The notes beneath the pieces are model-generated. The model searched no databases. It saw only the letters and a list, made by a program, of their open reading frames with translations, and had not been told where the DNA came from. A DNA stretch of 64,000 nt from Wenjunlia tyrosinilytica. GTDB lineage: Bacteria > Actinomycetota > Actinomycetes > Streptomycetales > Streptomycetaceae. The translations under genes were made by a program, and so were the position numbers. Shown piece by piece: positions 1-64,000 of the stretch. Numbering within the stretch: position 1 is the first letter of the stretch; every line of letters starts with the position of its first letter. Location: assembly GCF_014646055.1 (NCBI RefSeq), contig NZ_BMMS01000005.1:62001-126000 (forward strand), read 5' to 3'.

Positions 1-314
1 ACCCCCGTCTCGGGCTGCCGCCGCTGACCGGTTTCGAGAACCACCAGGGCATCACCCGGCTCGGCCCGGGCGCCAAGCCGTTCGCGCGGGTGCGGTTCGG
101 CAACGGCAACGGCACGGGCGACGGCACCGAGGGCGCGTACAGCGAGACCGTGTTCGGCACCTACATGCACGGCCCGGTGATGGCCCGCAACCCGCTCATC
201 GCGGATCTGCTGATCAAGCTCGCCCTCGACGTCAACGCGCTCCCGCCGGTCGAGGACACCTGGTACGAAGCGCTGCGCCAGGAGCGGATCGCAGCCGCGA
301 CCCAGCCGGCGTAG
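1..314 (+). CDS. gatD: GatD, glutamine amidotransferase subunit of lipid II isoglutaminyl synthase (3' end)
   Basis: Only the C-terminal part (about 103 residues, first whole codon at base 3) lies in the window; the start is to the left. GatD hydrolyses glutamine and passes ammonia to MurT, which amidates the D-Glu of the lipid II stem peptide at the membrane. The visible sequence has the family's late motifs: GFENHQG, a GNGNG loop, an EGA motif, and the catalytic-His block YMHGPVMARNP. A MurT partner would be expected just upstream but is outside the window. A cobyric-acid-type class I amidotransferase is the alternative, but the GNGNG and HGPVMARNP motifs favour GatD. Confidence 0.85.
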   Translation, partial: PRLGLPPLTGFENHQGITRLGPGAKPFARVRFGNGNGTGDGTEGAYSETVFGTYMHGPVMARNPLIADLLIKLALDVNALPPVEDTWYEALRQERIAAATQPA

Positions 315-452
315 AGCCGCTGTCGAGGGGCCGGGTCTACAACGTGCCTCGGGAGGCTCGAGCGGTGCCCCGGCCCTTGTAAGGTTGCGATGAGCCATCC
401 GGACGACGGGGTCCGGCCCGTCAACCGGTTGAGTTCGGGAGTAGTAACAGTC

Positions 453-1478
453 ATGCGAATTGGTGTGCTGACCAGCGGCGGCGACTGCCCTGGCCTGAAC
501 GCCGTCATCCGTTCTGTGGTGCACCGCGGCGTGGTGGACCACGGCGACGAGATCATCGGCTTCCACGACGGCTGGAAGGGCCTGCTCGAGTGCGACTACC
601 GCGCTCTCGACCTCGATGCGGTCAATGGCATCCTGGCGCGCGGCGGAACGATCCTGGGCTCCTCCCGTGTGCGCCCCGAGCATCTGCGCGACGGGGTGGC
701 CAGGGCCAAGGAGCACGTGGCGGACCTCGGGCTCGACGCGATCATCCCGATCGGCGGCGAGGGCACGCTCAAGGCGGCCCGTCTGCTGTCCGACTCCGGG
801 CTGCCGATCGTCGGCGTGCCCAAGACCATCGACAACGACATCACCTCGACCGATGTGACCTTCGGCTTCGACACGGCCGTGGGTGTGGCGACCGAGGCGC
901 TGGACCGCCTCAAGACCACCGCCGAGTCGCACCAGCGGGTGCTGATCGTCGAGGTCATGGGGCGCCATACCGGGTGGATCGCGCTGCACTCCGGTATGGC
1001 GGCGGGCGCGCACGCCATCGTCGTGCCCGAGCGCCCTTTCGACATAGACGAGTTGACCGACCTGGTCGGCAAGCGCTTCGCGGCGGGCAAGAAGTTCGCG
1101 ATCGTGGTCGTCGCCGAGGGCGCCAAGCCCCGTGAGGGCTCGATGGAGTTCGACGAGGGCGGCAAGGACGTCTACGGCCACGAGCGTTTCGCCGGGGTGG
1201 CCCGCCAGCTCTCGATCGAGCTCGAGGAGCGGCTCGGCAAGGAGGCCCGCCCGGTCATCCTCGGCCATGTGCAGCGCGGCGGCACCCCCACCGCGTACGA
1301 CCGCGTCCTGGCCACCCGCTTCGGATGGCACGCCGTCGAGGCCGCGCACCAGGGGCACTTCGGCATGATGACCGCCCTGCGCGGCACCGACATCCGCCTG
1401 GTGCCCCTGGCTGAGGCGGTCGAGCACCTGAAGACGGTGCCGGCCGAGCGCTACGTCGAGGCCGAATGCGTGCTGTGA
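453..1478 (+). CDS. pfkA: 6-phosphofructokinase
   Basis: Phosphorylates fructose-6-phosphate to fructose-1,6-bisphosphate in glycolysis, in the cytosol. The 341-residue product starts MRIGVLTSGGDCPGLN, carries GGEGT (phosphoryl-donor site) and PKTIDNDI (substrate and catalytic Asp), and ends at normal length for actinomycete PFKs. Gly rather than Asp after GGE suggests ATP rather than pyrophosphate as donor; Lys in PKTIDND is usual for the actinomycete group. The ATG at 453 is chosen because family homology begins there. An in-frame ATG at 390 would add 21 unrelated residues and lies only 4 nt behind a possible -10 (TAAGGT, 380-385), so the mRNA probably has a roughly 60-nt leader. It is a single-gene unit followed by a strong terminator. 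Confidence 0.95.
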   Translation: MRIGVLTSGGDCPGLNAVIRSVVHRGVVDHGDEIIGFHDGWKGLLECDYRALDLDAVNGILARGGTILGSSRVRPEHLRDGVARAKEHVADLGLDAIIPIGGEGTLKAARLLSDSGLPIVGVPKTIDNDITSTDVTFGFDTAVGVATEALDRLKTTAESHQRVLIVEVMGRHTGWIALHSGMAAGAHAIVVPERPFDIDELTDLVGKRFAAGKKFAIVVVAEGAKPREGSMEFDEGGKDVYGHERFAGVARQLSIELEERLGKEARPVILGHVQRGGTPTAYDRVLATRFGWHAVEAAHQGHFGMMTALRGTDIRLVPLAEAVEHLKTVPAERYVEAECVL

Positions 1479-1498
1479 CGCAGGTCTGACCGTTCCTC

Positions 1499-1540
1499 CC
1501 GAGGGGCCCGCCGCCGGTGATCCGGCCGCGGGCCCCTCGG
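1499..1540 (+). terminator. Rho-independent-type terminator after pfkA
   Basis: Perfect 13-bp stem: CCGAGGGGCCCGC at 1499-1511 pairs with GCGGGCCCCTCGG at 1528-1540 around a 16-nt loop, 20 bp after the pfkA stop. There is no long U tract, as is common in Streptomyces. Confidence 0.75.
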
Positions 1541-1663
1541 TTGTCGGGGCGGGCCCGGTGCGAGCGGCCGCCGGGACGCCACTACTGTGGTGGCGGCACA
1601 GGAATGGGGCGAACCTCCCCCAACCCGTGCTTCACGACCTTCGAGGCTGAGGAGACAGGCGGC

Positions 1664-2638
1664 ATGCACCACGGCGGGCATGGGTCGGACATGCCGATGG
1701 AGCCGTTCACCCTCGGCCGGGGCCTCGCCTTCACCGGCGAGCCGGTGTTCCTCGTCGGCTGCCTGGCCGCCCTGGTCCTGTACGGATGGGGCGTATGGCG
1801 GCTGCGCCGGCGCGGCGACGGCTGGTCCGCGGGCCGCACGGTCGCCTTCGCGCTCGGTGTCGCCACCATCGGCCTGGCGATGTGCACCGCGCTCAATGAC
1901 TACGGCATGGTCATGTTCAGTGTGCACATGGTGCAGCACATGATCATCAGCATGGTGTCCCCCATCCTCCTCCTGCTCGGCGCGCCGGTGACGCTGGCGC
2001 TGCGGGCGCTGCCCGCCGCCGGGCGGGGCCGCAGGGGCCCCAGGGAACTGCTCGTCGCACTGCTGCACAGCCGCTACCTGCGGGTGATCACGCATCCGGC
2101 GTTCACGATCCCGATGTTCATCGCGAGCCTGTACGCGCTGTACTTCACCCCCACGTTCGACTGGCTGATGGGCAGCAGGGCCGGGCACATCGGGATGATG
2201 GCGCACTTCCTCGCCGTCGGACTGATCTTCTTCTGGCCGATCATGGGCGTGGACCCGGGGCCGCACCGGCCCGGCCATCTCCTGCGGATCCTCGAACTGT
2301 TCATGGGGATGCCGTTCCACGCGTTCTTCGGCATCGCGGTCATGATGTCGAGCGAGGTGCTGGTGAAGACCTTCGCGCACCCCCCGGCCTCGCTCCACCT
2401 CGACCCGCTCGCGGACATGCACGCCGGGGGCGGCATCGCCTGGGCCTTCAGCGAGATCCCCTCGGTGCTGGTCCTGATCGCCCTGGTCTTCCAGTGGCGG
2501 CAGAGCGAGGACCGGCAGGCCCGGCACTCCGACCGTGCCGCCGACCGCGACGGCGACGCGGAGCTGGCCGCCTACAACGCGTATCTCGCCTCGCTCGACG
2601 CGCGCTCCCGCGGGGTCGGCGAGGCCCGGTCGGGCTGA
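1664..2638 (+). CDS. CtaG-family cytochrome c oxidase assembly membrane protein
   Basis: A 324-residue polytopic membrane protein with about seven hydrophobic segments, matching the caa3_CtaG family, whose members help insert copper into or assemble cytochrome c oxidase. Family-like features are a Met/His-rich N-terminus (HHGGHGSDMPM) and the histidine-rich segment MFSVHMVQHMIISMVSP, which could bind copper. The ATG at 1664 is preceded by GAGGAGACAGGC; the upstream in-frame GTG at 1517 would give a non-homologous leader. A small membrane ORF follows, so the two may be co-transcribed. The assignment is to family; the exact assembly role in this organism is inferred. Confidence 0.85.
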   Translation: MHHGGHGSDMPMEPFTLGRGLAFTGEPVFLVGCLAALVLYGWGVWRLRRRGDGWSAGRTVAFALGVATIGLAMCTALNDYGMVMFSVHMVQHMIISMVSPILLLLGAPVTLALRALPAAGRGRRGPRELLVALLHSRYLRVITHPAFTIPMFIASLYALYFTPTFDWLMGSRAGHIGMMAHFLAVGLIFFWPIMGVDPGPHRPGHLLRILELFMGMPFHAFFGIAVMMSSEVLVKTFAHPPASLHLDPLADMHAGGGIAWAFSEIPSVLVLIALVFQWRQSEDRQARHSDRAADRDGDAELAAYNAYLASLDARSRGVGEARSG

Positions 2639-2746
2639 CCGTCCCAGAGTGAAAACCGGTCCCTCGGTGGCAGCATTGTCAGCGGGGGCAGTGGCCGCAG
2701 CGGACCGTCGCGCCGACGGGACCGGCGTCCCCGGGAAGGAGGGGCT

Positions 2747-2905
2747 ATGCAGACGCCAGCGAAGGCGATGGCCGTGTGCACGTGCGTGTGCCTCGTCGTG
2801 GTCACCGCGTACACGGTGACGCTGGGGAGCAACGGCTGGCTGTGGTTCTCGTGGGTCGTGCTCGGGCTGGTGACCCTCGGCGTGATCGCCGCCCGTCAGG
2901 CCTGA
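2747..2905 (+). CDS. small membrane protein, 52 aa
   Basis: Short ORF with a near-perfect ribosome binding site (AAGGAGG, about 7 nt before the ATG) and two predicted membrane segments, roughly residues 8-26 and 30-48, ending IAARQA. It has a Cys-rich first helix (VCTCVCLVV). It follows the ctaG-like gene by about 108 bp and its last 10 bp overlap the 3' end of the convergent TetR gene. No function is recognised. The strong binding site and hydrophobic pattern are the reasons to call it; it may be an accessory peptide of the CtaG-like protein. Confidence 0.6.
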   Translation: MQTPAKAMAVCTCVCLVVVTAYTVTLGSNGWLWFSWVVLGLVTLGVIAARQA

Positions 2906-3666
2906 GCGTCCTCCTGGCCTTGCGCCGCCGCGTCCGTGCCGCGCGGTCGCGCGTAGCGAGCCAGTCCGCCGACCAGCAGGTCCAGCCCGAACTCGAAGCG
3001 CTCGTCCCCGACGTCGCGCATGAGCGGCTCGACCATGGCGACGATATTGGGGAAGCGGTCGACCGGAAGTGAGCCGAAGTAGTCGCGGACCTGCCCGAAG
3101 TACTCCTCGACGGTCTGCCCGGTCTGCGCGGGGCTGGACTCCAGGAGGCTGTTCTCGAAGACGGTAGCCGTCAGGTAGGTGGACAGGGCGTCGACACCGT
3201 AGGCCACGGCCTGGTCCGGCAGTCCCCCGGCGCGCAGCAGCGCCAGCAGCTTCTCGATGTTCATCAGTGCGTGCGGCCCCGTGGGGATCGCCTGCTCCAT
3301 GGCCGCCCTGGCCAGGTCGCGGTGCCCGGCGTAGACCCGCCGCCCTCGGCGCATCCACTCCTTGGTCTGCTCCTGCCAGTTCTCCGGATCCGGCTCCAGA
3401 CGTGGCTCGATGGTGCCGATCTCCGCGTGCACCCGGTCGAGGACCTCCTCCATGAGTTCCTCCTTGCTGTCGATGTGGGCGTACAGCGAGGCGGCTCCGG
3501 TGTCGAGGTCCTGGGCCACGCGGCGCATGCTCAGGGCGTCGAGCCCCTCGGCGTCGATCACCTTCAGCGCGACATCGACGATGGCGTCGCGACTGAGGGC
3601 GCGGCGGGCCTTCCGGTCCTTGCGGGCGGCGCGCCAGGGCGGAGTGGGGACGGGCGGCGACGTCAC
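2896..3666 (-). CDS. TetR-family repressor of the adjacent efflux pump
   Basis: A 256-residue repressor: N-terminal TetR helix-turn-helix at about residues 25-70 (ALSRDAIVDVALKVIDAEGL, then MRRVAQDL and ASLYAHI) and a TetR_C-type ligand-binding domain after it. The GTG at 3666 is chosen because GGAGGTG sits 10 nt upstream and homology starts just after a short Pro-rich tail; the longer ORF to 3891 would run through the operator region. It is divergent from the DHA2 transporter at 3825. The shared 158-bp intergenic region holds several CGAACA/TGTTCG palindromes, so it very likely represses both genes until an inducing drug or metabolite binds. The ligand is unknown. Confidence 0.88.
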   Translation of the reverse strand: MTSPPVPTPPWRAARKDRKARRALSRDAIVDVALKVIDAEGLDALSMRRVAQDLDTGAASLYAHIDSKEELMEEVLDRVHAEIGTIEPRLEPDPENWQEQTKEWMRRGRRVYAGHRDLARAAMEQAIPTGPHALMNIEKLLALLRAGGLPDQAVAYGVDALSTYLTATVFENSLLESSPAQTGQTVEEYFGQVRDYFGSLPVDRFPNIVAMVEPLMRDVGDERFEFGLDLLVGGLARYARPRGTDAAAQGQEDAQA

Positions 3667-3713
3667 TGGGGTGGCACCTCCGTGCTCGGGACCCCAAGGG
3701 CCCTGTTCGGCTT

Positions 3714-3788
3714 GACGAACACTGTACTTGACACGAACGTCGTTCGTTCCGTAGAACGGTGTTCGTAAGTAAACGAACACTGTTCGCG
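3714..3788. promoter_or_regulatory. operator array between tetR and the MFS efflux gene
   Basis: Perfect inverted repeats ACGAACGTCGTTCGT (3733-3747) and CGAACACTGTTCG (3774-3786), a looser GAAC-n3-GTTC (3754-3764), and a second CGAACACTGT copy at 3716-3725, 58 bp from the one at 3774. The spacing and symmetry suit several TetR dimers covering both divergent promoters. The GTG at 3759 in the transporter frame falls inside this array and is therefore not a credible start. Confidence 0.7.
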
Positions 3789-3824
3789 CCGTGGATCCGG
3801 CGCCACGTTTCCCAGGGGGACCCA

Positions 3825-5306
3825 TTGAGCACCTCAGCGACCAAGGAGACAGCGACCTCGCAGACCAAGGCCCCAGGAGCGGACGCCCCACCCGAACCGG
3901 CCGGCCATCGGCTGCGCTGGTGGGGCCTGGCCGTCGTCCTGGCCGCCGAGGTGATGGACCTGCTCGACACGACGATCGTCGGTGTCGCCTCGCCGTCGAT
4001 CCGCTCCGACTTCGGCGGCAGCTCCACGCAGATCCAGTGGATCACCGCCGCCTACACGCTCTCCTTCGCCGTTCTCATGATCACCGGCGCGCGGCTCGGC
4101 GATGTCTTCGGGCGCCGCCGGATGTTCCTCGTCGGGGTCACCGGCTTCACCGCCTGCTCGGCGCTGTGCGCCGGGGCCACCGGATCCGGGATGCTGATCG
4201 GCGCCCGGACCGCGCAGGGCGCCTTCGCCGCCATGCTGGTGCCGCAGGGGCTCGGCATCATCCGGCAGATGTTCCCGCCCAAGGAGATGGGGGCGGCCTT
4301 CGGAATGTTCGGCCCAGTGATCGGCCTGTCCTCCGTCGCCGGGCCGGTGCTCGGCGGATTCCTCACCGACGCCGACCTGTTCGGCAGCGGCTGGCGCATG
4401 ATCTTCCTCATCAATGTGCCCCTGGGCATCGCCGCCTTGGCCACCGCGCTCAAGGTCGTTCCCGACGGACGTGCCCCCAAGGCATCCCGCCTCGACCTGC
4501 CGGGTGTGGTCCTGGTCAGCGCCGCCGCGCTGTTGCTCGTCTACCCGCTGGTGCAAGGACGCGACCTCGGCTGGCCGCTGTGGACCTATCTGTCCATGGC
4601 CGCGTCCCTGCCCGTGCTCGGCCTGTTCGGCCTGCACCTGCGCCGGGTCCGGAACCGGGGCGGCTCCCCGCTCGTCGAGCCCGGGCTGTTCCGCAACCGC
4701 GCCTTCACCTCGGCGCTCGTCGTCGGCATCGTCTTCTTCGCCGCCATGTCCGGCCTCATGCTCGTGCTCACCCTCCACCTGCAGCTCGCCCTGGGCTACA
4801 CACCGCTGCACGCCGGAGCCACGATGATCGCCTGGTCGGTCGGCACCGTCGTCGGGGCGGTCCTCGCCGGAAGCGTCCTCGGGCCGAAGTTCGGCCGCAG
4901 GACCCTCCACGGGGGCCTCGCGGTCGTGGTCGCCGGGGTCCTGGCCCTGACCTGGAGCATCCACGCCGCCGGGCACGGCGCCACCACCTGGCAGCTCGCG
5001 CCGGCCCTGGTCATGTGCGGATTCGGCATGGGCCTGCTGATGGCCCCCTTCTTCGACATCGCGCTCGCCGGTGTGCGCGACGACGAGGTCGGCTCCGCCT
5101 CGGGCACGCTCAACGCGGTCCAGCAGCTCGGCGGCTCCATCGGTGTCGCCGTCCTCGGCACCGTCTACTTCGGGGTCACGGACACCTCCGGCGACAGCGC
5201 CGCCCAGCGGACCCTGCTGATCACCGCGGCGGCCTTCGCGGCCACATTCGCCGTCGCCTTCCTCCTCCCGCGGACGGCCAGGCCTCACGACGAAGCGCAG
5301 GCCTGA
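3825..5306 (+). CDS. DHA2-type MFS drug:H+ antiporter (EmrB/QacA family)
   Basis: A 493-residue, 14-helix exporter. Signatures: MDLLDTTIVGVASPSI in helix 1 (the Asp motif of DHA2 pumps), GARLGDVFGRRRMF (motif A, loop 2-3) and SVAGPVLGGFLTD (motif C of antiporters, helix 5). It should expel hydrophobic or cationic compounds across the cytoplasmic membrane using the proton gradient. The TTG at 3825 is preferred because AGGGGGA lies 6 nt before it and upstream sequence is operator DNA. It is divergent from its probable TetR repressor and followed by a hairpin terminator. Substrate cannot be told from sequence. Confidence 0.9.
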   Translation: MSTSATKETATSQTKAPGADAPPEPAGHRLRWWGLAVVLAAEVMDLLDTTIVGVASPSIRSDFGGSSTQIQWITAAYTLSFAVLMITGARLGDVFGRRRMFLVGVTGFTACSALCAGATGSGMLIGARTAQGAFAAMLVPQGLGIIRQMFPPKEMGAAFGMFGPVIGLSSVAGPVLGGFLTDADLFGSGWRMIFLINVPLGIAALATALKVVPDGRAPKASRLDLPGVVLVSAAALLLVYPLVQGRDLGWPLWTYLSMAASLPVLGLFGLHLRRVRNRGGSPLVEPGLFRNRAFTSALVVGIVFFAAMSGLMLVLTLHLQLALGYTPLHAGATMIAWSVGTVVGAVLAGSVLGPKFGRRTLHGGLAVVVAGVLALTWSIHAAGHGATTWQLAPALVMCGFGMGLLMAPFFDIALAGVRDDEVGSASGTLNAVQQLGGSIGVAVLGTVYFGVTDTSGDSAAQRTLLITAAAFAATFAVAFLLPRTARPHDEAQA

Positions 5307-5331
5307 CCCCACCGCTCGCGACACCGGCCGT

Positions 5332-5356
5332 GGAACGCCCCGCCGGGCGGCGTTCC
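5332..5356 (+). terminator. terminator after the MFS gene
   Basis: GGAACGCC (5332-5339) and GGCGTTCC (5349-5356) form an 8-bp stem with a 9-nt loop, about 25 bp after the transporter stop codon. Confidence 0.6.
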
Positions 5357-5436
5357 GCGGTCTCGCGCACCCGCACAATAGGGATTACTGTGCGGCAACG
5401 GCACATCGCCGGACACCGCGCAGGGAGGAACCCACG

Positions 5437-6147
5437 TTGTTCTACCAGGTCCTGAAGTACATCTTCCTCGGGCCGCTGCTGCGACTTCTGTTCCGGCCGC
5501 GCGTCGAGGGCCTGGAGCACATTCCCGAGGAGGGCGCGGCGATCCTGGCGGGCAACCACCTCTCGTTCTCCGACCACTTCCTGATGCCGATGATGGTGCC
5601 GCGCAGGGTCACCTTCCTCGCCAAGTCCGAGTACTTCACCGGCAGCGGGCTCAAGGGCCGCCTGACCGCCGCATTCTTCAAGGGGGCGGGCCAGATCCCG
5701 GTGGACCGCTCCGGTGGCAGGGCGAGCGAGGCCGCGCTGCGCTCGGGTCTGGCGGTGCTGCGCAAGGGAGAACTGCTCGGCATCTACCCCGAGGGCACCC
5801 GCTCCCCCGACGGCAGGCTCTACCGCGGCCGTACGGGGGTCGCGGCGATGGCCCTGCAGGCACACGCGCCGGTCATCCCCTGCGCCATGGTGGGCACCTT
5901 CGAGATCCAGCCTCCCGGACGACTGGTCCCCCGGATCAAGCGCGTGATCATCAAGTTCGGCCCGGCGCTGGAGTTCTCCCGGTTCGAGGGCATGGACCAG
6001 GAGCGGTTCGTCCTGCGCTCGGTGACCGACGAGATCATGTACGCCGTCATGCGGCTGTCCGGGCAGGAGTACGTCGACCTCTACGCCTCGGATGTGAAGG
6101 CCGAGCGCTCCCAGGGCATCGCGGCGCGGCTGCGCAAGAGCGCCTGA
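5437..6147 (+). CDS. PlsC-type 1-acyl-sn-glycerol-3-phosphate acyltransferase
   Basis: A 236-residue membrane-associated acyltransferase that transfers an acyl group to lysophosphatidate or a related acceptor in phospholipid synthesis. It has the family's NHLSFSDH (HX4D catalytic motif, about residues 45-50), a Lys/Ser block around KSEYF, and EGTRSPDGRLYRG (substrate-binding EGTRS). The start is a TTG at 5437 with GGGAGGAA 8 nt upstream. It stands alone: its neighbours belong to other units. Streptomyces carry several PlsC paralogues, so the acceptor of this one is uncertain. Confidence 0.88.
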   Translation: MFYQVLKYIFLGPLLRLLFRPRVEGLEHIPEEGAAILAGNHLSFSDHFLMPMMVPRRVTFLAKSEYFTGSGLKGRLTAAFFKGAGQIPVDRSGGRASEAALRSGLAVLRKGELLGIYPEGTRSPDGRLYRGRTGVAAMALQAHAPVIPCAMVGTFEIQPPGRLVPRIKRVIIKFGPALEFSRFEGMDQERFVLRSVTDEIMYAVMRLSGQEYVDLYASDVKAERSQGIAARLRKSA

Positions 6148-6254
6148 GCCGCCGTCCCCGTCGCCCGAAACCCCCGGGGGAATTTAACCGGATGCCGGCG
6201 CCCGCCCGTTGGCACTAGCGTCCGGATCGTCGGACAACGGGAGGACAGGGACAC

Positions 6255-7130
6255 GTGAGCACGCGACTGCGGGCGATCGCCAAGCAGACGGACCGGATCA
6301 ATGAGTCGGGGTGGTACACGGCTCCGAGCGGCCGCGTGGTGAAGATCGGGGAGCAGATCGCCACCGCGGTGCGCGGCACCCGGGTCCATGGTCCGGACCC
6401 CGTGGATCCGGAGCCCGTTGCTCCGGACCCCGTGCATCCGGAGCCCATGGAAGTGCCGGAGACAGCGCGGACCGCGACCGCCTTCGAGGTCACCCCGGAG
6501 GGGAGCCTGGCGGCGGCGGGCCGGATGCTCGACGAGGACCGCGCCGGCGTCGCGGTGCTGAACTTCGCCTCCGCCCGCAACCCGGGCGGCGGTTTCCTCA
6601 ACGGCGCCCAGGCGCAGGAGGAGTACCTGTGCCGCAATTCCGCGCTCCACGCCTGCCTGCGCGGCCAGCGCGAGTTCTACGAGGCGCACCGGGCCGACCC
6701 GAGCCCGTTCTACAGCGACCGGGTCATCCACTCCCCCGCCGTACCGGTCTTCCGAGGTGAGGACAACACGCTGCTGGAGGAGCCGCTCACGGTCGGGTTC
6801 CTCACCTCGGCCGCGCCCAACGCCGGAGTGATCGTCCGGCGGGACCCGGCCGCCGCGGCGCGAGTGCCGGAGGCTCTCGCGGTGCGGGCGGAGCGGGTCC
6901 TGGAGGTCGCCGTGCTCGGCGGCTACCGGCGGCTGGTGCTGGGCGCCTGGGGCTGCGGTGTCTTCCAGAACCGGCCGGAGCACGTGGCCGGGGCCTTCGC
7001 CGCGCTGCTGGGGCCCGGCGGCCGGTTCGCGGGCCGGTTCTCCCGGGTGGTCTTCGCCGTGCTGGACCGCCGGGCGGACTCCCCGACCCGTGAGGCGTTC
7101 GTCAGGGCCTTCCCGCCGGACGGCCGCTGA
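6255..7130 (+). CDS. TIGR02452/DUF2263-type poly(ADP-ribose) glycohydrolase-like macrodomain protein
   Basis: A 291-residue protein whose C-terminal part carries the bacterial PARG signature: NPGGGFLNGAQAQEEYLCR (about residues 109-127), containing the GGG-X6-8-QEE catalytic loop with both glutamates. Such proteins hydrolyse O-glycosidic ribose-ribose bonds of ADP-ribose polymers or remove ADP-ribose from targets. The N-terminal 43 residues (MSTRLRAIAKQT...) are the family's usual helical lead. Between them lies a Pro/Asp/Glu/Val linker at residues 44-68 built from two copies of a DNA repeat. The GTG at 6255 follows GGGAGGACAGGG. The last 29 bp overlap the 3' end of a convergent gene. No ADP-ribosyltransferase is nearby, so the substrate is unknown. 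Confidence 0.87.
   Translation: MSTRLRAIAKQTDRINESGWYTAPSGRVVKIGEQIATAVRGTRVHGPDPVDPEPVAPDPVHPEPMEVPETARTATAFEVTPEGSLAAAGRMLDEDRAGVAVLNFASARNPGGGFLNGAQAQEEYLCRNSALHACLRGQREFYEAHRADPSPFYSDRVIHSPAVPVFRGEDNTLLEEPLTVGFLTSAAPNAGVIVRRDPAAAARVPEALAVRAERVLEVAVLGGYRRLVLGAWGCGVFQNRPEHVAGAFAALLGPGGRFAGRFSRVVFAVLDRRADSPTREAFVRAFPPDGR
6392..6446 (+). repeat. 30-bp direct repeat encoding the PARG linker
   Basis: Two 25-bp copies (6392-6416 and 6422-6446), offset by 30 bp and differing at one base, in frame. They encode a repeated PDPV-x-PEP pattern rich in Pro and acidic residues, most likely a flexible spacer that arose by slippage. Confidence 0.8.
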
Positions 7131-7440
7131 GGTCCCACCGTGAGCCGCGTCCGCGCGCCAGGTGGTAGAGCGCGCCCACCGCGAGCGCGTCGACCATCGC
7201 GCCCACCGCGACGGACAGCCAGAACTGCACCCAGTCGGGCGCCGCTTCGGGGAGCACCGCGATGGTGAGGAGGGAGCCCGGCAGGGTAAGGGCGAGCGGC
7301 AGCACCCCGGAGAAGGAGGCGTCGGCGTGCTCGACGAAGGCCAGGTCGTACCCCACGTAGAGCGCGGCGGCGGCGACCAGCCCGAGGTAGAGCAGGGACG
7401 CCCTGTTGGCGACCGGTAGTGCGAGCAGTTTCTTGATCAT
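7102..7440 (-). CDS. small membrane protein, SCO4225-like
   Basis: A 112-residue protein with three to four hydrophobic stretches (about residues 12-30, 38-60, 70-95) and a short basic tail, resembling the SCO4225-type Streptomyces membrane proteins by overall pattern; this resemblance is from memory. The ATG at 7440 (MIKKLLALP) has GGAGG 4 nt upstream. It is convergent with the PARG gene (29-bp overlap) and upstream of, but separated by a hairpin from, the urease operon end. Function unknown. Confidence 0.6.
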   Translation of the reverse strand: MIKKLLALPVANRASLLYLGLVAAAALYVGYDLAFVEHADASFSGVLPLALTLPGSLLTIAVLPEAAPDWVQFWLSVAVGAMVDALAVGALYHLARGRGSRWDLSGRPAGRP

Positions 7441-7540
7441 CGATCCTCCGTAGTCCGTGACCACTACGGATCCTGCCCGGCCCCCGGGGCATCCGGCATG
7501 AGTACGCGTACTCAACGGCCCTGTGTACAAGGGAAGGGCG

Positions 7541-7561
7541 GGTAGCGGACGGGCCGCTACC
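7541..7561. terminator. hairpin at the end of the urease operon
   Basis: GGTAGCGG (7541-7548) and CCGCTACC (7554-7561) form an 8-bp stem with a 5-nt loop. The right arm contains the ureD stop codon, so the hairpin probably ends the operon transcript. Confidence 0.55.
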
Positions 7562-8348
7562 AGGGAGCGCCGACCACCTCGCGCTGCCCTTCGTCGAGCA
7601 GACGGCGCAGGGTCAGAGCGTCCCGGGCCACGGCGGTGACCAGGGCGGCGGGTCCCGCCAGCGGGGTGACCAGCGCGTCGCCGCCGTCCGAGGCGTGGGA
7701 GCCGTCGAGGCCGTCGTCGCGGTCCAGGAGGCGGGCGGCCACCGGCTTGTCCTCGAAGGCCGGGTCCACCACGAGGAGTTGGCCCACCGCCCTGCGCCCG
7801 CCCAGGACCGCGGGGCCGTCCCAGCCCGGCGCTGCCTGACCGAAGGACAACTCCTGGTCCAGCAGCGGCCGTCCCGCCCGGCGGACGGTCAACCGGGTGG
7901 ACAGCGCGCCCGGTTGTTCCCCCGATCGGCCGAGGACCTGCTCCTCGCGCAGGACAAGGCGGGCGCCCTCCGCCAGCTCCACCCGCGTGGTCGTTCTCAG
8001 GCGGCTGCCCGCCGCAGCGATCAGCGGTTCGGGCAGCCAGTGCAGAACGGCGCGGTCCTCGACGGTCAGCGTGACGTCGTAGACCGACTCCGCGCCGTCG
8101 CGCCCGGGCAGGCTGATCGTGGCGGCGGCGGTGCCCACCCTCAGCCGCGCCCCGGCCAGCACCGTCGCGTCGAGCCTGAGCCGGTCACCGCCCAGGGGCG
8201 CGGCCATCGCCCCGACGACGGTCACCCGGTCACGGCTTCGGCGCAGCGCGAGCGGTCCGTCGCCCGCGAGTTCCGGCAGGGCCGTCCCCCCGCGGCCGTC
8301 GGGGGCGGCGGTGATCCGGGCGTGCGCGGTGACGCTCCAGCGGGTCAT
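7557..8348 (-). CDS. ureD: urease accessory protein UreD
   Basis: A 263-residue scaffold that binds apo-urease and, with UreF and UreG, delivers nickel to the active site. Family patterns include [16 protein letters not shown] near the N-terminal third, the HWLPEPLI motif (typical UreD W-x-P-E-P), and later GxxLxDQEL-like segments. The ATG at 8348 overlaps the ureG stop as ATGA, indicating translational coupling. It is the last gene of ureABCFGD. Confidence 0.93.
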
Positions 8349-9028
8349 GCGCGCCAGGCGTCCAGCCGCGCCAGGACCCATTCACGGACCGGGGCGATGC
8401 CGTCGGGGGCGGTGAGCGCGGTGAACAGCGTCGGCAGGTCGCCTCGTTGGGCCTTGGCGTCGCGCGCCATGACCTCGAGGTCGGCGCCCACGAGCGGGGC
8501 GAGATCGGTCTTGTTCACGACCAGCAGATCGGCGGTGGTGACCCCGGGGCCGCCCTTGCGCGGGATCTTGTCGCCGCCCGCCACGTCGATGACGAAGACC
8601 TGGGCGTCCACCAGTGCCTTGGAGAAAGTGGCGGTGAGGTTGTCCCCGCCGGACTCCACCAGCACGAGGTCCAGTGGGCCGACCTCGTCCTCAAGGTCCT
8701 CGACCGCCTCGAGGTTGGCGGAGATGTCGTCGCGGATCGCCGTGTGCGGGCAGGCCCCGGTCTCGACGGCGGCGATGCGCTCCGGCGGCAGGACCGCGTT
8801 GCGCAGCAGGAACTCGGCGTCCTCGGTGGTGTAGATGTCATTGGTGACGACCGCGATCGACAGCCGGTCGCGCAGACTGCGGCACAGGGCGGCGACGGTC
8901 GCGGTCTTGCCCGAGCCGACCGGGCCGCCGAGTCCGACCCGCAGGGCCCGCCTGGTGCCGTCCGCCCTGGTCGTCGGGGTGCTGTAGGCGTGGCGGACCG
9001 GGTATTCCTCGTCATGGTCACGATGCAA
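8345..9028 (-). CDS. ureG: urease accessory GTPase UreG
   Basis: A 227-residue SIMIBI-class GTPase that couples GTP hydrolysis to nickel insertion into urease. Visible motifs: [12 protein letters not shown] (P-loop), [13 protein letters not shown], the nickel-binding [13 protein letters not shown] (Cys-Pro-His), VESGGDNL, and NKTDLA (guanine specificity). A His/Asp-containing start HRDHDEE is short compared with His-rich UreG proteins. The TTG at 9028 is chosen for GGAAGG 8 nt upstream; it overlaps the ureF 3' end by 11 bp. Confidence 0.95.
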
Positions 9029-9749
9029 AGAGACGCACCTTCCAACGGGCGTGCCGCTCGGCCGCGAGGTCGAGCAGGGGAGCTGATGCCGCGGGGAGCG
9101 CGTCCACACCGTCGTGGAGCGCCGCCCGTGCGGCGGTTGCGGCGGCCTCGGCGGCGCGGTCGAGGTCGGGGGTGAGCCGGGCGAGCACGGCGGCCACGGC
9201 GAAGGGGTCGAGGCTCAGCAGCCGCACGGCGGCCGTGGCCGGACCGGTGACGCTCTCGTACAGCGCGATGTGGGCGGCGTCGTGGGGGGGCAGTCCGGCG
9301 GTCCCGGCGGCGAGGCCGAGGACGACGGGCTGGTGGGCGCCTCGCGGCCGGGCGGCGGCGAGGGCGTCCAGGGCGGGGCCGGGCCAGGCGGCACGTGCGG
9401 CCCGCATGAGCTGGCGGCCCAGCTTGCGGGAGGTGGCGCGCAGCGCGGGCGAGGCGGTGCGGGCGTCCGCGGCCTCGTCGAGGACCAGGGGGTCGAGGCC
9501 CGCCGTCGCGGCGGCGGCGAGGCCCGCGGCGGTCAGTCCCGCCGTGCGCAGGCGGCCGCGGCAGAAGTGCTCGAGGCTGTCGGGGTCGTGGACGCCGCCC
9601 GCGCGCACGGCGGCCTCGGCGCCGCCGGAGTGCGCGTGGCCGCCCGCCGGGAAGCGCCCGTCGGCCAGGACGAGCAGCGCGGCCCGCGCCGCGCCGCCCG
9701 GTGCCGGTGCCGGTGCCGGTGGCGGTGGCGGTGCCGGATGGGTGCTCAT
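9018..9749 (-). CDS. ureF: urease accessory protein UreF
   Basis: A 243-residue helical protein that regulates UreG in the nickel-loading complex. Core patterns are [20 protein letters not shown] (the family's FP-x-G-x-x-HS-x-G-E-like start of the domain), [17 protein letters not shown], and [20 protein letters not shown] Pro/Ala-rich N-terminal tail of about 18 residues derives from GGTGCC repeats at about 9700-9738 and is unlikely to be folded. The ATG at 9749 follows GAGGAG. It overlaps ureG and lies 41 bp after ureC. Confidence 0.93.
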
Positions 9750-9790
9750 CGGGTGCCGCTCCTCATCGGTTGCCCATCGGAGGCCGCCCG

Positions 9791-11512
9791 TCAGAAGAGG
9801 AAGTACCGCTGGGCCATGGGCAGTTCCGTGGCCGGAGCGGGCTCGACCGTGTCGCCGTCGATCCGGACGCAGAAGGTGTCCGGGTCGACCTCGACACGCG
9901 GTCTGGCGGTGTTCTCCCGCATGTCGTCCTTGGTGAGCGCCCGGGTGCTGGTGATCGCGGTGAGCGGTTTGGCCAGGCCCAGCCGCTCGGGCAGTCCGTC
10001 GTCGAGGGCGGCCTGCGAGACGAAGTTGAGCGAGTTGGCCGCGGGGGCGCGGCCGATGGCGCCGAACATCGGGCGTGGCATCACCGGCTGCGGGGTGGGG
10101 ATGGAGGCGTTGGCGTCGCCCATCTGCGCCCAGGCGATCTGGCCGCCCTTGATGACCAGCTGCGGTTTGACGCCGAAGAACGCCGGGTCCCACAGGACGA
10201 GGTCGGCCAGCTTGCCGGCCTCCACCGAGCCGATCTCGTGGGCCAGGCCCTGGGCGACGGCCGGGTTGATCGTGTACTTGGCCACGTAGCGCCGCGCGCG
10301 GTGGTTGTCGGCCCGGGTGTCCGCGGGCAGCGGGCCGCGGCGCCGCTTCATCACATGGGCGGTCTGCCAGGTGCGCAGGACGACCTCGCCGATCCTGCCC
10401 ATCGCCTGGGAGTCGGAGCTGATGATGGAGATGGCGCCGAGGTCGTGCAGGACGTCCTCGGCCGCGATGGTGGAGGGCCGGATACGGGACTCGGCGAAGG
10501 CGAGGTCCTCGGGAACGGCCGGGTTGAGGTGGTGGCAGACCATCAGCATGTCGAGGTGCTCCTCGACGGTGTTGACGGTGTGCGGCCGGGTGGGGTTGGT
10601 GGAGCTCGGCAGGACATGGGGCTGAGAGACCACGGTGATGATGTCGGGGGCGTGGCCGCCTCCCGCGCCCTCGGTGTGGTACGTGTGGATGCCCCGCCCC
10701 GCGATGGCCGCGAGGGTGTCCTCGACGAACCCGGCCTCGTTGAGGGTGTCGGTGTGGATGGCCAGTTGGACACCGGTCTCGTCGCACACCGTGAGGCAGG
10801 CGTCGATGGCGGCGGGGGTGGCCCCCCAGTCCTCATGGATCTTGAAGCCGACGGCTCCGGCACGCAGTTGGGCATGCATGGACTCGGTGGAGACGGTGTT
10901 GCCCTTGCCGAGCAGGCCGATGTTGACCGGTAGCCCGTCCATCGCCTCGAGCATCCTGGCCAGGTGCCATGCGCCGGGGGTGATGGTGGTGGCCTTGGTG
11001 CCCTCGGCCGGGCCCGTCCCCCCGCCGATGAGGGTGGTGACACCGGAGGCCAGGGCCTCGTCCACGAGTTGCGGGCAGATGAAGTGCACATGGGCGTCGA
11101 TGGCGCCCGCGGTGAGGATCTTGCCGTTGCCGGAGACGATCTCGGTCTCGGGGCCGATGACCAGGTCGGGGTGGACCCCGTCCATGGTCTCGGGGTTGCC
11201 CGCCTTGCCGATCGCGCTGATCCGCCCGTCGCGGATGCCGATGTCCGCTTTGACGATGCCCCAGTGGTCGAGGACCACCGCGCCCGTCACCACGGTGTCG
11301 GGGGTGCCCTCGGCGCGACTGGCCCGGGACTGCCCCATGGACTCGCGGATCACCTTGCCGCCGCCGAAGACCGCCTCCTCGCCGGCGAGGCCGGGGCCGC
11401 CGGAGAGGTCCCGCTCGATCTCGATCAGCAGGTCGGTGTCGGCGAGCCGTATACGGTCACCGGTCGTCGGGCCGTACAGATCCGCGTAGACCTGCCGGGA
11501 AAGCCGCGCCAT
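9791..11512 (-). CDS. ureC: urease subunit alpha (catalytic)
   Basis: The 573-residue nickel metalloenzyme subunit that hydrolyses urea to ammonia and carbamate. Visible ligands: HVHF at about 141-144 (two Ni-binding His), the carbamylated Lys in GFKIHEDWG (about residue 224), the flap and active-site block MVCHHLNP (about 320s) and the Ni-ligand Asp in SSDSQAMGR (about 365). It ends with the usual PMAQRYFLF. Length is normal. The ATG overlaps the ureB stop by 1 nt (TAATG), giving coupled translation. Confidence 0.97.
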
Positions 11513-11817
11513 TACAGGGCACCTCCGGTCTGCCCGCGCAGGCCCGGCACCGTGCGCCGCCCCGCGACGGGCACGAGTTCGACCTCGGCGGGTACGCCGG
11601 GCTCGAAGCGCACGGCCGTGCCCGCCGCGATGTTGAGACGAAGGCCGTGGGCCGCGGCGCGGTCGAAGTCGAGGCCGGGGTTGGCCTCGGCGAAGTGGTA
11701 GTGGGAGCCGATCTGCACCGGCCGGTCGGCGCGGTTGAGGACGGTGAGCCGGATGACCGGGGCCCCGCTGTTGAGTTCGACGGGCTCGGTGGCCAGGAGT
11801 GTCTCTCCGGGGATCAT
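11512..11817 (-). CDS. ureB: urease subunit beta
   Basis: A 101-residue structural subunit starting MIPGE, with the family core [17 protein letters not shown] and GxRxDIAAG-like [17 protein letters not shown]. It packs against UreC in the (UreABC)3 complex. The ATG at 11817 is preferred over 11829 for the conserved MIPGE start and a GAGGG binding site 6 nt upstream. Confidence 0.95.
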
Positions 11818-11825
11818 CGGCGCCC

Positions 11826-12128
11826 TCAACCGATCGGCTCGTGGACGGTGACCAGCTTCGTGCCGTCCGGGAAGGTCGCCTCGACCTGGACGTCGTGGAT
11901 CATCTCCGGGACCCCCTCCATGACCTCGTCGCGGGTGAGCACCTTGCGGCCGGAGACCATCAGGTCGGCGACGCTGCGGCCGTCACGGGCGCCCTCGAGC
12001 AGATGGGAGGTGATGAGCGCGACGGCTTCGGGGTGGTTGAGTCTGAGGCCGCGCGCGCGTCGCTTCTCCGCAACATCCGCGGCGACATGGATCAGCAGGC
12101 GTTCCTGTTCGTGCGGGGTCAGTTGCAT
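11826..12128 (-). CDS. ureA: urease subunit gamma
   Basis: A 100-residue structural subunit starting [13 protein letters not shown], with [10 protein letters not shown] and [28 protein letters not shown], all typical. The ATG at 12128 has GAGGTG 6 nt upstream. First gene of the six-gene operon; its promoter should lie in the 457-bp region up to the divergent peptidase gene, where a GlnR-like half-site is seen. Confidence 0.95.
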
Positions 12129-12314
12129 CGGCACACCTCACAGTCGTCCCTCCCTCCCACGGCGGGGAGGGGCCCGGAGTTCGAGCCGGGCGGCGAGCAC
12201 CCCGGAGCCACACCGCGGGCCCTGGGCGCGGCGTGGACGCTGCCCGGCATCCGCACCGCTGTGACCAGGGCCTTCGGGCTGACGCCGGGGGAATTGAGAG
12301 GCTACTGCGCAACC

Positions 12315-14004
<1,690 letters not shown>

Positions 14005-14027
14005 CGCGCCCTCCTCACGGTCGCCCC

Positions 14028-14064
14028 CGCGGCCCGGACGCCGACCACCGGTGTCCGGGCCGCG
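14028..14064 (+). terminator. terminator after the aminopeptidase gene
   Basis: Perfect 12-bp stem: CGCGGCCCGGAC (14028-14039) with GTCCGGGCCGCG (14053-14064), 13-nt loop, starting 23 bp after the stop codon. Confidence 0.75.
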
Positions 14065-14367
14065 GTGCTCTGTCCGGAGGTCGTCGACCTGTCCGGAAGG
14101 ATCAACCGGGCCCGGGGGAGCGCGCCTACGGCGGTCCGCGCGACGCCCAGGCGCTCGCCGGCACGGCCGACGACACTCCGACGGTTGGCCGGGCCGGCGG
14201 AACCCATCGCCCGAACGGTCTAGTGCCATCTGCCCCTGTCGACGCAGTCGACCCATCGCGGGCTCGCTCGAACACCTCGGGACGGAGGTCAACTTCCGCT
14301 GGTCAGACGGGGTTTTCCGGGATGCCCATCAGGGTGAAACGCGCCCGGATCGGCAGAACGGCCCAGA
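14065..14367. other. intergenic stretch without a recognised gene
   Basis: About 300 bp between the peptidase terminator and the Crp-like site. Short ORFs here lack binding sites and homology-like patterns. It probably contributes only distal promoter sequence for the riboswitch-controlled gene. Confidence 0.5.
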
Positions 14368-14383
14368 AGTGAAGAAGTTCACA
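14368..14383. promoter_or_regulatory. Crp-type binding site
   Basis: AGTGA-AGAAGT-TCACA matches the TGTGA-n6-TCACA cAMP-receptor-protein palindrome at 9 of 10 positions. It lies about 145 bp upstream of a c-di-AMP riboswitch. Streptomyces Crp is known to control cell-wall hydrolase genes such as rpfA that share this arrangement. Confidence 0.6.
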
Positions 14384-14525
14384 GATGGCCGTGGAAGCTG
14401 CGAATCCGGGCGGTCGATGACGCAGGATCTTCAGTCGACGACAAGACCCCGTCACCGAGGCGGGGCGGTCCGGGCGGACGCCGAGTCCTGCCGCCACCCG
14501 GACGCAGGTCGAGCAACTCGAGTCG

Positions 14526-14645
14526 GCAGGAGCGGGAGACCCAAGCACGACGAGCCGTGAACCCAGCGGCTCTTGGGGTGAAGCCACGCGTGTGGCCGGG
14601 CAACTTCGCCAGCCCGAACCCGACAGGTCACCTTTCGCAGGCGGA
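14526..14645 (+). ncRNA. c-di-AMP riboswitch (ydaO-yuaA class)
   Basis: The transcript just before the NlpC/P60 gene contains the conserved blocks of this class in order: GGGAGACCCAAGC near the 5' side, TTGGGGTGAAGCC, a GC-rich P-stem (ACGCGTGTGGCCGGGC), then GAACCCGACAGGTCA and a closing CGCAGGCG. In Streptomyces such riboswitches precede rpf and NlpC-type hydrolase genes and reduce expression when c-di-AMP is high. Boundaries are approximate by eye. A covariance-model search would settle it. Confidence 0.85.
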
Positions 14646-14662
14646 TGACGAAGGGCTTACGC

Positions 14663-15136
14663 ATGTCTGCGCGTACACGCATGCCTGCGCTCATCTCCCG
14701 GGCCGGAGCCACGTCCGCCCTCACCGCGGCGGCTCTGGCCGGAACGGCTCTCGTGCCGTGCCTGACCAGTTCGGCCGAAGCGGCCACGGTCGCGACCAAG
14801 GCACTGAAGATCGCCGCCTCGAAGAAAGGATCTCCCTATCAGTACGGCGCCGCCGGGCCGCACCGGTTCGACTGCTCGGGCTACACGCTCTACGTGTTCA
14901 AGAAGGCGGGCAAGAAGCTGCCGCGCACCGCGGCGCAGCAGTACAACAGGACCCGCCACATCTCCGCCAAGTCACGCAAGGCGGGCGACCTGGTGTTCTT
15001 CCACTCCGGAAGGAACGTCTACCACGTCGGCATATACGCCGGTAAGGGCAAGATCTGGCACTCTCCTCGGCCCGGCAGGACCGTGAGCCGGGAGAAGATC
15101 TGGACCGGCAGCGTCTGGTACGGGCGCGTGAGGTGA
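14663..15136 (+). CDS. secreted NlpC/P60 peptidoglycan endopeptidase
   Basis: A 157-residue exported cysteine peptidase that cleaves within or between peptidoglycan stem peptides. Signal peptide about residues 1-35 (ALTAAALAGTALVPCLTSSAEA), then a compact NlpC/P60 domain with catalytic Cys in FDCSGYTLYVF, His in YHVGIYAG and a third polar residue (His) in IWHSPRPG. The ATG at 14663 is preferred because GAAGGG lies 7 nt upstream; starting at 14645 would add six residues, one of them a TTA codon, and overlap the riboswitch end. Control by Crp and c-di-AMP is inferred from the leader. Confidence 0.92.
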   Translation: MSARTRMPALISRAGATSALTAAALAGTALVPCLTSSAEAATVATKALKIAASKKGSPYQYGAAGPHRFDCSGYTLYVFKKAGKKLPRTAAQQYNRTRHISAKSRKAGDLVFFHSGRNVYHVGIYAGKGKIWHSPRPGRTVSREKIWTGSVWYGRVR

Positions 15137-15308
15137 CGCGAGCCGGATGACGCGGGTGGCGCGGGCCCGAACAACCGCCGCACCACGACGAGCGCGTCGT
15201 CCGGCCCCCTGGGGTCCGGGCGGCGCGCCCCGCGCGTCCCACCCCACGGGCATCGGCGGTAGGTTGATCACGCGTCCGAATACGGGAAATGACGGGATAC
15301 GCCGCACG

Positions 15309-16244
15309 ATGCTCACCTCGAAGCCCTTCCGCATCATCGCGTTCGCCTGCGCCCTGGCAGCTGTGTTCGCCCTGGCCCTGGTCGTCGGAGGCAGACACCG
15401 CGACGGCGCCGGGGCGGGCGGTCCGGGGCACTCCATGAACGACCCCTCCATGGGCGGGCACTCCTCGGGCGGGGACTCCTCGGGCGGCGGACAGCACGGC
15501 GGGCACCACCACGGCGGACCCGGAACCACGGGTTCCGGTGCCGGGTTGAAGGCGTCCGCGGGCGGCTACCGCCTGGTGCCGCTCACCTCGTCGGTGCCGG
15601 AGGGCAGGGCGACCGCGTTCCGCTTCCGCGTCGAGGGCCCGGACGGCGGTGCCGTCACCTCGTTCGTCCCCGAGCAGACCAAACCGATGCACATGTACGC
15701 CGTCCGCTCCGATCAGACGGGTTTTCAGCACCTCCACCCGGCGATGGCCGCGGACGGGACCTGGAGCGGGGAGTTGAAGGGGCTGAAGGCGGGCTGGTGG
15801 CGTGTGTACACCTCCAGCGTCCCGGAGGCGGCGCGGGGGAAGGGGCCGATGGTGCTCAGCACCCCCTTCCGGGTCGGCGGAGACACGACCGTGAACGCGC
15901 TGCCTGCGCCGTCGCGCACCACCGAGGTCGACGGCTACCGGCTCACGCTCGGCGGCGAGCCGAAGGCGAAGCGGGTGGCGCCGCTGACGCTGACGGTGAC
16001 GCGCGGCGGCAAGCCGGTCACGGACCTTCGGCCGTATCTGGGCGTGTACGCCCATCTGACGGCCTTCCACGACGGCGACGGGGCGTTCGCCCATCTGCAC
16101 CCGCTCGGGAAGGCGGGCGAGCGGGGAGGCCCGGCACTGAGGTTCCAGGCACTGTTCCCGGACGCCGGCCGATGGCGTCTCTTCGTCGAGTTCAAGGCCG
16201 GTGGCGCCCTGCACACGGCGGCGGTCACGGTGCAGGTGCGATGA
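15309..16244 (+). CDS. membrane-anchored, His/Met/Gly-rich extracytoplasmic protein
   Basis: A 311-residue protein with one N-terminal hydrophobic segment (about residues 7-26), then a low-complexity Gly/Ser/His/Met stretch (GHSMNDPSMGGHSSGG, QHGGHHHGG) and two beta-rich domains that each carry an HLHP motif (FQHLHPAMAADG, FAHLHPLG). A KPMHMYAV segment precedes the first. The pattern suggests an exported metal-binding protein, copper being the natural guess from Met/His clusters, but no named family was recognised. The ATG at 15309 has only a weak GACGGGA upstream. Neighbours give no operon clue. Confidence 0.65.
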   Translation: MLTSKPFRIIAFACALAAVFALALVVGGRHRDGAGAGGPGHSMNDPSMGGHSSGGDSSGGGQHGGHHHGGPGTTGSGAGLKASAGGYRLVPLTSSVPEGRATAFRFRVEGPDGGAVTSFVPEQTKPMHMYAVRSDQTGFQHLHPAMAADGTWSGELKGLKAGWWRVYTSSVPEAARGKGPMVLSTPFRVGGDTTVNALPAPSRTTEVDGYRLTLGGEPKAKRVAPLTLTVTRGGKPVTDLRPYLGVYAHLTAFHDGDGAFAHLHPLGKAGERGGPALRFQALFPDAGRWRLFVEFKAGGALHTAAVTVQVR

Positions 16245-16529
16245 CCGGCGCGCTCCGCGCCGCGCGGCCGGCGCGGCGGCCGAGCCGGCCGCGGAACGCG
16301 GCGGGCAGTTCGCCGCGCTGCTGGAACGGGCCGCGCGAGGCCGGGGGACGGGCCGCGCGCCGGCCTCCGCCACCCGCCACCTGGTCCCGGAAGGAGCCGC
16401 GTCGCGGGCCCGGACGGCCCCGGAAACGCGGCGAGTGTCCGGGCCTTGCCGGCCGCCGGCTTCGCACCGGTGGCGCCGAGGCGCTCCCGGTCGCCCCGCA
16501 GCGGGACTCCGTGCACCGCAAAGGGCAGG

Positions 16530-17114
16530 ATGTCCGTTATGGAGAACACGGGACGTCATGAGACCCCGCAGGAGCGCGACGACCGCAACTTCGCGGAGCT
16601 CCTCCAGGAACTTCGTGTCACACAGACCGGCGTGCAGATCCTCTTCGCCTTCCTGCTGGGGCTGGTGTTCACCCAGAGGTTCCCCGAGCTGGACGACTAC
16701 CAGCGCAACACCTATGTGGTGACCCTCCTGCTGGCGGTGGTCGCCGCCGCCCTGTTCACCGCTCCGGCGGCGCTGCACCGGGTCCTCTTCCGGCGCCACG
16801 CGAAGCGCAGGATCGTGCAGGTGTCGGCGCGGTTCGCCCTGGCCGGGCTGGTCTTCCTCGCCCTGGCGCTGACCGCTTCCGTGATGCTGATCATGGACGT
16901 CGCGCTGAGCCGGCTGGCGGGCCAGGTGACGGGCGGGTGCGTGGCGCTGCTGTTCGCCTGGTTGTGGCTGCTGATCCCGTTGTGGCTGCGCCAGATGCCC
17001 CCTCCGCCCATTCCCGAGTCCTCTGGGCCCGAGTCCTCTGGGCCCGAGTCCTCTGGGCCCGAGTCCTCTGGGCCCGAGTCCTCACGGCCTGACTCCTCAC
17101 GACCCGGCTCCTGA
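16530..17114 (+). CDS. DUF6328-type membrane protein
   Basis: A 194-residue protein with a soluble N-terminus (ETPQERDDRNFAELLQELRV), four membrane helices (about residues 30-48, 62-85, 100-122, 130-152) and a Pro/Ser/Glu tail made of tandem five-residue repeats. The NFAELLQELRVTQTGVQILF block is characteristic of DUF6328 proteins of Streptomyces. The ATG at 16530 has AAGGG 4 nt upstream; ATG 16539 is an alternative. No function is known for the family. Confidence 0.75.
   Translation: MSVMENTGRHETPQERDDRNFAELLQELRVTQTGVQILFAFLLGLVFTQRFPELDDYQRNTYVVTLLLAVVAAALFTAPAALHRVLFRRHAKRRIVQVSARFALAGLVFLALALTASVMLIMDVALSRLAGQVTGGCVALLFAWLWLLIPLWLRQMPPPPIPESSGPESSGPESSGPESSGPESSRPDSSRPGS
17016..17105 (+). 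repeat. 15-bp tandem repeat in the tail of the DUF6328 gene
   Basis: Six in-frame 15-bp units, the first four identical (GAGTCCTCTGGGCCC), the last two diverged. They encode ESSGP repeats, then SSRPD/G. Such perfect copies suggest recent slippage and strain-to-strain length variation. Confidence 0.9.
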
Positions 17115-17161
17115 GCACCGGGCTCCCGAACCCCGGCTCGCGGGCGCCCCGGCTGCGGGAC

Positions 17162-17593
17162 TCAGCCGACCGCGCGGTCCTCCCACGGCAGCGTGACCCA
17201 GACCGTCTTGCCCCCGTGCTCGGTGGGAGTCACCGTCACCCTGCCCCCGCACTCCGCGGCGAGGTGGCGGACGATCACCATCCCCCGGCCGTTGTCCTGG
17301 GCGACCGCGGCGGGCAGCCGCTGGGGACGGCGCGGGTGGCTGTCGGTCACCCCGAGCCGCAGGGTCTCGTCCCGTTCCAGCAGCACATCGACGGTGAAGG
17401 TCGGGGAGTGCCCGCAGGTGTGCTGAACGGAGTTCGTGGTCAACTCCGAGACGATCAGGCGGACGTTCTCGGCGACGTCGTGGCCGGGCGGCAGCCCCCA
17501 CTCGGCGAGGACGGCAGCCACGTACCCCCTGGCCATGCGCACCGAGGCGGGTTCCGTCGATAGTGTGATGCTGGCTTCGCGCAGGTCGGCCAT
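17162..17593 (-). CDS. RsbW-like ATP-binding protein (anti-sigma-type HATPase)
   Basis: A 143-residue GHKL ATPase domain of the anti-sigma/serine kinase type: ENVRLIVSELTTNSVQHTCG (N box), DNGRGMVIVRHLA (G1 box) and GGKTVWVTLPW (G2 end). In Streptomyces, proteins like this accompany XRE-DUF5753 and DUF397 genes and may regulate partner-switching pathways. The ATG at 17593 is used; AAGGGAC lies about 9 nt upstream. It is divergent from the XRE gene with 264 bp between them. Confidence 0.82.
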   Translation of the reverse strand: MADLREASITLSTEPASVRMARGYVAAVLAEWGLPPGHDVAENVRLIVSELTTNSVQHTCGHSPTFTVDVLLERDETLRLGVTDSHPRRPQRLPAAVAQDNGRGMVIVRHLAAECGGRVTVTPTEHGGKTVWVTLPWEDRAVG

Positions 17594-17736
17594 GACGAGA
17601 TGTCCCTTCCCACCGCGGCCTGAATCTCCGAATAGGAGGCGCGGCCCGGCATGCCTTGCGGTCTTCGTCGTCGACATCGGCTGCTGCATCGCCCAAGAGT
17701 GCCTTCCATGCCGCCACCCGCGCAGAGGATCGACAA

Positions 17737-17752
17737 AGATATGCATATATCT
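17737..17752. promoter_or_regulatory. AT-rich inverted repeat in the XRE/ATPase intergenic region
   Basis: AGATAT-GCAT-ATATCT, extended outward by GAC/GTC with two extra bases on one side. It stands out in a GC-rich background midway between divergent genes and is a good candidate operator for the XRE protein. Confidence 0.5.
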
Positions 17753-17857
17753 GTCGCCCGAAGTGGTGAACTCTCCTGCACGGCAGCACATTTGCGCTGG
17801 CACACTGACCCTTTGACGCCTTCCGACGACACCGTCGGGCACGGCATGGAGGTGCTT

Positions 17858-18709
17858 GTGGAGCCGGTTCCGACGGTGCGCCGCCGCAAGTTGGGCGCCG
17901 AACTGCGCCGCCAGCGCGACAAGGCGGGGCTCACCAGTGAGGAGGCCGCCCACAGAGTCGGCTGGCACCAGTCGAAGGTGAGCCGGATCGAGACCGGGCG
18001 CAGCGGAGCCAGACCCGCCGATGTGCGCTCGCTCCTCGATGTCTACGGGGTGGACGACACGGGACTTCGCCAGGCGCTGGAGGAATTGGCGCGCGACGGT
18101 GCCAAACGGGGCTGGTGGCAGTCGTATCGCGACATGCTGCCGCCCTCCTACATTGACTTCATCAGCCTGGAGTCGGACGCCGCCTCGATGCGGACCCTCG
18201 AGATGAGCGTGGTGCCGGGCCTGTTGCAGACCGCGGACTACGCGCGGGCGGTGACCCGGGAGGTGCTGCCGCGGCGCCGCTGCGCGGAGGTGGACGCGCT
18301 CGTGGATGTGCGGATCGCCCGGCAGGTGGTGCTGGGCAGGGAGCCGCCGCTCCAGTTGTGGGCCGTCATCGACGAGGCCGCGCTGCGCCGGGAGGTGGGC
18401 GGCCCGGAGGTGATGCGCACCCAGATGCTCCGTTTGGCACAGTTGGCGGCGCGACCACATGTGCACATTCAGGTACTCCCTTTTTCTCGTGGCGCCCATA
18501 TTGGCCTGACAGGTCCTTTCGTAATCTTCTCTTTTCCGAATGATCGAGACCAAGACGTGGTTTCCATTGACCATCTGACGAGTAGTCTCTATCTGGAGCA
18601 GGAGGAGGAGACCGCGGCGTACTCGTCCGCATTCGAACTCCTGCGCTCTTTGGCCCTGTCCACCGAGGACTCTTTGGCATATGTCGCAGACATTGCGAAA
18701 GTCACCTAG
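17858..18709 (+). CDS. XRE-family regulator with DUF5753 domain (WhiJ-like)
   Basis: A 283-residue DNA-binding protein: helix-turn-helix about residues 10-65 (LGAELRRQRDKAGLTSEEAA, then HQSKVSRIETG) and a C-terminal DUF5753 sensor domain, including VPGLLQTADYARAV and VQVLPF/GPFVIFSFP-type segments. Relatives such as WhiJ repress development or antibiotic genes and act together with a DUF397 partner. The GTG at 17858 is chosen because GGAGG ends exactly 5 nt before it; ATG 17846 would overlap that site. The DUF397 gene follows 16 bp downstream, so the two form an operon. Confidence 0.92.
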   Translation: MEPVPTVRRRKLGAELRRQRDKAGLTSEEAAHRVGWHQSKVSRIETGRSGARPADVRSLLDVYGVDDTGLRQALEELARDGAKRGWWQSYRDMLPPSYIDFISLESDAASMRTLEMSVVPGLLQTADYARAVTREVLPRRRCAEVDALVDVRIARQVVLGREPPLQLWAVIDEAALRREVGGPEVMRTQMLRLAQLAARPHVHIQVLPFSRGAHIGLTGPFVIFSFPNDRDQDVVSIDHLTSSLYLEQEEETAAYSSAFELLRSLALSTEDSLAYVADIAKVT

Positions 18710-18725
18710 AGGTTAAGGGGAGACC

Positions 18726-18950
18726 ATGCTTCGATACGCGCCATCCAGCGCTGCCCTGTCTGTTGAACGGTGGAAGCGCAGCAGTCACAGCACCGGGGCG
18801 AACAACTGTGTGGAGACCGCGGTACTCGGCACGGAAGTGCTGGCGGTCCGGGACTCCAAGGACCCGCAGGGTCCGGCCCTGCTGTTCGCCTCTTCCGCGT
18901 GGTCGGCGTTCGTCGCCGCCGTGCGTACGGGGGCGTTCGACGACCGCTGA
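18726..18950 (+). CDS. DUF397 protein, partner of the XRE regulator
   Basis: A 74-residue protein with the DUF397 pattern: WKRSSHSTGANNCVETAVLG, VRDSKDPQGPALLFASSAWSAFVAAV. In Streptomyces these small proteins counteract or modulate the adjacent XRE-DUF5753 regulator and some pairs have been described as toxin-antitoxin-like. The ATG at 18726 follows AAGGGGAG. It is the distal gene of the pair and is followed by a bidirectional terminator. Confidence 0.92.
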   Translation: MLRYAPSSAALSVERWKRSSHSTGANNCVETAVLGTEVLAVRDSKDPQGPALLFASSAWSAFVAAVRTGAFDDR

Positions 18951-18967
18951 TCCGGGGGACGGTGCGT

Positions 18968-19009
18968 GTGCCCGAGGGGCGGCGGAGCTCATCCCCGCCC
19001 CTCGGGCAC
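18968..19009. terminator. bidirectional terminator between DUF397 and bioF
   Basis: Perfect 15-bp stem: GTGCCCGAGGGGCGG (18968-18982) with CCGCCCCTCGGGCAC (18995-19009), 12-nt loop, between two convergent stop codons. Confidence 0.8.
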
Positions 19010-19017
19010 GCCGGGGG

Positions 19018-20172
19018 TCAGTCCCCGATCGGTTCCCGGGGAGCCGTGCCCACCACCACACCCACCGCTGCGTCCACCTGGGCCGCCGTCAGGTCGGCGC
19101 GGGCGGTCAGGCGCAGCCGGGAGATGCCGTCGGGCACGGACGGCGGCCGGAAGCAGCCGACGGCGACGCCCTGTTCACGGCACCGTTCGGCCCAGCGCAG
19201 GGCGGCCTCGGGTGACGGCGCCCTGACCGAGACCACGGCCGCGTCCGGCGTGCTGGCCAGGAGCCCCGCCGAGGCGAGCCGCTCGGAGAGCTCCCGGGCG
19301 ACCTCGCGGGTACGCACCGGACGCCCGGGCTCCTCACGGATCACCCGCAGGGCCTCCAGCGCCCCGCCCACGGCGGCCGGAGCCAGACCCGTGTCGAAGA
19401 TGAACGTGCGGGCGTTCTCCACCAGGTGCCGGATCACCCGGGCGGGGCCTACCACCGCGCCGCCCTGACTGCCCAGCGACTTCGACAGTGTGACGGTGGT
19501 CACCACGTCGGGCGAACCGGCGAGTCCCGCCGCCGACACCGCTCCGGCGCCGCCCTCCCCGAGCACGCCCAGTCCGTGCGCGTCGTCCACAAGGAGCCCT
19601 GCGCCCGCCTCACGGCACACGACGGCGAGCGCGGCCAGCGGCGCCGCGTCGCCGTCGACCGAGAAGACCGAGTCGGTGACGGCCACCGCACGGCCGTCGT
19701 GACCGGCGAGCGCCTTGGCGAACGCCTCCGGGTCGGCATGCGGGACCACGGCCTTCTCCGCCCGGGAGAGCCGGCAGCCGTCGATGAGCGAGGCATGGTT
19801 GGCCGCGTCCGAGGCGATGAGCGTGCCCGGGCCGGTCAGCGCGGAGACGGCGGCGAGGTTCGCCGCGTAGCCGGAGGCGAAGACGAGCGCCGCCTCGGCC
19901 CCGCACAGCGCGGCGAGCTCGGCCTCGAGCTCGCCGTGCAGCGCGGTGGTGCCGGTGACGAGACGGGAGCCGGTCGAGCCCGCCCCCCAGCGCAGTGCGG
20001 CGTCCGCGGCGGCACGGGTGACCCGGGGGTGGTGGGTGAGCCCCAGGTAGTCGTTCCCGGCAAGGTCGAGCACGGGATCGTCGGCCGGTCGCGGCCGCAG
20101 GGTTCGGGAGAGTCCGGCTCGGCGGCGCTGCTCGGCGTGCCGGTCGAGCCAGTCGAAAGGTGCCTCGGGCAT
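19018..20172 (-). CDS. bioF: 8-amino-7-oxononanoate synthase
   Basis: A 384-residue PLP enzyme condensing pimeloyl-CoA or pimeloyl-ACP with alanine, the first dedicated ring-assembly step of biotin synthesis. Alpha-oxoamine-synthase features: GNDYLGLTHHP, GSTGSRLVTGTTALHGELE, VDDAHGLGVLGEGG, and the PLP lysine in TVTLSKSLGSQGG. The ATG at 20172 starts MPEAPFDWLDRH. It is transcribed divergently from bioB across about 145 bp; a possible -10 (TAGGTT) lies at 20205-20210 on this strand. Confidence 0.95.
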   Translation of the reverse strand: MPEAPFDWLDRHAEQRRRAGLSRTLRPRPADDPVLDLAGNDYLGLTHHPRVTRAAADAALRWGAGSTGSRLVTGTTALHGELEAELAALCGAEAALVFASGYAANLAAVSALTGPGTLIASDAANHASLIDGCRLSRAEKAVVPHADPEAFAKALAGHDGRAVAVTDSVFSVDGDAAPLAALAVVCREAGAGLLVDDAHGLGVLGEGGAGAVSAAGLAGSPDVVTTVTLSKSLGSQGGAVVGPARVIRHLVENARTFIFDTGLAPAAVGGALEALRVIREEPGRPVRTREVARELSERLASAGLLASTPDAAVVSVRAPSPEAALRWAERCREQGVAVGCFRPPSVPDGISRLRLTARADLTAAQVDAAVGVVVGTAPREPIGD

Positions 20173-20317
20173 GCGGTGATCCTGGAGGTCGAGGGTTTGG
20201 GGGGAACCTAGCGCGACTCGACCCTCGGTGGCGTGTGGCCATGTACACATACCCATTGGTCGATCTTGTCCGTTCCGTCACTGGTCTTGGGACGGCCCTT
20301 ACGTCAGGATCTCGCCC

Positions 20318-21538
20318 ATGGACCTGCTGAAGACGCTGGTGGACAAGGGGCTGCGGCGGGAGCTGCCGACCCGAGAAGAGGCATTGGCCGTACTGGCCGC
20401 ATCCGACGACGAGGTGCTGGACGTGGTTGCCGCCGCGTCGAAGGTGCGCACGCACTGGTTCGGGCGGCGCGTGAAGCTGAACTACCTCGTCAACCTCAAA
20501 TCCGGTCTGTGCCCCGAGGACTGCTCCTACTGCTCGCAGCGTCTCGGCTCGAAGGCGGAGATCCTCAAGTACACCTGGCTCAAGCCCGACGAGGCCGCGG
20601 CCGCCGCGAAGGCCGGTGTATCGGGAGGCGCCAAACGCGTCTGCCTGGTGGCCTCCGGCCGCGGTCCGACCGACCGGGACGTCGAGCGTGTCTCGCAGAC
20701 GATCGAGGCGATCAAGCAGGAGAACGGGGACGTCGAGATCTGCGCGTGCCTCGGCCTGCTCTCCGACGGGCAGGCGGACAAGCTCCGCGCCGCCGGGGCC
20801 GACGCCTACAACCACAACCTGAACACCTCCGAGAGCACCTACGGCGACATCTGCACCACGCACGACTTCTCCGATCGCGTCAGCACCGTGCAGCAGGCGC
20901 AGGCCGCGGGCCTGTCCGCGTGCTCCGGCCTGATCGCGGGCATGGGCGAGTCGGACGAGGACCTCGTGGACGTCGTCTACGCGCTGCGCGATCTGGACCC
21001 GGACTCCGTGCCGGTGAACTTCCTCATCCCCTTCGAGGGCACCCCGCTGGCCAAGGAGTGGAATCTCACCCCGCAGCGGTGCCTGAGGATCCTGGCGATG
21101 GTGCGCTTCGTCTGCCCGGACGTCGAGGTCCGTATCGCGGGCGGCCGCGAGGTGCACCTGCGCTCGATGCAGCCCCTGGCGCTGCACCTGGCCAACTCGA
21201 TCTTCCTCGGCGACTACCTCACCAGTGAGGGCCAGGCCGGACAGGCCGACCTCGCCATGATCGCCGACGCCGGGTTCACGGTGGAGGGCACCGACCAGGT
21301 GACCCTGCCCGAGCACCGGGCGGACGTCGCGGGCGCGGGCTGCGGCTCGGGCGGCGGCTGTGCGCCGTGCGGCGGCGGGGAGGCGGAAGCGGACGAGCCG
21401 GCGCCGGAGCCGGTCGCGGCCTCCGTGGGAGCTGCCGCGGTGGGCCCGTCCCGCGCCGGCTCGGGCGACGGCCCCCGCCCCGAACTGGTGGCGGTGCGCC
21501 GCCGCGGAGCCGGGACGGACCTTCCGCCCAATGCCTGA
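20318..21538 (+). CDS. bioB: biotin synthase with Cys-containing C-terminal extension
   Basis: A radical-SAM enzyme that inserts sulfur into dethiobiotin. The CX3CX2C cluster motif is CPEDCSYC (Cys 65, 69, 72). YNHNLNTSE and the Arg of [12 protein letters not shown] are canonical. At 406 residues it is about 60 longer than E. coli BioB; the extra part from about residue 339 begins [16 protein letters not shown] (Cys 342, 348, 351) then becomes Pro/Ala/Glu-rich. The ATG at 20318 has CAGGAT 7 nt upstream, which could be either a binding site or the -10 of a leaderless promoter. It overlaps bioA by 8 bp. Confidence 0.95.
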
Positions 21539-22835
21539 GCGGCTCACCCCCGAGCGGCTGCTGGAGCTGGACCGGGAGCATGTGTGGCACCCCTACGGCC
21601 CGATGCCGGGCCGGAGCAGGCCGCTGGTCGTCGAGTCCGCGGCGGGGGTCCGGCTGCGCCTGGCCGAGCCCGTCGAAGGACAGGACGAGCTGGTCGACGG
21701 CATGTCCTCGTGGTGGTCGGCGATCCACGGCTACGCCCACCCGCGGCTGGACTCGGCGGTCCGCGATCAGCTCGGCCGGATGAGCCATGTGATGTTCGGC
21801 GGGCTCACACACGAGCCCGCCGTCCGGCTGGCCGCCAGGCTGGTGGAGATCACCCCCGAGCCGCTGCGCCATGTCTTCCTCGCCGACTCCGGCTCCGTGT
21901 CGGTCGAGGTCGCGGCGAAGATGTGCCTGCAGTACTGGCGTTCGCTGGGACGTCCGGGGAAGACCAGGCTGCTGACCTGGCGCGGCGGCTACCACGGGGA
22001 CACCTGGACCCCGATGGCCGTGTGCGACCCGGACGGCGGGATGCACCACCTGTGGAGCGGTGTGCTGCCGCGGCAGGTCTTCGCCGACGCTCCGCCCGCC
22101 GGGTTCGGCGAGGAGCCCGACCCGCGGTACCTGCGGCATCTGGCGGAGCTCGTGGAGCGGCACGCCCACGAGGTGGCCGCCGTGATCGTCGAACCGGTGG
22201 TGCAGGGAGCGGGCGGGATGCGCTTCCACTCCCCCGCCTATCTGCGCGCCCTTCGCGAGCTGTGCGACGAGCACGACGTCCTGCTCGTCTTCGACGAGAT
22301 CGCCACGGGCTTCGGGCGCACCGGGGAGCTGTTCGCGGCCGACCACGCCGGGGTGAGCCCGGATGTCATGTGCGTGGGCAAGTCGCTGACCGGCGGCTAC
22401 CTCACGATGGCGGCGACGCTGTGCACTTCGCGGGTCGCGGACGGGATCTCCCGTGGGGAGGTCCCGGTGCTGGCCCACGGGCCGACCTTCATGGGCAATC
22501 CGCTGGCGGCCTCGGTCGCCAATGCCTCGATCGACCTGCTGCTCGGCCAGGACTGGCGGGCGGAGGTCTCCAGGATCGAGGAGGGCCTGGTGGCGGGTCT
22601 CGACCCCGCGGTGAAACTGCCGGGAGTCGCGGATGTGCGCGTGCTCGGCGCGATCGGCGTGGTCCAGCTGGACCACGAGGTCGACATGGAGGCCGCCACC
22701 CGGGCGGCGGTGCGGCACGGGGTCTGGCTCAGGCCCTTCCGGGACATGATCTACACGATGCCGCCGTACGTCACGGGTGACGACGACGTGGCCGGGATCG
22801 CCGCCGCCGTGGTGGCGGCGGCCGAGGTCGCCTGA
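21531..22835 (+). CDS. bioA: adenosylmethionine-8-amino-7-oxononanoate transaminase
   Basis: A 434-residue class III PLP aminotransferase converting KAPA to DAPA with S-adenosylmethionine as amino donor. Features: [63 protein letters not shown], and the PLP lysine in [10 protein letters not shown]. The ATG at 21531 lies inside the bioB end, so translation is coupled. bioD follows 81 bp later. Confidence 0.96.
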
Positions 22836-22916
22836 GCGTCGGGCGGGCGGCGAAGGGCCGCCCGAGCGGTGAGGTGAAGGGTGGGAGTGCGGTGCGCGGT
22901 GAAGGGTGAGAGCGCT

Positions 22917-23630
22917 GTGGGCGTGCTGGTGGTCACGGGGACCGGGACCGAGATCGGCAAGACCGTCGTGACCGCGGCGGTGGCCGCGGCGGCGATGAGT
23001 GCCGGGCGCCGGGTCGCGGTGCTCAAGCCCGCGCAGACCGGGGTCGCCGTCGGCGAGCCCGGCGACGTCGCCGAGGTCGCGCGGCTCGCCGGGCAGGTCA
23101 CGGGTGTGGAGCTGGCCCGCTTCCCCGAGCCCCTGGCCCCCAACACCGCCGCCCGCCGGGCGGGGCTGCGCCAGGTGCGGCCCGCGGACGTCGTGGTGGC
23201 CGCCGAGAAGCTGGCGGCCGAGCACGACCTGGTGCTCGTCGAGGGCGCGGGCGGACTGCTGGTGAACCTCGACGACGAGGGCGGGACGCTCGCGGACGCC
23301 GCCGTGGGTCTGGGGGCGCCCGTTCTCGTCGTCACCACCGCCGGGCTCGGCACGCTCAACATGACCGCCCTGACCACCGAGGCGCTGGAGCGCCGGGGCG
23401 TCTCCTGCCTCGGAACCGTGATCGGCAGCTGGCCGGACTCCCCCGGCCTCGCCGCCCGCTGCAACCTCGCCGATCTTCCCACGACGTCCCGCAGCGCGCT
23501 GCTCGGCGCGGTGCCGCAGGGGGTCGCGGCACTGGCCCCGCAGGCGTTCCGCACGGCGGCGCCGGGCTGGCTGGGCCCGGAGCTGTTCGGCACCTGGGAC
23601 GCACGGGCGTTCACCGGCCTGCACCGCTGA
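22917..23630 (+). CDS. bioD: dethiobiotin synthetase
   Basis: A 237-residue ATP-dependent carboxylase closing the ureido ring of dethiobiotin. P-loop VTGTGTEIGKT at the N-terminus, KPAQTGVA, and VEGAGGLLVNL (acidic/Gly loop) are diagnostic. The GTG at 22917 places the P-loop at the usual position; a GTG at 22881 would add 12 residues. The upstream stretch contains two copies of GGTGAAGGGTG, which blurs the binding-site choice. Last gene of bioBAD; the early pimelate genes bioC and bioH are not nearby. Confidence 0.93.
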   Translation: MGVLVVTGTGTEIGKTVVTAAVAAAAMSAGRRVAVLKPAQTGVAVGEPGDVAEVARLAGQVTGVELARFPEPLAPNTAARRAGLRQVRPADVVVAAEKLAAEHDLVLVEGAGGLLVNLDDEGGTLADAAVGLGAPVLVVTTAGLGTLNMTALTTEALERRGVSCLGTVIGSWPDSPGLAARCNLADLPTTSRSALLGAVPQGVAALAPQAFRTAAPGWLGPELFGTWDARAFTGLHR

Positions 23631-23915
23631 GGCCACCGGGCGCCCCGACCGACCGGACGGCGAGCGCCGCCGAGCCCTTCGAGCCCGCCGAGCGCCGCCG
23701 AGCACCGTCGAGCCCGTCGAACCCGCTGGGCACGCGCCGCGCGCCGAGCTCGATGGAGCGCCGCGGTCGGCCCGTCCCGGCCCGGAGCACCTCGGTCCTG
23801 AGGCGTAGCCGATCACGCCACGCCTCACTCCGGGGTCGGATGTAATCCGGGTCACACTCCCGTACCCTCGGCTCCCGTACGGCTGAACCGATGTTGTCCT
23901 TCCCGGGGAGGCAGG

Positions 23916-24698
23916 ATGTCCACACCCGCACAGGAGCAGGTCTTCGGACGGGCGCCGAGCGGTCCCACCGCCGCGCGCGCCGAGGGGCTGACCAAGGCCT
24001 ACGGCTCGGGCGAGACGCAGGTGCTCGCGCTCGACTCCGTCGATGCCGAGATCGCCCGGGGCCGCTTCACCGCCATCATGGGGCCGTCCGGTTCGGGCAA
24101 ATCGACGCTGATGCACTGCCTGGCCGGTCTGGACAATGTCACCCGGGGGCAGGTGTGGATCGGTGAGCACGAGATCACCTCGCTCAACGAGCGCGAGCTG
24201 ACCCGGCTGCGCCGGGACAAGGTGGGATTCGTCTTCCAGTCGTTCAATCTGCTGCCCACGCTCACCGCGGGCGAGAACATCACCCTTCCCATGGACATCG
24301 CCGGCCGCAAGCCGGATCAGGAGTGGGTGGACACGGTCATCGACACCCTGGGGCTGCGCGACCGCCTGCGGCACCGGCCGGCGCAGCTGTCGGGCGGTCA
24401 GCAGCAACGGGTGGCCTGCGCCCGCGCCCTGGCCTCGCGGCCGGAGCTGATCTTCGCCGACGAGCCGACGGGGAATCTGGACTCGCGCTCCGGCGAGGAG
24501 GTCCTGGCGTTCCTGCGCCGGGCGGTGGACGAGCTCCACCAGACCGTCGTGATGGTCACGCACGACCCGGGCGCCGCCGCCCGCGCGGACCTGGTCCTCT
24601 TCCTCGCCGACGGCCGGATCGTGGACGAGATGCCGAATCCCACGGCGGAGGCTGTGCTGGACAGGATGAAGCGGTTCGACAGGATCAGGGAGACCTGA
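23916..24698 (+). CDS. MacB/LolD-type ABC transporter ATP-binding protein
   Basis: A 260-residue ATPase: Walker A GPSGSGKST, Q-loop FVFQSFNLLPTLTAGENI, signature LSGGQQQRVACARAL, Walker B LIFADEPTGNLD and a switch His in MVTHD. This subclass (MJ0796/LolD/MacB) powers extrusion mechanisms at the membrane rather than import. The ATG at 23916 follows GGGGAGG. Its permease partner begins 31 bp downstream. Confidence 0.93.
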   Translation: MSTPAQEQVFGRAPSGPTAARAEGLTKAYGSGETQVLALDSVDAEIARGRFTAIMGPSGSGKSTLMHCLAGLDNVTRGQVWIGEHEITSLNERELTRLRRDKVGFVFQSFNLLPTLTAGENITLPMDIAGRKPDQEWVDTVIDTLGLRDRLRHRPAQLSGGQQQRVACARALASRPELIFADEPTGNLDSRSGEEVLAFLRRAVDELHQTVVMVTHDPGAAARADLVLFLADGRIVDEMPNPTAEAVLDRMKRFDRIRET

Positions 24699-24729
24699 CC
24701 GCCGTTTCGCTCCCCGAGGCAGGACCGCG

Positions 24730-27294
24730 ATGCTCAAGGCCACGTTGCGCAGCTTCTTCGCCCACAAGGGCCGCATGGCCCTGTCCGCGCTCGCGGTACT
24801 GCTGTCGGTGGCGTTCGTCGCCGGCACGCTGATCTTCTCCGACACGCTCAGCCGCACCTTCGACCACCTGTTCTCCTCCACGTCGGCGGATGTGACGGTC
24901 GGTCCCCGGCGGGAGTTCGACGCCAACGACGAGCGCTACTCGGGAACCGTGGCGACGCTGCCCGCCTCCCTGGCGGCGAGGGCGGCGAAGGTCGACGGTG
25001 TTGCGGCCGCGCATGTGGACGTGGCCGTGGGGAACACCACCGTCGTCGACCGCCGCAACCGTCCGGTCGGCCCCACCACGGGCGCCCCCACCCTCGCCCT
25101 GAACTGGTACCGCAGCGACCGCAGCCCCGTGGAGATCACCTCCGGGCGGGCACCCGGGGGCCCCGGCGAAACGGTGATCGACGCCGACACCGCGCACCGC
25201 AGGCATGTGCGGATCGGTGACACCCTCCGGGTGGTGGCGGCTCCCGGGACCTTCCCCGCGAAGGTCGTCGGCATCGCCACGTTCACCACCACCAACCCCG
25301 GCGCCGCGCTGCTGTTCTTCGACACCCCCACGGCGCAGGCGAGACTGCTGGGAAGGACCGGTGCTGCCACCGCGATCAGCGTCGACGCTGCCCCGGGGGT
25401 CGGGAACACGCGGCTCAAGCAACGTCTGGCCGCCGACCTCGGGCCGGGGTACGAGATCCGGACGCAGGGCGAGCAGGCCAAGACCGCTGCCGAGCAACTG
25501 GGCAGCTTCCTCGACGTGCTCAAGTACGCCCTGCTCGGCTTCGCCGGGATCGCCGTGCTGGTCGGTGTCTTCCTGATCCTCAACACCTTCTCCATGCTGG
25601 TCGCCCAGCGCACCCGCGAACTGGGCCTGCTGCGCGCCGTCGGCGCCTCTCGCCGCCAGGTGAACCGCTCGGTGCTCGTGGAGGCGCTCCTGCTCGGCCT
25701 GGTCGGCTCCACCCTGGGCCTGGCCGCCGGATTCGGCCTGGCGCTGCTGCTGATGAGGCTCATCGGCAAGGCCGGGGTGAGCCTGAAGGCGAGCGAACTG
25801 GTCTTCAACTGGCCCACCCCCGTGGCGGCGTACACGGTGGGGGTGCTCGTCACCATGGTCTCGGCGTATCTGCCGGCGCGGCGGGCGGGGCGGACCACCC
25901 CGATGGCGGCGCTCGCGGAGGCGGGCGTGCCCCCGTCGAAATCGCTGCGGCTGAGGACGGCGGTGGGGGCGGTGGTCACGGCGGCGGGTGCGGCCGCCCT
26001 GGCCGCGGCGGCGACGGGCGGCAGGGCGGGGGACGCGGCGCTCATGCTCGGCGCGGGCGTGGTGCTGACGCTGATCGGCATGGTGGTCCTCGGTCCGCTG
26101 CTGGCCCGGCCGGTGGTGCGCACGGTCGGGGGCGCGTTCCCGGCCGTGTTCGGCGCGGTGGGGCGCATCAGCCAGCGCAACGCGCTGCGCAACCCCCGCC
26201 GTACCGGCGCCACGGCGGCGGCACTGATGATCGGTCTGGCGCTCGTGGGCGGCCTCACCGTCGTGGGCACCTCGATGGCGGGCTCCATCGACCAGGAGAT
26301 CGACCAGACACTCGGGGCGGACTACACCGTGCAGAACGGTGTCGGCAGGCCGTTCCCGCCGCAGGTGACCGAGCGGGTCCGGTCCACGCCCGGCGTCGGC
26401 ACCGTCATCCGCGAGCGTGTCGTGCCCGCGCGGATCGAGGCCGGCGGGCACAGCGAGAAGGTGCTCGTGATCGCCGCGGACCCCGAGCTCGACCAGGGGC
26501 TGCGGCCCAAGTACCGGGCGGGCAGCACGGCGCGGGGGCTGGCCCCCGGCCGGATCGTCGTCAACGGCGAGTACGCGGACAAGCGCGGCCTGGGCATCGG
26601 GGACAGCGTTTCGGTGCGCTTCTCGCGCACCCGCTCGCAGAAGCTGACCATCGGCGCCATCACCCCGTCGCAGAAGAACCAGGCCGTCGGCAACGGCACC
26701 AACCCCGTCATCGGCATGGACACCCTCGAGCGCAATGTGCCCGGCGTGCTCGACGCGGTCGTCATGGCCGACGCCGCACCGGGGACGGACAAGGCACACG
26801 TGCGCACCGCGCTGGAGAAGGCGCTCGCATCCTTCCCGCAGGTCCAGGTGCGCGACCAGGCGGACTACAAGGACCTCGTCCGCGGCCAGATCAACGTCCT
26901 GCTCGGCCTGGTCTACGGGCTGCTGGGCCTGGCGATCGTCATCGCCGTCCTGGGCGTCGTCAACACCCTGGCGCTGTCCGTCATCGAACGCACCCGGGAG
27001 ATCGGGCTCCTGCGTGCCATCGGCCTCTCCCGCCGCCAGTTGCGGCGCATGATCCGGCTGGAGTCCGTCGTCATCGCCGTCTTCGGAGCCCTGCTCGGGC
27101 TCGCCCTCGGGCTCGGCTGGGGGGTCGCCGCCCAGCGCATCCTCGCGCTCAAGGGCATGAAGGTACTGGAGATCCCTTGGCCCACGATCCTCACGGTCAT
27201 GGTCGGCTCCGTGGTGATCGGGCTCGTCGCCGCGCTGCTGCCCGCGCTGCGCGCCTCGCGGATGAACGTCCTGGCGGCCATTGCCCACGAATAG
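24730..27294 (+). CDS. FtsX-like ABC transporter permease
   Basis: An 854-residue permease with two MacB-type periplasmic regions and two FtsX domains. Hydrophobic segments occur near residue 25, at three helices around 255-390, additional helices near 415-460 and 495-515, and three C-terminal helices (about 725-850). The two FtsX repeats each carry an RTRELGLLRAVGASRRQ/ERTREIGLLRAIGLSRRQ coupling motif. It should form an exporter with the preceding ATPase, for lipids, peptides or lipoproteins; the substrate is unknown. No linked two-component system was found. Confidence 0.92.
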   Translation: MLKATLRSFFAHKGRMALSALAVLLSVAFVAGTLIFSDTLSRTFDHLFSSTSADVTVGPRREFDANDERYSGTVATLPASLAARAAKVDGVAAAHVDVAVGNTTVVDRRNRPVGPTTGAPTLALNWYRSDRSPVEITSGRAPGGPGETVIDADTAHRRHVRIGDTLRVVAAPGTFPAKVVGIATFTTTNPGAALLFFDTPTAQARLLGRTGAATAISVDAAPGVGNTRLKQRLAADLGPGYEIRTQGEQAKTAAEQLGSFLDVLKYALLGFAGIAVLVGVFLILNTFSMLVAQRTRELGLLRAVGASRRQVNRSVLVEALLLGLVGSTLGLAAGFGLALLLMRLIGKAGVSLKASELVFNWPTPVAAYTVGVLVTMVSAYLPARRAGRTTPMAALAEAGVPPSKSLRLRTAVGAVVTAAGAAALAAAATGGRAGDAALMLGAGVVLTLIGMVVLGPLLARPVVRTVGGAFPAVFGAVGRISQRNALRNPRRTGATAAALMIGLALVGGLTVVGTSMAGSIDQEIDQTLGADYTVQNGVGRPFPPQVTERVRSTPGVGTVIRERVVPARIEAGGHSEKVLVIAADPELDQGLRPKYRAGSTARGLAPGRIVVNGEYADKRGLGIGDSVSVRFSRTRSQKLTIGAITPSQKNQAVGNGTNPVIGMDTLERNVPGVLDAVVMADAAPGTDKAHVRTALEKALASFPQVQVRDQADYKDLVRGQINVLLGLVYGLLGLAIVIAVLGVVNTLALSVIERTREIGLLRAIGLSRRQLRRMIRLESVVIAVFGALLGLALGLGWGVAAQRILALKGMKVLEIPWPTILTVMVGSVVIGLVAALLPALRASRMNVLAAIAHE

Positions 27295-27376
27295 CGCCCG
27301 GCCGGTCCGCCGGAGGGTGGGACAGGCGCTGGATCAAGCCGCCCACCTCCTGACTTTGCGTCCGCTTTACCTCCCT

Positions 27377-27382
27377 TACCCT
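27377..27382 (+). promoter_or_regulatory. -10 element giving a leaderless CNNM-type mRNA
   Basis: TACCCT ends 7 nt before the ATG at 27390, so transcription would begin at or next to the start codon; no separate binding site is positioned for this start. Confidence 0.45.
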
Positions 27383-27389
27383 TGAGGCA

Positions 27390-28739
27390 ATGACTGAAGT
27401 CCTGTTCCTCCTCCTGGCACTGGCCCTCACGCTCGCCTGCGCGGTCTTCGTCGCGGCGGAGTTCTCACTGACCACGGTCGAGCGCGCCGACCTCGAACAG
27501 GCGGCGCAGACCGGGGAGCGCGGCGCCCGCAGCGCCCTGCTGGCGGCACGCCGCCTGACCTTCCAGCTCTCCGGAGCGCAACTGGGCATCACGGTGACCG
27601 GGCTGGTCATCGGCATGCTCGCCGAACCCTCCCTGGGCAAGCTCCTCACCGGACCGCTGCGTGCCATGGGGCTCCCCACCTCGACGGCGGAAGGCCTCGC
27701 ACTGGTCCTGGGCATGCTGGCCTCCACCGTCGTGCTGATGGTCCTGGGCGAGCTGGTCCCCAAGAACTGGGCCATCTCCCGCCCGCTCGCCGTCGCCAAG
27801 GCCGTCGCCGGGCCGCAGCGGGTCTTCAGCACCGCCTTCCGCCCCGTGATCGGCCATCTGAACAACACCGCCAACCGGGTGGTGCGCCGCCTGGGCTACG
27901 AGCCCGCCGAGGAGCTGGCGTCGGCCCGCACCCCGGAGGAGCTGGTCGCCCTGGCCCGGCACTCCGCCCGGCAGGGCGCGCTGGAGCGCGACACCGCGGA
28001 GCTGTTCATCCGCACGCTGCGGCTGTCCGAGCTGACCGCGCAGAACGTCATGACCCCCCGCGTCCGCGTCACGGCGCTGGAGGCGCGGTCCTTCGCCCAG
28101 GACGTGGCCGACACGACCCGTGCCACCGGCCTGTCCCGCTTCCCCGTCCACCGCGAGAGCCTCGACGAGGTCGTGGGCGTGGTGCACGTCAAGGACGTGC
28201 TCGCCCTGCCCGCCGAGCAGCGGCCCCACCGCCGGGTCACCGAGCTGATGAGGCCGCCCCTGCTCGTCCCGGAGTCCCTCCCCGCCGACCGGCTGCTCAA
28301 CCGGCTCGTCACCGTCCCCGAGACCCTCGCGATCGCCGTGGTCATCGACGAGTACGGCGGCACCGCCGGAGTGGTCACGCTGGAGGACATCGTCGAGGAG
28401 GTGGTCGGCGAGGTCCGCGACGAGCACGATCCCCTCGAGACGCCCGAACTCGCCCCCTTGGGCACCGACGACGAGGGCCGGGCGATCTGGGAGGCCGACG
28501 GCGGCTGCCGCATGGACCAGCTCCCCGCGATCGGTCTGCGGGTGCCGGAGGGGCCGTTCGAGACGGTGGCCGGGCTGGTGGCCCAGCGGCTCGGCCGTAT
28601 CCCGCGCACCGGTGACACCGTCGAGGTGGAGGGCTGGCAACTGACGGTCGCCGAGGCACGGGGCCACCGGGCCGCCCGGGTCCGGCTGCTCTCCCCCGTC
28701 CCCCGGGCCGGCCAGACCTCGGAGGACTCCCCGTGGTGA
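27390..28739 (+). CDS. CNNM/CorC-family protein (HlyC/CorC-type) 1
   Basis: A 449-residue membrane protein: DUF21 (CNNM) domain with about four helices (residues 1-190; FVAAEFSLTTVERADLEQ, LGELVPKNWAIS), a CBS pair (residues about 210-335; MTPRVRVTALEAR, SRFPVHRE, GVVHVKDVL, GGTAGVVTLEDIVEEVVGE) and a C-terminal CorC_HlyC transporter-associated domain. The family handles Mg2+/Co2+ efflux or related divalent-cation homeostasis; older names call it hemolysin. It overlaps the next paralogue by 7 bp, and the two probably act together. Confidence 0.9.
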   Translation: MTEVLFLLLALALTLACAVFVAAEFSLTTVERADLEQAAQTGERGARSALLAARRLTFQLSGAQLGITVTGLVIGMLAEPSLGKLLTGPLRAMGLPTSTAEGLALVLGMLASTVVLMVLGELVPKNWAISRPLAVAKAVAGPQRVFSTAFRPVIGHLNNTANRVVRRLGYEPAEELASARTPEELVALARHSARQGALERDTAELFIRTLRLSELTAQNVMTPRVRVTALEARSFAQDVADTTRATGLSRFPVHRESLDEVVGVVHVKDVLALPAEQRPHRRVTELMRPPLLVPESLPADRLLNRLVTVPETLAIAVVIDEYGGTAGVVTLEDIVEEVVGEVRDEHDPLETPELAPLGTDDEGRAIWEADGGCRMDQLPAIGLRVPEGPFETVAGLVAQRLGRIPRTGDTVEVEGWQLTVAEARGHRAARVRLLSPVPRAGQTSEDSPW

Positions 28740-29761
28740 TCTTCCTCCAGTTGCTGCTCGGCGCGCTCACCCTCGTGGTCAACGCCTTCTTCGTCGCCGC
28801 GGAGTTCGCGCTGATCTCCGTGCGGCGCAGCCAGATCGAGCCGCGGGCCCTCGAGGGCGACAAGCGCGCCCGCAAGGTCGTGTGGGGACTGGAGAACGTC
28901 TCCTCGCTCATGGCCACGGCCCAGCTCGGCATCGCCGTGTGCACCCTGGCCCTCGGCGCCGTCGCGGAGCCGGCCATCGCGCACCTGCTGGAGCCGCTGT
29001 TCAACGCGGTCGGCCTCCCCCATGGGCTGGTGCACCCGGTCTCGTTCGTGATCTCCCTGACACTGGCGACCTATCTGCACATGCTCATCGGTGAGATGGT
29101 GCCCAAGAACATCGCCCTCGCCGAGCCGGAGCGCACCGCGCTGGCGCTCGGTCCGGTCCTGGTGTCGCTGACCAGGGCGCTGCGGCCGTTCGTCCTCGCG
29201 GTCAACGCCTGCGCCAACAGCGTGCTCCGGCTCCTGCGGGTCGAACCCAAGGACGAGGTCTCCGCGGCGTTCACCGACGCGGAGCTGGCGAGGATCGTGC
29301 ACGATTCGAGCGCCGCCGGGCTGCTGGACGACCCGGCCGCCGAGCGGCTGGAGGACGCCCTGGAGCTCGGCCGCCGCCCCGTGGCCGAGGTCGTCGTCCC
29401 GCCCGAGCGGGTGGTGTACGCGAGGCTGGGCGTGACCCCGGCCGAGCTGGAGCGGCTGGCCGCCTCGTCCGGGTTCTCCCGCTTCCCGGTCATCGACGAC
29501 GAGGGAGCGGTCCTGGGCTATCTGCACGTCAAGGACGCCCTGTACGCGGACGCTCGCGACGAGCCCTTCCCTTTGAGCGCGCTGCACCCGATCAGCCGGG
29601 TGACGGCCGACACCCCGCTGGACGACGTCCTGGCGTCGATGCGCCGCAGCCGGGCGCACCTGGCGGCGGTCACCGACGCCGACGGCAGGAGGCTGGGCCT
29701 GGTGACCATGGCGGACATCCTCAGGGAGCTCGTGGGAGCCGCCCCGGAGGAAGGGAGCTGA
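28733..29761 (+). CDS. CNNM/CorC-family protein 2
   Basis: A 342-residue paralogue with the DUF21 domain (FVAAEFALISVRRSQIE, IGEMVPKNIALAEPE) and a CBS pair (GFSRFPVIDDEGAVLGYLHVKDAL, RLGLVTMADILREL) but no CorC_HlyC domain. The GTG at 28733 has GGAGG 7 nt upstream and overlaps the previous stop. The long plus short paralogue pair is a standard arrangement in actinobacteria and suggests a hetero-oligomer. Confidence 0.9.
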   Translation: MVIFLQLLLGALTLVVNAFFVAAEFALISVRRSQIEPRALEGDKRARKVVWGLENVSSLMATAQLGIAVCTLALGAVAEPAIAHLLEPLFNAVGLPHGLVHPVSFVISLTLATYLHMLIGEMVPKNIALAEPERTALALGPVLVSLTRALRPFVLAVNACANSVLRLLRVEPKDEVSAAFTDAELARIVHDSSAAGLLDDPAAERLEDALELGRRPVAEVVVPPERVVYARLGVTPAELERLAASSGFSRFPVIDDEGAVLGYLHVKDALYADARDEPFPLSALHPISRVTADTPLDDVLASMRRSRAHLAAVTDADGRRLGLVTMADILRELVGAAPEEGS

Positions 29762-29772
29762 ACGAGGCGTTC

Positions 29773-29778
29773 TAGGAT
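29773..29778 (+). promoter_or_regulatory. possible -10 of the GDSL hydrolase gene
   Basis: TAGGAT, 10 nt before the ATG at 29789; a transcript from it would have at most a 3-4 nt leader. Confidence 0.35.
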
Positions 29779-29788
29779 CGGCGAAGCC

Positions 29789-30562
29789 ATGGACACATCA
29801 TTAGAGTTCACCAGTTTCGTCGCGGTCGGAGACTCCTTCACCGAGGGCATGTCCGACGAACTCCCCGACGGCACCTACCGTGGCTGGGCCGACCTGGTCG
29901 CCGCCCGGCTGGCCGCGGACTCCCCCGGCTTCCTGTACGCCAACCTCGCCGTGCGCGGCAAACTCATCGGCCAGATCGCCGACGAGCAGGTCGACACCGC
30001 AGCGGCGATGAACGCCGACCTGGTCTCCCTGGCCGGCGGAATGAACGACGTCCTGCGGCCGAAGTGCGACGTCGACCTGGTCTGCGCGCGCCTGGAGGAG
30101 GCGGCGGCCAAGCTCGCGCCCTCCACCCGGCGGCTCCTGCTGTTCCGCCCGGTGGACTCCTCCCGCAGGCTGCGCGGCGGGACGCGGCTGATGCCCCGCA
30201 TCCAGCGCCTGCTCGACTTGACCTCCGAGCTGGGCGAGCGGCACGGAGCCGTGGTCGTGGACCTGTTCGCCGTGCGTGCCTTCGACGACCCGAGGCTGTG
30301 GGCGGAGGACCGGCTGCACCTGAACGCCGAGGGGCACCGCAGGATCGCCGAGGCGGTGCTGTGCGCCCTGGGGGTGCCGCAGACATTCGACTGGACACAG
30401 CCGCTGCCGCCCGCTCCGGCCGTTGCCTGGGCGGCGCGGCGCCGCTCGGATCTGCGTTGGGCCCGCACGCACCTCGGGCCGTGGATCGGCCGCCGTCTGA
30501 CCGGGCGGTCCTCGGGCGACGGGCGTCCGCCCAAGCGCGGCGACCTGTCCCCGTGGGGCTGA
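29789..30562 (+). CDS. SGNH/GDSL hydrolase with a TTA codon
   Basis: A 257-residue esterase-like enzyme: block I VGDSFTEG (nucleophile Ser), block II-III region NLAVRGK and GGMND, and block V DRLHLN (Asp...His). No signal peptide is seen, so it probably acts in the cytosol on an acyl ester. Codon 5 is TTA (29801-29803), which in Streptomyces requires the developmental tRNA encoded by bldA. The N-terminal residues before FVAVGDSF are not strongly conserved, but the next in-frame starts would remove the catalytic block, so the TTA is probably genuinely translated. Confidence 0.87.
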   Translation: MDTSLEFTSFVAVGDSFTEGMSDELPDGTYRGWADLVAARLAADSPGFLYANLAVRGKLIGQIADEQVDTAAAMNADLVSLAGGMNDVLRPKCDVDLVCARLEEAAAKLAPSTRRLLLFRPVDSSRRLRGGTRLMPRIQRLLDLTSELGERHGAVVVDLFAVRAFDDPRLWAEDRLHLNAEGHRRIAEAVLCALGVPQTFDWTQPLPPAPAVAWAARRRSDLRWARTHLGPWIGRRLTGRSSGDGRPPKRGDLSPWG

Positions 30563-30579
30563 CCTGCGGCGGCGGCCAC

Positions 30580-30585
30580 TACACT
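30580..30585 (+). promoter_or_regulatory. -10 element of purB
   Basis: TACACT ends 8 nt before the GTG start at 30594, compatible with a leaderless or near-leaderless message. Confidence 0.4.
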
Positions 30586-30593
30586 TGGCGCAC

Positions 30594-32027
30594 GTGACTT
30601 CCAAGCCCCGCATTCCGAACGTGTTGGCCGGCCGCTACGCCTCCCCCGAGCTGGCCACGCTGTGGTCCCCCGAGCACAAGGTGGTCCTGGAGCGCCGCCT
30701 GTGGCTGGCGGTGCTGCGGGCACAGGCCGACCTCGGCATCGACGTCCCCGAGCAGGCCGTCGCCGACTACGAGCGTGTCGTCGAGCAGGTGGACCTGGCC
30801 TCGATCGCGGAGCGCGAGAAGGTCACCCGGCACGACGTGAAGGCCCGGATCGAGGAGTTCAACGCCCTCGCCGGCCATGAGCACGTGCACAAGGGCATGA
30901 CCTCGCGGGACCTGACGGAGAACGTCGAACAGCTCCAGATCCGTCTCTCGCTCGAGCTCGTCCGCGACCGGACCGTCGCCGTCCTGGCCCGTCTCGGCGG
31001 GCTCGCCGGGGAGTACGCGGAGCTGGTCATGGCGGGCCGCTCCCACAATGTGGCGGCGCAGGCCACCACGCTGGGCAAGCGCTTCGCGACGGGCGCCGAC
31101 GAGCTGCTCGTGGCGTTCGAACGCCTCGAGGACCTCATCGGCCGCTACCCGCTGCGGGGGATCAAGGGCCCGGTCGGCACCGCTCAGGACATGCTCGACC
31201 TGCTGGGCGGGGACGCCGCCCGCCTCGCCGACCTCGAGGGGCGGGTCGCGGGGCACCTCGGCTTCGCCCGCACCTTCACCTCCGTGGGCCAGGTCTACCC
31301 CCGCTCCCTGGACTTCGACGTGCTCGGCGCGCTGGTGCAGCTGGCCGCCGCCCCCTCCAGCATCGCCAAGACGGTCCGCCTCATGGCCGGGCACGAGCTG
31401 GTCACCGAGGGCTTCAAGCCGGGCCAGGTCGGCTCCTCCGCGATGCCGCACAAGATGAACACACGCTCGTGCGAGCGGGTCAACGGCCTCGCGGTGATCC
31501 TGCGGGGCTACGCCTCGATGACCGCCGAACTCGCCGGCGACCAGTGGAACGAGGGCGACGTCTCCTGCTCGGTGGTGCGCCGGGTGGCGCTGCCGGACGC
31601 GTTCTTCGCCTTCGACGGGCTGCTGGAGACCTTCCTGACCGTTCTGGACGAGTTCGGCGCCTTCCCCGCCGTGGTCTCGCGGGAACTCGACCGCTACCTG
31701 CCCTTCCTGGCCACCACCAAGGTGCTCATGGGCGCGGTGCGGGCCGGTGTCGGCCGCGAGGTGGCGCACGAGGTCATCAAGGAGCACGCGGTGGCCTCGG
31801 CGCTGGCGATGCGCGAGAAGGGCGCCGAGCGCAATGAGCTGCTGGACCGGCTCGCGCAGGACGAGCGGATCCCGCTGGACCGGGCCGCCCTCGACGCCCT
31901 GATGGCCGACCGGCTGTCGTTCACCGGCGCCGCCTCGGCCCAGGTGGCCGCGGTCGTGGACCGGATCGCCGAGGTCACCGCGCGCTACCCGGAGGCGGCC
32001 GCGTACACCCCCGGCTCCATCCTCTGA
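30594..32027 (+). CDS. purB: adenylosuccinate lyase
   Basis: A 477-residue fumarase/aspartase-superfamily enzyme acting twice in purine synthesis: on SAICAR and on adenylosuccinate, releasing fumarate. Features: HEHVHKGMTSRDLTEN, MAGRSHNVAAQATTLGKRF, and the flexible signature loop GSSAMPHKMNTRSCERV. The GTG at 30594 gives the common actinomycete start MTSKPRIPNVLAGRYAS. It is monocistronic here; genes downstream are broken. Confidence 0.95.
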   Translation: MTSKPRIPNVLAGRYASPELATLWSPEHKVVLERRLWLAVLRAQADLGIDVPEQAVADYERVVEQVDLASIAEREKVTRHDVKARIEEFNALAGHEHVHKGMTSRDLTENVEQLQIRLSLELVRDRTVAVLARLGGLAGEYAELVMAGRSHNVAAQATTLGKRFATGADELLVAFERLEDLIGRYPLRGIKGPVGTAQDMLDLLGGDAARLADLEGRVAGHLGFARTFTSVGQVYPRSLDFDVLGALVQLAAAPSSIAKTVRLMAGHELVTEGFKPGQVGSSAMPHKMNTRSCERVNGLAVILRGYASMTAELAGDQWNEGDVSCSVVRRVALPDAFFAFDGLLETFLTVLDEFGAFPAVVSRELDRYLPFLATTKVLMGAVRAGVGREVAHEVIKEHAVASALAMREKGAERNELLDRLAQDERIPLDRAALDALMADRLSFTGAASAQVAAVVDRIAEVTARYPEAAAYTPGSIL

Positions 32028-32031
32028 GCCG

Positions 32032-32300
32032 GTGACGCCCGATCAGCCGGCCCCCGCCGCGGACCGGACCGTCCCCGATGTACTCGCCCCCGGTCTCCGG
32101 GTGCTGTTCTGCGGGATCGACCCCGGCCGGTTGTCGGCGGCACTTCGCCCGCCCCGGCAACCGGTTCTGGCCGACGCTGCAACCCTGGCGGCTCCACTGC
32201 CCGCCAACTGCGCCCGGACGAGCAGGAGAAACCACTGGAGCATGGCCGTGGTCCGACCAATGTCGCCCCCGAGCCACGGCTAGCGGTGGCCGGAATCTCG
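32032..32300 (+). pseudogene. mug (G/U mismatch DNA glycosylase) remnant, broken in three frames
   Basis: Three pieces in successive reading frames resemble one Mug protein: VPDVLAPGLRVLFCGIDPG in the frame of 32032, HFARPGNRFWPTL from 32141 in a second frame, and RQLRPDEQEKPLEHG then PTNVAP from 32202 in a third. The catalytic-motif region (GIDPG in place of GINPG) is also altered. At least two indels have destroyed it. Mug normally removes uracil or ethenocytosine opposite G. It follows purB directly. After 32300 another short fragment (YYLHHALGFQVHDVRHPHRD, ending 32431) belongs to nothing recognised. Confidence 0.75.
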
Positions 32301-32423
32301 CCGAGGAACAGCCGCGCTACTACCTGCACCATGCGCTTGGGTTCCAGGTGCACGACGTGCGCCACCCGCACCGCGACCGCCGCCACGGTCGGGCGGAAAT
32401 CGGTTGGAAGGAACCGAAGCAGG

Positions 32424-33019
32424 ATGACTGAGTGGATGAGCGTGGACTACGTCGTGGTGGACGTGGAGGGCAACGGACAGCAGCCGCCCGACCTGGTGGA
32501 GTTGGCTGCCGTACCGATCGTCGGTGGGGTCATCGGGGAAGCGGTGAGCTGGTTGGTTCGGCCGGATCGACCGATCACGCCCATGGCCCGAAGGATTCAC
32601 GGCATCACCAACGAGGCCGTTGCCGACGCGCCGGTGTTCGAGGACATCAGGTTGACGTGCTGCTGGCCTTGTCGCACCCGGCACTGGTGGCCCACAACGC
32701 CCACGTCGACGTTGATGTTCTTCGGCGCAAACTCACGGGGTGGGAGTGCCCCGAGGTATTCGACACGCTCAAGCTGTCGCGCCGCTTCGTTCCGAACCAG
32801 ATGAGTCACAAGCTGGGCTCGTTGGTCGAGGCGTTCAAGCTCGCCGAGGGGCTGTCGCCGGAGCTGAGGCCCCACCGCGCCGCGTACGACGCGGTGGTCG
32901 CGGCACGGCTGTTCCAGGTGCTCGCCACCACCGACAGTGTTCCGCGGTCGCTGGATGAACTACGCGACCAACCGTCAGGGGGTGGCGGGGTTGAAGCTGC
33001 GACCCTTTTCCAGCTGTGA
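32424..33019 (+). pseudogene. DnaQ-like 3'-5' exonuclease, frameshifted
   Basis: The first half (from ATG 32424) reads VDYVVVDVEGNGQQPPDLVELA (ExoI, Asp-x-Glu) to PVFEDIR; the second half continues in another frame from about 32651 with VDVLLALSHPALVAHNAHVDVDVL (ExoII His-Asn...Asp) and HRAAYDAVVAARLF (ExoIII His...Asp). All three motifs of a DEDDh exonuclease are intact, and one missing base near 32650 separates them. No slippery sequence is seen, so this looks like a mutation or an assembly error rather than programmed frameshifting. The gene sits between two other broken genes. Confidence 0.8.
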
Positions 33020-33080
33020 GCGAGGAGCGTTCGTCACGGTCGACGGCCCCAGCGGGGCCGGGAGCCCAACGCGCCCGTGA
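33012..33080 (+). pseudogene. 5' fragment resembling a thymidylate kinase P-loop
   Basis: The stretch CERGAFVTVDGPSGAGS, frame of 33030-33077, matches the Walker A start of dTMP kinases (FVTxDGPSGxGKST), but the Lys-Ser-Thr is lost and a stop follows within five codons at 33078. Nothing after it resembles a kinase. It is called only from this motif, so it is tentative, but its place next to two other broken nucleic-acid genes supports a decayed cluster. Confidence 0.45.
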
Positions 33081-33325
33081 TCGGAATGGCGCACACTTCC
33101 GGCTGACCGCACCACCGGTTGATTGATGGGCTATGCGACCTGGATGCGTCAACGCCGGCGTGAAGGAGGCGACTCATCGCAGGCCGGACAACCGCTTGAC
33201 TCCTCCGACCAATCGCTCCTAGCGTGAGCAATCCGCCGTCATGAACTGTTCCCAGTCCACTCCCTTGGCTGTGTCCGAGGGCCCTTGGGGCTGCTCGGAC
33301 CTGCATGGCGACGAGGTGATTCCTC
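33081..33325. other. leader and promoter region of the pectin-lyase-fold gene
   Basis: About 245 bp with no gene. It holds a GTCCGAG/CTCGGAC inverted repeat (33273-33279 and 33294-33300, 14-nt loop) just before the GAGGTG binding site of the next gene. Confidence 0.5.
33273..33300 (+). repeat. inverted repeat upstream of the GH28-like gene
   Basis: Seven-base perfect arms (GTCCGAG and CTCGGAC) separated by 14 nt, 12 nt before the GAGGTG binding site. It could be an operator or a leader hairpin. Confidence 0.4.
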
Positions 33326-35275
33326 TTGCGAACCACAAAGCTCCGGCTGGTCCTGACGGCCGTCCTGGGCCTGGTCGTGTTCACCCCCCAGTCCGTACCG
33401 GCGGCCCCGCGGCAGGCTCCCGTGCGCGCCGCCCACACGGCCGCCGTGTTCGATGTGAAGGACTACGGGGCAACGGGCAACGGGTCGAGCAATGACACAC
33501 CGGGCATCAACAAGGCCATCACCGCTGCCAACAGCGCGGGCGGTGGCACCGTCCGATTCCGGTCCGGGACCTACAGGTCCAGCAACACCATCCACCTCAA
33601 GAGCGATGTCACCATCCAACTGGACTCCGGTTCCACGATCCTGGGATCGGGCTCGAACACCTACGACCCGCCCGAGCCGAACGAGTGGGACACGTACCAG
33701 GACTACGGCCACAGCCATTTCCACAATGCGATGATCCACGGTGACCGGCTGACCAATGTCGCCTTCACCGGTTCCGGGACGATCGACGGCGGCGACCACC
33801 TGATCACCGGCAACCCCGGCAGAGGCCAGGCGGACAAGATCATCTCGCTGACGCGCTGCGACGGGCTGACCTTCAACGGCATCACCCTCAAGCAGGGCGG
33901 CCACTTCGCCATCCTCATCAACGGGTGCAGGAACGTCACCTCCGACCACCTCACCATCGCCACCTCCGGTGACCGCGACGGCTGGAACGTCATCAGCGCC
34001 GAGAACGTCAGCATCACCAACGCGAACATCGCGGCCAACGACGACGCCCTGGTCTTCAAGAGCGACTACGCTCTCGGCGCCAAGCTCTCCAACGGCCATG
34101 TCCGGGTCAGCGATTCCAAGCTCTCCGCCAAGTGCTGCAACGCGCTGATGTTCGGCTCCGAGACCTGCGGCGACTTGACCGACTACGTCTTCCAGCGCAT
34201 CGCGATCACCGGGGCGCAGAAGTCCGGCCTCGGCATGGTCTCCATGGACGGCGCCAGGATCACCGACGTCCACTACAAGGACATCACGATGAGCGGCACC
34301 CGCTCGCCCATCATGCAGAAGGTGGGCACGCGCAAGCGATGCGGCAACAATCCGGGCGTGGGCAGCATCAGCGGCATCACCTACGAGAACATCAAGGGCA
34401 CCGGGGCGAGCCCGTCGTTCAGCCCCACGCTGTGGGGCGAGTCCGGCGGCGGCCGGATCAGCGATGTCGCCTTCTCCCACGTCGACCTGACCGTCCCCGG
34501 CGGCAACGGCACGATGGGCACCGGTGTGCCGAGCAACAACGCCACCGACTACAACCCCAGGAGCATCGGTACCCGCCCGGCGTACGGCTGGTATCTGCGC
34601 AACGTCAGCGGCGTCTCGTTCACGGACAGCTCCGTGCGGTTCGCCGCCGACGACGGACGGCCGGCGGTCATCGTCAACAACGGCGGCGATGTCTCCTTCG
34701 ACCGCTTCACCGCTCAGCGCGGCGGCGGCAGCCCGCACGACGTCGGCTTCCAGACCGTCACCGGGTACTGCCTCGCCAACAGCCGTAACACCAGCGGCGG
34801 AGCGCTGCGGGTGAGCGCCACCGGTTCCACCTCTCCTTGCGGCGGCGCAGGCTCCGGCACCGTCTCCGGCCTCCACGTGGCCGACACCGCCAACTCGGGC
34901 GACTGGTCGCTCCAGAGCGGCCTGCGCGCCGGCGCCACGCAGTACGGGGACCGCACGATCACCCTGGCGTCGGTGCCGGCCGCCCTGATGGGCGCGCAGT
35001 GGATCCGCTCGGCCAATGACTCCAAGGGAGCAACCGCCGATCCCCTGGTCGGCTTCACCCTCAGCGATCAGGCCACGGTGTCGGTCGCGGTCGACACCCG
35101 TACCGGACGGCTGCCCTGGCTGGACTCGTCCTGGACCGACAGCGGGACACGGCTGGTGAACAGCGAGAGCACCCCCAAGAACTTCCAGGTCTTCCAGAAG
35201 TCCTTCCCCGCGGGACCGGTGCGCCTCGGTCCCAACGCCGGCACCGGCAGCATGTACACGGTCGTCGTGAACTGA
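33326..35275 (+). CDS. secreted pectin-lyase-fold glycosidase, GH28-like
   Basis: A 649-residue exported protein. Signal peptide about residues 1-28 (LRLVLTAVLGLVVFTPQSVPAAP). A right-handed beta-helix domain follows: VFDVKDYGATGNGSSNDTPGINKAI (the usual start), then LTFNGITLKQGGHFAI and NIAANDDALVFKSD, the equivalent of the GH28 acidic catalytic region. A last domain of about 80 residues (FTLSDQATVSVAVD...FPAGPVRLGPN) resembles beta-sandwich modules of secreted pectinolytic enzymes. It probably cleaves pectic polysaccharides. The TTG at 33326 follows GAGGTG. The ROK regulator gene lies downstream. Confidence 0.85.
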   Translation: MRTTKLRLVLTAVLGLVVFTPQSVPAAPRQAPVRAAHTAAVFDVKDYGATGNGSSNDTPGINKAITAANSAGGGTVRFRSGTYRSSNTIHLKSDVTIQLDSGSTILGSGSNTYDPPEPNEWDTYQDYGHSHFHNAMIHGDRLTNVAFTGSGTIDGGDHLITGNPGRGQADKIISLTRCDGLTFNGITLKQGGHFAILINGCRNVTSDHLTIATSGDRDGWNVISAENVSITNANIAANDDALVFKSDYALGAKLSNGHVRVSDSKLSAKCCNALMFGSETCGDLTDYVFQRIAITGAQKSGLGMVSMDGARITDVHYKDITMSGTRSPIMQKVGTRKRCGNNPGVGSISGITYENIKGTGASPSFSPTLWGESGGGRISDVAFSHVDLTVPGGNGTMGTGVPSNNATDYNPRSIGTRPAYGWYLRNVSGVSFTDSSVRFAADDGRPAVIVNNGGDVSFDRFTAQRGGGSPHDVGFQTVTGYCLANSRNTSGGALRVSATGSTSPCGGAGSGTVSGLHVADTANSGDWSLQSGLRAGATQYGDRTITLASVPAALMGAQWIRSANDSKGATADPLVGFTLSDQATVSVAVDTRTGRLPWLDSSWTDSGTRLVNSESTPKNFQVFQKSFPAGPVRLGPNAGTGSMYTVVVN

Positions 35276-35452
35276 TCCCGAACAGGACATATGAGCCGGT
35301 CCGGGACGGGGCACATGAGCCGGTCCCGGACGGAAAACGGGGCGCGGGGCTCCTCTTTAGGGGCTTCGCGCCTCGCCGTGCCCCGGAGGCACTAGTAGGC
35401 TCCCCCTCATATCATCATCTGATCACTTCGGCGGCTCTGAGAGGGGCGAACG

Positions 35453-36607
35453 GTGGGACGGCTCACCGGTGGGGACCCCTCGCTGCTGCGGCGCATCAAC
35501 TCCGCGGTGGTGCTGCACGCGCTGCGCGACGCGCACACTCCCAGCCTCACCGAACTCGTGGCCAGCACCGGCCTTTCGCGTCCCACCGTGGAGGGCGTCG
35601 TCGAGGGCCTGGTCGCCTCGGGCCTGGTGGTGGAGGCGGCCCACTGCCCCGACGAGACACGCAAGCAGGGCCGCCCGGCCCGCCGCTACCGCTTCCATGC
35701 CGAGTCGGGGCATCTGCTGGGCATCGAGATCGGCGTCCACCAAGTGCACTCGGTACTCACCGACCTCACCGGTGTCACCAAGTGCGCCCTCGGGCGGGAG
35801 GTCCCCGAGGCCGCGGACGCCGACGAACGCCTCGCGGCCATCCGCACGACCGTCGCCGAACTCCTGCGCAGGGCGGGCGTGGCCAGGAGCTCCCTGCGGG
35901 CGGTCGGCGTCGGCACTCCGGGGATCGTCGAGGCCGACGGGACGATCCGGCTGTGCACCGCGCTGCCGGGCTGGACCGGGCTGCCGCTCGGCGAACGGCT
36001 CCGACGCTCGTTCCGATGTCCGGTCCTCGTGGAGAACGACGCGAATGTGGCCGCGATCGCCGAGCACTGGAAGGGTGTCGCCGAGGGCTCGGACGACCTG
36101 GTCTTCGTCCTGGCCGGACTCAGTCCGGGGGCCGGCTCGCTGATCGGCGGGCGGCTGCACCGGGGGTTCGGCGGCGCGGCCGGGGAGATCGGCGCACTGC
36201 ACCTGCTCGGGCACGAGGCGACCCCGGAGCTGCTGCTGTCCACCACGGGCAAGCCGCTGGACCCGCTGGACGAGAACGCGGTGGCCAGGGTCTTCCGGCT
36301 GGCCCGCGAGGGCGACCCGGTGGCACGTAACGCCATGGACCGCTTCATCCGGCGCCTGGTGCACGACGTGGCGGCCCTGGTGCTGGCCATCGACCCGGAG
36401 ATCGTCGTCGTCGGAGGCTGGGCGGCGGGACTCGACGGAGTGCTCGACCCCCTGCGGTCCCAGCTGACCCGCTACTGCCTGCGCCCGCCGAAGGTGGCGC
36501 TGTCCGCGCTCGGCTCGCAGGCCATCGCCACGGGCGCGCTGCGGCTGGCCCTCGACCATGTCGAGGAGGAGCTCTTCACGGTGGACAGCGGCGCCCCGGC
36601 CCGCTGA
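35453..36607 (+). CDS. ROK-family transcriptional regulator
   Basis: A 384-residue regulator: N-terminal winged helix (about residues 10-70; LTELVASTGLSRPTVEGVVEGL) plus a ROK sugar-kinase fold (LLGIEIGVHQVHSVLTDL, VGVGTPGIVEADG, VENDANVAAIAEHW, GGAAGEIGALHLLG). The catalytic ATP loop is degenerate and the CxCGxxGC zinc motif is absent, so it should sense a sugar rather than phosphorylate it. The GTG at 35453 follows GAGAGGGG. Its position after the pectin-lyase-fold gene suggests carbohydrate control. Confidence 0.9.
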   Translation: MGRLTGGDPSLLRRINSAVVLHALRDAHTPSLTELVASTGLSRPTVEGVVEGLVASGLVVEAAHCPDETRKQGRPARRYRFHAESGHLLGIEIGVHQVHSVLTDLTGVTKCALGREVPEAADADERLAAIRTTVAELLRRAGVARSSLRAVGVGTPGIVEADGTIRLCTALPGWTGLPLGERLRRSFRCPVLVENDANVAAIAEHWKGVAEGSDDLVFVLAGLSPGAGSLIGGRLHRGFGGAAGEIGALHLLGHEATPELLLSTTGKPLDPLDENAVARVFRLAREGDPVARNAMDRFIRRLVHDVAALVLAIDPEIVVVGGWAAGLDGVLDPLRSQLTRYCLRPPKVALSALGSQAIATGALRLALDHVEEELFTVDSGAPAR

Positions 36608-36663
36608 GGACCGGGGCGGTCCGGGGCCGCGCGGCGAGGCCCGGCGTCAGCCGCAGGCCCGGA

Positions 36664-37419
36664 TCAGGACGCCTGGCGCTCGGACCCGTACGGGGAGACA
36701 TCGACCGAGCCGGAGTCGTCGAAGGTCAGGCGGCAGGTGTCCGCGCGGTAGGTCGAGACCGAGACCGCGGCCGTGGCGCCACCGCTGCGGTAGCGGGTGG
36801 AGACCACCAGGACCGGGGAGCCGGGCAGCCGCTCGAGCTGCTTGGCGTCCTCCGCGCCGGCCACTCCCAGCTCCACCGAGCGCGACTCGCCGTCGAGCTC
36901 GAGCGACTGGAGCTCGCGCAGCACCGCGCGGGCACGGCCGCCCGCGGCGAAGAAGCCGGGCACGCCGGGGACGGTCGCGCCGGGGATGTAGAGGATCTCG
37001 GTGCCGACCGGCTGGCCGTGCATCATCCTCAGGCGGCGCAGGGTGTGGACGGGCTCGTCGGCCGCGATGCCGAGTGCCTCGGCGACGGCGGCGGGCGCCG
37101 GCGCCTCCGCGCACTCGACGGTGCGCCAGGCGTCGGGGGCGGAGCCGGGCCAGCAGTGCTCGGGGCGGGCGACGGGGACACCCATGCGCGGTCCCGCTAC
37201 CGTCGTCCCCACGCCGCGGCGGCGCTGGAGGCGCCCTTCGAGCTCGAGCTGGTCGAGGGCCTGACGCAGCGTCGCTCGGGCGACGCCGAAACGGGCCGCC
37301 AGCTCACGCTCGTTGGGCAGGATCTCGCCCACCGCGAAGTCGGAGTCGAGCGCGTCGTTGAGGATGGTCTTCAGGTGCCAGTACTTCGGCTCCTGCGCGG
37401 CCAGCTGCGTAGTACCCAC
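36664..37419 (-). CDS. GntR/HutC-family regulator
   Basis: A 251-residue repressor: GntR winged helix (about residues 12-80; KYWHLKTILNDAL, LPNERELAARFGVARATLRQALDQLELEGRLQRRRGVGT) and a UTRA effector domain (about 95-245). It resembles DasR-type regulators that respond to sugar phosphates. The GTG at 37419 has AGGGGGACAGG just before it. It is divergent from an amino-acid permease; a dre-like palindrome lies in the shared region. It is convergent with the ROK gene. Confidence 0.9.
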   Translation of the reverse strand: MGTTQLAAQEPKYWHLKTILNDALDSDFAVGEILPNERELAARFGVARATLRQALDQLELEGRLQRRRGVGTTVAGPRMGVPVARPEHCWPGSAPDAWRTVECAEAPAPAAVAEALGIAADEPVHTLRRLRMMHGQPVGTEILYIPGATVPGVPGFFAAGGRARAVLRELQSLELDGESRSVELGVAGAEDAKQLERLPGSPVLVVSTRYRSGGATAAVSVSTYRADTCRLTFDDSGSVDVSPYGSERQAS

Positions 37420-37536
37420 CCTGTCCCCCTGGTCTTCGGATCGCCTCGACGGCGCACGTCCGGGCGCTGGTGATATCCGCGCCTTATTTATTAAAGGTTG
37501 TTGCACTACTAGGCGACAGTAGGGGGGCCCGGACCC

Positions 37537-37550
37537 TTGGTCAAGACCAA
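37537..37550. promoter_or_regulatory. dre-like palindrome
   Basis: TTGGTC-AA-GACCAA, perfect arms. It matches the core TGGTC-n2-GACCA of DasR-responsive elements at 12 of 16 positions overall. It is 118 bp upstream of the GntR gene and 73 bp upstream of the permease, so either the local GntR protein or DasR may bind it. Confidence 0.55.
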
Positions 37551-37610
37551 TCCCCGATCCGGGCCGTGGCCTTCGGCGGGCCCCCTGGGGACGGGGACGG
37601 ACCGCGGCGG

Positions 37611-37616
37611 TACATT
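37611..37616 (+). promoter_or_regulatory. -10 of a leaderless permease mRNA
   Basis: TACATT, exactly 6 nt before the GTG at 37623, with no ribosome binding site. Confidence 0.5.
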
Positions 37617-37622
37617 CCGCCG

Positions 37623-38885
37623 GTGACCGGATCACCTCCCGCCGCGCCCGCCCGGCGGCTCGGCACCGCCGACGCCGTCGTCATCGGGCTCGGCTCGATG
37701 CTCGGCGCCGGGGTGTTCGCGGCCTTCGCCCCCGCCGCGAGGGCCGCCGGAGCAGGGCTGCTGATCGCGCTCGTCCTCGCCGCCGCCGTTGCCTACTGCA
37801 ACGCCACCTCGTCCGCGAGACTGGCCGCGCTCCACCCGGAGTCCGGCGGCACCTATGTGTACGGCCGCCGTCGGCTCGGTGACTTCTACGGCTACCTGGC
37901 CGGGTGGGGCTTCGTCGTGGGCAAGACGGCGAGCTGCGCCGCGATGGCGCTGACCGTCGCCGCCTACGCGGCACCCGGCGCGGGCCGCGGGGTGCGCACA
38001 GTGGTGGCGGTGACCGCGGTCGCCGCCCTGACCGCCGCGAACTACCGCGGGATCCACAGGTCCGCCCTGGTGACCAGGGTTCTGGTGGCCGTCGCGCTGG
38101 TGGCCCTGGTCTGCGTCGTGGCCGCCTGCCTGCTGGGCGGGCAGGCCCGCGCCGAGCACTTCGCCCCGTTCCCCGGGACGGGGGTGCGCGGCGTGCTGGA
38201 GGCCGCCGGTCTGCTCTTCTTCGCCTTCGCCGGGTACGCGCGGATCGCCACCCTCGGGGAGGAGGTGCGCGACCCCCGCCGCACCATCCCCCGGGCGATC
38301 CCCGTCGCACTGGGCATCACCTTCGCGGTGTACGCCTCGGTGGCCCTCGCGACGCTCGCCGCGCTGGGCCCCGGGCGGCTGGCCTCGGCCACGGACCCGC
38401 TCGCCTTCGCCGTGGAGCGCGGCGGCTGGTCGGCACTGGCCCCCGTGGTACGGGTCGGCGCGGTGGCGGCGGCGCTCGGCTCGCTGCTGGCGCTGATCCT
38501 GGGGGTCTCGCGGACGGCGTTCGCGATGGCCAGGGACGGGCATCTGCCCGCCGCACTGGCCGCGTTGCACCCCCGCTTCCAGGTGCCGCACCGGGCGGAG
38601 CTCGCCGTCGGCGCGGTGGTCGCGGCTGTGGCGGCGAGCGTCGACCTCCGGGGGGCGATCGGCTTCTCGTCGTTCGCGGTCCTCGTGTACTACGCGATCG
38701 CCAACGCCAGCGCCCTGACCCTGCGGGCCGACGAGGGCCCGCCACCGCGTGCCGTCCCCGTGCTGGGACTGGTCGGCTGTGTCGTTCTGGCGGTGAGCCT
38801 GCCCCTCGCCTCGGTGCTCTCGGGGGCGGCGGTGCTGGCCGTGGGCGCCGCCGTGTGGGCGCTGCGGCGCGGCCGGAGGAACTGA
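37623..38885 (+). CDS. APC-superfamily amino-acid permease
   Basis: A 420-residue transporter with about 12 helices. Helix 1 has the APC pattern IGLGSMLGAGVFAAFAPAA, and ESGGTYVYGRRRLG and FAFAGYARIATLGEEVRDPRRTIPRAI are typical of amino-acid/cation symporters. It takes up an amino acid or amine by proton or sodium symport. It is divergent from the GntR regulator and probably controlled by it. The GTG start lacks a binding site and is consistent with leaderless initiation. Confidence 0.88.
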   Translation: MTGSPPAAPARRLGTADAVVIGLGSMLGAGVFAAFAPAARAAGAGLLIALVLAAAVAYCNATSSARLAALHPESGGTYVYGRRRLGDFYGYLAGWGFVVGKTASCAAMALTVAAYAAPGAGRGVRTVVAVTAVAALTAANYRGIHRSALVTRVLVAVALVALVCVVAACLLGGQARAEHFAPFPGTGVRGVLEAAGLLFFAFAGYARIATLGEEVRDPRRTIPRAIPVALGITFAVYASVALATLAALGPGRLASATDPLAFAVERGGWSALAPVVRVGAVAAALGSLLALILGVSRTAFAMARDGHLPAALAALHPRFQVPHRAELAVGAVVAAVAASVDLRGAIGFSSFAVLVYYAIANASALTLRADEGPPPRAVPVLGLVGCVVLAVSLPLASVLSGAAVLAVGAAVWALRRGRRN

Positions 38886-38909
38886 CATGCCGGCGCCCGC
38901 AGGCTTGGG

Positions 38910-38915
38910 TAGGGT
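38910..38915 (+). promoter_or_regulatory. -10 of the SDR gene
   Basis: TAGGGT, 8 nt before the ATG at 38924; no binding site is seen. Confidence 0.4.
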
Positions 38916-38923
38916 CCGCGAGC

Positions 38924-39682
38924 ATGAGTGGTCAAGCACGCCGGGTGACCGTGGTGACGGGCGGCAGCCGGGGCATCGGCGCTGCGGTGGCGCTTCGGCT
39001 GGCGGCGGCGGGACACGCCGTGGGCATCGGGTACGTCAGCGCGCGGGACGCCGCCCGGGAGGTGGCGGAGCGGGTCCGCGAAACGGGCGCCGGCTGCGTC
39101 GCCGTGCGGGCCGACACCAGCGTGGAGGCGCAGGTGGACCGCCTCTTCGACACGGTGCGGGACACCCTCGGGCCGATCACCGCTCTGGTGAACAACGCCG
39201 GGATCACCGGGCCGCTGGGCCGGTTCACCGAGACCTCGCCCGAGGTGATGCGCCGGGTGGTCGACGTCAATGTCACCGGCGCCCTGCTGTGCGCCCGCCG
39301 TGCCGCCCGGGAGATGGCGACCTCGCTCGGCGGCCGCGGCGGAGCGATCGTCAATGTCTCCTCCGGCGCGGCGACGCTCGGCAGCCCCGGAGAGTACGTG
39401 CACTACGCGGCGAGCAAAGCGGCGGTGGACGCCATGACCGTCGGCCTGTCCAAGGAGCTGGCCGCCGACGGCATCCGCGTCAACTCCGTCCAGCCGGGGC
39501 TGGTCATGACGGACATCCACGCCACGATGGGCGACCCGGACCGCCCGGCGAAGAAGAGCGCCGTCATCCCGATGGGGCGCGGCGCCGAGCCCGAGGAGAT
39601 CGCGGGAGCCATCGCCTGGCTGCTCGGCGACGACGCCTCCTACACCACCGGAGCCGTGCTGCGGGTCGCCGGAGGCCTGTGA
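38924..39682 (+). CDS. short-chain dehydrogenase/reductase
   Basis: A 252-residue classical SDR: TGGSRGIG (cofactor loop), NNAGITG, the active-site Ser in IVNVSSGA, and YVHYAASK (Tyr-x3-Lys). The sequence after beta2 (YVSARDAARE) lacks the acid that prefers NAD, suggesting NADP(H). Substrate unknown. It starts at ATG 38924, 38 bp after the permease stop; the apparent larger ORF through it is only an open frame in the permease gene. Confidence 0.9.
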   Translation: MSGQARRVTVVTGGSRGIGAAVALRLAAAGHAVGIGYVSARDAAREVAERVRETGAGCVAVRADTSVEAQVDRLFDTVRDTLGPITALVNNAGITGPLGRFTETSPEVMRRVVDVNVTGALLCARRAAREMATSLGGRGGAIVNVSSGAATLGSPGEYVHYAASKAAVDAMTVGLSKELAADGIRVNSVQPGLVMTDIHATMGDPDRPAKKSAVIPMGRGAEPEEIAGAIAWLLGDDASYTTGAVLRVAGGL

Positions 39683-39827
39683 CACCGATCCGCCCACGGC
39701 GAGGCGGCTTCCCCCACGGCCGACGGCGTCCCGCCCCCGCGCCACAGTTCCGCAACAAACGTTCACCATCCGGACAGGGCGCGGTCTCCCCTGGACAGCG
39801 GCGCTTTCGCGGTGCAAGTCTCCCGCC

Positions 39828-40727
39828 ATGCCTGCCCATCGCGCCCGCAAGACCCGGCTCCTCGCCGCCGCCGCTGCCGCCCTCGCCCTTCTCGTTTCGG
39901 CGGCCTGCGCTCCCCAGGACGACGGGAGCGAAGACGGCGCGAAAGCACCTGCCTCGTCCGGCGCGCCGTCAGCGGACGCCTGCGCCAGGGGAGCGCTGAA
40001 GACGCGGAAGGCGCACACGCTGACCATCGGCACCGACAAGCCCGCCTACGCCCCCTGGTTCAGCGACGACGAGCCGTCCAACGGCAAGGGGTTCGAGTCC
40101 GCGGTCGCCTACGCCGTCGCGGACAAACTGGGCTACGCCAAGTCCCAGGTCACCTGGGCCACCGTGCCCTTCAACAGCGCCGTCGCCCCGGGCCCGAAGA
40201 GGTTCGACTTCGACATCAACCAGGTGAGCGTCAGCGACGAGCGCAGGAACGCGGTCGACTTCTCCTCCGGCTACTACGCGGTGCGCCAGGCCGTGATCGC
40301 GCTCAAGTCCTCCAGGATCGCGGGCGCCAAGAGCGTCGCCGACCTGAAGGACGCCAAGCTCGGCGCGCAGGTCGGCACCACCAGCCTCGACACGCTGACC
40401 GACGTCGTCAAGCCCGAGCGGGACCCGGCCGTCTTCCAGAAGAACGACCTCGCCAAGAGCGCGCTGAAGAACCACCAGGTGGACGGCATCGTCGTGGACC
40501 TGCCCACGGCCTTCTACATCACCTCGGCCGAGGTGACCGACGCCAAGGTGGTCGGTCAGTTCGAAGGAGGCGCCGAGGCCGAGCAGTTCGGCCTGGTGCT
40601 GGACAAGGGGAGCGCTCTGACCTCGTGCGTCACCCGTGCCGTGGACGCCCTGCGCGCGGAGGGGTCACTGGCGAAGATCGAGAAGCGGTGGCTGTCCGAC
40701 GCGGTCGACGCACCCGTTCTGAAGTGA
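39828..40727 (+). CDS. amino-acid ABC transporter substrate-binding lipoprotein
   Basis: A 299-residue family-3 solute-binding protein. Lipoprotein signal with lipobox LVSAAC (Cys about residue 27). The mature domain has LTIGTDKPAYAPWF, GKGFESAVAYAVADKLGY and DFDINQVSVSDERRNAVDFSSGYY, the polar amino-acid binding signature. It captures an amino acid outside the membrane for the permease and ATPase encoded next. The stop overlaps the permease start (GTGA). Confidence 0.93.
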   Translation: MPAHRARKTRLLAAAAAALALLVSAACAPQDDGSEDGAKAPASSGAPSADACARGALKTRKAHTLTIGTDKPAYAPWFSDDEPSNGKGFESAVAYAVADKLGYAKSQVTWATVPFNSAVAPGPKRFDFDINQVSVSDERRNAVDFSSGYYAVRQAVIALKSSRIAGAKSVADLKDAKLGAQVGTTSLDTLTDVVKPERDPAVFQKNDLAKSALKNHQVDGIVVDLPTAFYITSAEVTDAKVVGQFEGGAEAEQFGLVLDKGSALTSCVTRAVDALRAEGSLAKIEKRWLSDAVDAPVLK

Positions 40728-41646
40728 GCAACGACTCCGAAGTGAACGACTCCGAAGTGGACACCGACAACGCCGAGGCGATCGGCGACCGGGCCGGGGA
40801 GAGCGCGCGGGCGCCCTACCGGCCGTCGGCACGCAGGATCGAGCGGGAGCGCTACCGCAAGGCGCGCACCCGCCGGTCCGTCCTGATCGCGACGGCCAGC
40901 ACACTGGTCACGGCGGTCGTGCTGTACCTGCTCGTCACCGGATCCCCCGGCTGGCCGCGCACCCGGGAGACGTTCTTCAACGCGCACTACGCGCGTGAGG
41001 CCCTGCCCGAGGTGCTCAAGGGGCTGTGGCTCAACATCCGGCTGCTGGTCGTCTGCGGAGCCCTGGTCCTGGTCCTCGGTCTGGTCCTGGCCGTGGCGCG
41101 GACGCTGCGCGGCCCCGTGTTCTTCCCCGTGCGCGCCCTCGCCACCGCCTATGTGGACTTCTTCCGCGGGCTGCCTCTGATCATCTGCCTGCTCGGGGTG
41201 ATCTTCGGTGTGCCCGCGCTTCGGCTCACCGGTGTGACGAGCGACCCCGTCGTCCTCGGCGGCGCCGCCCTGGTGCTCACCTACTCGGCGTATGTGGCCG
41301 AGGTGTTCCGCGCCGGGATCGAGACCGTGCACCCCAGCCAGCGCGCGGCCGCCCGCTCGCTCGGCCTGACGAACGCCCAGGCGATGCGGTACGTGGTACT
41401 GCCGCAGGCCGTCCGCCGGGTGGTGCCGCCCCTGCTCAACGACCTGGTGTCCCTTCAGAAGGACACCGGGCTGGTGTCCATCGGCGGAGTGGTGGACGCC
41501 GTCTACGCGGCGCAGATCATCACCGGCAAATCGTTCAACTACACGCCCTACGTGGTCGCCGGACTGGTCTTCGTCGCCCTCACCATCCCCATGACCCGTC
41601 TCACCGACTGGGTGACCGCGCGCATGAACTCCAGGCAGGGCGCCAT

Positions 41647-41650
<4 letters not shown>
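40724..41650 (+). CDS. amino-acid ABC transporter permease
   Basis: A 308-residue HisMQ/GlnP-type permease with a cytoplasmic N-tail of about 50 residues and five to six helices. The coupling motif is EVFRAGIETVHPSQRAAARSLGL (EAA loop). The GTG at 40724 overlaps the preceding stop. A perfect 15-bp tandem duplication (40730-40744 and 40745-40759) encodes NDSEV twice and creates two further in-frame GTGs, so the exact start is open to question. Confidence 0.92.
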
Positions 41651-42414
<764 letters not shown>

Positions 42415-42430
42415 TCCGGCCTCTCGCGCG

Positions 42431-42436
42431 TAGGCT
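42431..42436 (+). promoter_or_regulatory. -10 of a leaderless PIG-L mRNA
   Basis: TAGGCT, exactly 6 nt before the ATG at 42443. Confidence 0.5.
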
Positions 42437-42442
42437 TCCCGC

Positions 42443-43174
42443 ATGGCCGATGATCTCTCTCCCATGCCCGACGACTGGCAGCGCGCACTGGCCGTCGTCG
42501 CCCACCCCGACGACCTCGAGTACGGCGCCGCGGCCGCCATCGCGACGTGGACGGACGCCGGCCGAGAAATCGTCTACCTGCTCGCCACCCGCGGCGAGGC
42601 GGGCATCGACGGGATGCCCCCCGAGGAGGCGGCGCCGGTGCGCGAGCGCGAGCAGCGGGCCGGCGCCGAGGTCGTCGGGGTGTCCACCGTGGAGTTCCTG
42701 GACCACCGGGACGGCGTGATCGAGTACGGCACGGCGCTGCGGCGCGACATCGCGGCGGCCATCCGGCGTCACCGCCCGGAGCTGGTGATCACGCTCAACC
42801 ACCGCGACACCTGGTTCGGCGTTGCCTGGAACACCCCCGACCATGTGGCCGTGGGCCGGGCCACGCTCGACGCCGCGGGCGACGCCGGGAACCGGTGGAT
42901 CTTCACCGATCTCGTGGATGAGGGACTCGCCCCGTGGAACGGGGTGCGCTGGGTCGCCGTCGCCGGTTCGGAGCGGCCCACGCACGCGGTGGAGGTCTCG
43001 GCCGGAGTGGACCGCGCGGTGGCATCGCTCGCCGAGCACCGCGCCTACATCACGGCACTGTCGGACGACGATCCGGACGAGTACGCGCGGACCTTCGTCG
43101 AGCAGGCGGTGAGCGCCAACAAGGCCCGCTTCGGCGACCGCCAGTCGGTGGCGTTCGAGCTCTTCGGCCGCTGA
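42443..43174 (+). CDS. PIG-L-family zinc deacetylase
   Basis: A 243-residue LmbE-like deacetylase with the zinc and catalytic motif AHPDDLEYG near residue 20, RxxEQxxxAxxxG-type RE-REQRAGAEVVGV, and a later H-x-x-H-like region around NTPDHVAVGRA. Relatives include MshB and Mca of mycothiol metabolism and deacetylases of secondary metabolites. Whether this is one of those cannot be said; the flanking genes are unrelated. Its 3' end overlaps the antisense MFS remnant. Confidence 0.85.
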   Translation: MADDLSPMPDDWQRALAVVAHPDDLEYGAAAAIATWTDAGREIVYLLATRGEAGIDGMPPEEAAPVREREQRAGAEVVGVSTVEFLDHRDGVIEYGTALRRDIAAAIRRHRPELVITLNHRDTWFGVAWNTPDHVAVGRATLDAAGDAGNRWIFTDLVDEGLAPWNGVRWVAVAGSERPTHAVEVSAGVDRAVASLAEHRAYITALSDDDPDEYARTFVEQAVSANKARFGDRQSVAFELFGR

Positions 43175-43340
43175 CCACGCGGTGGCACACTCCGCCGGGC
43201 GGTGGCACCGGCGGCCACACCGACGCCGACGAGGAGGCTGCCCGCGATCTGCCCGGCGCCGAAGCCGCCCGTGGCCACCAGCGGGGCGGCCATGCCCACA
43301 TCAGGCGCGAGATCGAAGGGGGGCGCGGCGCTCGCCGACG
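43045..43340 (-). pseudogene. possible C-terminal remnant of an MFS transporter
   Basis: On the minus strand, FDLAPDVGMAAPLVATGGF and GAGQIAGSLLVGVGVAAGA resemble the last helix of MFS proteins, whose members end in a GFGxGQxxGxLLxG pattern. No start and no other helices are present. It lies just downstream of a MarR gene, where an MFS drug pump is commonly found, and overlaps the PIG-L gene. Low confidence. Confidence 0.3.
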
Positions 43341-43358
43341 CCCGCGTCCGCGGCCGCG

Positions 43359-43814
43359 CTACCCGGCGGCGGCCGGTTCCAGCGCGTTGAGGGCCGAGAC
43401 GAGCGGGGCGAGCTCCGGCATCGCCCGTGCCTCGTCCAGGGCGTCGCGCAGCGCGGCGTCATGGGTGGGCCTGGCCCTGGCCAGCAGCTCCCGTCCGGCG
43501 TCGCTGACCTCGGTGTAGATGCCCCGGCGGTCGTCGGCGCACAGGTAGCGGGCGAGCAGGCCCTGGTCCTCGAGGCGGTTCACCAGCCGGGTGGTGGCGC
43601 TCTGGCTGAGCACGATGGCACCGGCCAGCTGGTTCATGCGCATGTGCCAGTCGTCCTGGCGGCTGAGGACGTCGAGCACGGAGTACTCGCTCACGCTCAG
43701 CCTGTGCTCGGCCTGGAGCGCCCGCTCGATACGGATCTCGATCCTGGCGTGCAGGGCCGCCAGGGCGCGCCAGCCCTGGGCCCGGGCTTCCGCCGCGTCG
43801 TCCGGCAGCGACAT
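43359..43814 (-). CDS. MarR-family regulator
   Basis: A 151-residue winged-helix regulator: SEYSVLDVLSRQDDWHMRMNQLAGAIVLSQSATTRLVNRLEDQGL (recognition region) and CADDRRGIYTEVSDAG (wing). It probably senses a small aromatic or oxidant and controls a neighbour. The ATG at 43814 has AGGAGG 6 nt upstream, preferred over GTG 43844. It is divergent from the methyltransferase gene, its most obvious intact target. Confidence 0.9.
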   Translation of the reverse strand: MSLPDDAAEARAQGWRALAALHARIEIRIERALQAEHRLSVSEYSVLDVLSRQDDWHMRMNQLAGAIVLSQSATTRLVNRLEDQGLLARYLCADDRRGIYTEVSDAGRELLARARPTHDAALRDALDEARAMPELAPLVSALNALEPAAAG

Positions 43815-43928
43815 CTGCGCCTCCTGGGTCTGTGCCCTGTCCACCTACTCCCAGTATGCCGCAGCAAGGGCGCCCACAGCGGTTATGCGCTCCCGCGAGT
43901 TACCGGCGCGCGCAATGACCCGAGGCAG

Positions 43929-43934
43929 TAGCGT
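43929..43934 (+). promoter_or_regulatory. -10 of a leaderless methyltransferase mRNA
   Basis: TAGCGT, exactly 6 nt before the ATG at 43941. Confidence 0.5.
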
Positions 43935-43940
43935 GCTGCG

Positions 43941-44780
43941 ATGCGCAAGAGCGAACCGGACAGGATCAGGCCAGAGCTGGAAGGCGTCCCCGAGACCCTG
44001 CTGTGGACGCTGTACTACCGCGCCGTCGAGGCCCGCCGCCCCGACTCGGTGATCGACGACCCCAAGGCGGTCGAGCTCGTCGAGGCCCTCGACTATCCCT
44101 TCGAGGAGCGCTTCGGCGGGCCCAGCGCGTTCCTCGGACAGCTCCAGGCGCTGCGTGCCCTCAGCTTCGACAACGAGGTGAGACGATTCCTCGACCTGCA
44201 CCCGGACGGCACCGTGGCAGCGCTGGGTGAGGGACTGGAGACGCAGTTCCGGCGCGTGGACAACGGCCGCGTCCACTGGGTCACCGTCGACCTGCCCGAG
44301 ACGGTCGAGCTGCGCCGACGCCTGCTGCCCGAGCAGCCCCGGCAGCGGTTCGTGGCGGCGTCCGTGCTCGAGGAGGGCTGGACCGACGGGATCGACACCT
44401 CCCGGGGGCTGCTGATCACCGCTCAGGGCCTGCTCATGTATCTGCGGCCGCCCGAGGTCCGGGGTCTGCTGAGCGCCTGTGCCGAGCGCTTCCCCGGGGC
44501 GGGAATGGTCCTCGACGCCGTGCCCAGGTGGTTCAGCGCGGCCTCGAGGCGCGGTGTGCTGCGGACGGCCGGCTACACACCCCCGCGGATGCCCTGGGGC
44601 ATCGACGCGGACGAGCGCCACCGGCTGCGCGAGGCGCATCCGCGGATCGCCGAGGTCAGGGACGTCGAACTGCCGCGCGGGCGGGGCCTGTTCTTCGGCA
44701 CTGTCGCTCCCCTGCTCCTCCGCCTGCCGGTCGCGCGCTCCAAGCGGCCGTCCGTGACGGCGCTTCGCTTCGCTGCGTGA
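43941..44780 (+). CDS. LCM-type class I SAM-dependent methyltransferase
   Basis: A 279-residue methyltransferase of the leucine-carboxyl-methyltransferase family common in actinobacteria. Visible: TLYYRAVEARRPDSVIDDPKA at the start, ALGEGLETQFRRVD (the SAM motif I, Gly-x-Gly), WVTVDLPETVELRRRLLP, and AQGLLMYL. Substrate unknown, often polyketides or carboxylates. It lies opposite MarR, so may be regulated by it. Confidence 0.87.
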   Translation: MRKSEPDRIRPELEGVPETLLWTLYYRAVEARRPDSVIDDPKAVELVEALDYPFEERFGGPSAFLGQLQALRALSFDNEVRRFLDLHPDGTVAALGEGLETQFRRVDNGRVHWVTVDLPETVELRRRLLPEQPRQRFVAASVLEEGWTDGIDTSRGLLITAQGLLMYLRPPEVRGLLSACAERFPGAGMVLDAVPRWFSAASRRGVLRTAGYTPPRMPWGIDADERHRLREAHPRIAEVRDVELPRGRGLFFGTVAPLLLRLPVARSKRPSVTALRFAA

Positions 44781-44923
44781 GGTCCGCCGGGTTCGCCAGG
44801 ATCCGCTCCTTTTGAAATTTCTCCCAACGCGTTGAACACAGCGGCGGAGCGCGCCCGTACATAGGGCCGTCAGAGGCGCTCCGCACGGTGGCGCCGGAGC
44901 GTAAGCGGACAGCAGGAGTGGAC

Positions 44924-45988
44924 ATGAGGAACATGCGCAAGTGGCAGAGCGCCTCCCTGGCGGGTACGGCCGCGGTGCTCATGCTGACAGCGGCGTGCGG
45001 CACGGAGAAGCCCAACAACAACTCCGCTCCGGCCGGTGCGGTGCAGCCCGCTGCCGGCTCGGATTCGCAGGCCGGCGGCGGCTACGACTACGGCACCGGC
45101 TCCGGCAACGACAGCCAGTCCACCGGCAAGGCCCGCTCCGCCGGTGAGCTCGCGGTGTGGGAGAGCAAGAAGCTGGGACCGGTCGTCACCGACAGCGCGG
45201 GCTTCACCCTCTACCGCTTCGACAAGGACACCGCCAACCCGCCCAAGTCGAACTGCTCGGGAGCCTGCGCCAAGACCTGGCCCGCCGTTCCGGCCGGTGA
45301 CGCCTCCGCCAGCGCCGCGATCGACTCCAGCCTGCTCGGCACGGTCAAGCGGGCCGACGGCACCGAGCAGCTGACCCTGGCCGGGTGGCCGCTGTACCGC
45401 TACGCCAAGGACACCGCGCCCAAGCAGGCCAACGGCCAGGGTGTGGGCGGGGTGTGGTTCGCCGCGGCCCCCAACGGCAAGAAGGCCAGCGTCCAGACCG
45501 GTGGCGGCGACCAGGCCGGCAACGACACCGCCGACCTCCCGGCGCTGTCGACCCGTCAGGACGACCAGCTCGGTGAGATCCTCCAGGACGGCAAGGGCAG
45601 GACCCTGTACCGCTTCGCCAAGGACGTCGCATGGCCGATGAAGATCGCGTGCGTCGGCGACTGCCTGACGACGTGGAAGCCGGCCAAGCCGATCGACAAG
45701 GCCGACATCAAGGGCATCAACCCCAAGCTGATCAGCACCATCACCCGCCCCGACGGCCTCAAGCAGCTGGCCATCGACTGCTGGCCGGTGTACTGGTTCA
45801 CCGGTGACAAGAAGCCCGGCGACACCAATGGGCAAGGTGTCAAGAACCTGTGGTTCACCGTCACCAAGGAGGGCAAGAAGGTGCTCACCAAGAAGGCGGA
45901 CTCCTCCGACTCGGGCAGCTCGTCGAGCGGCGGCGGCTACTCGAGCACCGGTGGCTCCTCCAGCAGCTCCGGTGGATACAGCTACTGA
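44924..45988 (+). CDS. SCO0930-type lipoprotein with repeated Lipoprotein_15 units
   Basis: A 354-residue lipoprotein: signal with lipobox LTAAC (Cys at about residue 25), a Gly/Ser/Tyr linker, then repeated PF03640-type units carrying GFTLYRFDKD, CSGACAKTWPAV and GRTLYRFAKD, CVGDCLTTWKPA, which pair conserved Cys residues. It ends in a Ser/Gly/Tyr-rich tail (SSSSGGGYSS). Secreted-side function unknown; relatives are linked to cell envelope maintenance or electron transfer. The ATG at 44924 follows AGGAG. A perfect CAACGCGTTG palindrome lies about 90 bp upstream. The last 7 bp overlap the convergent Nudix gene. Confidence 0.88.
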   Translation: MRNMRKWQSASLAGTAAVLMLTAACGTEKPNNNSAPAGAVQPAAGSDSQAGGGYDYGTGSGNDSQSTGKARSAGELAVWESKKLGPVVTDSAGFTLYRFDKDTANPPKSNCSGACAKTWPAVPAGDASASAAIDSSLLGTVKRADGTEQLTLAGWPLYRYAKDTAPKQANGQGVGGVWFAAAPNGKKASVQTGGGDQAGNDTADLPALSTRQDDQLGEILQDGKGRTLYRFAKDVAWPMKIACVGDCLTTWKPAKPIDKADIKGINPKLISTITRPDGLKQLAIDCWPVYWFTGDKKPGDTNGQGVKNLWFTVTKEGKKVLTKKADSSDSGSSSSGGGYSSTGGSSSSSGGYSY

Positions 45989-46533
45989 GGCCCGTCCGAG
46001 GTCCGCTCCTCCTGCTCCATCAGCCGCAGACAGCGCTCGACGCCGACCCGCCCGTCGGGGACGAATGGCCACTCCGGGTCGGCGAGCCGAGCGGTGAACT
46101 CGTCCCAGTCCATCCACCACCCCGCACTGACCTCCTCGGGCTGGTGGACGACAGGGCCGTGGACCGCGGGGTCGTAGAGCGCCTCGAAGGAATGGGCGAG
46201 GTAGCTGGTGTGCTCGTCCCGGTACCAGAACACTCCTCGATCGCGCAGCTCGCACCCGTGGACACCGAGCTCCTCGGTGAGCTCGCGGGAGGCCGCCTCG
46301 ACCGGGTCCTCACCGGCCAGCACCACCCCGCCGGCCCATACGTCGTGCATACCGGGGTAGAGGTCCTTGGTCTCGGTGCGCCGGTGGACGTAGACCCGGC
46401 CCCGGGCGTCACGCAGCATCACGGCCGTCGCCGCGTGCGGCAGGTTCAGCGCTCGGACCCGGCTCCTCGGCGCGGACCCCGTGACCCGGCCGGTCAGGTC
46501 GCCCTCCTCGTACAGCGCGACTTCCTCGTCCAT
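45982..46533 (-). CDS. Nudix hydrolase (isopentenyl-diphosphate-isomerase-like subgroup)
   Basis: A 183-residue hydrolase with the Nudix box GGVVLAGEDPVEAASRELTEELGV and a HAATAVMLRDARGRVYVHRRTETKDLYPGMHD entry typical of YfcD/IDI-like members. It hydrolyses a nucleoside-diphosphate-linked or related diphosphate. The ATG at 46533 has no binding site but a -10 6 nt upstream. Convergent with the lipoprotein gene. Confidence 0.87.
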   Translation of the reverse strand: MDEEVALYEEGDLTGRVTGSAPRSRVRALNLPHAATAVMLRDARGRVYVHRRTETKDLYPGMHDVWAGGVVLAGEDPVEAASRELTEELGVHGCELRDRGVFWYRDEHTSYLAHSFEALYDPAVHGPVVHQPEEVSAGWWMDWDEFTARLADPEWPFVPDGRVGVERCLRLMEQEERTSDGPQ

Positions 46534-46539
46534 GGCGGC

Positions 46540-46545
46540 ATCGTA
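46540..46545 (-). promoter_or_regulatory. -10 of a leaderless Nudix mRNA
   Basis: TACGAT on the minus strand, exactly 6 nt before the ATG at 46533. Confidence 0.5.
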
Positions 46546-46592
46546 GCGGGCGCGGATCCACGGACCGCCTACGGCGATACGGCACAGCCCGC

Positions 46593-46698
46593 GGCGCGTA
46601 CGGAACGGCACGCGGGCGCGCACGGCAGGGCTCCCGGCGCGCACGGCGAGGCTCCCGGCGCCCTACGGCACGGCTCCCGGCGCGTACGGCGAGGTGGC
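46593..46698 (+). repeat. imperfect 21-22-bp tandem repeats
   Basis: Four to five diverged copies of a unit like GGCGCGCACGGCGAGGCTCCC, including versions ending GGCACGGCTCCC. No ORF of note uses them. They lie between the Nudix promoter and the PHO box. Confidence 0.65.
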
Positions 46699-46712
46699 GG
46701 CGCCGCGGCGCT

Positions 46713-46734
46713 GTTCACTGGGCGTTCGCGTGCT
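46713..46734 (+). promoter_or_regulatory. PHO box-like direct repeat upstream of phoD
   Basis: Two adjacent 11-nt units, GTTCACTGGGC and GTTCGCGTGCT, fit the PhoP direct-repeat unit beginning GTTCAC. It lies about 120-140 bp before the phosphatase ATG. The first unit is strong and the second weaker. Confidence 0.55.
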
Positions 46735-46852
46735 GGGCACGTCGGCCCGCTAGACACAGCCCGTCGGACGCGGCCGGTTGGGCCGGCCCTCCGGCACCAG
46801 GGTTGATCGTGCGAACGCCGGCTGATGCCGCAGGAGTCGAGGAGAACTGTCG

Positions 46853-48445
46853 ATGCCACAGACCAATGGGGCCGCTCCGGGCCGCCGCGCGGTAGTACGC
46901 GGCGGCCTGGCCGCGTCCGGAGCACTGCTGGTGCCCGGTCTCGCCGGGACGGCCGCGGCCGCTCCGGCCTTTGTCCGCTCGGACCGCCCTCGTGCCGGAT
47001 TCGGTACCCAGGTCGGCGACGTCACCGCCGACTCGGGTCTGGTCTGGGTGCGCTCGGACCGCCCGGCCCGGATGATCGTGGAGACCAGTGCCACGGAGTC
47101 GTTCCGGAAGGTGCGCCGATTCCTAGGACCCGTCCTGACCCCCGACACCGACCTGACCGGCACGACCGCCGTGCACGGCCTGCCGCCGGGCGAGCAGATC
47201 CACTACCGGGTCCTGCTCGCCGACCCCGACGACCCGCGCCGGGTGGGCCCCCCGGTGGAGGGGACGTTCCGGACCTCGCCGGTCCGCCGCCGCGACGGTG
47301 TCCGCTTCCTGTGGTCCGGCGACCTCGCCGGGCAGGGCTGGGGCATCAACCCCGACATCGGCGGCTACCGGATCTACCGGGCGATGCGCGACCTCAACCC
47401 CGACTTCTTCCTCTCCAGCGGTGACAACATCTACGCGGACGGGCCGCTCGCGGCCACCGCGGCCCTGCCCGGCGGACGCACCTGGCGCAACATCACCACG
47501 CCGGAGAAGTCCAAGGTCGCCGAGACCCTGGACGAGTTCCGGGGCAACTTCCGCTACAACCTCCTCGACGACAACCTCAAGGCGTTCAACGCCCAGGTGC
47601 CCGTGGTCATCCAGTGGGACGACCACGAGGTGCACAACAACTGGTATCCCGGCCAGATCCTCGACGACGCCCGCTACACCGAGAAGAACGCGGATGTGCT
47701 GGCGGCGCGGTCCCTGCGGGCGTTCAGCGAGTACTTCCCCGTGCGCACGCTGCGCCCCGGACGCCAGGGCCGGGTCCACCGGGTGCTGCGGCACGGCCCG
47801 CTGCTCGACGTCTTCGTCCTCGACATGCGCACGTTCCGCAACGCCAACTCCCCCGACCGCCAGACCGAGGACGAGCGGGGCATCCTCGGCCGCGAGCAGC
47901 TGGAATGGCTCAAGCGGGAGCTGGCGAGGTCGCGTGCCGTCTGGAAGGTCATCGCCTCCGACATGCCGCTGGGCCTGGTCGTCCCCGACGGTGCCACGGG
48001 CAACATCGAGGCCGTCGCCCAGGCAGACCCGGGAGCGCCGCTCGGCCGGGAGCTCCAGATCGCCGAACTGCTGCGCTTCATCAAGCACCGCCGGGTCACC
48101 GGAACGGTGTGGCTGACGGCGGACGTCCACCACACCTCCGCGCAGCACTACCAGCCGTCGCGTGCGGCCTTCACCGACTTCGAGCCGTTCTGGGAGTTCG
48201 TCTCGGGCCCGCTGAACGCCGGCGGGTTCCCCGCCAACCAGCTCGACCAGACGTTCGGTCCGGAGCGGGTGTTCGTCAAGGCCCCGGACGCCGCGCACGC
48301 CAACACGGCGCCGATCGACGGCTACCAGTTCTTCGGCGAGGTCGAGATCGACGGGCACTCGGGCGAGCTGACGGTACGCCTGCGGGAGCAGGACGGCACG
48401 GTCCTGCACACCACGCTGCTCCAGCCGGGGAGGGTTGGCCAGTAA
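46853..48445 (+). CDS. phoD: PhoD-type secreted alkaline phosphatase
   Basis: A 530-residue phosphodiesterase/phosphatase exported by the Tat pathway: GRRAVVRGGLAASGALLVPG (twin Arg) then an AAA-AP cleavage region. A fibronectin-like N-terminal PhoD_N domain precedes the catalytic domain with WSGDLAGQG, SSGDNIYADG, WDDHEVHNNW and TADVHHTSAQHY, the metal-binding positions. It releases phosphate from esters outside the cell. The ATG at 46853 follows GAGGAG. Control by PhoP under phosphate limitation is inferred from family and the PHO-box candidate. Confidence 0.92.
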   Translation: MPQTNGAAPGRRAVVRGGLAASGALLVPGLAGTAAAAPAFVRSDRPRAGFGTQVGDVTADSGLVWVRSDRPARMIVETSATESFRKVRRFLGPVLTPDTDLTGTTAVHGLPPGEQIHYRVLLADPDDPRRVGPPVEGTFRTSPVRRRDGVRFLWSGDLAGQGWGINPDIGGYRIYRAMRDLNPDFFLSSGDNIYADGPLAATAALPGGRTWRNITTPEKSKVAETLDEFRGNFRYNLLDDNLKAFNAQVPVVIQWDDHEVHNNWYPGQILDDARYTEKNADVLAARSLRAFSEYFPVRTLRPGRQGRVHRVLRHGPLLDVFVLDMRTFRNANSPDRQTEDERGILGREQLEWLKRELARSRAVWKVIASDMPLGLVVPDGATGNIEAVAQADPGAPLGRELQIAELLRFIKHRRVTGTVWLTADVHHTSAQHYQPSRAAFTDFEPFWEFVSGPLNAGGFPANQLDQTFGPERVFVKAPDAAHANTAPIDGYQFFGEVEIDGHSGELTVRLREQDGTVLHTTLLQPGRVGQ

Positions 48446-48508
48446 GAGCCTGTGTGAAGGGGGCCATTCGGCCCGGAGGATTATCCGGCGGTCTCCGGGT
48501 CAACCGTC

Positions 48509-48547
48509 GGAGCGCGGCACGCGTCCTTAGGGTGTGTGCCGCGCTCC
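48509..48547 (+). terminator. terminator after phoD
   Basis: Perfect 12-bp stem: GGAGCGCGGCAC (48509-48520) with GTGCCGCGCTCC (48536-48547), 15-nt loop. Confidence 0.7.
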
Positions 48548-48645
48548 GGCACCTGCTGATCCGTGTCCGCTTCCGCTACCCCTCATCCCTAAGAAATGGG
48601 ATCAATCACTATGAAGCTGCCTTTACTCAGTGGTCATACATCGTT

Positions 48646-48655
48646 CGTGATCACG
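48646..48655. promoter_or_regulatory. palindrome in the AT-rich leader of the ACT-GNAT gene
   Basis: CGTGATCACG, perfect 10-bp palindrome within an unusually AT-rich stretch (about 48586-48660) 27 bp before the ATG; a candidate operator. Confidence 0.35.
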
Positions 48656-48681
48656 CAACACCTGTGGGCGACGGTGGTGGC

Positions 48682-49998
48682 ATGACAGATACTCACGCCC
48701 CCACGCAACGCCGCCGGCACCACTGGCGCAGGGACCTGGTCGAGCTCGCCGCGCTCTTCAGCGCCGTGGCCGCCGCCGACGCGATCGCCAATCTCGTGGT
48801 GCACGGTCCGGACGGGCCGGTGCTCCTGATCGCCTCCGCGGTGGCCCTGCTGGCCACGGCGGGCTTCCACGTGTGGTGGGCCCGGCGCCCCGGCCACGCC
48901 CCGCCCGGCGAGCCTTCCCATCCCGGGGGCGGCGAGACCGTGCTGTGGCGCATGCGCACGACGGTCGACGACGCCCCCGGCAGCCTGGCGGTCCTCTGCG
49001 CGGCCATGGCGGCGCTGCACGCCGACATCCTGACCCTCCAGACACACCCGCTCTCCGACGGGACCGTCGACGAGTTCCTGCTGCGCACGCCCGCCGAGCT
49101 CGAAGCGCAGCGGCTGACCGCCGCGGTCGCCGGTGCCGGAGGGCGGGAGACCTGGATCGAGCGGGCAGACACCCACGACCTGGTGGACACCCCGACGCGG
49201 GTGCTCACCCTCGCCACCAGGACCGCCCTGGACGCGGCCGAGCTCCCGCTCGCCCTGCGCCAGCTCTTCGGCCGGTGCACCATACGGTCGGTGCCCGCCG
49301 AGCAGGACCAGCGGCACAACGAGGACTCCCTGGACGGCACGACGATGCGCCTGTGCGACCCCTCGGGCGGCTCCATCACCGTCTCGCGCCCCTACCTGCC
49401 GTTCACGCCGACCGAGTTCGCGCGCGCCCGCGCCCTGGTCGAACTCGACGCCAGGCTGGGCCTGCGCCTGCCCGGCGGACGCGACGTCGTCACCCTCCCG
49501 GCGGGCCACGACCTGACGATCAGGCGCGCCGGACCCGAGGACCTGAAGGCGGCGCTCGCCATGCACGAGCGGTGCTCCCCGCGAACGTTGCAGCGGCGCT
49601 ACCACGGCCCGGTGCCGGACGCCGACCGCTACCTCACCCACCTGCTCAGCCCCCGGTACGGCCAGACGCTGGCCGTGGAGGCGGCCACCGGCCGCATCGT
49701 GGCGCTCGCCCACCTGCTCTGGGACGGGGAGGAGACCGAGGTGGCCCTGCTGATCGAGGACGGCTGGCAGCGCCGGGGCGTCGGCCAGGAGCTGCTGCGC
49801 CGCCTCGTCGGCATGGCGGCGGAGGCGGGCTGCGCGAGCGTCTACGCGATCACCCAGTCGGACAACACCGGGATGGTGGCCGCCATGCGTCACCTGGGGC
49901 TGCCGCTCGACTACCAGGTCGAGGACGGAACCCTGGTGATCACCGCCCGGCTGACTCCTTCCAGGCGCTTGTCGCCCTCCTCGCCCTCGCGCAACTGA
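48682..49998 (+). CDS. membrane-anchored ACT-domain GNAT acetyltransferase
   Basis: A 438-residue protein of unusual layout: two N-terminal hydrophobic segments (about residues 19-38 and 46-66), an ACT-like domain (about 88-150; WRMRTTVDDAPGSLAVLCAAMAALHADILTLQTHP), a middle region, and a C-terminal GNAT domain (about 275-425; LTIRRAGPEDLKAALAMHERC, QRRGVGQELLRRL acetyl-CoA loop). Actinobacterial ACT-GNAT proteins are amino-acid-controlled protein lysine acetyltransferases; this one would sit at the membrane. The ATG at 48682 is used; the larger open frame through it belongs to phoD DNA. It is monocistronic, with an AT-rich leader. Confidence 0.82.
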   Translation: MTDTHAPTQRRRHHWRRDLVELAALFSAVAAADAIANLVVHGPDGPVLLIASAVALLATAGFHVWWARRPGHAPPGEPSHPGGGETVLWRMRTTVDDAPGSLAVLCAAMAALHADILTLQTHPLSDGTVDEFLLRTPAELEAQRLTAAVAGAGGRETWIERADTHDLVDTPTRVLTLATRTALDAAELPLALRQLFGRCTIRSVPAEQDQRHNEDSLDGTTMRLCDPSGGSITVSRPYLPFTPTEFARARALVELDARLGLRLPGGRDVVTLPAGHDLTIRRAGPEDLKAALAMHERCSPRTLQRRYHGPVPDADRYLTHLLSPRYGQTLAVEAATGRIVALAHLLWDGEETEVALLIEDGWQRRGVGQELLRRLVGMAAEAGCASVYAITQSDNTGMVAAMRHLGLPLDYQVEDGTLVITARLTPSRRLSPSSPSRN

Positions 49999-50221
49999 CC
50001 GCCGGGATAGGCTGCCTCCATGAGGGTGGCCCCGGTGACGTGCGGTGATTCACTCGCTGCGCGCCGTCCCGACCCGCTCGGGCGGAGCAGCCCCCTGGCG
50101 ACCGACACCGAGGCGCAGCGGCCGGAGCGTGAACTCCCCGGCCGGCACGGGACGTTCCTGAGCCACGGAGACCGCGGGCAGCCCCACGGACGGTGCGGGC
50201 CCAGTCGGCCGACCGGCACAC
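49999..50221. other. intergenic stretch without a recognised gene
   Basis: No coding pattern seen. Near its end AGTCGGCCGACCGG is a partial third copy of the unit duplicated just downstream. Confidence 0.5.
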
Positions 50222-50345
50222 CACGCGGCGCCCGGCTCCCCACGGAGCCGGGCGCCCCGCCGTGCCGGGAGTCGGCCGACCCGCACGCGGCGCCCGGCTC
50301 CCCACGGAGCCGGGCGCCCCGCCGTGCCGGGAGTCGGCCGACCCG
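50222..50345 (+). repeat. perfect 62-bp tandem duplication, each copy with a strong hairpin
   Basis: Copies at 50222-50283 and 50284-50345 are identical. Each holds a perfect 13-bp stem with a 4-nt loop: GGCGCCCGGCTCC and GGAGCCGGGCGCC (50227-50256 and 50289-50318), like a terminator. A partial third unit precedes them. The two hairpins lie between the GNAT gene and the dehydratase. Confidence 0.9.
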
Positions 50346-50406
50346 GCCCCGGCGCACAGCGGTGGACCGGCGGGAATCACTGCAGGCCCTGTTCAGGAGG
50401 CACCCC

Positions 50407-51348
50407 TTGATCACAGGATCCGACGTCCGAGAGGCAGGAGAGCGCATTGCCGGATGGGTGCGCCGCACCCCCGTGGTGGAGGTCGAGCCGGACGCCTTCG
50501 CACCCACCGCGGGCACCTGGCTGAAGCTCGAACTGCTCCAGCACACCGGTTCGTTCAAGGCGCGGGGAGCGTTCAACCGCGTACTGGCCGCGAGGGAGAG
50601 CGGAAACATGCCGGTCGCCGGCGTGGTCACCGCCTCCGGGGGCAACGCGGGACTGGCCTACGCCTACGCGGCCGCCGCCACGGGTGCGCGCGCCGAGGTG
50701 TTCGTGCCGCAGACCGCGCCCGCCGTGAAGGTGGCCAGGCTGTGTGCGCTCGGCGCCCATGTCGTGCAGGTGGGCACCAAGTACGCCGACGCCTACGAGG
50801 CCGCGGCCAAGCGGGCCGCCGACACCGGCGCCCTGTTCGGCCACGCCTACGACCAGCCCGAGGTGTGCGCCGGGCAGGGCACGATCGCCCTCGAACTGCT
50901 CAAGCAGACCGACGGCGACGTGGACACCGTGCTCGTCGCGACCGGCGGAGGCGGGCTGATGGCCGGTCTCGCCGCGGCGCTGGAGGGGCGGGTGTCCGTC
51001 GTCGCCGTCGAGCCGCGCAACGCTCCCACGCTGTACGAGGCGCTGCGGGCGGGCGCGCCTGTCGACGTCGCCGTGTCGGGGGTGGCCGCCGACGCGCTCG
51101 GGGCCACCCGGATCGGTGAGATCGCCTTCGACGTGGCGCGGCGCACGGGCGTCGAGTCGGTCCTGGTCGAGGATCACGACATCGTCGCCGTGCGCCGCGC
51201 GCTGTGGGACAAGTACCGCGTGGTCGCCGAGCACAGCTCCGCCGCGGCGGCGGCCGCACTCTCCTCGGGGGCCTACCGGCCGCAGCGGGACGAGCGGGTG
51301 GCCGTGCTGCTGTGCGGAGCCAACACCGACCCGTCGGACCTGGTCTGA
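50407..51348 (+). CDS. threonine/serine dehydratase
   Basis: A 313-residue fold-type II PLP enzyme of catabolic type: PLP lysine in HTGSFKARGAFN, ASGGNAGLAYAYAA, and the Gly loop VATGGGGLMAGLAAAL. It converts threonine or serine to the keto-acid and ammonia. There is no C-terminal ACT regulatory domain. The TTG at 50407 has AGGAGG 6 nt upstream, a strong binding site, which excludes the longer upstream frame. The adjacent Lrp gene and PLP enzyme suggest an amino-acid utilisation group. Confidence 0.9.
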   Translation: MITGSDVREAGERIAGWVRRTPVVEVEPDAFAPTAGTWLKLELLQHTGSFKARGAFNRVLAARESGNMPVAGVVTASGGNAGLAYAYAAAATGARAEVFVPQTAPAVKVARLCALGAHVVQVGTKYADAYEAAAKRAADTGALFGHAYDQPEVCAGQGTIALELLKQTDGDVDTVLVATGGGGLMAGLAAALEGRVSVVAVEPRNAPTLYEALRAGAPVDVAVSGVAADALGATRIGEIAFDVARRTGVESVLVEDHDIVAVRRALWDKYRVVAEHSSAAAAAALSSGAYRPQRDERVAVLLCGANTDPSDLV

Positions 51349-51358
51349 TCCGGCCCGC

Positions 51359-52621
51359 TCAGCCCGCGTGCGCCCTCTCGCGCCCGGTGGTGTGCGGCGC
51401 GGCGGCCAGGGCCGACCGCGTGCCCGTGTCCGACCGCTGACCGTTGTCCGGATCCGCCGCCATGGACGCGTCGAGCGCGGCCGCCAGGTCCGCCCACAGG
51501 TCGTCCACGTCCTCCAGGCCCACCGACATCCGCAGCAGCCGGTCTCCGACGCCGCACGAGCGGCGGCTGCCCTCCTCGACGATGCGGTGGCTGATGGACG
51601 CCGGGTGCTGGATGAGGGTGTCCACGCTGCCCAGGCTGACGGCCGGCGTGATCAGCCGGACCCCTCCGACGACCGCGTGCGGGTCGCCGTGGACCTCGAA
51701 GGCGACCATGGCGCCCCCGAGCCTCGGGTAGTGCACCCGGGCGACGGCGGGGTGGCCGGACAGCCGCTGGGCGAGAGCCGCCGCGCTCGCCGAGGCGGCA
51801 CGGACGCGGACCGGGAGCGTGGACAGGCCCCTCAGCAGGAGGTAGCCGGACAGCGGGTGGAGCACCCCGCCGGTGGCGAACCTCAGCTGCCGCAGGGTCC
51901 TGGCGAACTCCTCGTCGCACGCCACGACCCCGCCGAGGACGTCGCCGTGGCCGCCGAGGTACTTGGTGGCGCTGTGCAGCACCATCCTGGCGCCGTGTTC
52001 GGCCGGCCGCTGGAGCACGGGAGTGGCGAAGGTGTTGTCGACCAGAAGCGGGACCTCGCCGCAGGCGTCGGCGATCGCCCGCAGGTCGGCCTCCCGCAGG
52101 GTCGGGTTGGCCGGCGTCTCGACCATCACCAGGCCGGTCTCGGGCCGGACGGCGGCGGCGACACCGCCGGGGTCCTCGGGGTCCGCCCAGGTGACCTCGC
52201 TGCCCAGAAGGCCCGAGGTCAGCAGGTGGTCACTGCACCCGTACAGCGGCCTGACGGCGACGACGTGCCGCAGGCCCGTGCCGGCTCGCGCCAGTAGGAC
52301 GGCGCTGAGCGCGGCCATGCCGCTGGCGAAGGCGACCGCGCTCTCGCAGCCCTCCAGCCGGGCGAGCGCGGTCTCGAAGCGGGCGACCGTGGGGTTGCCC
52401 AGGCGGCCGTAGACCGGCGGCCCGGCCGGTTGCTCCCCGGTCGCGGCGAAGGCGTCGATCCTGGCGGCCTCCTCGCGGCTGTCCCGGGAGGGATAGGTCG
52501 TGGACAGGTCCAGGGGGACGGCATGCACACCGAGGTCGGCGAGGTCCTCACGGCCGGCGTGCACCGCCTCGGTGGCGAGCGATCTGCGGGCCTTCGCCGC
52601 GGTCGTCTGCGGGGCATTCAT
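51359..52621 (-). CDS. trans-sulfuration-type PLP enzyme (cystathionine gamma-lyase/synthase family)
   Basis: A 420-residue Cys/Met metabolism enzyme: PPVYGRLGNPTVARFETALA, ASGMAALSAVLL, VDNTFATPVLQRP, and the PLP lysine in HSATKYLGGHGDVLGG. It could be a cystathionine gamma-lyase, synthase or methionine gamma-lyase; key discriminating positions cannot be settled by eye. It is divergent from an Lrp gene with only 60 bp between them, so the Lrp protein very likely regulates it. Confidence 0.88.
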   Translation of the reverse strand: MNAPQTTAAKARRSLATEAVHAGREDLADLGVHAVPLDLSTTYPSRDSREEAARIDAFAATGEQPAGPPVYGRLGNPTVARFETALARLEGCESAVAFASGMAALSAVLLARAGTGLRHVVAVRPLYGCSDHLLTSGLLGSEVTWADPEDPGGVAAAVRPETGLVMVETPANPTLREADLRAIADACGEVPLLVDNTFATPVLQRPAEHGARMVLHSATKYLGGHGDVLGGVVACDEEFARTLRQLRFATGGVLHPLSGYLLLRGLSTLPVRVRAASASAAALAQRLSGHPAVARVHYPRLGGAMVAFEVHGDPHAVVGGVRLITPAVSLGSVDTLIQHPASISHRIVEEGSRRSCGVGDRLLRMSVGLEDVDDLWADLAAALDASMAADPDNGQRSDTGTRSALAAAPHTTGRERAHAG

Positions 52622-52640
52622 GGCGGCAACTGTGAACAGC

Positions 52641-52660
52641 TACCGGTCCGTACCGGTCTG
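52641..52660. promoter_or_regulatory. candidate Lrp operator
   Basis: Two tandem 10-bp copies, TACCGGTCCG and TACCGGTCTG, each with an ACCGGT palindrome, one helical turn apart, in the middle of the divergent 60-bp region. Confidence 0.5.
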
Positions 52661-52669
52661 CCTCCGTGC

Positions 52670-52675
52670 TACGTT
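52670..52675 (+). promoter_or_regulatory. -10 of a leaderless Lrp mRNA
   Basis: TACGTT, exactly 6 nt before the ATG at 52682. Confidence 0.5.
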
Positions 52676-52681
52676 CGGCCG

Positions 52682-53161
52682 ATGGCTGAATCTGTTCCCC
52701 TGGATTCGGTGGACCTGCACATTCTGCGCCTGTTGCAGAACGACGCCCGGACCACCAATCGCGACCTCGCGGCGGCGGTGGGGATAGCCCCTTCCACATG
52801 CCTCGACCGGGTCGCGCGGCTGCGCCGCAGCGGAGTGATCGTCGGCCATGAGCTCCGGCTGGATCCCGCGCGGATCGGCCGCGCTCTGGAGGCGCTGCTG
52901 TCGGTGCAGGTGCGACCGCACCGGCGTGACCTGGTGGGACCGTTCATCGAGCACGTCAGGGCGCTGCCGGAGTCGAGGTCGCTGTTCCATCTCACCGGCC
53001 CCGACGACTTCCTGGTGCATGTGGCGGTCGCGGGGGCGGCCGATCTGCAGCGGCTGGTCCTCGACGAGTTCACCGCCCGGCAGGAGGTGGCCCGGGTGGA
53101 CACACGGCTGATATTCCAGCAGTGGAGCTGCGGCCCGCTGATGCCTCCGGGCGCCCACTGA
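52682..53161 (+). CDS. Lrp/AsnC-family regulator
   Basis: A 159-residue regulator: AsnC helix-turn-helix (about 10-55; LDSVDLHILRLLQNDARTTNRDLAAAVGIAPSTCLDRVARLRRSGVI) and a RAM ligand domain (about 70-150). It should sense an amino acid, probably a substrate or product of the adjacent PLP enzyme. The ATG is only 6 nt after a -10, consistent with leaderless translation. Confidence 0.92.
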   Translation: MAESVPLDSVDLHILRLLQNDARTTNRDLAAAVGIAPSTCLDRVARLRRSGVIVGHELRLDPARIGRALEALLSVQVRPHRRDLVGPFIEHVRALPESRSLFHLTGPDDFLVHVAVAGAADLQRLVLDEFTARQEVARVDTRLIFQQWSCGPLMPPGAH

Positions 53162-53165
53162 CCGC

Positions 53166-53999
53166 CTACCGCTCCGCCGCGTCCGCCGTCCGGCGCTCGG
53201 TCGCCTCGGCCCGCTCCTGTTCCGCCGCCTCCGCCGCCTCGGCCGTCCGCCGCTGGGCCTCCTCGGCGTCGGCCGCCTCGGCGAGTGCGAGCAACTGCTC
53301 GTGGGTGATGCCCTCCGGCAGCGGCACGGGGGCGGGAGTGCGCAGGGGTGGGTTCCATCCCGTCCCGGGCGTGTAGCGGCGCACCACCTTGGCGGGGGCA
53401 CCGGCCACCACGCTGTGGTCCGGGACGGTGCCGCGCACGACGGCTCCGGCGGCCACGACCACGTTCCTCCCGATCCTGGCGCCGGGCAGGACGACGGCGC
53501 CGGACCCCAGCCAGCTCCCGGAGCCGATCTCGACCGCCTCGCTGCGCGGCCACTGCTTGCCGACCGGCTGCTCGGGGTCGTCGTAGGAGTGGTTCTCGTC
53601 CGTGATGTAGACATACGGGCCGCAGTAGACATCGGGGCCGAGGACGATCGAGTGGTTGGCCACGAGGTGGCTGCCACGGCCGATCACGCAGCCGTCGCCG
53701 ATGCGCATCCTGGCCTCGGGGCCGAGTTCGAGCCCGGGGAGCATGCCGGCCGACATGGTCACCTGCTCGCCTATCACGCAGTGCGCGCCGAGGTGGATGC
53801 ACTGCTCGCCGAAGACGCTGCCGAGGGGGAACGCCAGGCGGGTGCCCTCTCCCATGCTGCCGAAGCGCAGCAGGCCGGGGCGCTGCGCGGTGACCGCGCC
53901 CATCCGCTGGAGCCGGCGCCAGGCCCGGTGCACCGAGCGGGACACGGCACGCCGCCGCCACGCGGTGAATGAGGAGAACGGGTTCCTGTTTTCTGGCAC
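53166..53999 (-). CDS. left-handed beta-helix acyltransferase
   Basis: A 277-residue hexapeptide-repeat protein, with repeats from about residue 50 to 200 (IGEQVTMSAGMLPG, IGDGCVIGRGSHLV, IGSGSWLGSGAVVLPGARIG, VVAAGAVVRG), ending in an Ala/Glu coiled-coil-like tail. This resembles maltose/galactoside-type acyltransferases that modify sugars or envelope components, which is only a family-level guess. The GTG at 53999 is favoured over 54020: it has a -10 6 nt upstream and gives MPENRNPFSSFTAW, a typical Streptomyces start. Convergent with the Lrp gene. Confidence 0.83.
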   Translation of the reverse strand: MPENRNPFSSFTAWRRRAVSRSVHRAWRRLQRMGAVTAQRPGLLRFGSMGEGTRLAFPLGSVFGEQCIHLGAHCVIGEQVTMSAGMLPGLELGPEARMRIGDGCVIGRGSHLVANHSIVLGPDVYCGPYVYITDENHSYDDPEQPVGKQWPRSEAVEIGSGSWLGSGAVVLPGARIGRNVVVAAGAVVRGTVPDHSVVAGAPAKVVRRYTPGTGWNPPLRTPAPVPLPEGITHEQLLALAEAADAEEAQRRTAEAAEAAEQERAEATERRTADAAER

Positions 54000-54005
54000 C
54001 AGCAC

Positions 54006-54011
54006 ACGGTA
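54006..54011 (-). promoter_or_regulatory. -10 of a leaderless acyltransferase mRNA
   Basis: TACCGT on the minus strand, exactly 6 nt before the GTG at 53999. Confidence 0.45.
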
Positions 54012-54107
54012 CCCACCCACCGGTGGCGGCGGCCGGTCAGGCCACCGCTACGGTGCCTGCACGGCGCGGTGCCAGGAGAGGCACGGGGCCAGGAGAGGGG
54101 AGACAGG

Positions 54108-54641
54108 ATGGCGGAGGCGTTGGTCGCGGAGGTCGGCGGTCTGAGGCCCGACATCGACCCGGAGGCGTTCATCGCCCCGACGGCCGTGGTGGTGGGGGCC
54201 GTGCGGCTGGGTCCGCGGGCGAACGTCTGGTACCACGCGGTGCTGCGCGGTGACGCCGAGACGATCGCCGTCGGAGCGCAGACCAACATCCAGGACAACT
54301 GCACCGTGCACGCCGATCCCGGCTTCCCGGCGGTCCTCGGCGAGCGGATCACCGTCGGCCACAACGCCGTCCTGCACGGCTGCACCATCGAGGACGACGT
54401 CCTGATCGGCATGGGCGCGACCGTCCTCAACGGCGCCCACATCGAGGCCGGCTCCCTGGTGGCGGCGGGCGCGGTCGTTCCCCAGGGGATGCGGGTGCCC
54501 GCCGGCTCCCTCGTGGCAGGCGTCCCGGCGAAGGTCCGCCGCCTGCTGACCGAGGAGGAACGCGCCTCCATCAAGGCCAACGGCGAGGGCTACCTCCTCC
54601 TCGCCGAAGCCCACACCACAGCCCACCCGATCCAGGGCTGA
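54108..54641 (+). CDS. gamma-class carbonic anhydrase family protein
   Basis: A 177-residue left-handed beta-helix metalloprotein. The three zinc His are visible: VHADPGF (His after TNIQDNCT), GHNAVLHGC (two His, spaced 5). It also has WYHAVLRGDAETI. The family includes true gamma carbonic anhydrases and related YrdA/CaiE proteins; activity must be tested. The ATG at 54108 follows AGGAGAGGGG; a possible -10 (TACGGT) lies at 54049-54054. Divergent from the acyltransferase. Confidence 0.88.
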   Translation: MAEALVAEVGGLRPDIDPEAFIAPTAVVVGAVRLGPRANVWYHAVLRGDAETIAVGAQTNIQDNCTVHADPGFPAVLGERITVGHNAVLHGCTIEDDVLIGMGATVLNGAHIEAGSLVAAGAVVPQGMRVPAGSLVAGVPAKVRRLLTEEERASIKANGEGYLLLAEAHTTAHPIQG

Positions 54642-54751
54642 CGCCCGCGCCGGGAGGCACCACCGCTGACGCCCCGCCGCCGGGTCGGCGCCCGCCGTCA
54701 ACCCCGCGTGGGGGCGCGCCTGCTCCCAGGTGTCCGCGGCGAAGTGGAGGG

Positions 54752-54829
54752 TCATTCACCGATCAGCGCGGCGTCCTTGGGCGTGGCCGGGCGGACGGAG
54801 ATCCCTGGTCTGTGCTCGTCCGCGGACAT
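54752..54829 (-). pseudogene. possible N-terminal remnant of a GNAT acetyltransferase
   Basis: A 25-residue ORF on the minus strand whose last part, ISVRPATPKDAALIGE, looks like the first strand and helix of a GNAT domain, ending at a stop. The rest of a domain was not found. Low confidence. Confidence 0.25.
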
Positions 54830-54833
54830 CCGA

Positions 54834-55352
54834 CTACTGTCCGGGCGGCGTCTGCGGCCCGCAACCGGATTCCCGTCCCGCCAGGTGCCGGGCCAGGCCG
54901 CGGCGGCCGCCGCGCATCATCCAGGTGTGGTTGGCGACCAGCACCGGGCGGGCGAGCGGGGAGAGGCGGCGCAGGAGGGGCCTGCGGACGACGACGTCCT
55001 GGTCGAAGTCGACCCGGGTGCCGCGGCCGTCCGCCCGTACCGTCCAGCGGAACCAGCCCTCCAGGTCGCCGCCGAGGTTTGCCTGAAGGGTCCCGGCCTC
55101 CGCGTCCTCGACACCGCGTGTGGCGGTGATGAACAGGTCGTAGGGCAGGAACGAACGGGCCACCAGCTCCCCGGACTCCTCGTCCACGCGGCGGATCAGG
55201 CGGATCTGCGGCCACCAGCGGGCGTAGTCGTCGGGCTCGCGCAGGACCGCGTACACCCGCTCGCGCCGCGCCCCGAGACGCCAGTTCCCCGAGAACCGGT
55301 AGCGGTTGAGGTCCACGGCGGGCCACCGGCCTTCCGGCTTGGTCTGTGCCAC
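54834..55352 (-). CDS. SRPBCC-fold protein (polyketide cyclase/dehydrase-like)
   Basis: A 172-residue hydrophobic-cavity protein: ERVYAVLREPDDYARWWPQIRLIRRVDEES at the start and LEGWFRWTVRADGRGTRVDFDQDV in the middle. Members bind lipids or hydrophobic small molecules; no specific role can be assigned. The start is a GTG at 55352 with AGGGGC just upstream. Divergent from the DUF1990 gene, 17 bp apart. Confidence 0.75.
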   Translation of the reverse strand: MAQTKPEGRWPAVDLNRYRFSGNWRLGARRERVYAVLREPDDYARWWPQIRLIRRVDEESGELVARSFLPYDLFITATRGVEDAEAGTLQANLGGDLEGWFRWTVRADGRGTRVDFDQDVVVRRPLLRRLSPLARPVLVANHTWMMRGGRRGLARHLAGRESGCGPQTPPGQ

Positions 55353-55357
55353 GCCCC

Positions 55358-55363
55358 TATGCT
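55358..55363 (+). promoter_or_regulatory. -10 of a leaderless DUF1990 mRNA
   Basis: TATGCT, exactly 6 nt before the ATG at 55370. Confidence 0.5.
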
Positions 55364-55369
55364 GGCACG

Positions 55370-55915
55370 ATGAGCGCTTCGCCGGGCGGACAGCACCTCG
55401 ACCCGCCGTTCACCTACCCGGAGGTCGGTCGGACGCGCGAGGGGGAAGGGCTGCCGGACGGCTACGACCGTCTGCGGGTGACCGCACCGGTCGGGCACGG
55501 CCGTGCCCTCTTCGAGGCGGCGGGCGAGGCGGTGCTCGACTGGAGCATGCACCGCGCGGTCGGGGTGCGGATCGCGCCGCACACCCCTCGGGCGGCGCCC
55601 GGTGTCGAGGTGACGCCGGAGCTCGGGGTGGGGCCGCTGCGGGTGGCGGCGCCCTGCCGGGTGGTGTGGACGGTGGACGACGAGCGGCGGACGGGCTTCG
55701 CCTACGGGACCCTGCCCGGCCATCCCGAGCGCGGCGAGGAGGCGTTCGTCGTGGAGTTCGACGGCGACGCCGTGACCCTGACCGTGACGGCCTTCAGCCG
55801 TCCCGCGCGCTGGTACACCCGCGCCGCGGCTCGTCTGGTCCCGCTCTTCCAGCGTGCGTACGCCCGCCGCTGCGGTCGGATGCTGGCCCGGGAGGCCTCC
55901 CGCCGCACAAGGTGA
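55370..55915 (+). CDS. DUF1990 family protein
   Basis: A 181-residue protein with PFTYPEVGRTR at the start and GHGRALFEAAGEAVLDWSMHRAVGV in the middle, typical of DUF1990 (a SRPBCC-like fold). Function unknown. Its last 122 bp are antisense to the 3' end of psuK. Confidence 0.82.
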   Translation: MSASPGGQHLDPPFTYPEVGRTREGEGLPDGYDRLRVTAPVGHGRALFEAAGEAVLDWSMHRAVGVRIAPHTPRAAPGVEVTPELGVGPLRVAAPCRVVWTVDDERRTGFAYGTLPGHPERGEEAFVVEFDGDAVTLTVTAFSRPARWYTRAAARLVPLFQRAYARRCGRMLAREASRRTR

Positions 55916-56783
55916 CCGCCAGGGCTCCCGTGCGGCACCCGGCGTCCAGCGCCTCCGCCAGATCCGCCCCGCCCAGCCGGGCGGCCAGGAAGCCCCCGGC
56001 GAAGGCGTCGCCGGCGCCTATCGTGTCCACGACCCGCGCGGGAGGCTCGGCGTTCCTCCTGGCGACGAGCCCGCCGTCCGCCGCCGCCATCGCTCCGCGC
56101 GCCCCCAGTTTGACGACCGCGGCCGCGTACCAGCCGCTCAGCCGTACGGCCGCCGCGTGCGGATCCTTCTCGGTGGTGAGCAGGGCCGCCTCGTCCTCGT
56201 TGGGCAGGAGCACCGAGCAGGCACGGGTGGCCTCGAGGAAGGTCCGCACACCGAAGCCGCGCAGGAAGCCCGACGACGCGGGGTCGACGCTGACGGGGAC
56301 ATCCGCCCGGCTCGCGGCCGCCAGTACCGTCTGGGCGAGGCGGCGGCCGGAGTCGGTGAAGAACGTGTAGCCCGACACATGGACCAGGCCGACGCCGTCC
56401 AGGAGGGCGTCGTCCCAGTCCTCCGGGGACAGCCGGCCGCCGGCCGCCCTGTCGGTGACCATGGTGCGCTCCCCTGTCGGATCGACCAGGGCGATGACGC
56501 GGGCGGTCGGACGGCAGGGGTCCACCGCCAGGCGCGGCTCGACGCCGCTGAGCGCGAGCTCGTCCTCGTGCCAGCGCGCGCTGTCGGCGCCGACCCGGCC
56601 CAGCATCCGGACCGCGGCCCCCGAGTGCGCGGCCCAGGCGGCGGTATTGGCACCTGAGCCACCCGGGCGTACCTCGATGGCGGCGGCCGTGTCGGTGCCG
56701 CGGGTCAGTGCGTGCTCCTGGTGGGCGACGACATCGGTGACGACGTCGCCCACGACGAGCAGGACCGGTGCGCTAGTCGGCAT
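55794..56783 (-). CDS. psuK: PfkB-family kinase, probable pseudouridine kinase
   Basis: A 329-residue ribokinase-fold enzyme: RPGGSGANTAAWAAHSGAAVRMLGRVGAD (PfkB signature 1) and VVDTIGAGDAFAGGFLAARLGG (signature 2, catalytic Asp). It probably phosphorylates pseudouridine, inferred from psuG upstream; sugar kinase is the fallback. The ATG at 56783 overlaps psuG by 11 bp. Normal members end near VTL; here no stop follows and the frame runs about 35 residues further, into the antisense of the DUF1990 gene. Confidence 0.85.
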   Translation of the reverse strand: MPTSAPVLLVVGDVVTDVVAHQEHALTRGTDTAAAIEVRPGGSGANTAAWAAHSGAAVRMLGRVGADSARWHEDELALSGVEPRLAVDPCRPTARVIALVDPTGERTMVTDRAAGGRLSPEDWDDALLDGVGLVHVSGYTFFTDSGRRLAQTVLAAASRADVPVSVDPASSGFLRGFGVRTFLEATRACSVLLPNEDEAALLTTEKDPHAAAVRLSGWYAAAVVKLGARGAMAAADGGLVARRNAEPPARVVDTIGAGDAFAGGFLAARLGGADLAEALDAGCRTGALAVTLCGGRPPGPASDRSGGRTHAGRAGPDEPRRGCTSARDG

Positions 56784-57690
56784 CGGCGGCCGCCCAGGCG
56801 GTGGCGACGGCGGCGGCCAGCCGCACATTGCCGCGCACGGCGGCCAGGTTGGCCTCGAGGGAGGCGCCGGCGGTGTGCCGCACGAGATGGTCGAGGAGGA
56901 ACGGCGTCACGGCCTGGCCGCTGACGTTCTCTCGCTCGGCCGCCGCGAGCGCCTCGGCCAGCACGCGGTCGTGCACCCCGGGGTCGAGCTGCTCGGCTTC
57001 CGGGACCGGGTTCGCCACGATGAGCGCCGACCTGGGGCCGTCCAACTCGTCCTGTGCCCGCATCACTTCGGCGATCTCCCGCGGGGAGTCGAGCGACCAG
57101 TCGACGTGTTCCCCGGAGCGGCTGAGGTAGAAGCCGGGGAACTCGGTGGTGCGGTATCCGGCGACCGCCACGCCGAGGGTCTCCAGCCGCTGGAGGGTCG
57201 CGGGGACGTCGAGGATGGACTTCACGCCCGCGCACACCACGGTGATCCGGGTGCGGCTGAGCAGCGGCAGATCGGCCGACTCGTCCTGAACGGCGGTCCA
57301 GTCGCGGTGCACTCCCCCGAGGCCACCGGTGGCGAAGACCCTGATGCCCGCCCGCTCCGCGAGGAACGCGGTACCCGACACCGTCGTCGCCCCGCTGACC
57401 CCGGTGGCCAGCGCCACCGGCAGGTCGCGGGCGCCGAGCTTGCGCACGCTCGTGTCGTCGGCGATACGCCGCACCTGCTTGTCGTCCAGGCCGACGTGGG
57501 CGGTGCCGTCGAGCACGGCCACGGTGGCGGGAACGACACCCTGCTCCCGCAGCAGCCCCTCCAGCTCGACCGCGACCTCGTGATTGCGCGGCCGTGGCAG
57601 GCCGTGCGCGATGATCGTCGACTCCAGGGCAACGACGGGCGCCCCGTGCTCCAGCGCCTCACGGACTTCGTCGGACAGGTGGATCGGCAA
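56773..57690 (-). CDS. psuG: pseudouridine-5'-phosphate glycosidase
   Basis: A 305-residue enzyme cleaving the C-C glycosidic bond of pseudouridine-5'-phosphate to uracil and ribose-5-phosphate. Family blocks: VALESTIIAHGLPRPRN, ATVAVLDGTAHVGLD, KLGARDLPVALA, GATTVSGT, VFATGGLGGVHR, and VANPVPE. The TTG at 57690 follows GGAGG by 6 nt. First gene of the psuG-psuK operon for recycling modified RNA nucleosides. Confidence 0.94.
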   Translation of the reverse strand: MPIHLSDEVREALEHGAPVVALESTIIAHGLPRPRNHEVAVELEGLLREQGVVPATVAVLDGTAHVGLDDKQVRRIADDTSVRKLGARDLPVALATGVSGATTVSGTAFLAERAGIRVFATGGLGGVHRDWTAVQDESADLPLLSRTRITVVCAGVKSILDVPATLQRLETLGVAVAGYRTTEFPGFYLSRSGEHVDWSLDSPREIAEVMRAQDELDGPRSALIVANPVPEAEQLDPGVHDRVLAEALAAAERENVSGQAVTPFLLDHLVRHTAGASLEANLAAVRGNVRLAAAVATAWAAADAD

Positions 57691-57813
57691 GACGGACCTC
57701 CACTCGACGGGCAACGGGAGTAAGGGTCATACCCCGCCGCGCCCGCACTCGATCATGCGGCGCGCGACCCGATCACGGCGACGGACGCGGCCCCGCACGG
57801 TGGTCATGTGCTC

Positions 57814-59469
57814 TCAGCCCACCGCGGCGGCCGCGGCTCGTCCCGCGGCACGACCGGAGAACAGGCAGCCGCCCAGGAAGGTCCCCTCCAGGGCCCGGTA
57901 GCCGTGCATCCCGCCGCCCCCGAACCCGGCGACCTCACCGGCCGCGTAGACCCCGGGAAGCGGCTCGCCGCCCGTGCGCAGGACCCGACCCGACAGGTCG
58001 GTCTCCAGGCCGCCGAGGGTCTTGCGGGTGAGGATGTTCAGCCGCACCGCGATCAGCGGCCCCGCCTTGGGGTCCAGCAGGCGGTGCGGCGGGGCCACCC
58101 GGATCAGCTTGTCGCCGACGTATTTGCGGGCCCCGCGGATCGCGGTGATCTGGAGGTCCTTGGTGAAGGTGTTGCCGATCTCCCGGTCCCGCGCGGTGAT
58201 CTCCCGGCGCAGTGCGGCCTCGTCGATCAGTGGCAGTTTGGTCAGGGCGTTCATACCGCGCACCAAAGCGGTGAGGTCGCGCTCGACGACGAAGTCGGCC
58301 CCGTGCTCCTTGAACGCCTCCACCGGTCCCGGAGCGCCCGGCAGCGCCCTTTTGAGGACGTCCCGCACGCTCCTGCCGGTCAGGTCGGGGTTCTGCTCGG
58401 ACCCGGACAGGGCGAACTCGCGCTCGATGATCTTCTGTGTGAGGACGAACCAGGAGTAGTCGTGGCCCGTCCCCATGATGTGCTCGAGCGTGCCCAGGTT
58501 GTCGAAGCCGGGGAACAGCGGCACCGGCAGGCGGCGGCCGTGTGCGTCCAGCCACAGCGACGAGGGGCCGGGCAGGATCCGGATCCCGTGCTGTTTCCAG
58601 ACGGGGTTCCAGTTCTCGATGCCCTCGGTGTAGTGCCACATGCGGTCGCGGTTGACCACCCGGCCCCCGGCCTCCTCGGTGACACCCAGCATGAGCCCGT
58701 CCACATGCTCGGGGACCCCGGAGAGCATCCGCTGCGGGGGGCGGCCCAGGCGCTCCGGCCAGTTGCGGCGGACGAGGTCGTGATTGCCGCCGATCCCACC
58801 CGAGGTGACGACGACGGCCTGCGCCCGCAGTCCGAAGGTCCCGGTCACATCGCGGCTGCTGGCCTCGCCCCGGGCCGCGCCACTGGGCGCCAGCACCTCC
58901 CCGTCCACGCCGTCGACGGCGCCCCCGCTGGTGCTGAGTGCGGTCACCCGGTGCCGGAACCTGCATGTCACCCGGCCCCGCGCCGCCGCCTCGCGCACCC
59001 GCCGCACGAAGGGCTCGATCACCCCCGGCCCGGTGCCCCACGTGATGTGGAAGCGCGGCACGGAGTTGCCGTGCCCGGTCGCCAGGTACCCACCGCGCTC
59101 GGCCCAGCCGACGACGGGGAAGAGCCGTATCCCCATGGAATGCAGCCAGCTGCGCTTCTCCCCCGCCGCGAAGTCCACGTACGCCTCGGCCCAACGGCGC
59201 GGCCAGTAGTCCTCGTCGCGGTCGAATCCGGCCGTGCCCAGCCAGTCCTGCATGGCCAGGCCGTGCGAGTCCCGTACCCTCATCCGGCGCTGCTCGGGCG
59301 AGTCCACGAGGAAGAGCCCGCCGAACGACCAGAACGCCTGTCCCCCCATCGAGGCCTCGGGCTCCTGGTCCACGAGGATCACTCTGCGCCCCGCGTCGGC
59401 CAGCTCCGCGGTGGCGACCAGCCCCGCAAGTCCCGCTCCGACGACGATGACGTCAGCGTCGAGTGCCAT
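57814..59469 (-). CDS. FAD-binding dehydrogenase (KstD-like)
   Basis: A 551-residue flavoprotein: N-terminal FAD fold VIVVGAGLAGLVATAELADAG with VDQEPEASMGGQAFWSFGG, middle substrate region, and C-terminal VYAAGEVAGFGGGGMHGYRALEGTFLGGCLFSG (second FAD block). The family includes 3-ketosteroid delta-1-dehydrogenase and fumarate-reductase-like enzymes, but relatives of this subgroup have no known substrate. The ATG at 59469 is used; GAAGGA is 11 nt upstream. Confidence 0.87.
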   Translation of the reverse strand: MALDADVIVVGAGLAGLVATAELADAGRRVILVDQEPEASMGGQAFWSFGGLFLVDSPEQRRMRVRDSHGLAMQDWLGTAGFDRDEDYWPRRWAEAYVDFAAGEKRSWLHSMGIRLFPVVGWAERGGYLATGHGNSVPRFHITWGTGPGVIEPFVRRVREAAARGRVTCRFRHRVTALSTSGGAVDGVDGEVLAPSGAARGEASSRDVTGTFGLRAQAVVVTSGGIGGNHDLVRRNWPERLGRPPQRMLSGVPEHVDGLMLGVTEEAGGRVVNRDRMWHYTEGIENWNPVWKQHGIRILPGPSSLWLDAHGRRLPVPLFPGFDNLGTLEHIMGTGHDYSWFVLTQKIIEREFALSGSEQNPDLTGRSVRDVLKRALPGAPGPVEAFKEHGADFVVERDLTALVRGMNALTKLPLIDEAALRREITARDREIGNTFTKDLQITAIRGARKYVGDKLIRVAPPHRLLDPKAGPLIAVRLNILTRKTLGGLETDLSGRVLRTGGEPLPGVYAAGEVAGFGGGGMHGYRALEGTFLGGCLFSGRAAGRAAAAAVG

Positions 59470-59610
59470 GGATTTTGTGTCCTTCCGGGAGCCTGCGCGG
59501 GGGCGGACGTGATGGTGGAGACGACCGGGTGCGTGAATCTTCGGCCCCCCGGATTCTTCAGACCCCCGGGCGCGCAGGTCAACGGCTCGTGACACACATT
59601 CGGTCCAGCG

Positions 59611-60723
59611 TCACACCGGCGGCTCGAAACGGACGTCGTGCCCGGTGGCGTCCCCGGCCGCGAAGGTGAGCAGGCGCCCGCCCTCCTCGGTCAGTGCTTC
59701 ACGGTCCTTGGACGGCAACCTCACAAAGGGCTGGACGACGAGCGTGGCCGCGCCGCGGTCCCGGGTGATCCGCCACGTCCCGGCCACGAAGCCGTCGATG
59801 AGGATGGAGGCGCTGATGACGCCGTTGACACCGAACAGCTTCGCGCGGTCCTCCTCGGCGATGATCCGGGTGCGGTCGTCGTAGGACAGGAGCATGTTGT
59901 CGAACTCCGACAGGAACCTGACCGGTACCGGGGTGTCGGGGGCGGGGCGCGGCGCCTCGGGAAGGTCGAACAACTCCCTCCCGTGCTCGTCCCGGAAGGT
60001 GCGCAGCCGGGGACGCAAGTCCTCGAAGACGGAGCGAAGGCCGGTCAGCCCCGACCAGACCTGGGTGTCCTTGACGGTTGCCGGGCCGAAGGCGCCCAGA
60101 TGGCGGAGCACCATCTCTCCGGCGGCCGGACTCTCCACGAGCGGGCGGCCGAGCCAGGACTCGGCCGTGGTGTGCAGGGCGCGGCCGCTCCGCCCCCACA
60201 CCGCGCGGGGTGGCACCTGGACCAGCGGAACGAGCATGCGCACGGCGTTGGACAGGTCCGCGGGTGAGCGGTCCGGCCACCGCTCGCGCAGCACGGCTCC
60301 CACCTCCGCGGGCGTACGCGGCACTTCCTCGACCAGGGCACGCCCCGCGGCCTCGAGTTCGGCGAGGTCCACCCCCGCGAGTCCCCGGCCGAAACCGCCC
60401 CTCATGGCGCGGTCCAGGCACGGCTGGACGAGCGGACGCAGCTTCAGGCAGTCGTCGGCGGTGACGAGGTGGATGGTGCCTCGCATGAGCACGATGCGCA
60501 CCGCCTGCCGCTCGGTCAGCAGCTTGGCCAGCTCGTCGGGGTGGAAGCCCTCGATCCTGGACCACAACGCGTAGTAGGCGCTCATGGGGGCCTGGGACTG
60601 CATTCCGACCAGGTGCTCGATCACGTCGGCGGCCGGCACCGGGCGCCGTTCCAGCAGCATCTGCCGCTCCAGCAGCGCCCTGTTGAGCGCCCGGCGGCCC
60701 AGCGTCTCGTCCTTGTTCGTCAT
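59611..60723 (-). CDS. HTH_42 winged-helix DNA-binding protein (AlkZ/YcaQ superfamily)
   Basis: A 370-residue member of the family that includes DNA glycosylases excising crosslinked or alkylated bases. It has LGRRALNRALLERQMLLERRP, then GMQSQAP with Gln-x-Gln at residues 42-44, the position of the catalytic Gln-aliphatic-Gln of AlkZ, though here the middle residue is Ser. Others: LMRGTIHLVTADD and the Asp/Glu-rich SEFDNMLLSYDDRTRI. Whether it is an active glycosylase needs testing. The ATG at 60723 is 6 nt from a -10, so leaderless. Divergent from the WYL regulator. Confidence 0.85.
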   Translation of the reverse strand: MTNKDETLGRRALNRALLERQMLLERRPVPAADVIEHLVGMQSQAPMSAYYALWSRIEGFHPDELAKLLTERQAVRIVLMRGTIHLVTADDCLKLRPLVQPCLDRAMRGGFGRGLAGVDLAELEAAGRALVEEVPRTPAEVGAVLRERWPDRSPADLSNAVRMLVPLVQVPPRAVWGRSGRALHTTAESWLGRPLVESPAAGEMVLRHLGAFGPATVKDTQVWSGLTGLRSVFEDLRPRLRTFRDEHGRELFDLPEAPRPAPDTPVPVRFLSEFDNMLLSYDDRTRIIAEEDRAKLFGVNGVISASILIDGFVAGTWRITRDRGAATLVVQPFVRLPSKDREALTEEGGRLLTFAAGDATGHDVRFEPPV

Positions 60724-60729
60724 GGGGGG

Positions 60730-60735
60730 ACTCTA
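60730..60735 (-). promoter_or_regulatory. -10 of a leaderless HTH_42 mRNA
   Basis: TAGAGT on the minus strand, exactly 6 nt before the ATG at 60723. Confidence 0.5.
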
Positions 60736-60740
60736 AAATC

Positions 60741-60767
60741 CTTCGCGGACAGTTTCGGTCCGCAAAG
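60741..60767. promoter_or_regulatory. 27-bp near-perfect palindrome, probable WYL regulator operator
   Basis: CTTCGCGGAC-n7-GTCCGCAAAG: arms match at 9 of 10 positions, between the divergent HTH_42 and WYL genes and next to the HTH_42 -10. Its placement suits autoregulation and repression of the glycosylase-like gene. Confidence 0.6.
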
Positions 60768-60785
60768 ACCGGCAGACTGCGGAGC

Positions 60786-60850
60786 ATGAAGGAAACCAGC
60801 GCATGGAAGCCGACACGTGAAGGAAGCCGACGCATGAAGGATGCCGGCAC
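60786..60850 (+). repeat. 17-bp tandem repeats containing start codons before the WYL gene
   Basis: Four degenerate units begin at 60786, 60803, 60817 and 60834 (ATGAAGGAA, ATGGAAGCC, GTGAAGGAA, ATGAAGGAT), each followed by (G/A)CC(G/A)(A/G)C, leading into the real ATG at 60851. Spacings are 17, 14, 17 and 17 bp. The true start therefore has several out-of-frame lookalikes upstream. Confidence 0.75.
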
Positions 60851-61801
60851 ATGAAAGAGACTTCGGCGCGGCTGCTGCGACTGCTCTCGCTCCTCCAGAC
60901 CCGCCGCGACTGGTCGGGCGAGGATCTCGCGGACCGGCTGGGGGTGACCACGCGCACGGTCCGCCGGGACGTCGACAAGCTGCGCGGGCTCGGCTACCCG
61001 GTCAACGCCACCCCCGGCGCGGCCGGAGGCTACCGGCTCGGCGCGGGCGCGGCCCTGCCGCCGCTCCTCCTGGACGACGACGAGGCCGTGGCCGTCGCCG
61101 TGGGGCTGCGCACCGCCGCGGGCGGCACGGTCTCCGGGATCGAGGAGACCTCGGTGCGTGCCCTGGCCAAGCTGGAGCAGGTGCTGCCGTCGCGGCTGCG
61201 CCACCGGGTCAACGCGCTGCAGTCCATCACCGTCCCCATGGCGACGGCGGCGCCCACCGTGGACGCGGACGTGCTGACCGCGATCGCCGCCGCGTGCCGC
61301 GACCACCAGCGGCTGCGGTTCGACTACCGCAGCCACGAGGGAACGGACAGTCTGCGCACGACCGAGCCGCACCGCCTGGTGCACACGGGCCGGTACTGGT
61401 ACCTGGTGGCCTGGGACGCCGGGCGCGAGGACTGGCGGACCTTCCGGGTGGACCGGATCACCCCGAAGATCCCCACCGGACCCCGTTTCACTCCGCGCGA
61501 ACCCCCGGACACAGACATCGCCGCCTACACCTCATGGGCGGTCTCCACCGGCGCCTACCGCTACCGGGCGCGGATCACGCTGCACGCGCCCATCGAGCGG
61601 ATGGCGCTGAAGGTGCCGCCGACCACGGGGTTCCTGGAGGCGATCGACGACCGCACCTGCACCCTGCGGACGGGGTCCAACGCACTCGACGCCCTGGCCG
61701 TCTACATCGCGCTGATCGGGGTCGACTTCGTGGTCCATGAGCCACCGGAGCTGGTGGAACAGGTCAGGACGCTGGCGGGCCGGTTCTCCCGCGCCACCTG
61801 A
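60851..61801 (+). CDS. WYL-domain transcriptional regulator (YafY family)
   Basis: A 316-residue regulator: N-terminal HTH_11 (RLLRLLSLLQTRRDWSGEDLADRLGVTTRTVRRDVDKLRGLG), then a WYL domain (RLRFDYRSHEGTD, RYWYLVAWDAGREDWRTFRVDRI) and a WYL C-terminal extension. WYL proteins sense nucleic acids or small ligands, and several control DNA-damage genes. Start at ATG 60851 is preferred as homology begins there. Confidence 0.92.
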   Translation: MKETSARLLRLLSLLQTRRDWSGEDLADRLGVTTRTVRRDVDKLRGLGYPVNATPGAAGGYRLGAGAALPPLLLDDDEAVAVAVGLRTAAGGTVSGIEETSVRALAKLEQVLPSRLRHRVNALQSITVPMATAAPTVDADVLTAIAAACRDHQRLRFDYRSHEGTDSLRTTEPHRLVHTGRYWYLVAWDAGREDWRTFRVDRITPKIPTGPRFTPREPPDTDIAAYTSWAVSTGAYRYRARITLHAPIERMALKVPPTTGFLEAIDDRTCTLRTGSNALDALAVYIALIGVDFVVHEPPELVEQVRTLAGRFSRAT

Positions 61802-61840
61802 CGCTGCGGCGGACCTTCCCTCGGGCCGGTTCGCCCGCCA

Positions 61841-61856
61841 CCGCCCGCGTGGGCGG
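61841..61856 (+). terminator. hairpin after the WYL gene
   Basis: CCGCCC (61841-61846) and GGGCGG (61851-61856) with a 4-nt loop, within a longer GC-rich palindromic patch. Confidence 0.4.
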
Positions 61857-62020
61857 GCGGGGTGCGCACGACGAGGGGCCGACACGCGGAGGTCCGCCGC
61901 GGCCATCTCGGGTTCGCCCGCGTTTTGCCGCCGGACTCTCCGACGCCGCCTGGCTCTCGTGGGTCCACGTACCGCCGAAGGGCGGGGCGGGGGCCGGTGA
62001 CGCGGGTCGCGAACCGCGAG
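61857..62020. other. intergenic, no gene recognised
   Basis: Part of the 312-bp gap between the WYL and DUF1304 genes. No coding or structured element beyond the adjacent hairpin and operator. Confidence 0.4.
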
Positions 62021-62068
62021 ACTTCCTGTACAGCTGTCCATAACTTCCTGTACAGTCGTCCAGGAAGT
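62021..62068. promoter_or_regulatory. repeated palindromic operator of the DUF1304-tetR operon
   Basis: A 22-bp direct repeat (62021-62042 and 62043-62064), each with CTGTACAG (62026-62033 and 62048-62055). Also ACAGCTGT (62030-62037) and long arms ACTTCCTG/CAGGAAGT (62043-62050 and 62061-62068). This suits binding of the TetR encoded in the operon. Confidence 0.65.
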
Positions 62069-62113
62069 CGGCGTGGAGTCGAGTGGAGAAGCCGGGTGAA
62101 GGAGTTGGCGGCC

Positions 62114-62476
62114 ATGCAGGTGGCGGCGCAGGTGCTGGTGGGTGCGGTCGCGGTGATCCATACGTACTTCCTGATATTGGAGATGTTCCTCTGGGACACC
62201 CCGCGCGGCAGGAAGGTGTTCGCGACCACGCCGGAGTTCTCCCGCGAGAGCGCGCCGCTGGCCGCCAACCAGGGCCTCTACAACGGGTTTCTGGCCGCCG
62301 GCCTGGTCTGGGGCCTGGTGTCGGACGACCCCGTGGCGTTCGGGGCGCAGGTGTTCTTCCTGGTCTGCGTGATCGTCGCCGGGCTCTACGGCGCCGCCAC
62401 GGTCAACAAGCGCATCCTCGCCGTCCAGGCGGTCCCGGCCGCGGTCGCCCTGGCGCTCGTCGTGGCGGCGGGGTGA
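62114..62476 (+). CDS. DUF1304 membrane protein
   Basis: A 120-residue protein with four helices: VAAQVLVGAVAVIHTYFLILEMFLW at the start, then NQGLYNGFLAAGLVWGLV, AFGAQVFFLVCVIVAGLYGAATV and VQAVPAAVALALVVAAG. The IHTYFLILEMFLWDTPRGRKVF and LAANQGLYNGFLAAGLVWG blocks are diagnostic. Function unknown. The ATG at 62114 has AAGGAG 9 nt upstream; a GTG at 62096 is the alternative. It is co-transcribed with the TetR gene 4 bp downstream. Confidence 0.85.
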   Translation: MQVAAQVLVGAVAVIHTYFLILEMFLWDTPRGRKVFATTPEFSRESAPLAANQGLYNGFLAAGLVWGLVSDDPVAFGAQVFFLVCVIVAGLYGAATVNKRILAVQAVPAAVALALVVAAG

Positions 62477-62480
62477 GGCG

Positions 62481-63050
62481 ATGGCCGCGAGTGGAGACCC
62501 CCGGGCGGCGAGGACCCGCGGGCGGTTGAGGCAGGCGCTGCTGGCGGCCTGCGAGGAACAGCCGCTGGAGGACGTCAGCGTCTTGGAGGTGGTCCGGCGC
62601 GCCGGAGTCGGCCGGGCCACGTTCTATCTGCACTACGAGGATCTGCACGGGCTGGCCGTGGACGCTTGCGCGGAGCTGGTGCGCACGGCGGTGGACGCCC
62701 TGCACGCGTGGGAGGCGCTGCCGGATCCGGCGAGCCCGCCGAGCGCCTTGAACGAACTCCTCGAGTCGGCGCGGGAGCGGGCGGCGCTGTACCGGAGCCT
62801 GTTGCGCCCGGGCGGCGGCGGGCCGCTGGGCGAACTGCTGCACAGGGAGCTGATGGAGCGCAGCCTCGCCGAGCGCGGACGCAGGCTGCCGGGAGGCAAC
62901 GCCGACGAGGTGGCGGCGAGCGCGGTCGCCGCGGCGTTCACCGGGGTGCTCGCGGATTGGCTGCACGAGCGGATTCCGGGGAGCCCGGCCGAGCTGTCCG
63001 GCCGGGTGTGGCGACTGCTCGGCGCGATCCACGCGGCATTCCGCCCCTGA
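62481..63050 (+). CDS. TetR-family regulator
   Basis: A 189-residue repressor: TetR helix-turn-helix (about 10-58; TRGRLRQALLAACEEQPLEDVSVLEVVRRAGVGRATFYLHYEDLHGL). Its C-terminal domain (about 70-185) has no specific family. The ATG at 62481 follows GTGAGG. The repeat operator 5' of the operon is its likely site, giving autoregulation with DUF1304. Confidence 0.9.
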   Translation: MAASGDPRAARTRGRLRQALLAACEEQPLEDVSVLEVVRRAGVGRATFYLHYEDLHGLAVDACAELVRTAVDALHAWEALPDPASPPSALNELLESARERAALYRSLLRPGGGGPLGELLHRELMERSLAERGRRLPGGNADEVAASAVAAAFTGVLADWLHERIPGSPAELSGRVWRLLGAIHAAFRP

Positions 63051-63064
63051 CGTGCGAACCCCGC

Positions 63065-63088
63065 CCCTCCCGCTTCGACGGGGGAGGG
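63065..63088 (+). terminator. hairpin after the TetR gene
   Basis: CCCTCCC (63065-63071) and GGGAGGG (63082-63088), 10-nt loop, 15 bp after the stop codon. Confidence 0.55.
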
Positions 63089-63125
63089 ATCACTCAGCGG
63101 CCGACCTGGAGCCCTCAGCCGTTCC

Positions 63126-63188
63126 CCGGGGCTCTCAGGCTGCCGTCCGGGGCTCTCAGGCTGCCGTCCGGGGCTCCCGGCTGCCGCC
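63126..63188 (+). repeat. 21-bp tandem repeat, three copies
   Basis: Two perfect copies of CCGGGGCTCTCAGGCTGCCG plus T (63126-63146 and 63147-63167) and a diverged third (63168-63188), just beyond the thioesterase 3' end. Confidence 0.85.
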
Positions 63189-63196
63189 CGGGGCCG

Positions 63197-63649
63197 TCAG
63201 GAGTTGGGGCGCAGGGTCCAGACGACGGTCATCTCGCCGGTCGTCGCGCCGTCGTCACGGGTGATGGCGATGGCGACCGGGAACTCCGGCCGCAGGCCCG
63301 CGTCGAGTTCGGCGACGACCTCGGCGACCGGGCGGCCGAGGGTGGCCGTTGCGGTGACCGGGCCCATGGCCAGCTTCTTGTAGCCGATCTCGGCACGCAC
63401 CGCGAGCGGAACGGCGCGCGAGAGCTGCTCGCCGAACGCGCTGAGCACGATCGCGCCGCTGGCGGACTCGGCGAGCGTGAACATCGCGCCCGCGTGCGGG
63501 CCGCCCACGTGGTTGTGGAAGTCGGGCTGGTCCGGAAGGCGCACGACGGCGCGTTCCGGCGTGGTCTCCACGAACTCCAGGTTCAGGGTGCGAGCCATGG
63601 GCACGGTGGCCGCGAGAAGCTCGCCGATCGACATCGTCGCATCGGTCAT
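63197..63649 (-). CDS. PaaI/DUF4442-type hotdog thioesterase
   Basis: A 150-residue hotdog-fold protein: RLPDQPDFHNHVGGPHAGAMFTLAESASGAIV has the HNHxGxxHxGAxFxLAE motif. It probably hydrolyses an acyl-CoA or acyl-carrier thioester. The ATG at 63649 is 6 nt from a -10, so leaderless. Confidence 0.85.
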   Translation of the reverse strand: MTDATMSIGELLAATVPMARTLNLEFVETTPERAVVRLPDQPDFHNHVGGPHAGAMFTLAESASGAIVLSAFGEQLSRAVPLAVRAEIGYKKLAMGPVTATATLGRPVAEVVAELDAGLRPEFPVAIAITRDDGATTGEMTVVWTLRPNS

Positions 63650-63655
63650 GAGCAG

Positions 63656-63661
63656 ATGTTA
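63656..63661 (-). promoter_or_regulatory. -10 of a leaderless thioesterase mRNA
   Basis: TAACAT on the minus strand, exactly 6 nt before the ATG at 63649. Confidence 0.5.
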
Positions 63662-63708
63662 CCAGCAAGTAGCTTATGTTCGGCAAGGGCCCCTCGGTCG
63701 GTGGGAGG

Positions 63709-64000
63709 TCAGGAGGACCGGCGGGCCTTGCGATGGCGGCCCGGCAGCAGACGGTGCAGGGTCTCGATGCGATTCGTCGTGATGGCGTCGACGCCCATGC
63801 CGAGCATCCGCCGCATGTTCAGTCCGGTGTCCACCGTCCACACCCCGGCCAGCAGCCCCGCCGCGTGGATGCGCGACACCAGGCGCCGGTCGACCAGGCC
63901 GAACGGCATATTGATCCAGCGCGGGCGCACCTGGTCCATCAGATGGCGCGGCGGGATACCGGCCCGCTTCCACGTGAGCGCGATCTCCGCCTCCGGATCG
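63709..64000 (-). CDS. glycerophosphodiester phosphodiesterase family protein (3' end)
   Basis: Only the C-terminal 96 residues are in the window; the start is to the right. Reading in, PEAEIALTWKRAGIPPRHLM then WINMPFGLVDRRLVSRIHAAGLLAGVWTVDTGLNMRRMLGMGVDAITTNRI. The VWTVDT...M...GVDAITTNR ending is characteristic of GDPDs, which release glycerol-3-phosphate from deacylated phospholipids. Confidence 0.88.
   Translation of the reverse strand, partial: DPEAEIALTWKRAGIPPRHLMDQVRPRWINMPFGLVDRRLVSRIHAAGLLAGVWTVDTGLNMRRMLGMGVDAITTNRIETLHRLLPGRHRKARRSS

Follow-up and report, generated by a model that had tools for sequence, protein, structure and literature searches.

A predicted Crp box and a ydaO-class c-di-AMP aptamer upstream of an NlpC/P60 hydrolase gene in Wenjunlia tyrosinilytica

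The rpfA gene of S. coelicolor and S. venezuelae is described as being under the control of both Crp and a c-di-AMP riboswitch (St-Onge et al. 2015, St-Onge and Elliot 2017, as cited in PMC5693915 and PMC10117811). This riboswitch is of the OFF type according to PMC10117811 and PMC11481543, and for S. coelicolor rpfA St-Onge and Elliot reported termination, not translational control, as relayed in PMC10117811 and PMC9960051. The idea of a hydrolase gene answering to two second messengers is also already known from C. glutamicum, where nlpC (cg2402) carries a translational c-di-AMP riboswitch together with a site for GlxR, the cAMP-dependent Crp homologue (PMC9960051). In M. tuberculosis, CRP controls rpfA (PMC4117774), in whose leader a ydaO homologue is predicted (PMC6009663). 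More generally, seven hydrolases are controlled by ydaO riboswitches in S. coelicolor and six in S. venezuelae and S. lividans (PMC10117811, PMC11481543, PMC8079986), translational control being assumed for Streptomyces (PMC8079986). Among these ydaO-controlled Streptomyces hydrolases, the published accounts that we found report a Crp input solely for rpfA.

The locus described here lies on contig C5 of the 8.49 Mb genome of W. tyrosinilytica, in a stretch of 64 kb that was analysed as a whole (hereafter the window); the closest relatives among the compared genomes are Streptomyces and allied genera. As in Streptomyces rpfA, from the same bacterial family, a Crp input and a ydaO riboswitch, here both predicted, share one leader before a wall hydrolase gene. 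However, the rpfA enzyme is a lysozyme-like Rpf whereas an NlpC/P60 peptidase is encoded here, and in place of the termination reported for rpfA we find no terminator and a P1 helix adjacent to the Shine-Dalgarno sequence. The resemblance to C. glutamicum nlpC extends to the enzyme family, the riboswitch and a Crp-type site, predicted from sequence in our case, but cg2402 heads an operon of seven genes and is additionally controlled by MtrA and EsrR; at the present locus we recognised no MtrA box. The combination of Crp control with a ydaO-type leader ahead of a wall hydrolase gene, again predicted here, is likewise shared with M. tuberculosis rpfA, which differs in encoding an Rpf enzyme and in that its two inputs come from separate reports. 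With the other ydaO-controlled Streptomyces hydrolases the locus has in common the riboswitch class and the gene function. The parallel with Streptomyces rpfA, already drawn in a preliminary description made from the DNA letters alone, is backed by conservation as well as by this literature. We consider it likely that the hydrolase gene is gated in series by cAMP-Crp, which would turn it on, and by c-di-AMP, which would turn it off, probably at translation. The features of the locus are collected in Table 1.

Table 1. Features of the hydrolase gene and its upstream region (positions in the window)
Feature	Position	Strand	Basis
Crp-type palindrome AGTGAAGAAGTTCACA, predicted cAMP-Crp box	14368..14383	.	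1 mismatch to TGTGA-N6-TCACA; GTG-N8-CAC kept in orthologs; fixed spacing to -10-like box
Putative -10 hexamer CAGGAT	14423..14428	+	[CG]A[AG][GT]AT conserved at fixed distance from palindrome
5'-leader hairpin CCCCGTC-ACCGA-GGCGGGG, conserved	14447..14465	+	Conservation block in 81-sequence alignment; in minimum-energy fold
c-di-AMP (ydaO/yuaA) riboswitch aptamer, revised span from P1 to P1	14479..14643	+	RF00379 match and P1/P2 re-registration
P1 5' strand CGCC, pairs with GGCG 14640-14643	14479..14482	+	CGCC...GGCG throughout paralog groups
Enlarged P2 hairpin, stem TCCTGCCG 14486-14493 / CGGCAGGA 14524-14531	14486..14531	+	Compensatory changes
CCTTTCG, able to pair with CGAAGGG (14649-14655)	14631..14637	+	Sequence; present in minimum-energy fold
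P1 3' strand GGCG, 6 nt before Shine-Dalgarno sequence	14640..14643	+	Sequence; paralog comparison
Shine-Dalgarno sequence GAAGGG	14650..14655	+	7 nt before ATG 14663; invariant among orthologs
Secreted NlpC/P60 peptidoglycan endopeptidase (clan CA, family C40), 157 aa, stop included	14663..15136	+	Pfam PF00877 6e-26; related to solved NlpC/P60 hydrolases

The encoded protein has the features of a secreted NlpC/P60 family member: the PF00877 domain spans residues 56-146 (Pfam, E = 6e-26), and the FDCSGY and YHVGIY motifs (Cys and His motifs) and an N-terminal signal-like segment can be read in its sequence. The ORF ends at 15133 and is followed by the stop codon. The most likely start codon is ATG 14663; an alternative in-frame ATG at 14645 lies directly 3' of the P1 3' strand and upstream of the Shine-Dalgarno sequence. 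An intergenic gap of 658 bp separates the start codon from the end of an M28 peptidase gene (14004), and a His/Gly-rich, probably secreted protein with no Pfam match is encoded downstream (15309-16241). Neither neighbour was found beside the orthologs of the hydrolase gene, and both are therefore probably not part of the system. In at least 16 of 80 ortholog loci, ureC is located around 2 to 3 kb upstream of the hydrolase gene, and an orthologous Streptomyces locus harbors a match to the Rfam family 5_ureB_sRNA (L011, 1-201) near urease genes. No orthologue is present in the sole other genome of the same genus that was compared (n = 1).

The preliminary description had placed a Crp palindrome, a ydaO riboswitch and an NlpC/P60 gene one after the other, and all three are recovered in this order. 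The genome encodes the regulator that a Crp-regulated promoter presupposes, a Crp orthologue of 224 aa with cNMP-binding and HTH_Crp_2 domains, whose entire length is related to structures of M. tuberculosis CRP and of the C. glutamicum GlxR type, as well as one DAC-domain protein of the DisA type. Counts of the motif within the window show no excess over chance, either with up to two mismatches (8 sites versus 11.4 expected) or for GTGA-N6-TCAC (2 versus 1.0), and the box was judged by phylogenetic conservation and permuted-motif controls because such counts are uninformative. The second GTGA-N6-TCAC palindrome of the window, a perfect one at 19489-19504, falls within an ORF for a 2-oxoamine synthase-like protein (19018-20256, minus strand) and probably arose by chance. 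Over the whole genome, both strands together, GTGA-N6-TCACA occurs 49 times and its reversed control pattern twice, an excess suggestive of selection on the motif in this genome. The core GTG-N8-CAC, published as that of Crp/GlxR boxes (PMC10033298), is found at the corresponding place in 78 of 80 orthologs, all from Streptomyces (68-76% protein identity), related and hence not independent. The site nevertheless takes 16 distinct sequences among the 74 tabulated orthologs, and the adjacent bases drift.

The geometry downstream of the palindrome is compatible with a promoter. The distance from its centre to the end of the [CG]A[AG][GT]AT hexamer is exactly 52.5 nt in 79 of the 80 measurable sequences with the site, window included, whereas its distance from the start codon shifts by over 40 nt, along with the P2 insert. 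If the hexamer is the -10 box, transcription would start near 14435 and the centre of the palindrome would fall near -60, a spacing that suits a class I activator site. Neither a consensus -35 nor a sigma-70 consensus promoter was found at the locus, and a missing consensus -35 is expected of an activator-dependent promoter. Between the putative transcription start and the aptamer lies the hairpin at 14447-14465, part of a block that is among the most conserved in the leader (81 sequences).

The riboswitch, previously placed at 14500-14660, was confirmed by a search with the Rfam covariance models, in which RF00379 matches 14505-14658 with 42.8 bits (gathering cut-off 38, E = 1.3e-6). This is the only Rfam hit in the 64-kb window, and of the 20 orthologs scanned, 18 likewise score above the cut-off. 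The interval first given clipped the aptamer, which begins near 14479: its 5' edge, like that of Rfam, is around 25 nt short. The Rfam alignment sets the 5' strand of P1 at about 14515, around 35 nt too far downstream and with non-canonical pairs, and the class consensus for the start, GCCGAAUCC, has its counterpart further upstream, CGCCGAGTCC (14479-14488). P2 carries a variable insert that the Rfam model does not expect. In several hydrolase groups, pair 4 of P2 is canonical in 93 of 97 sequences, as T-A, C-G or G-C, and pair 5 in 86 of 97; this variation represents compensatory change, beyond mere conservation. The element thus belongs to RF00379 by its score above the cut-off, by P1 and P2 helices that both form after re-registration, and by compensatory changes.

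Six RF00379 leaders are present in the host genome, and a Crp-like box lies upstream of three of them, those of the present gene, of L004 (Rpf-LysM-M23) and of L005 (long NlpC), and is absent from the other three. The boxes of L004 and L005 read CGTGACCAAGCTCACG and TGTGACCTGCGACACA, respectively. The distribution of the box was surveyed in 132 placed ydaO leaders from 31 Streptomycetaceae genomes, with up to two mismatches allowed and the expectation taken from shuffles. In these genomes the box precedes 31 of 42 Rpf-domain genes (3.3 expected), a BLAST-based group named after L004 that is a mixture of Rpf-domain proteins and not rpfA orthologs only, and 23 of 32 long NlpC genes (3.4 expected). 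It also precedes all 8 unclassified genes, with weak signals in two further groups (6 of 14 and 4 of 11) and a background level in M23 genes (3 of 22, versus 1.7 expected). The earlier suggestion that a broader set of wall hydrolases shares the dual gating accordingly stands for the Rpf-domain and long NlpC groups but not for M23; enrichment of the box before all ydaO-controlled hydrolases was not observed, M23 being at background and two groups weak. At one mismatch or fewer, the half-site TGTGA is found in 27 family leaders and the most frequent of 29 permuted half-sites in 4; among spacer lengths there is a clear preference for 6 bp. A further 71 leaders, from Actinomycetes of other families, were obtained by a class-wide genome draw that replaced a phylum-wide draw yielding too few riboswitches, and in these TGTGA again ranks first (13 versus 2 with up to one mismatch, 32 versus 9 with up to two). 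Judging from these sequences, the pairing of Crp box and ydaO riboswitch recurs widely across Actinomycetes and is not universal.

In the proposed series, cAMP-bound Crp would sit around 60 bp upstream of the transcription start, as conservation and geometry indicate, and, from this class I position, would activate a promoter that is weak by itself. The transcript would then pass under the control of the c-di-AMP aptamer in its 5' leader, where the match is observed and the action is deduced; c-di-AMP would most likely lower translation initiation, as in C. glutamicum nlpC. Production of the enzyme would consequently call for high cAMP (germination, carbon shift) together with low c-di-AMP, and would cease at high c-di-AMP. 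Since the 6 nt between P1 and the Shine-Dalgarno sequence are too few to accommodate a terminator, control probably bears on translation initiation rather than on termination. No terminator-like site was found in the leader, and the Shine-Dalgarno sequence is close to P1 in all hydrolase groups compared.

If the gene behaves like rpfA (PMC11481543), as we expect, c-di-AMP would switch it off. The opposite direction, in which binding of c-di-AMP would open the hairpin formed by CCTTTCG and CGAAGGG and release a masked Shine-Dalgarno sequence, draws on the fold of the window sequence itself. This hairpin cannot coexist with P1 and the core helix of the aptamer; the Shine-Dalgarno sequence is paired in the unliganded fold, with an unpaired probability of 0.08, and is freed when P1 is forced (0.59), the reverse of an OFF switch. 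The CCTT/AAGG complementarity is moreover retained across the aligned orthologs. However, the means over 15 sequences (the window and 14 orthologs) differ little, 0.38 versus 0.49, the orthologs being mixed, and the z-score of the thermodynamic folding is 0.03. Furthermore, all ydaO riboswitches whose direction we found reported in the literature are OFF switches, including those of S. coelicolor rpfA and C. glutamicum nlpC, and we regard an ON switch as unlikely, though still a reading to be reckoned with.

The other alternatives to gating by cAMP-Crp and c-di-AMP concern mainly the palindrome. The aptamer could be genuine and controlling while the palindrome is bound by another dimeric regulator, such as a different CRP/FNR protein, or by none, and cAMP would then have no input. 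Several HTH_Crp_2-type proteins are encoded in the genome and the box could serve other CRP/FNR proteins as well; in most Streptomyces orthologs the site reads GGTGAGTAACnCCACA, with less symmetric inner positions, and the published GTG(N)6GNCAC is fitted by 18 of 74 orthologs, on either strand. We hold this to be unlikely given that the conserved core is the published one of Crp/GlxR, that TGTGA comes first of 30 permuted half-sites with a preferred 6-bp spacer, and that the box recurs before Rpf-domain genes, rpfA being reported under Crp (PMC5693915). An MtrA box in its place would agree with the control of wall hydrolases by MtrA in actinobacteria, including its action on C. glutamicum nlpC (PMC9960051), and many orthologs contain the short direct repeat GTGAGTGGTGAGTAAC. 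Yet MtrA sites consist of two direct repeats (PMC5650626), the repeat is missing from the clade of the window, and several orthologs (GTGAAGAGCTTCAC, GTGAGGAGCCTCAC) show changes mirrored on both halves of the element; this very improbable identity was rejected on the ground that the element is an inverted repeat. That a chance palindrome and a degenerate, non-functional aptamer happen to precede an ordinary hydrolase gene would fit the window-level counts and an aptamer score merely 4.8 bits above the cut-off, but is hardly credible, as the box, the spacing and the aptamer core are near-invariant in 80 orthologs while the flanks diverge, which contradicts chance.

What is new, beyond the known principle, is a further case provided by this NlpC/P60 orthologue group, with a conserved predicted box and a fixed promoter geometry, together with the corrected boundary of the aptamer and a comparative test of which hydrolase groups carry the box. 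The comparison names the groups with and without it, and the crp, disA and ataC mutants that already exist allow the class-wide pattern to be tested. Since wall hydrolases are potentially lethal to the cell producing them, their licensing is a question at the heart of germination and dormancy. Should the pairing prove general, cAMP, reflecting carbon and energy status, and c-di-AMP, reflecting osmotic and wall status, would be combined at the same genes.
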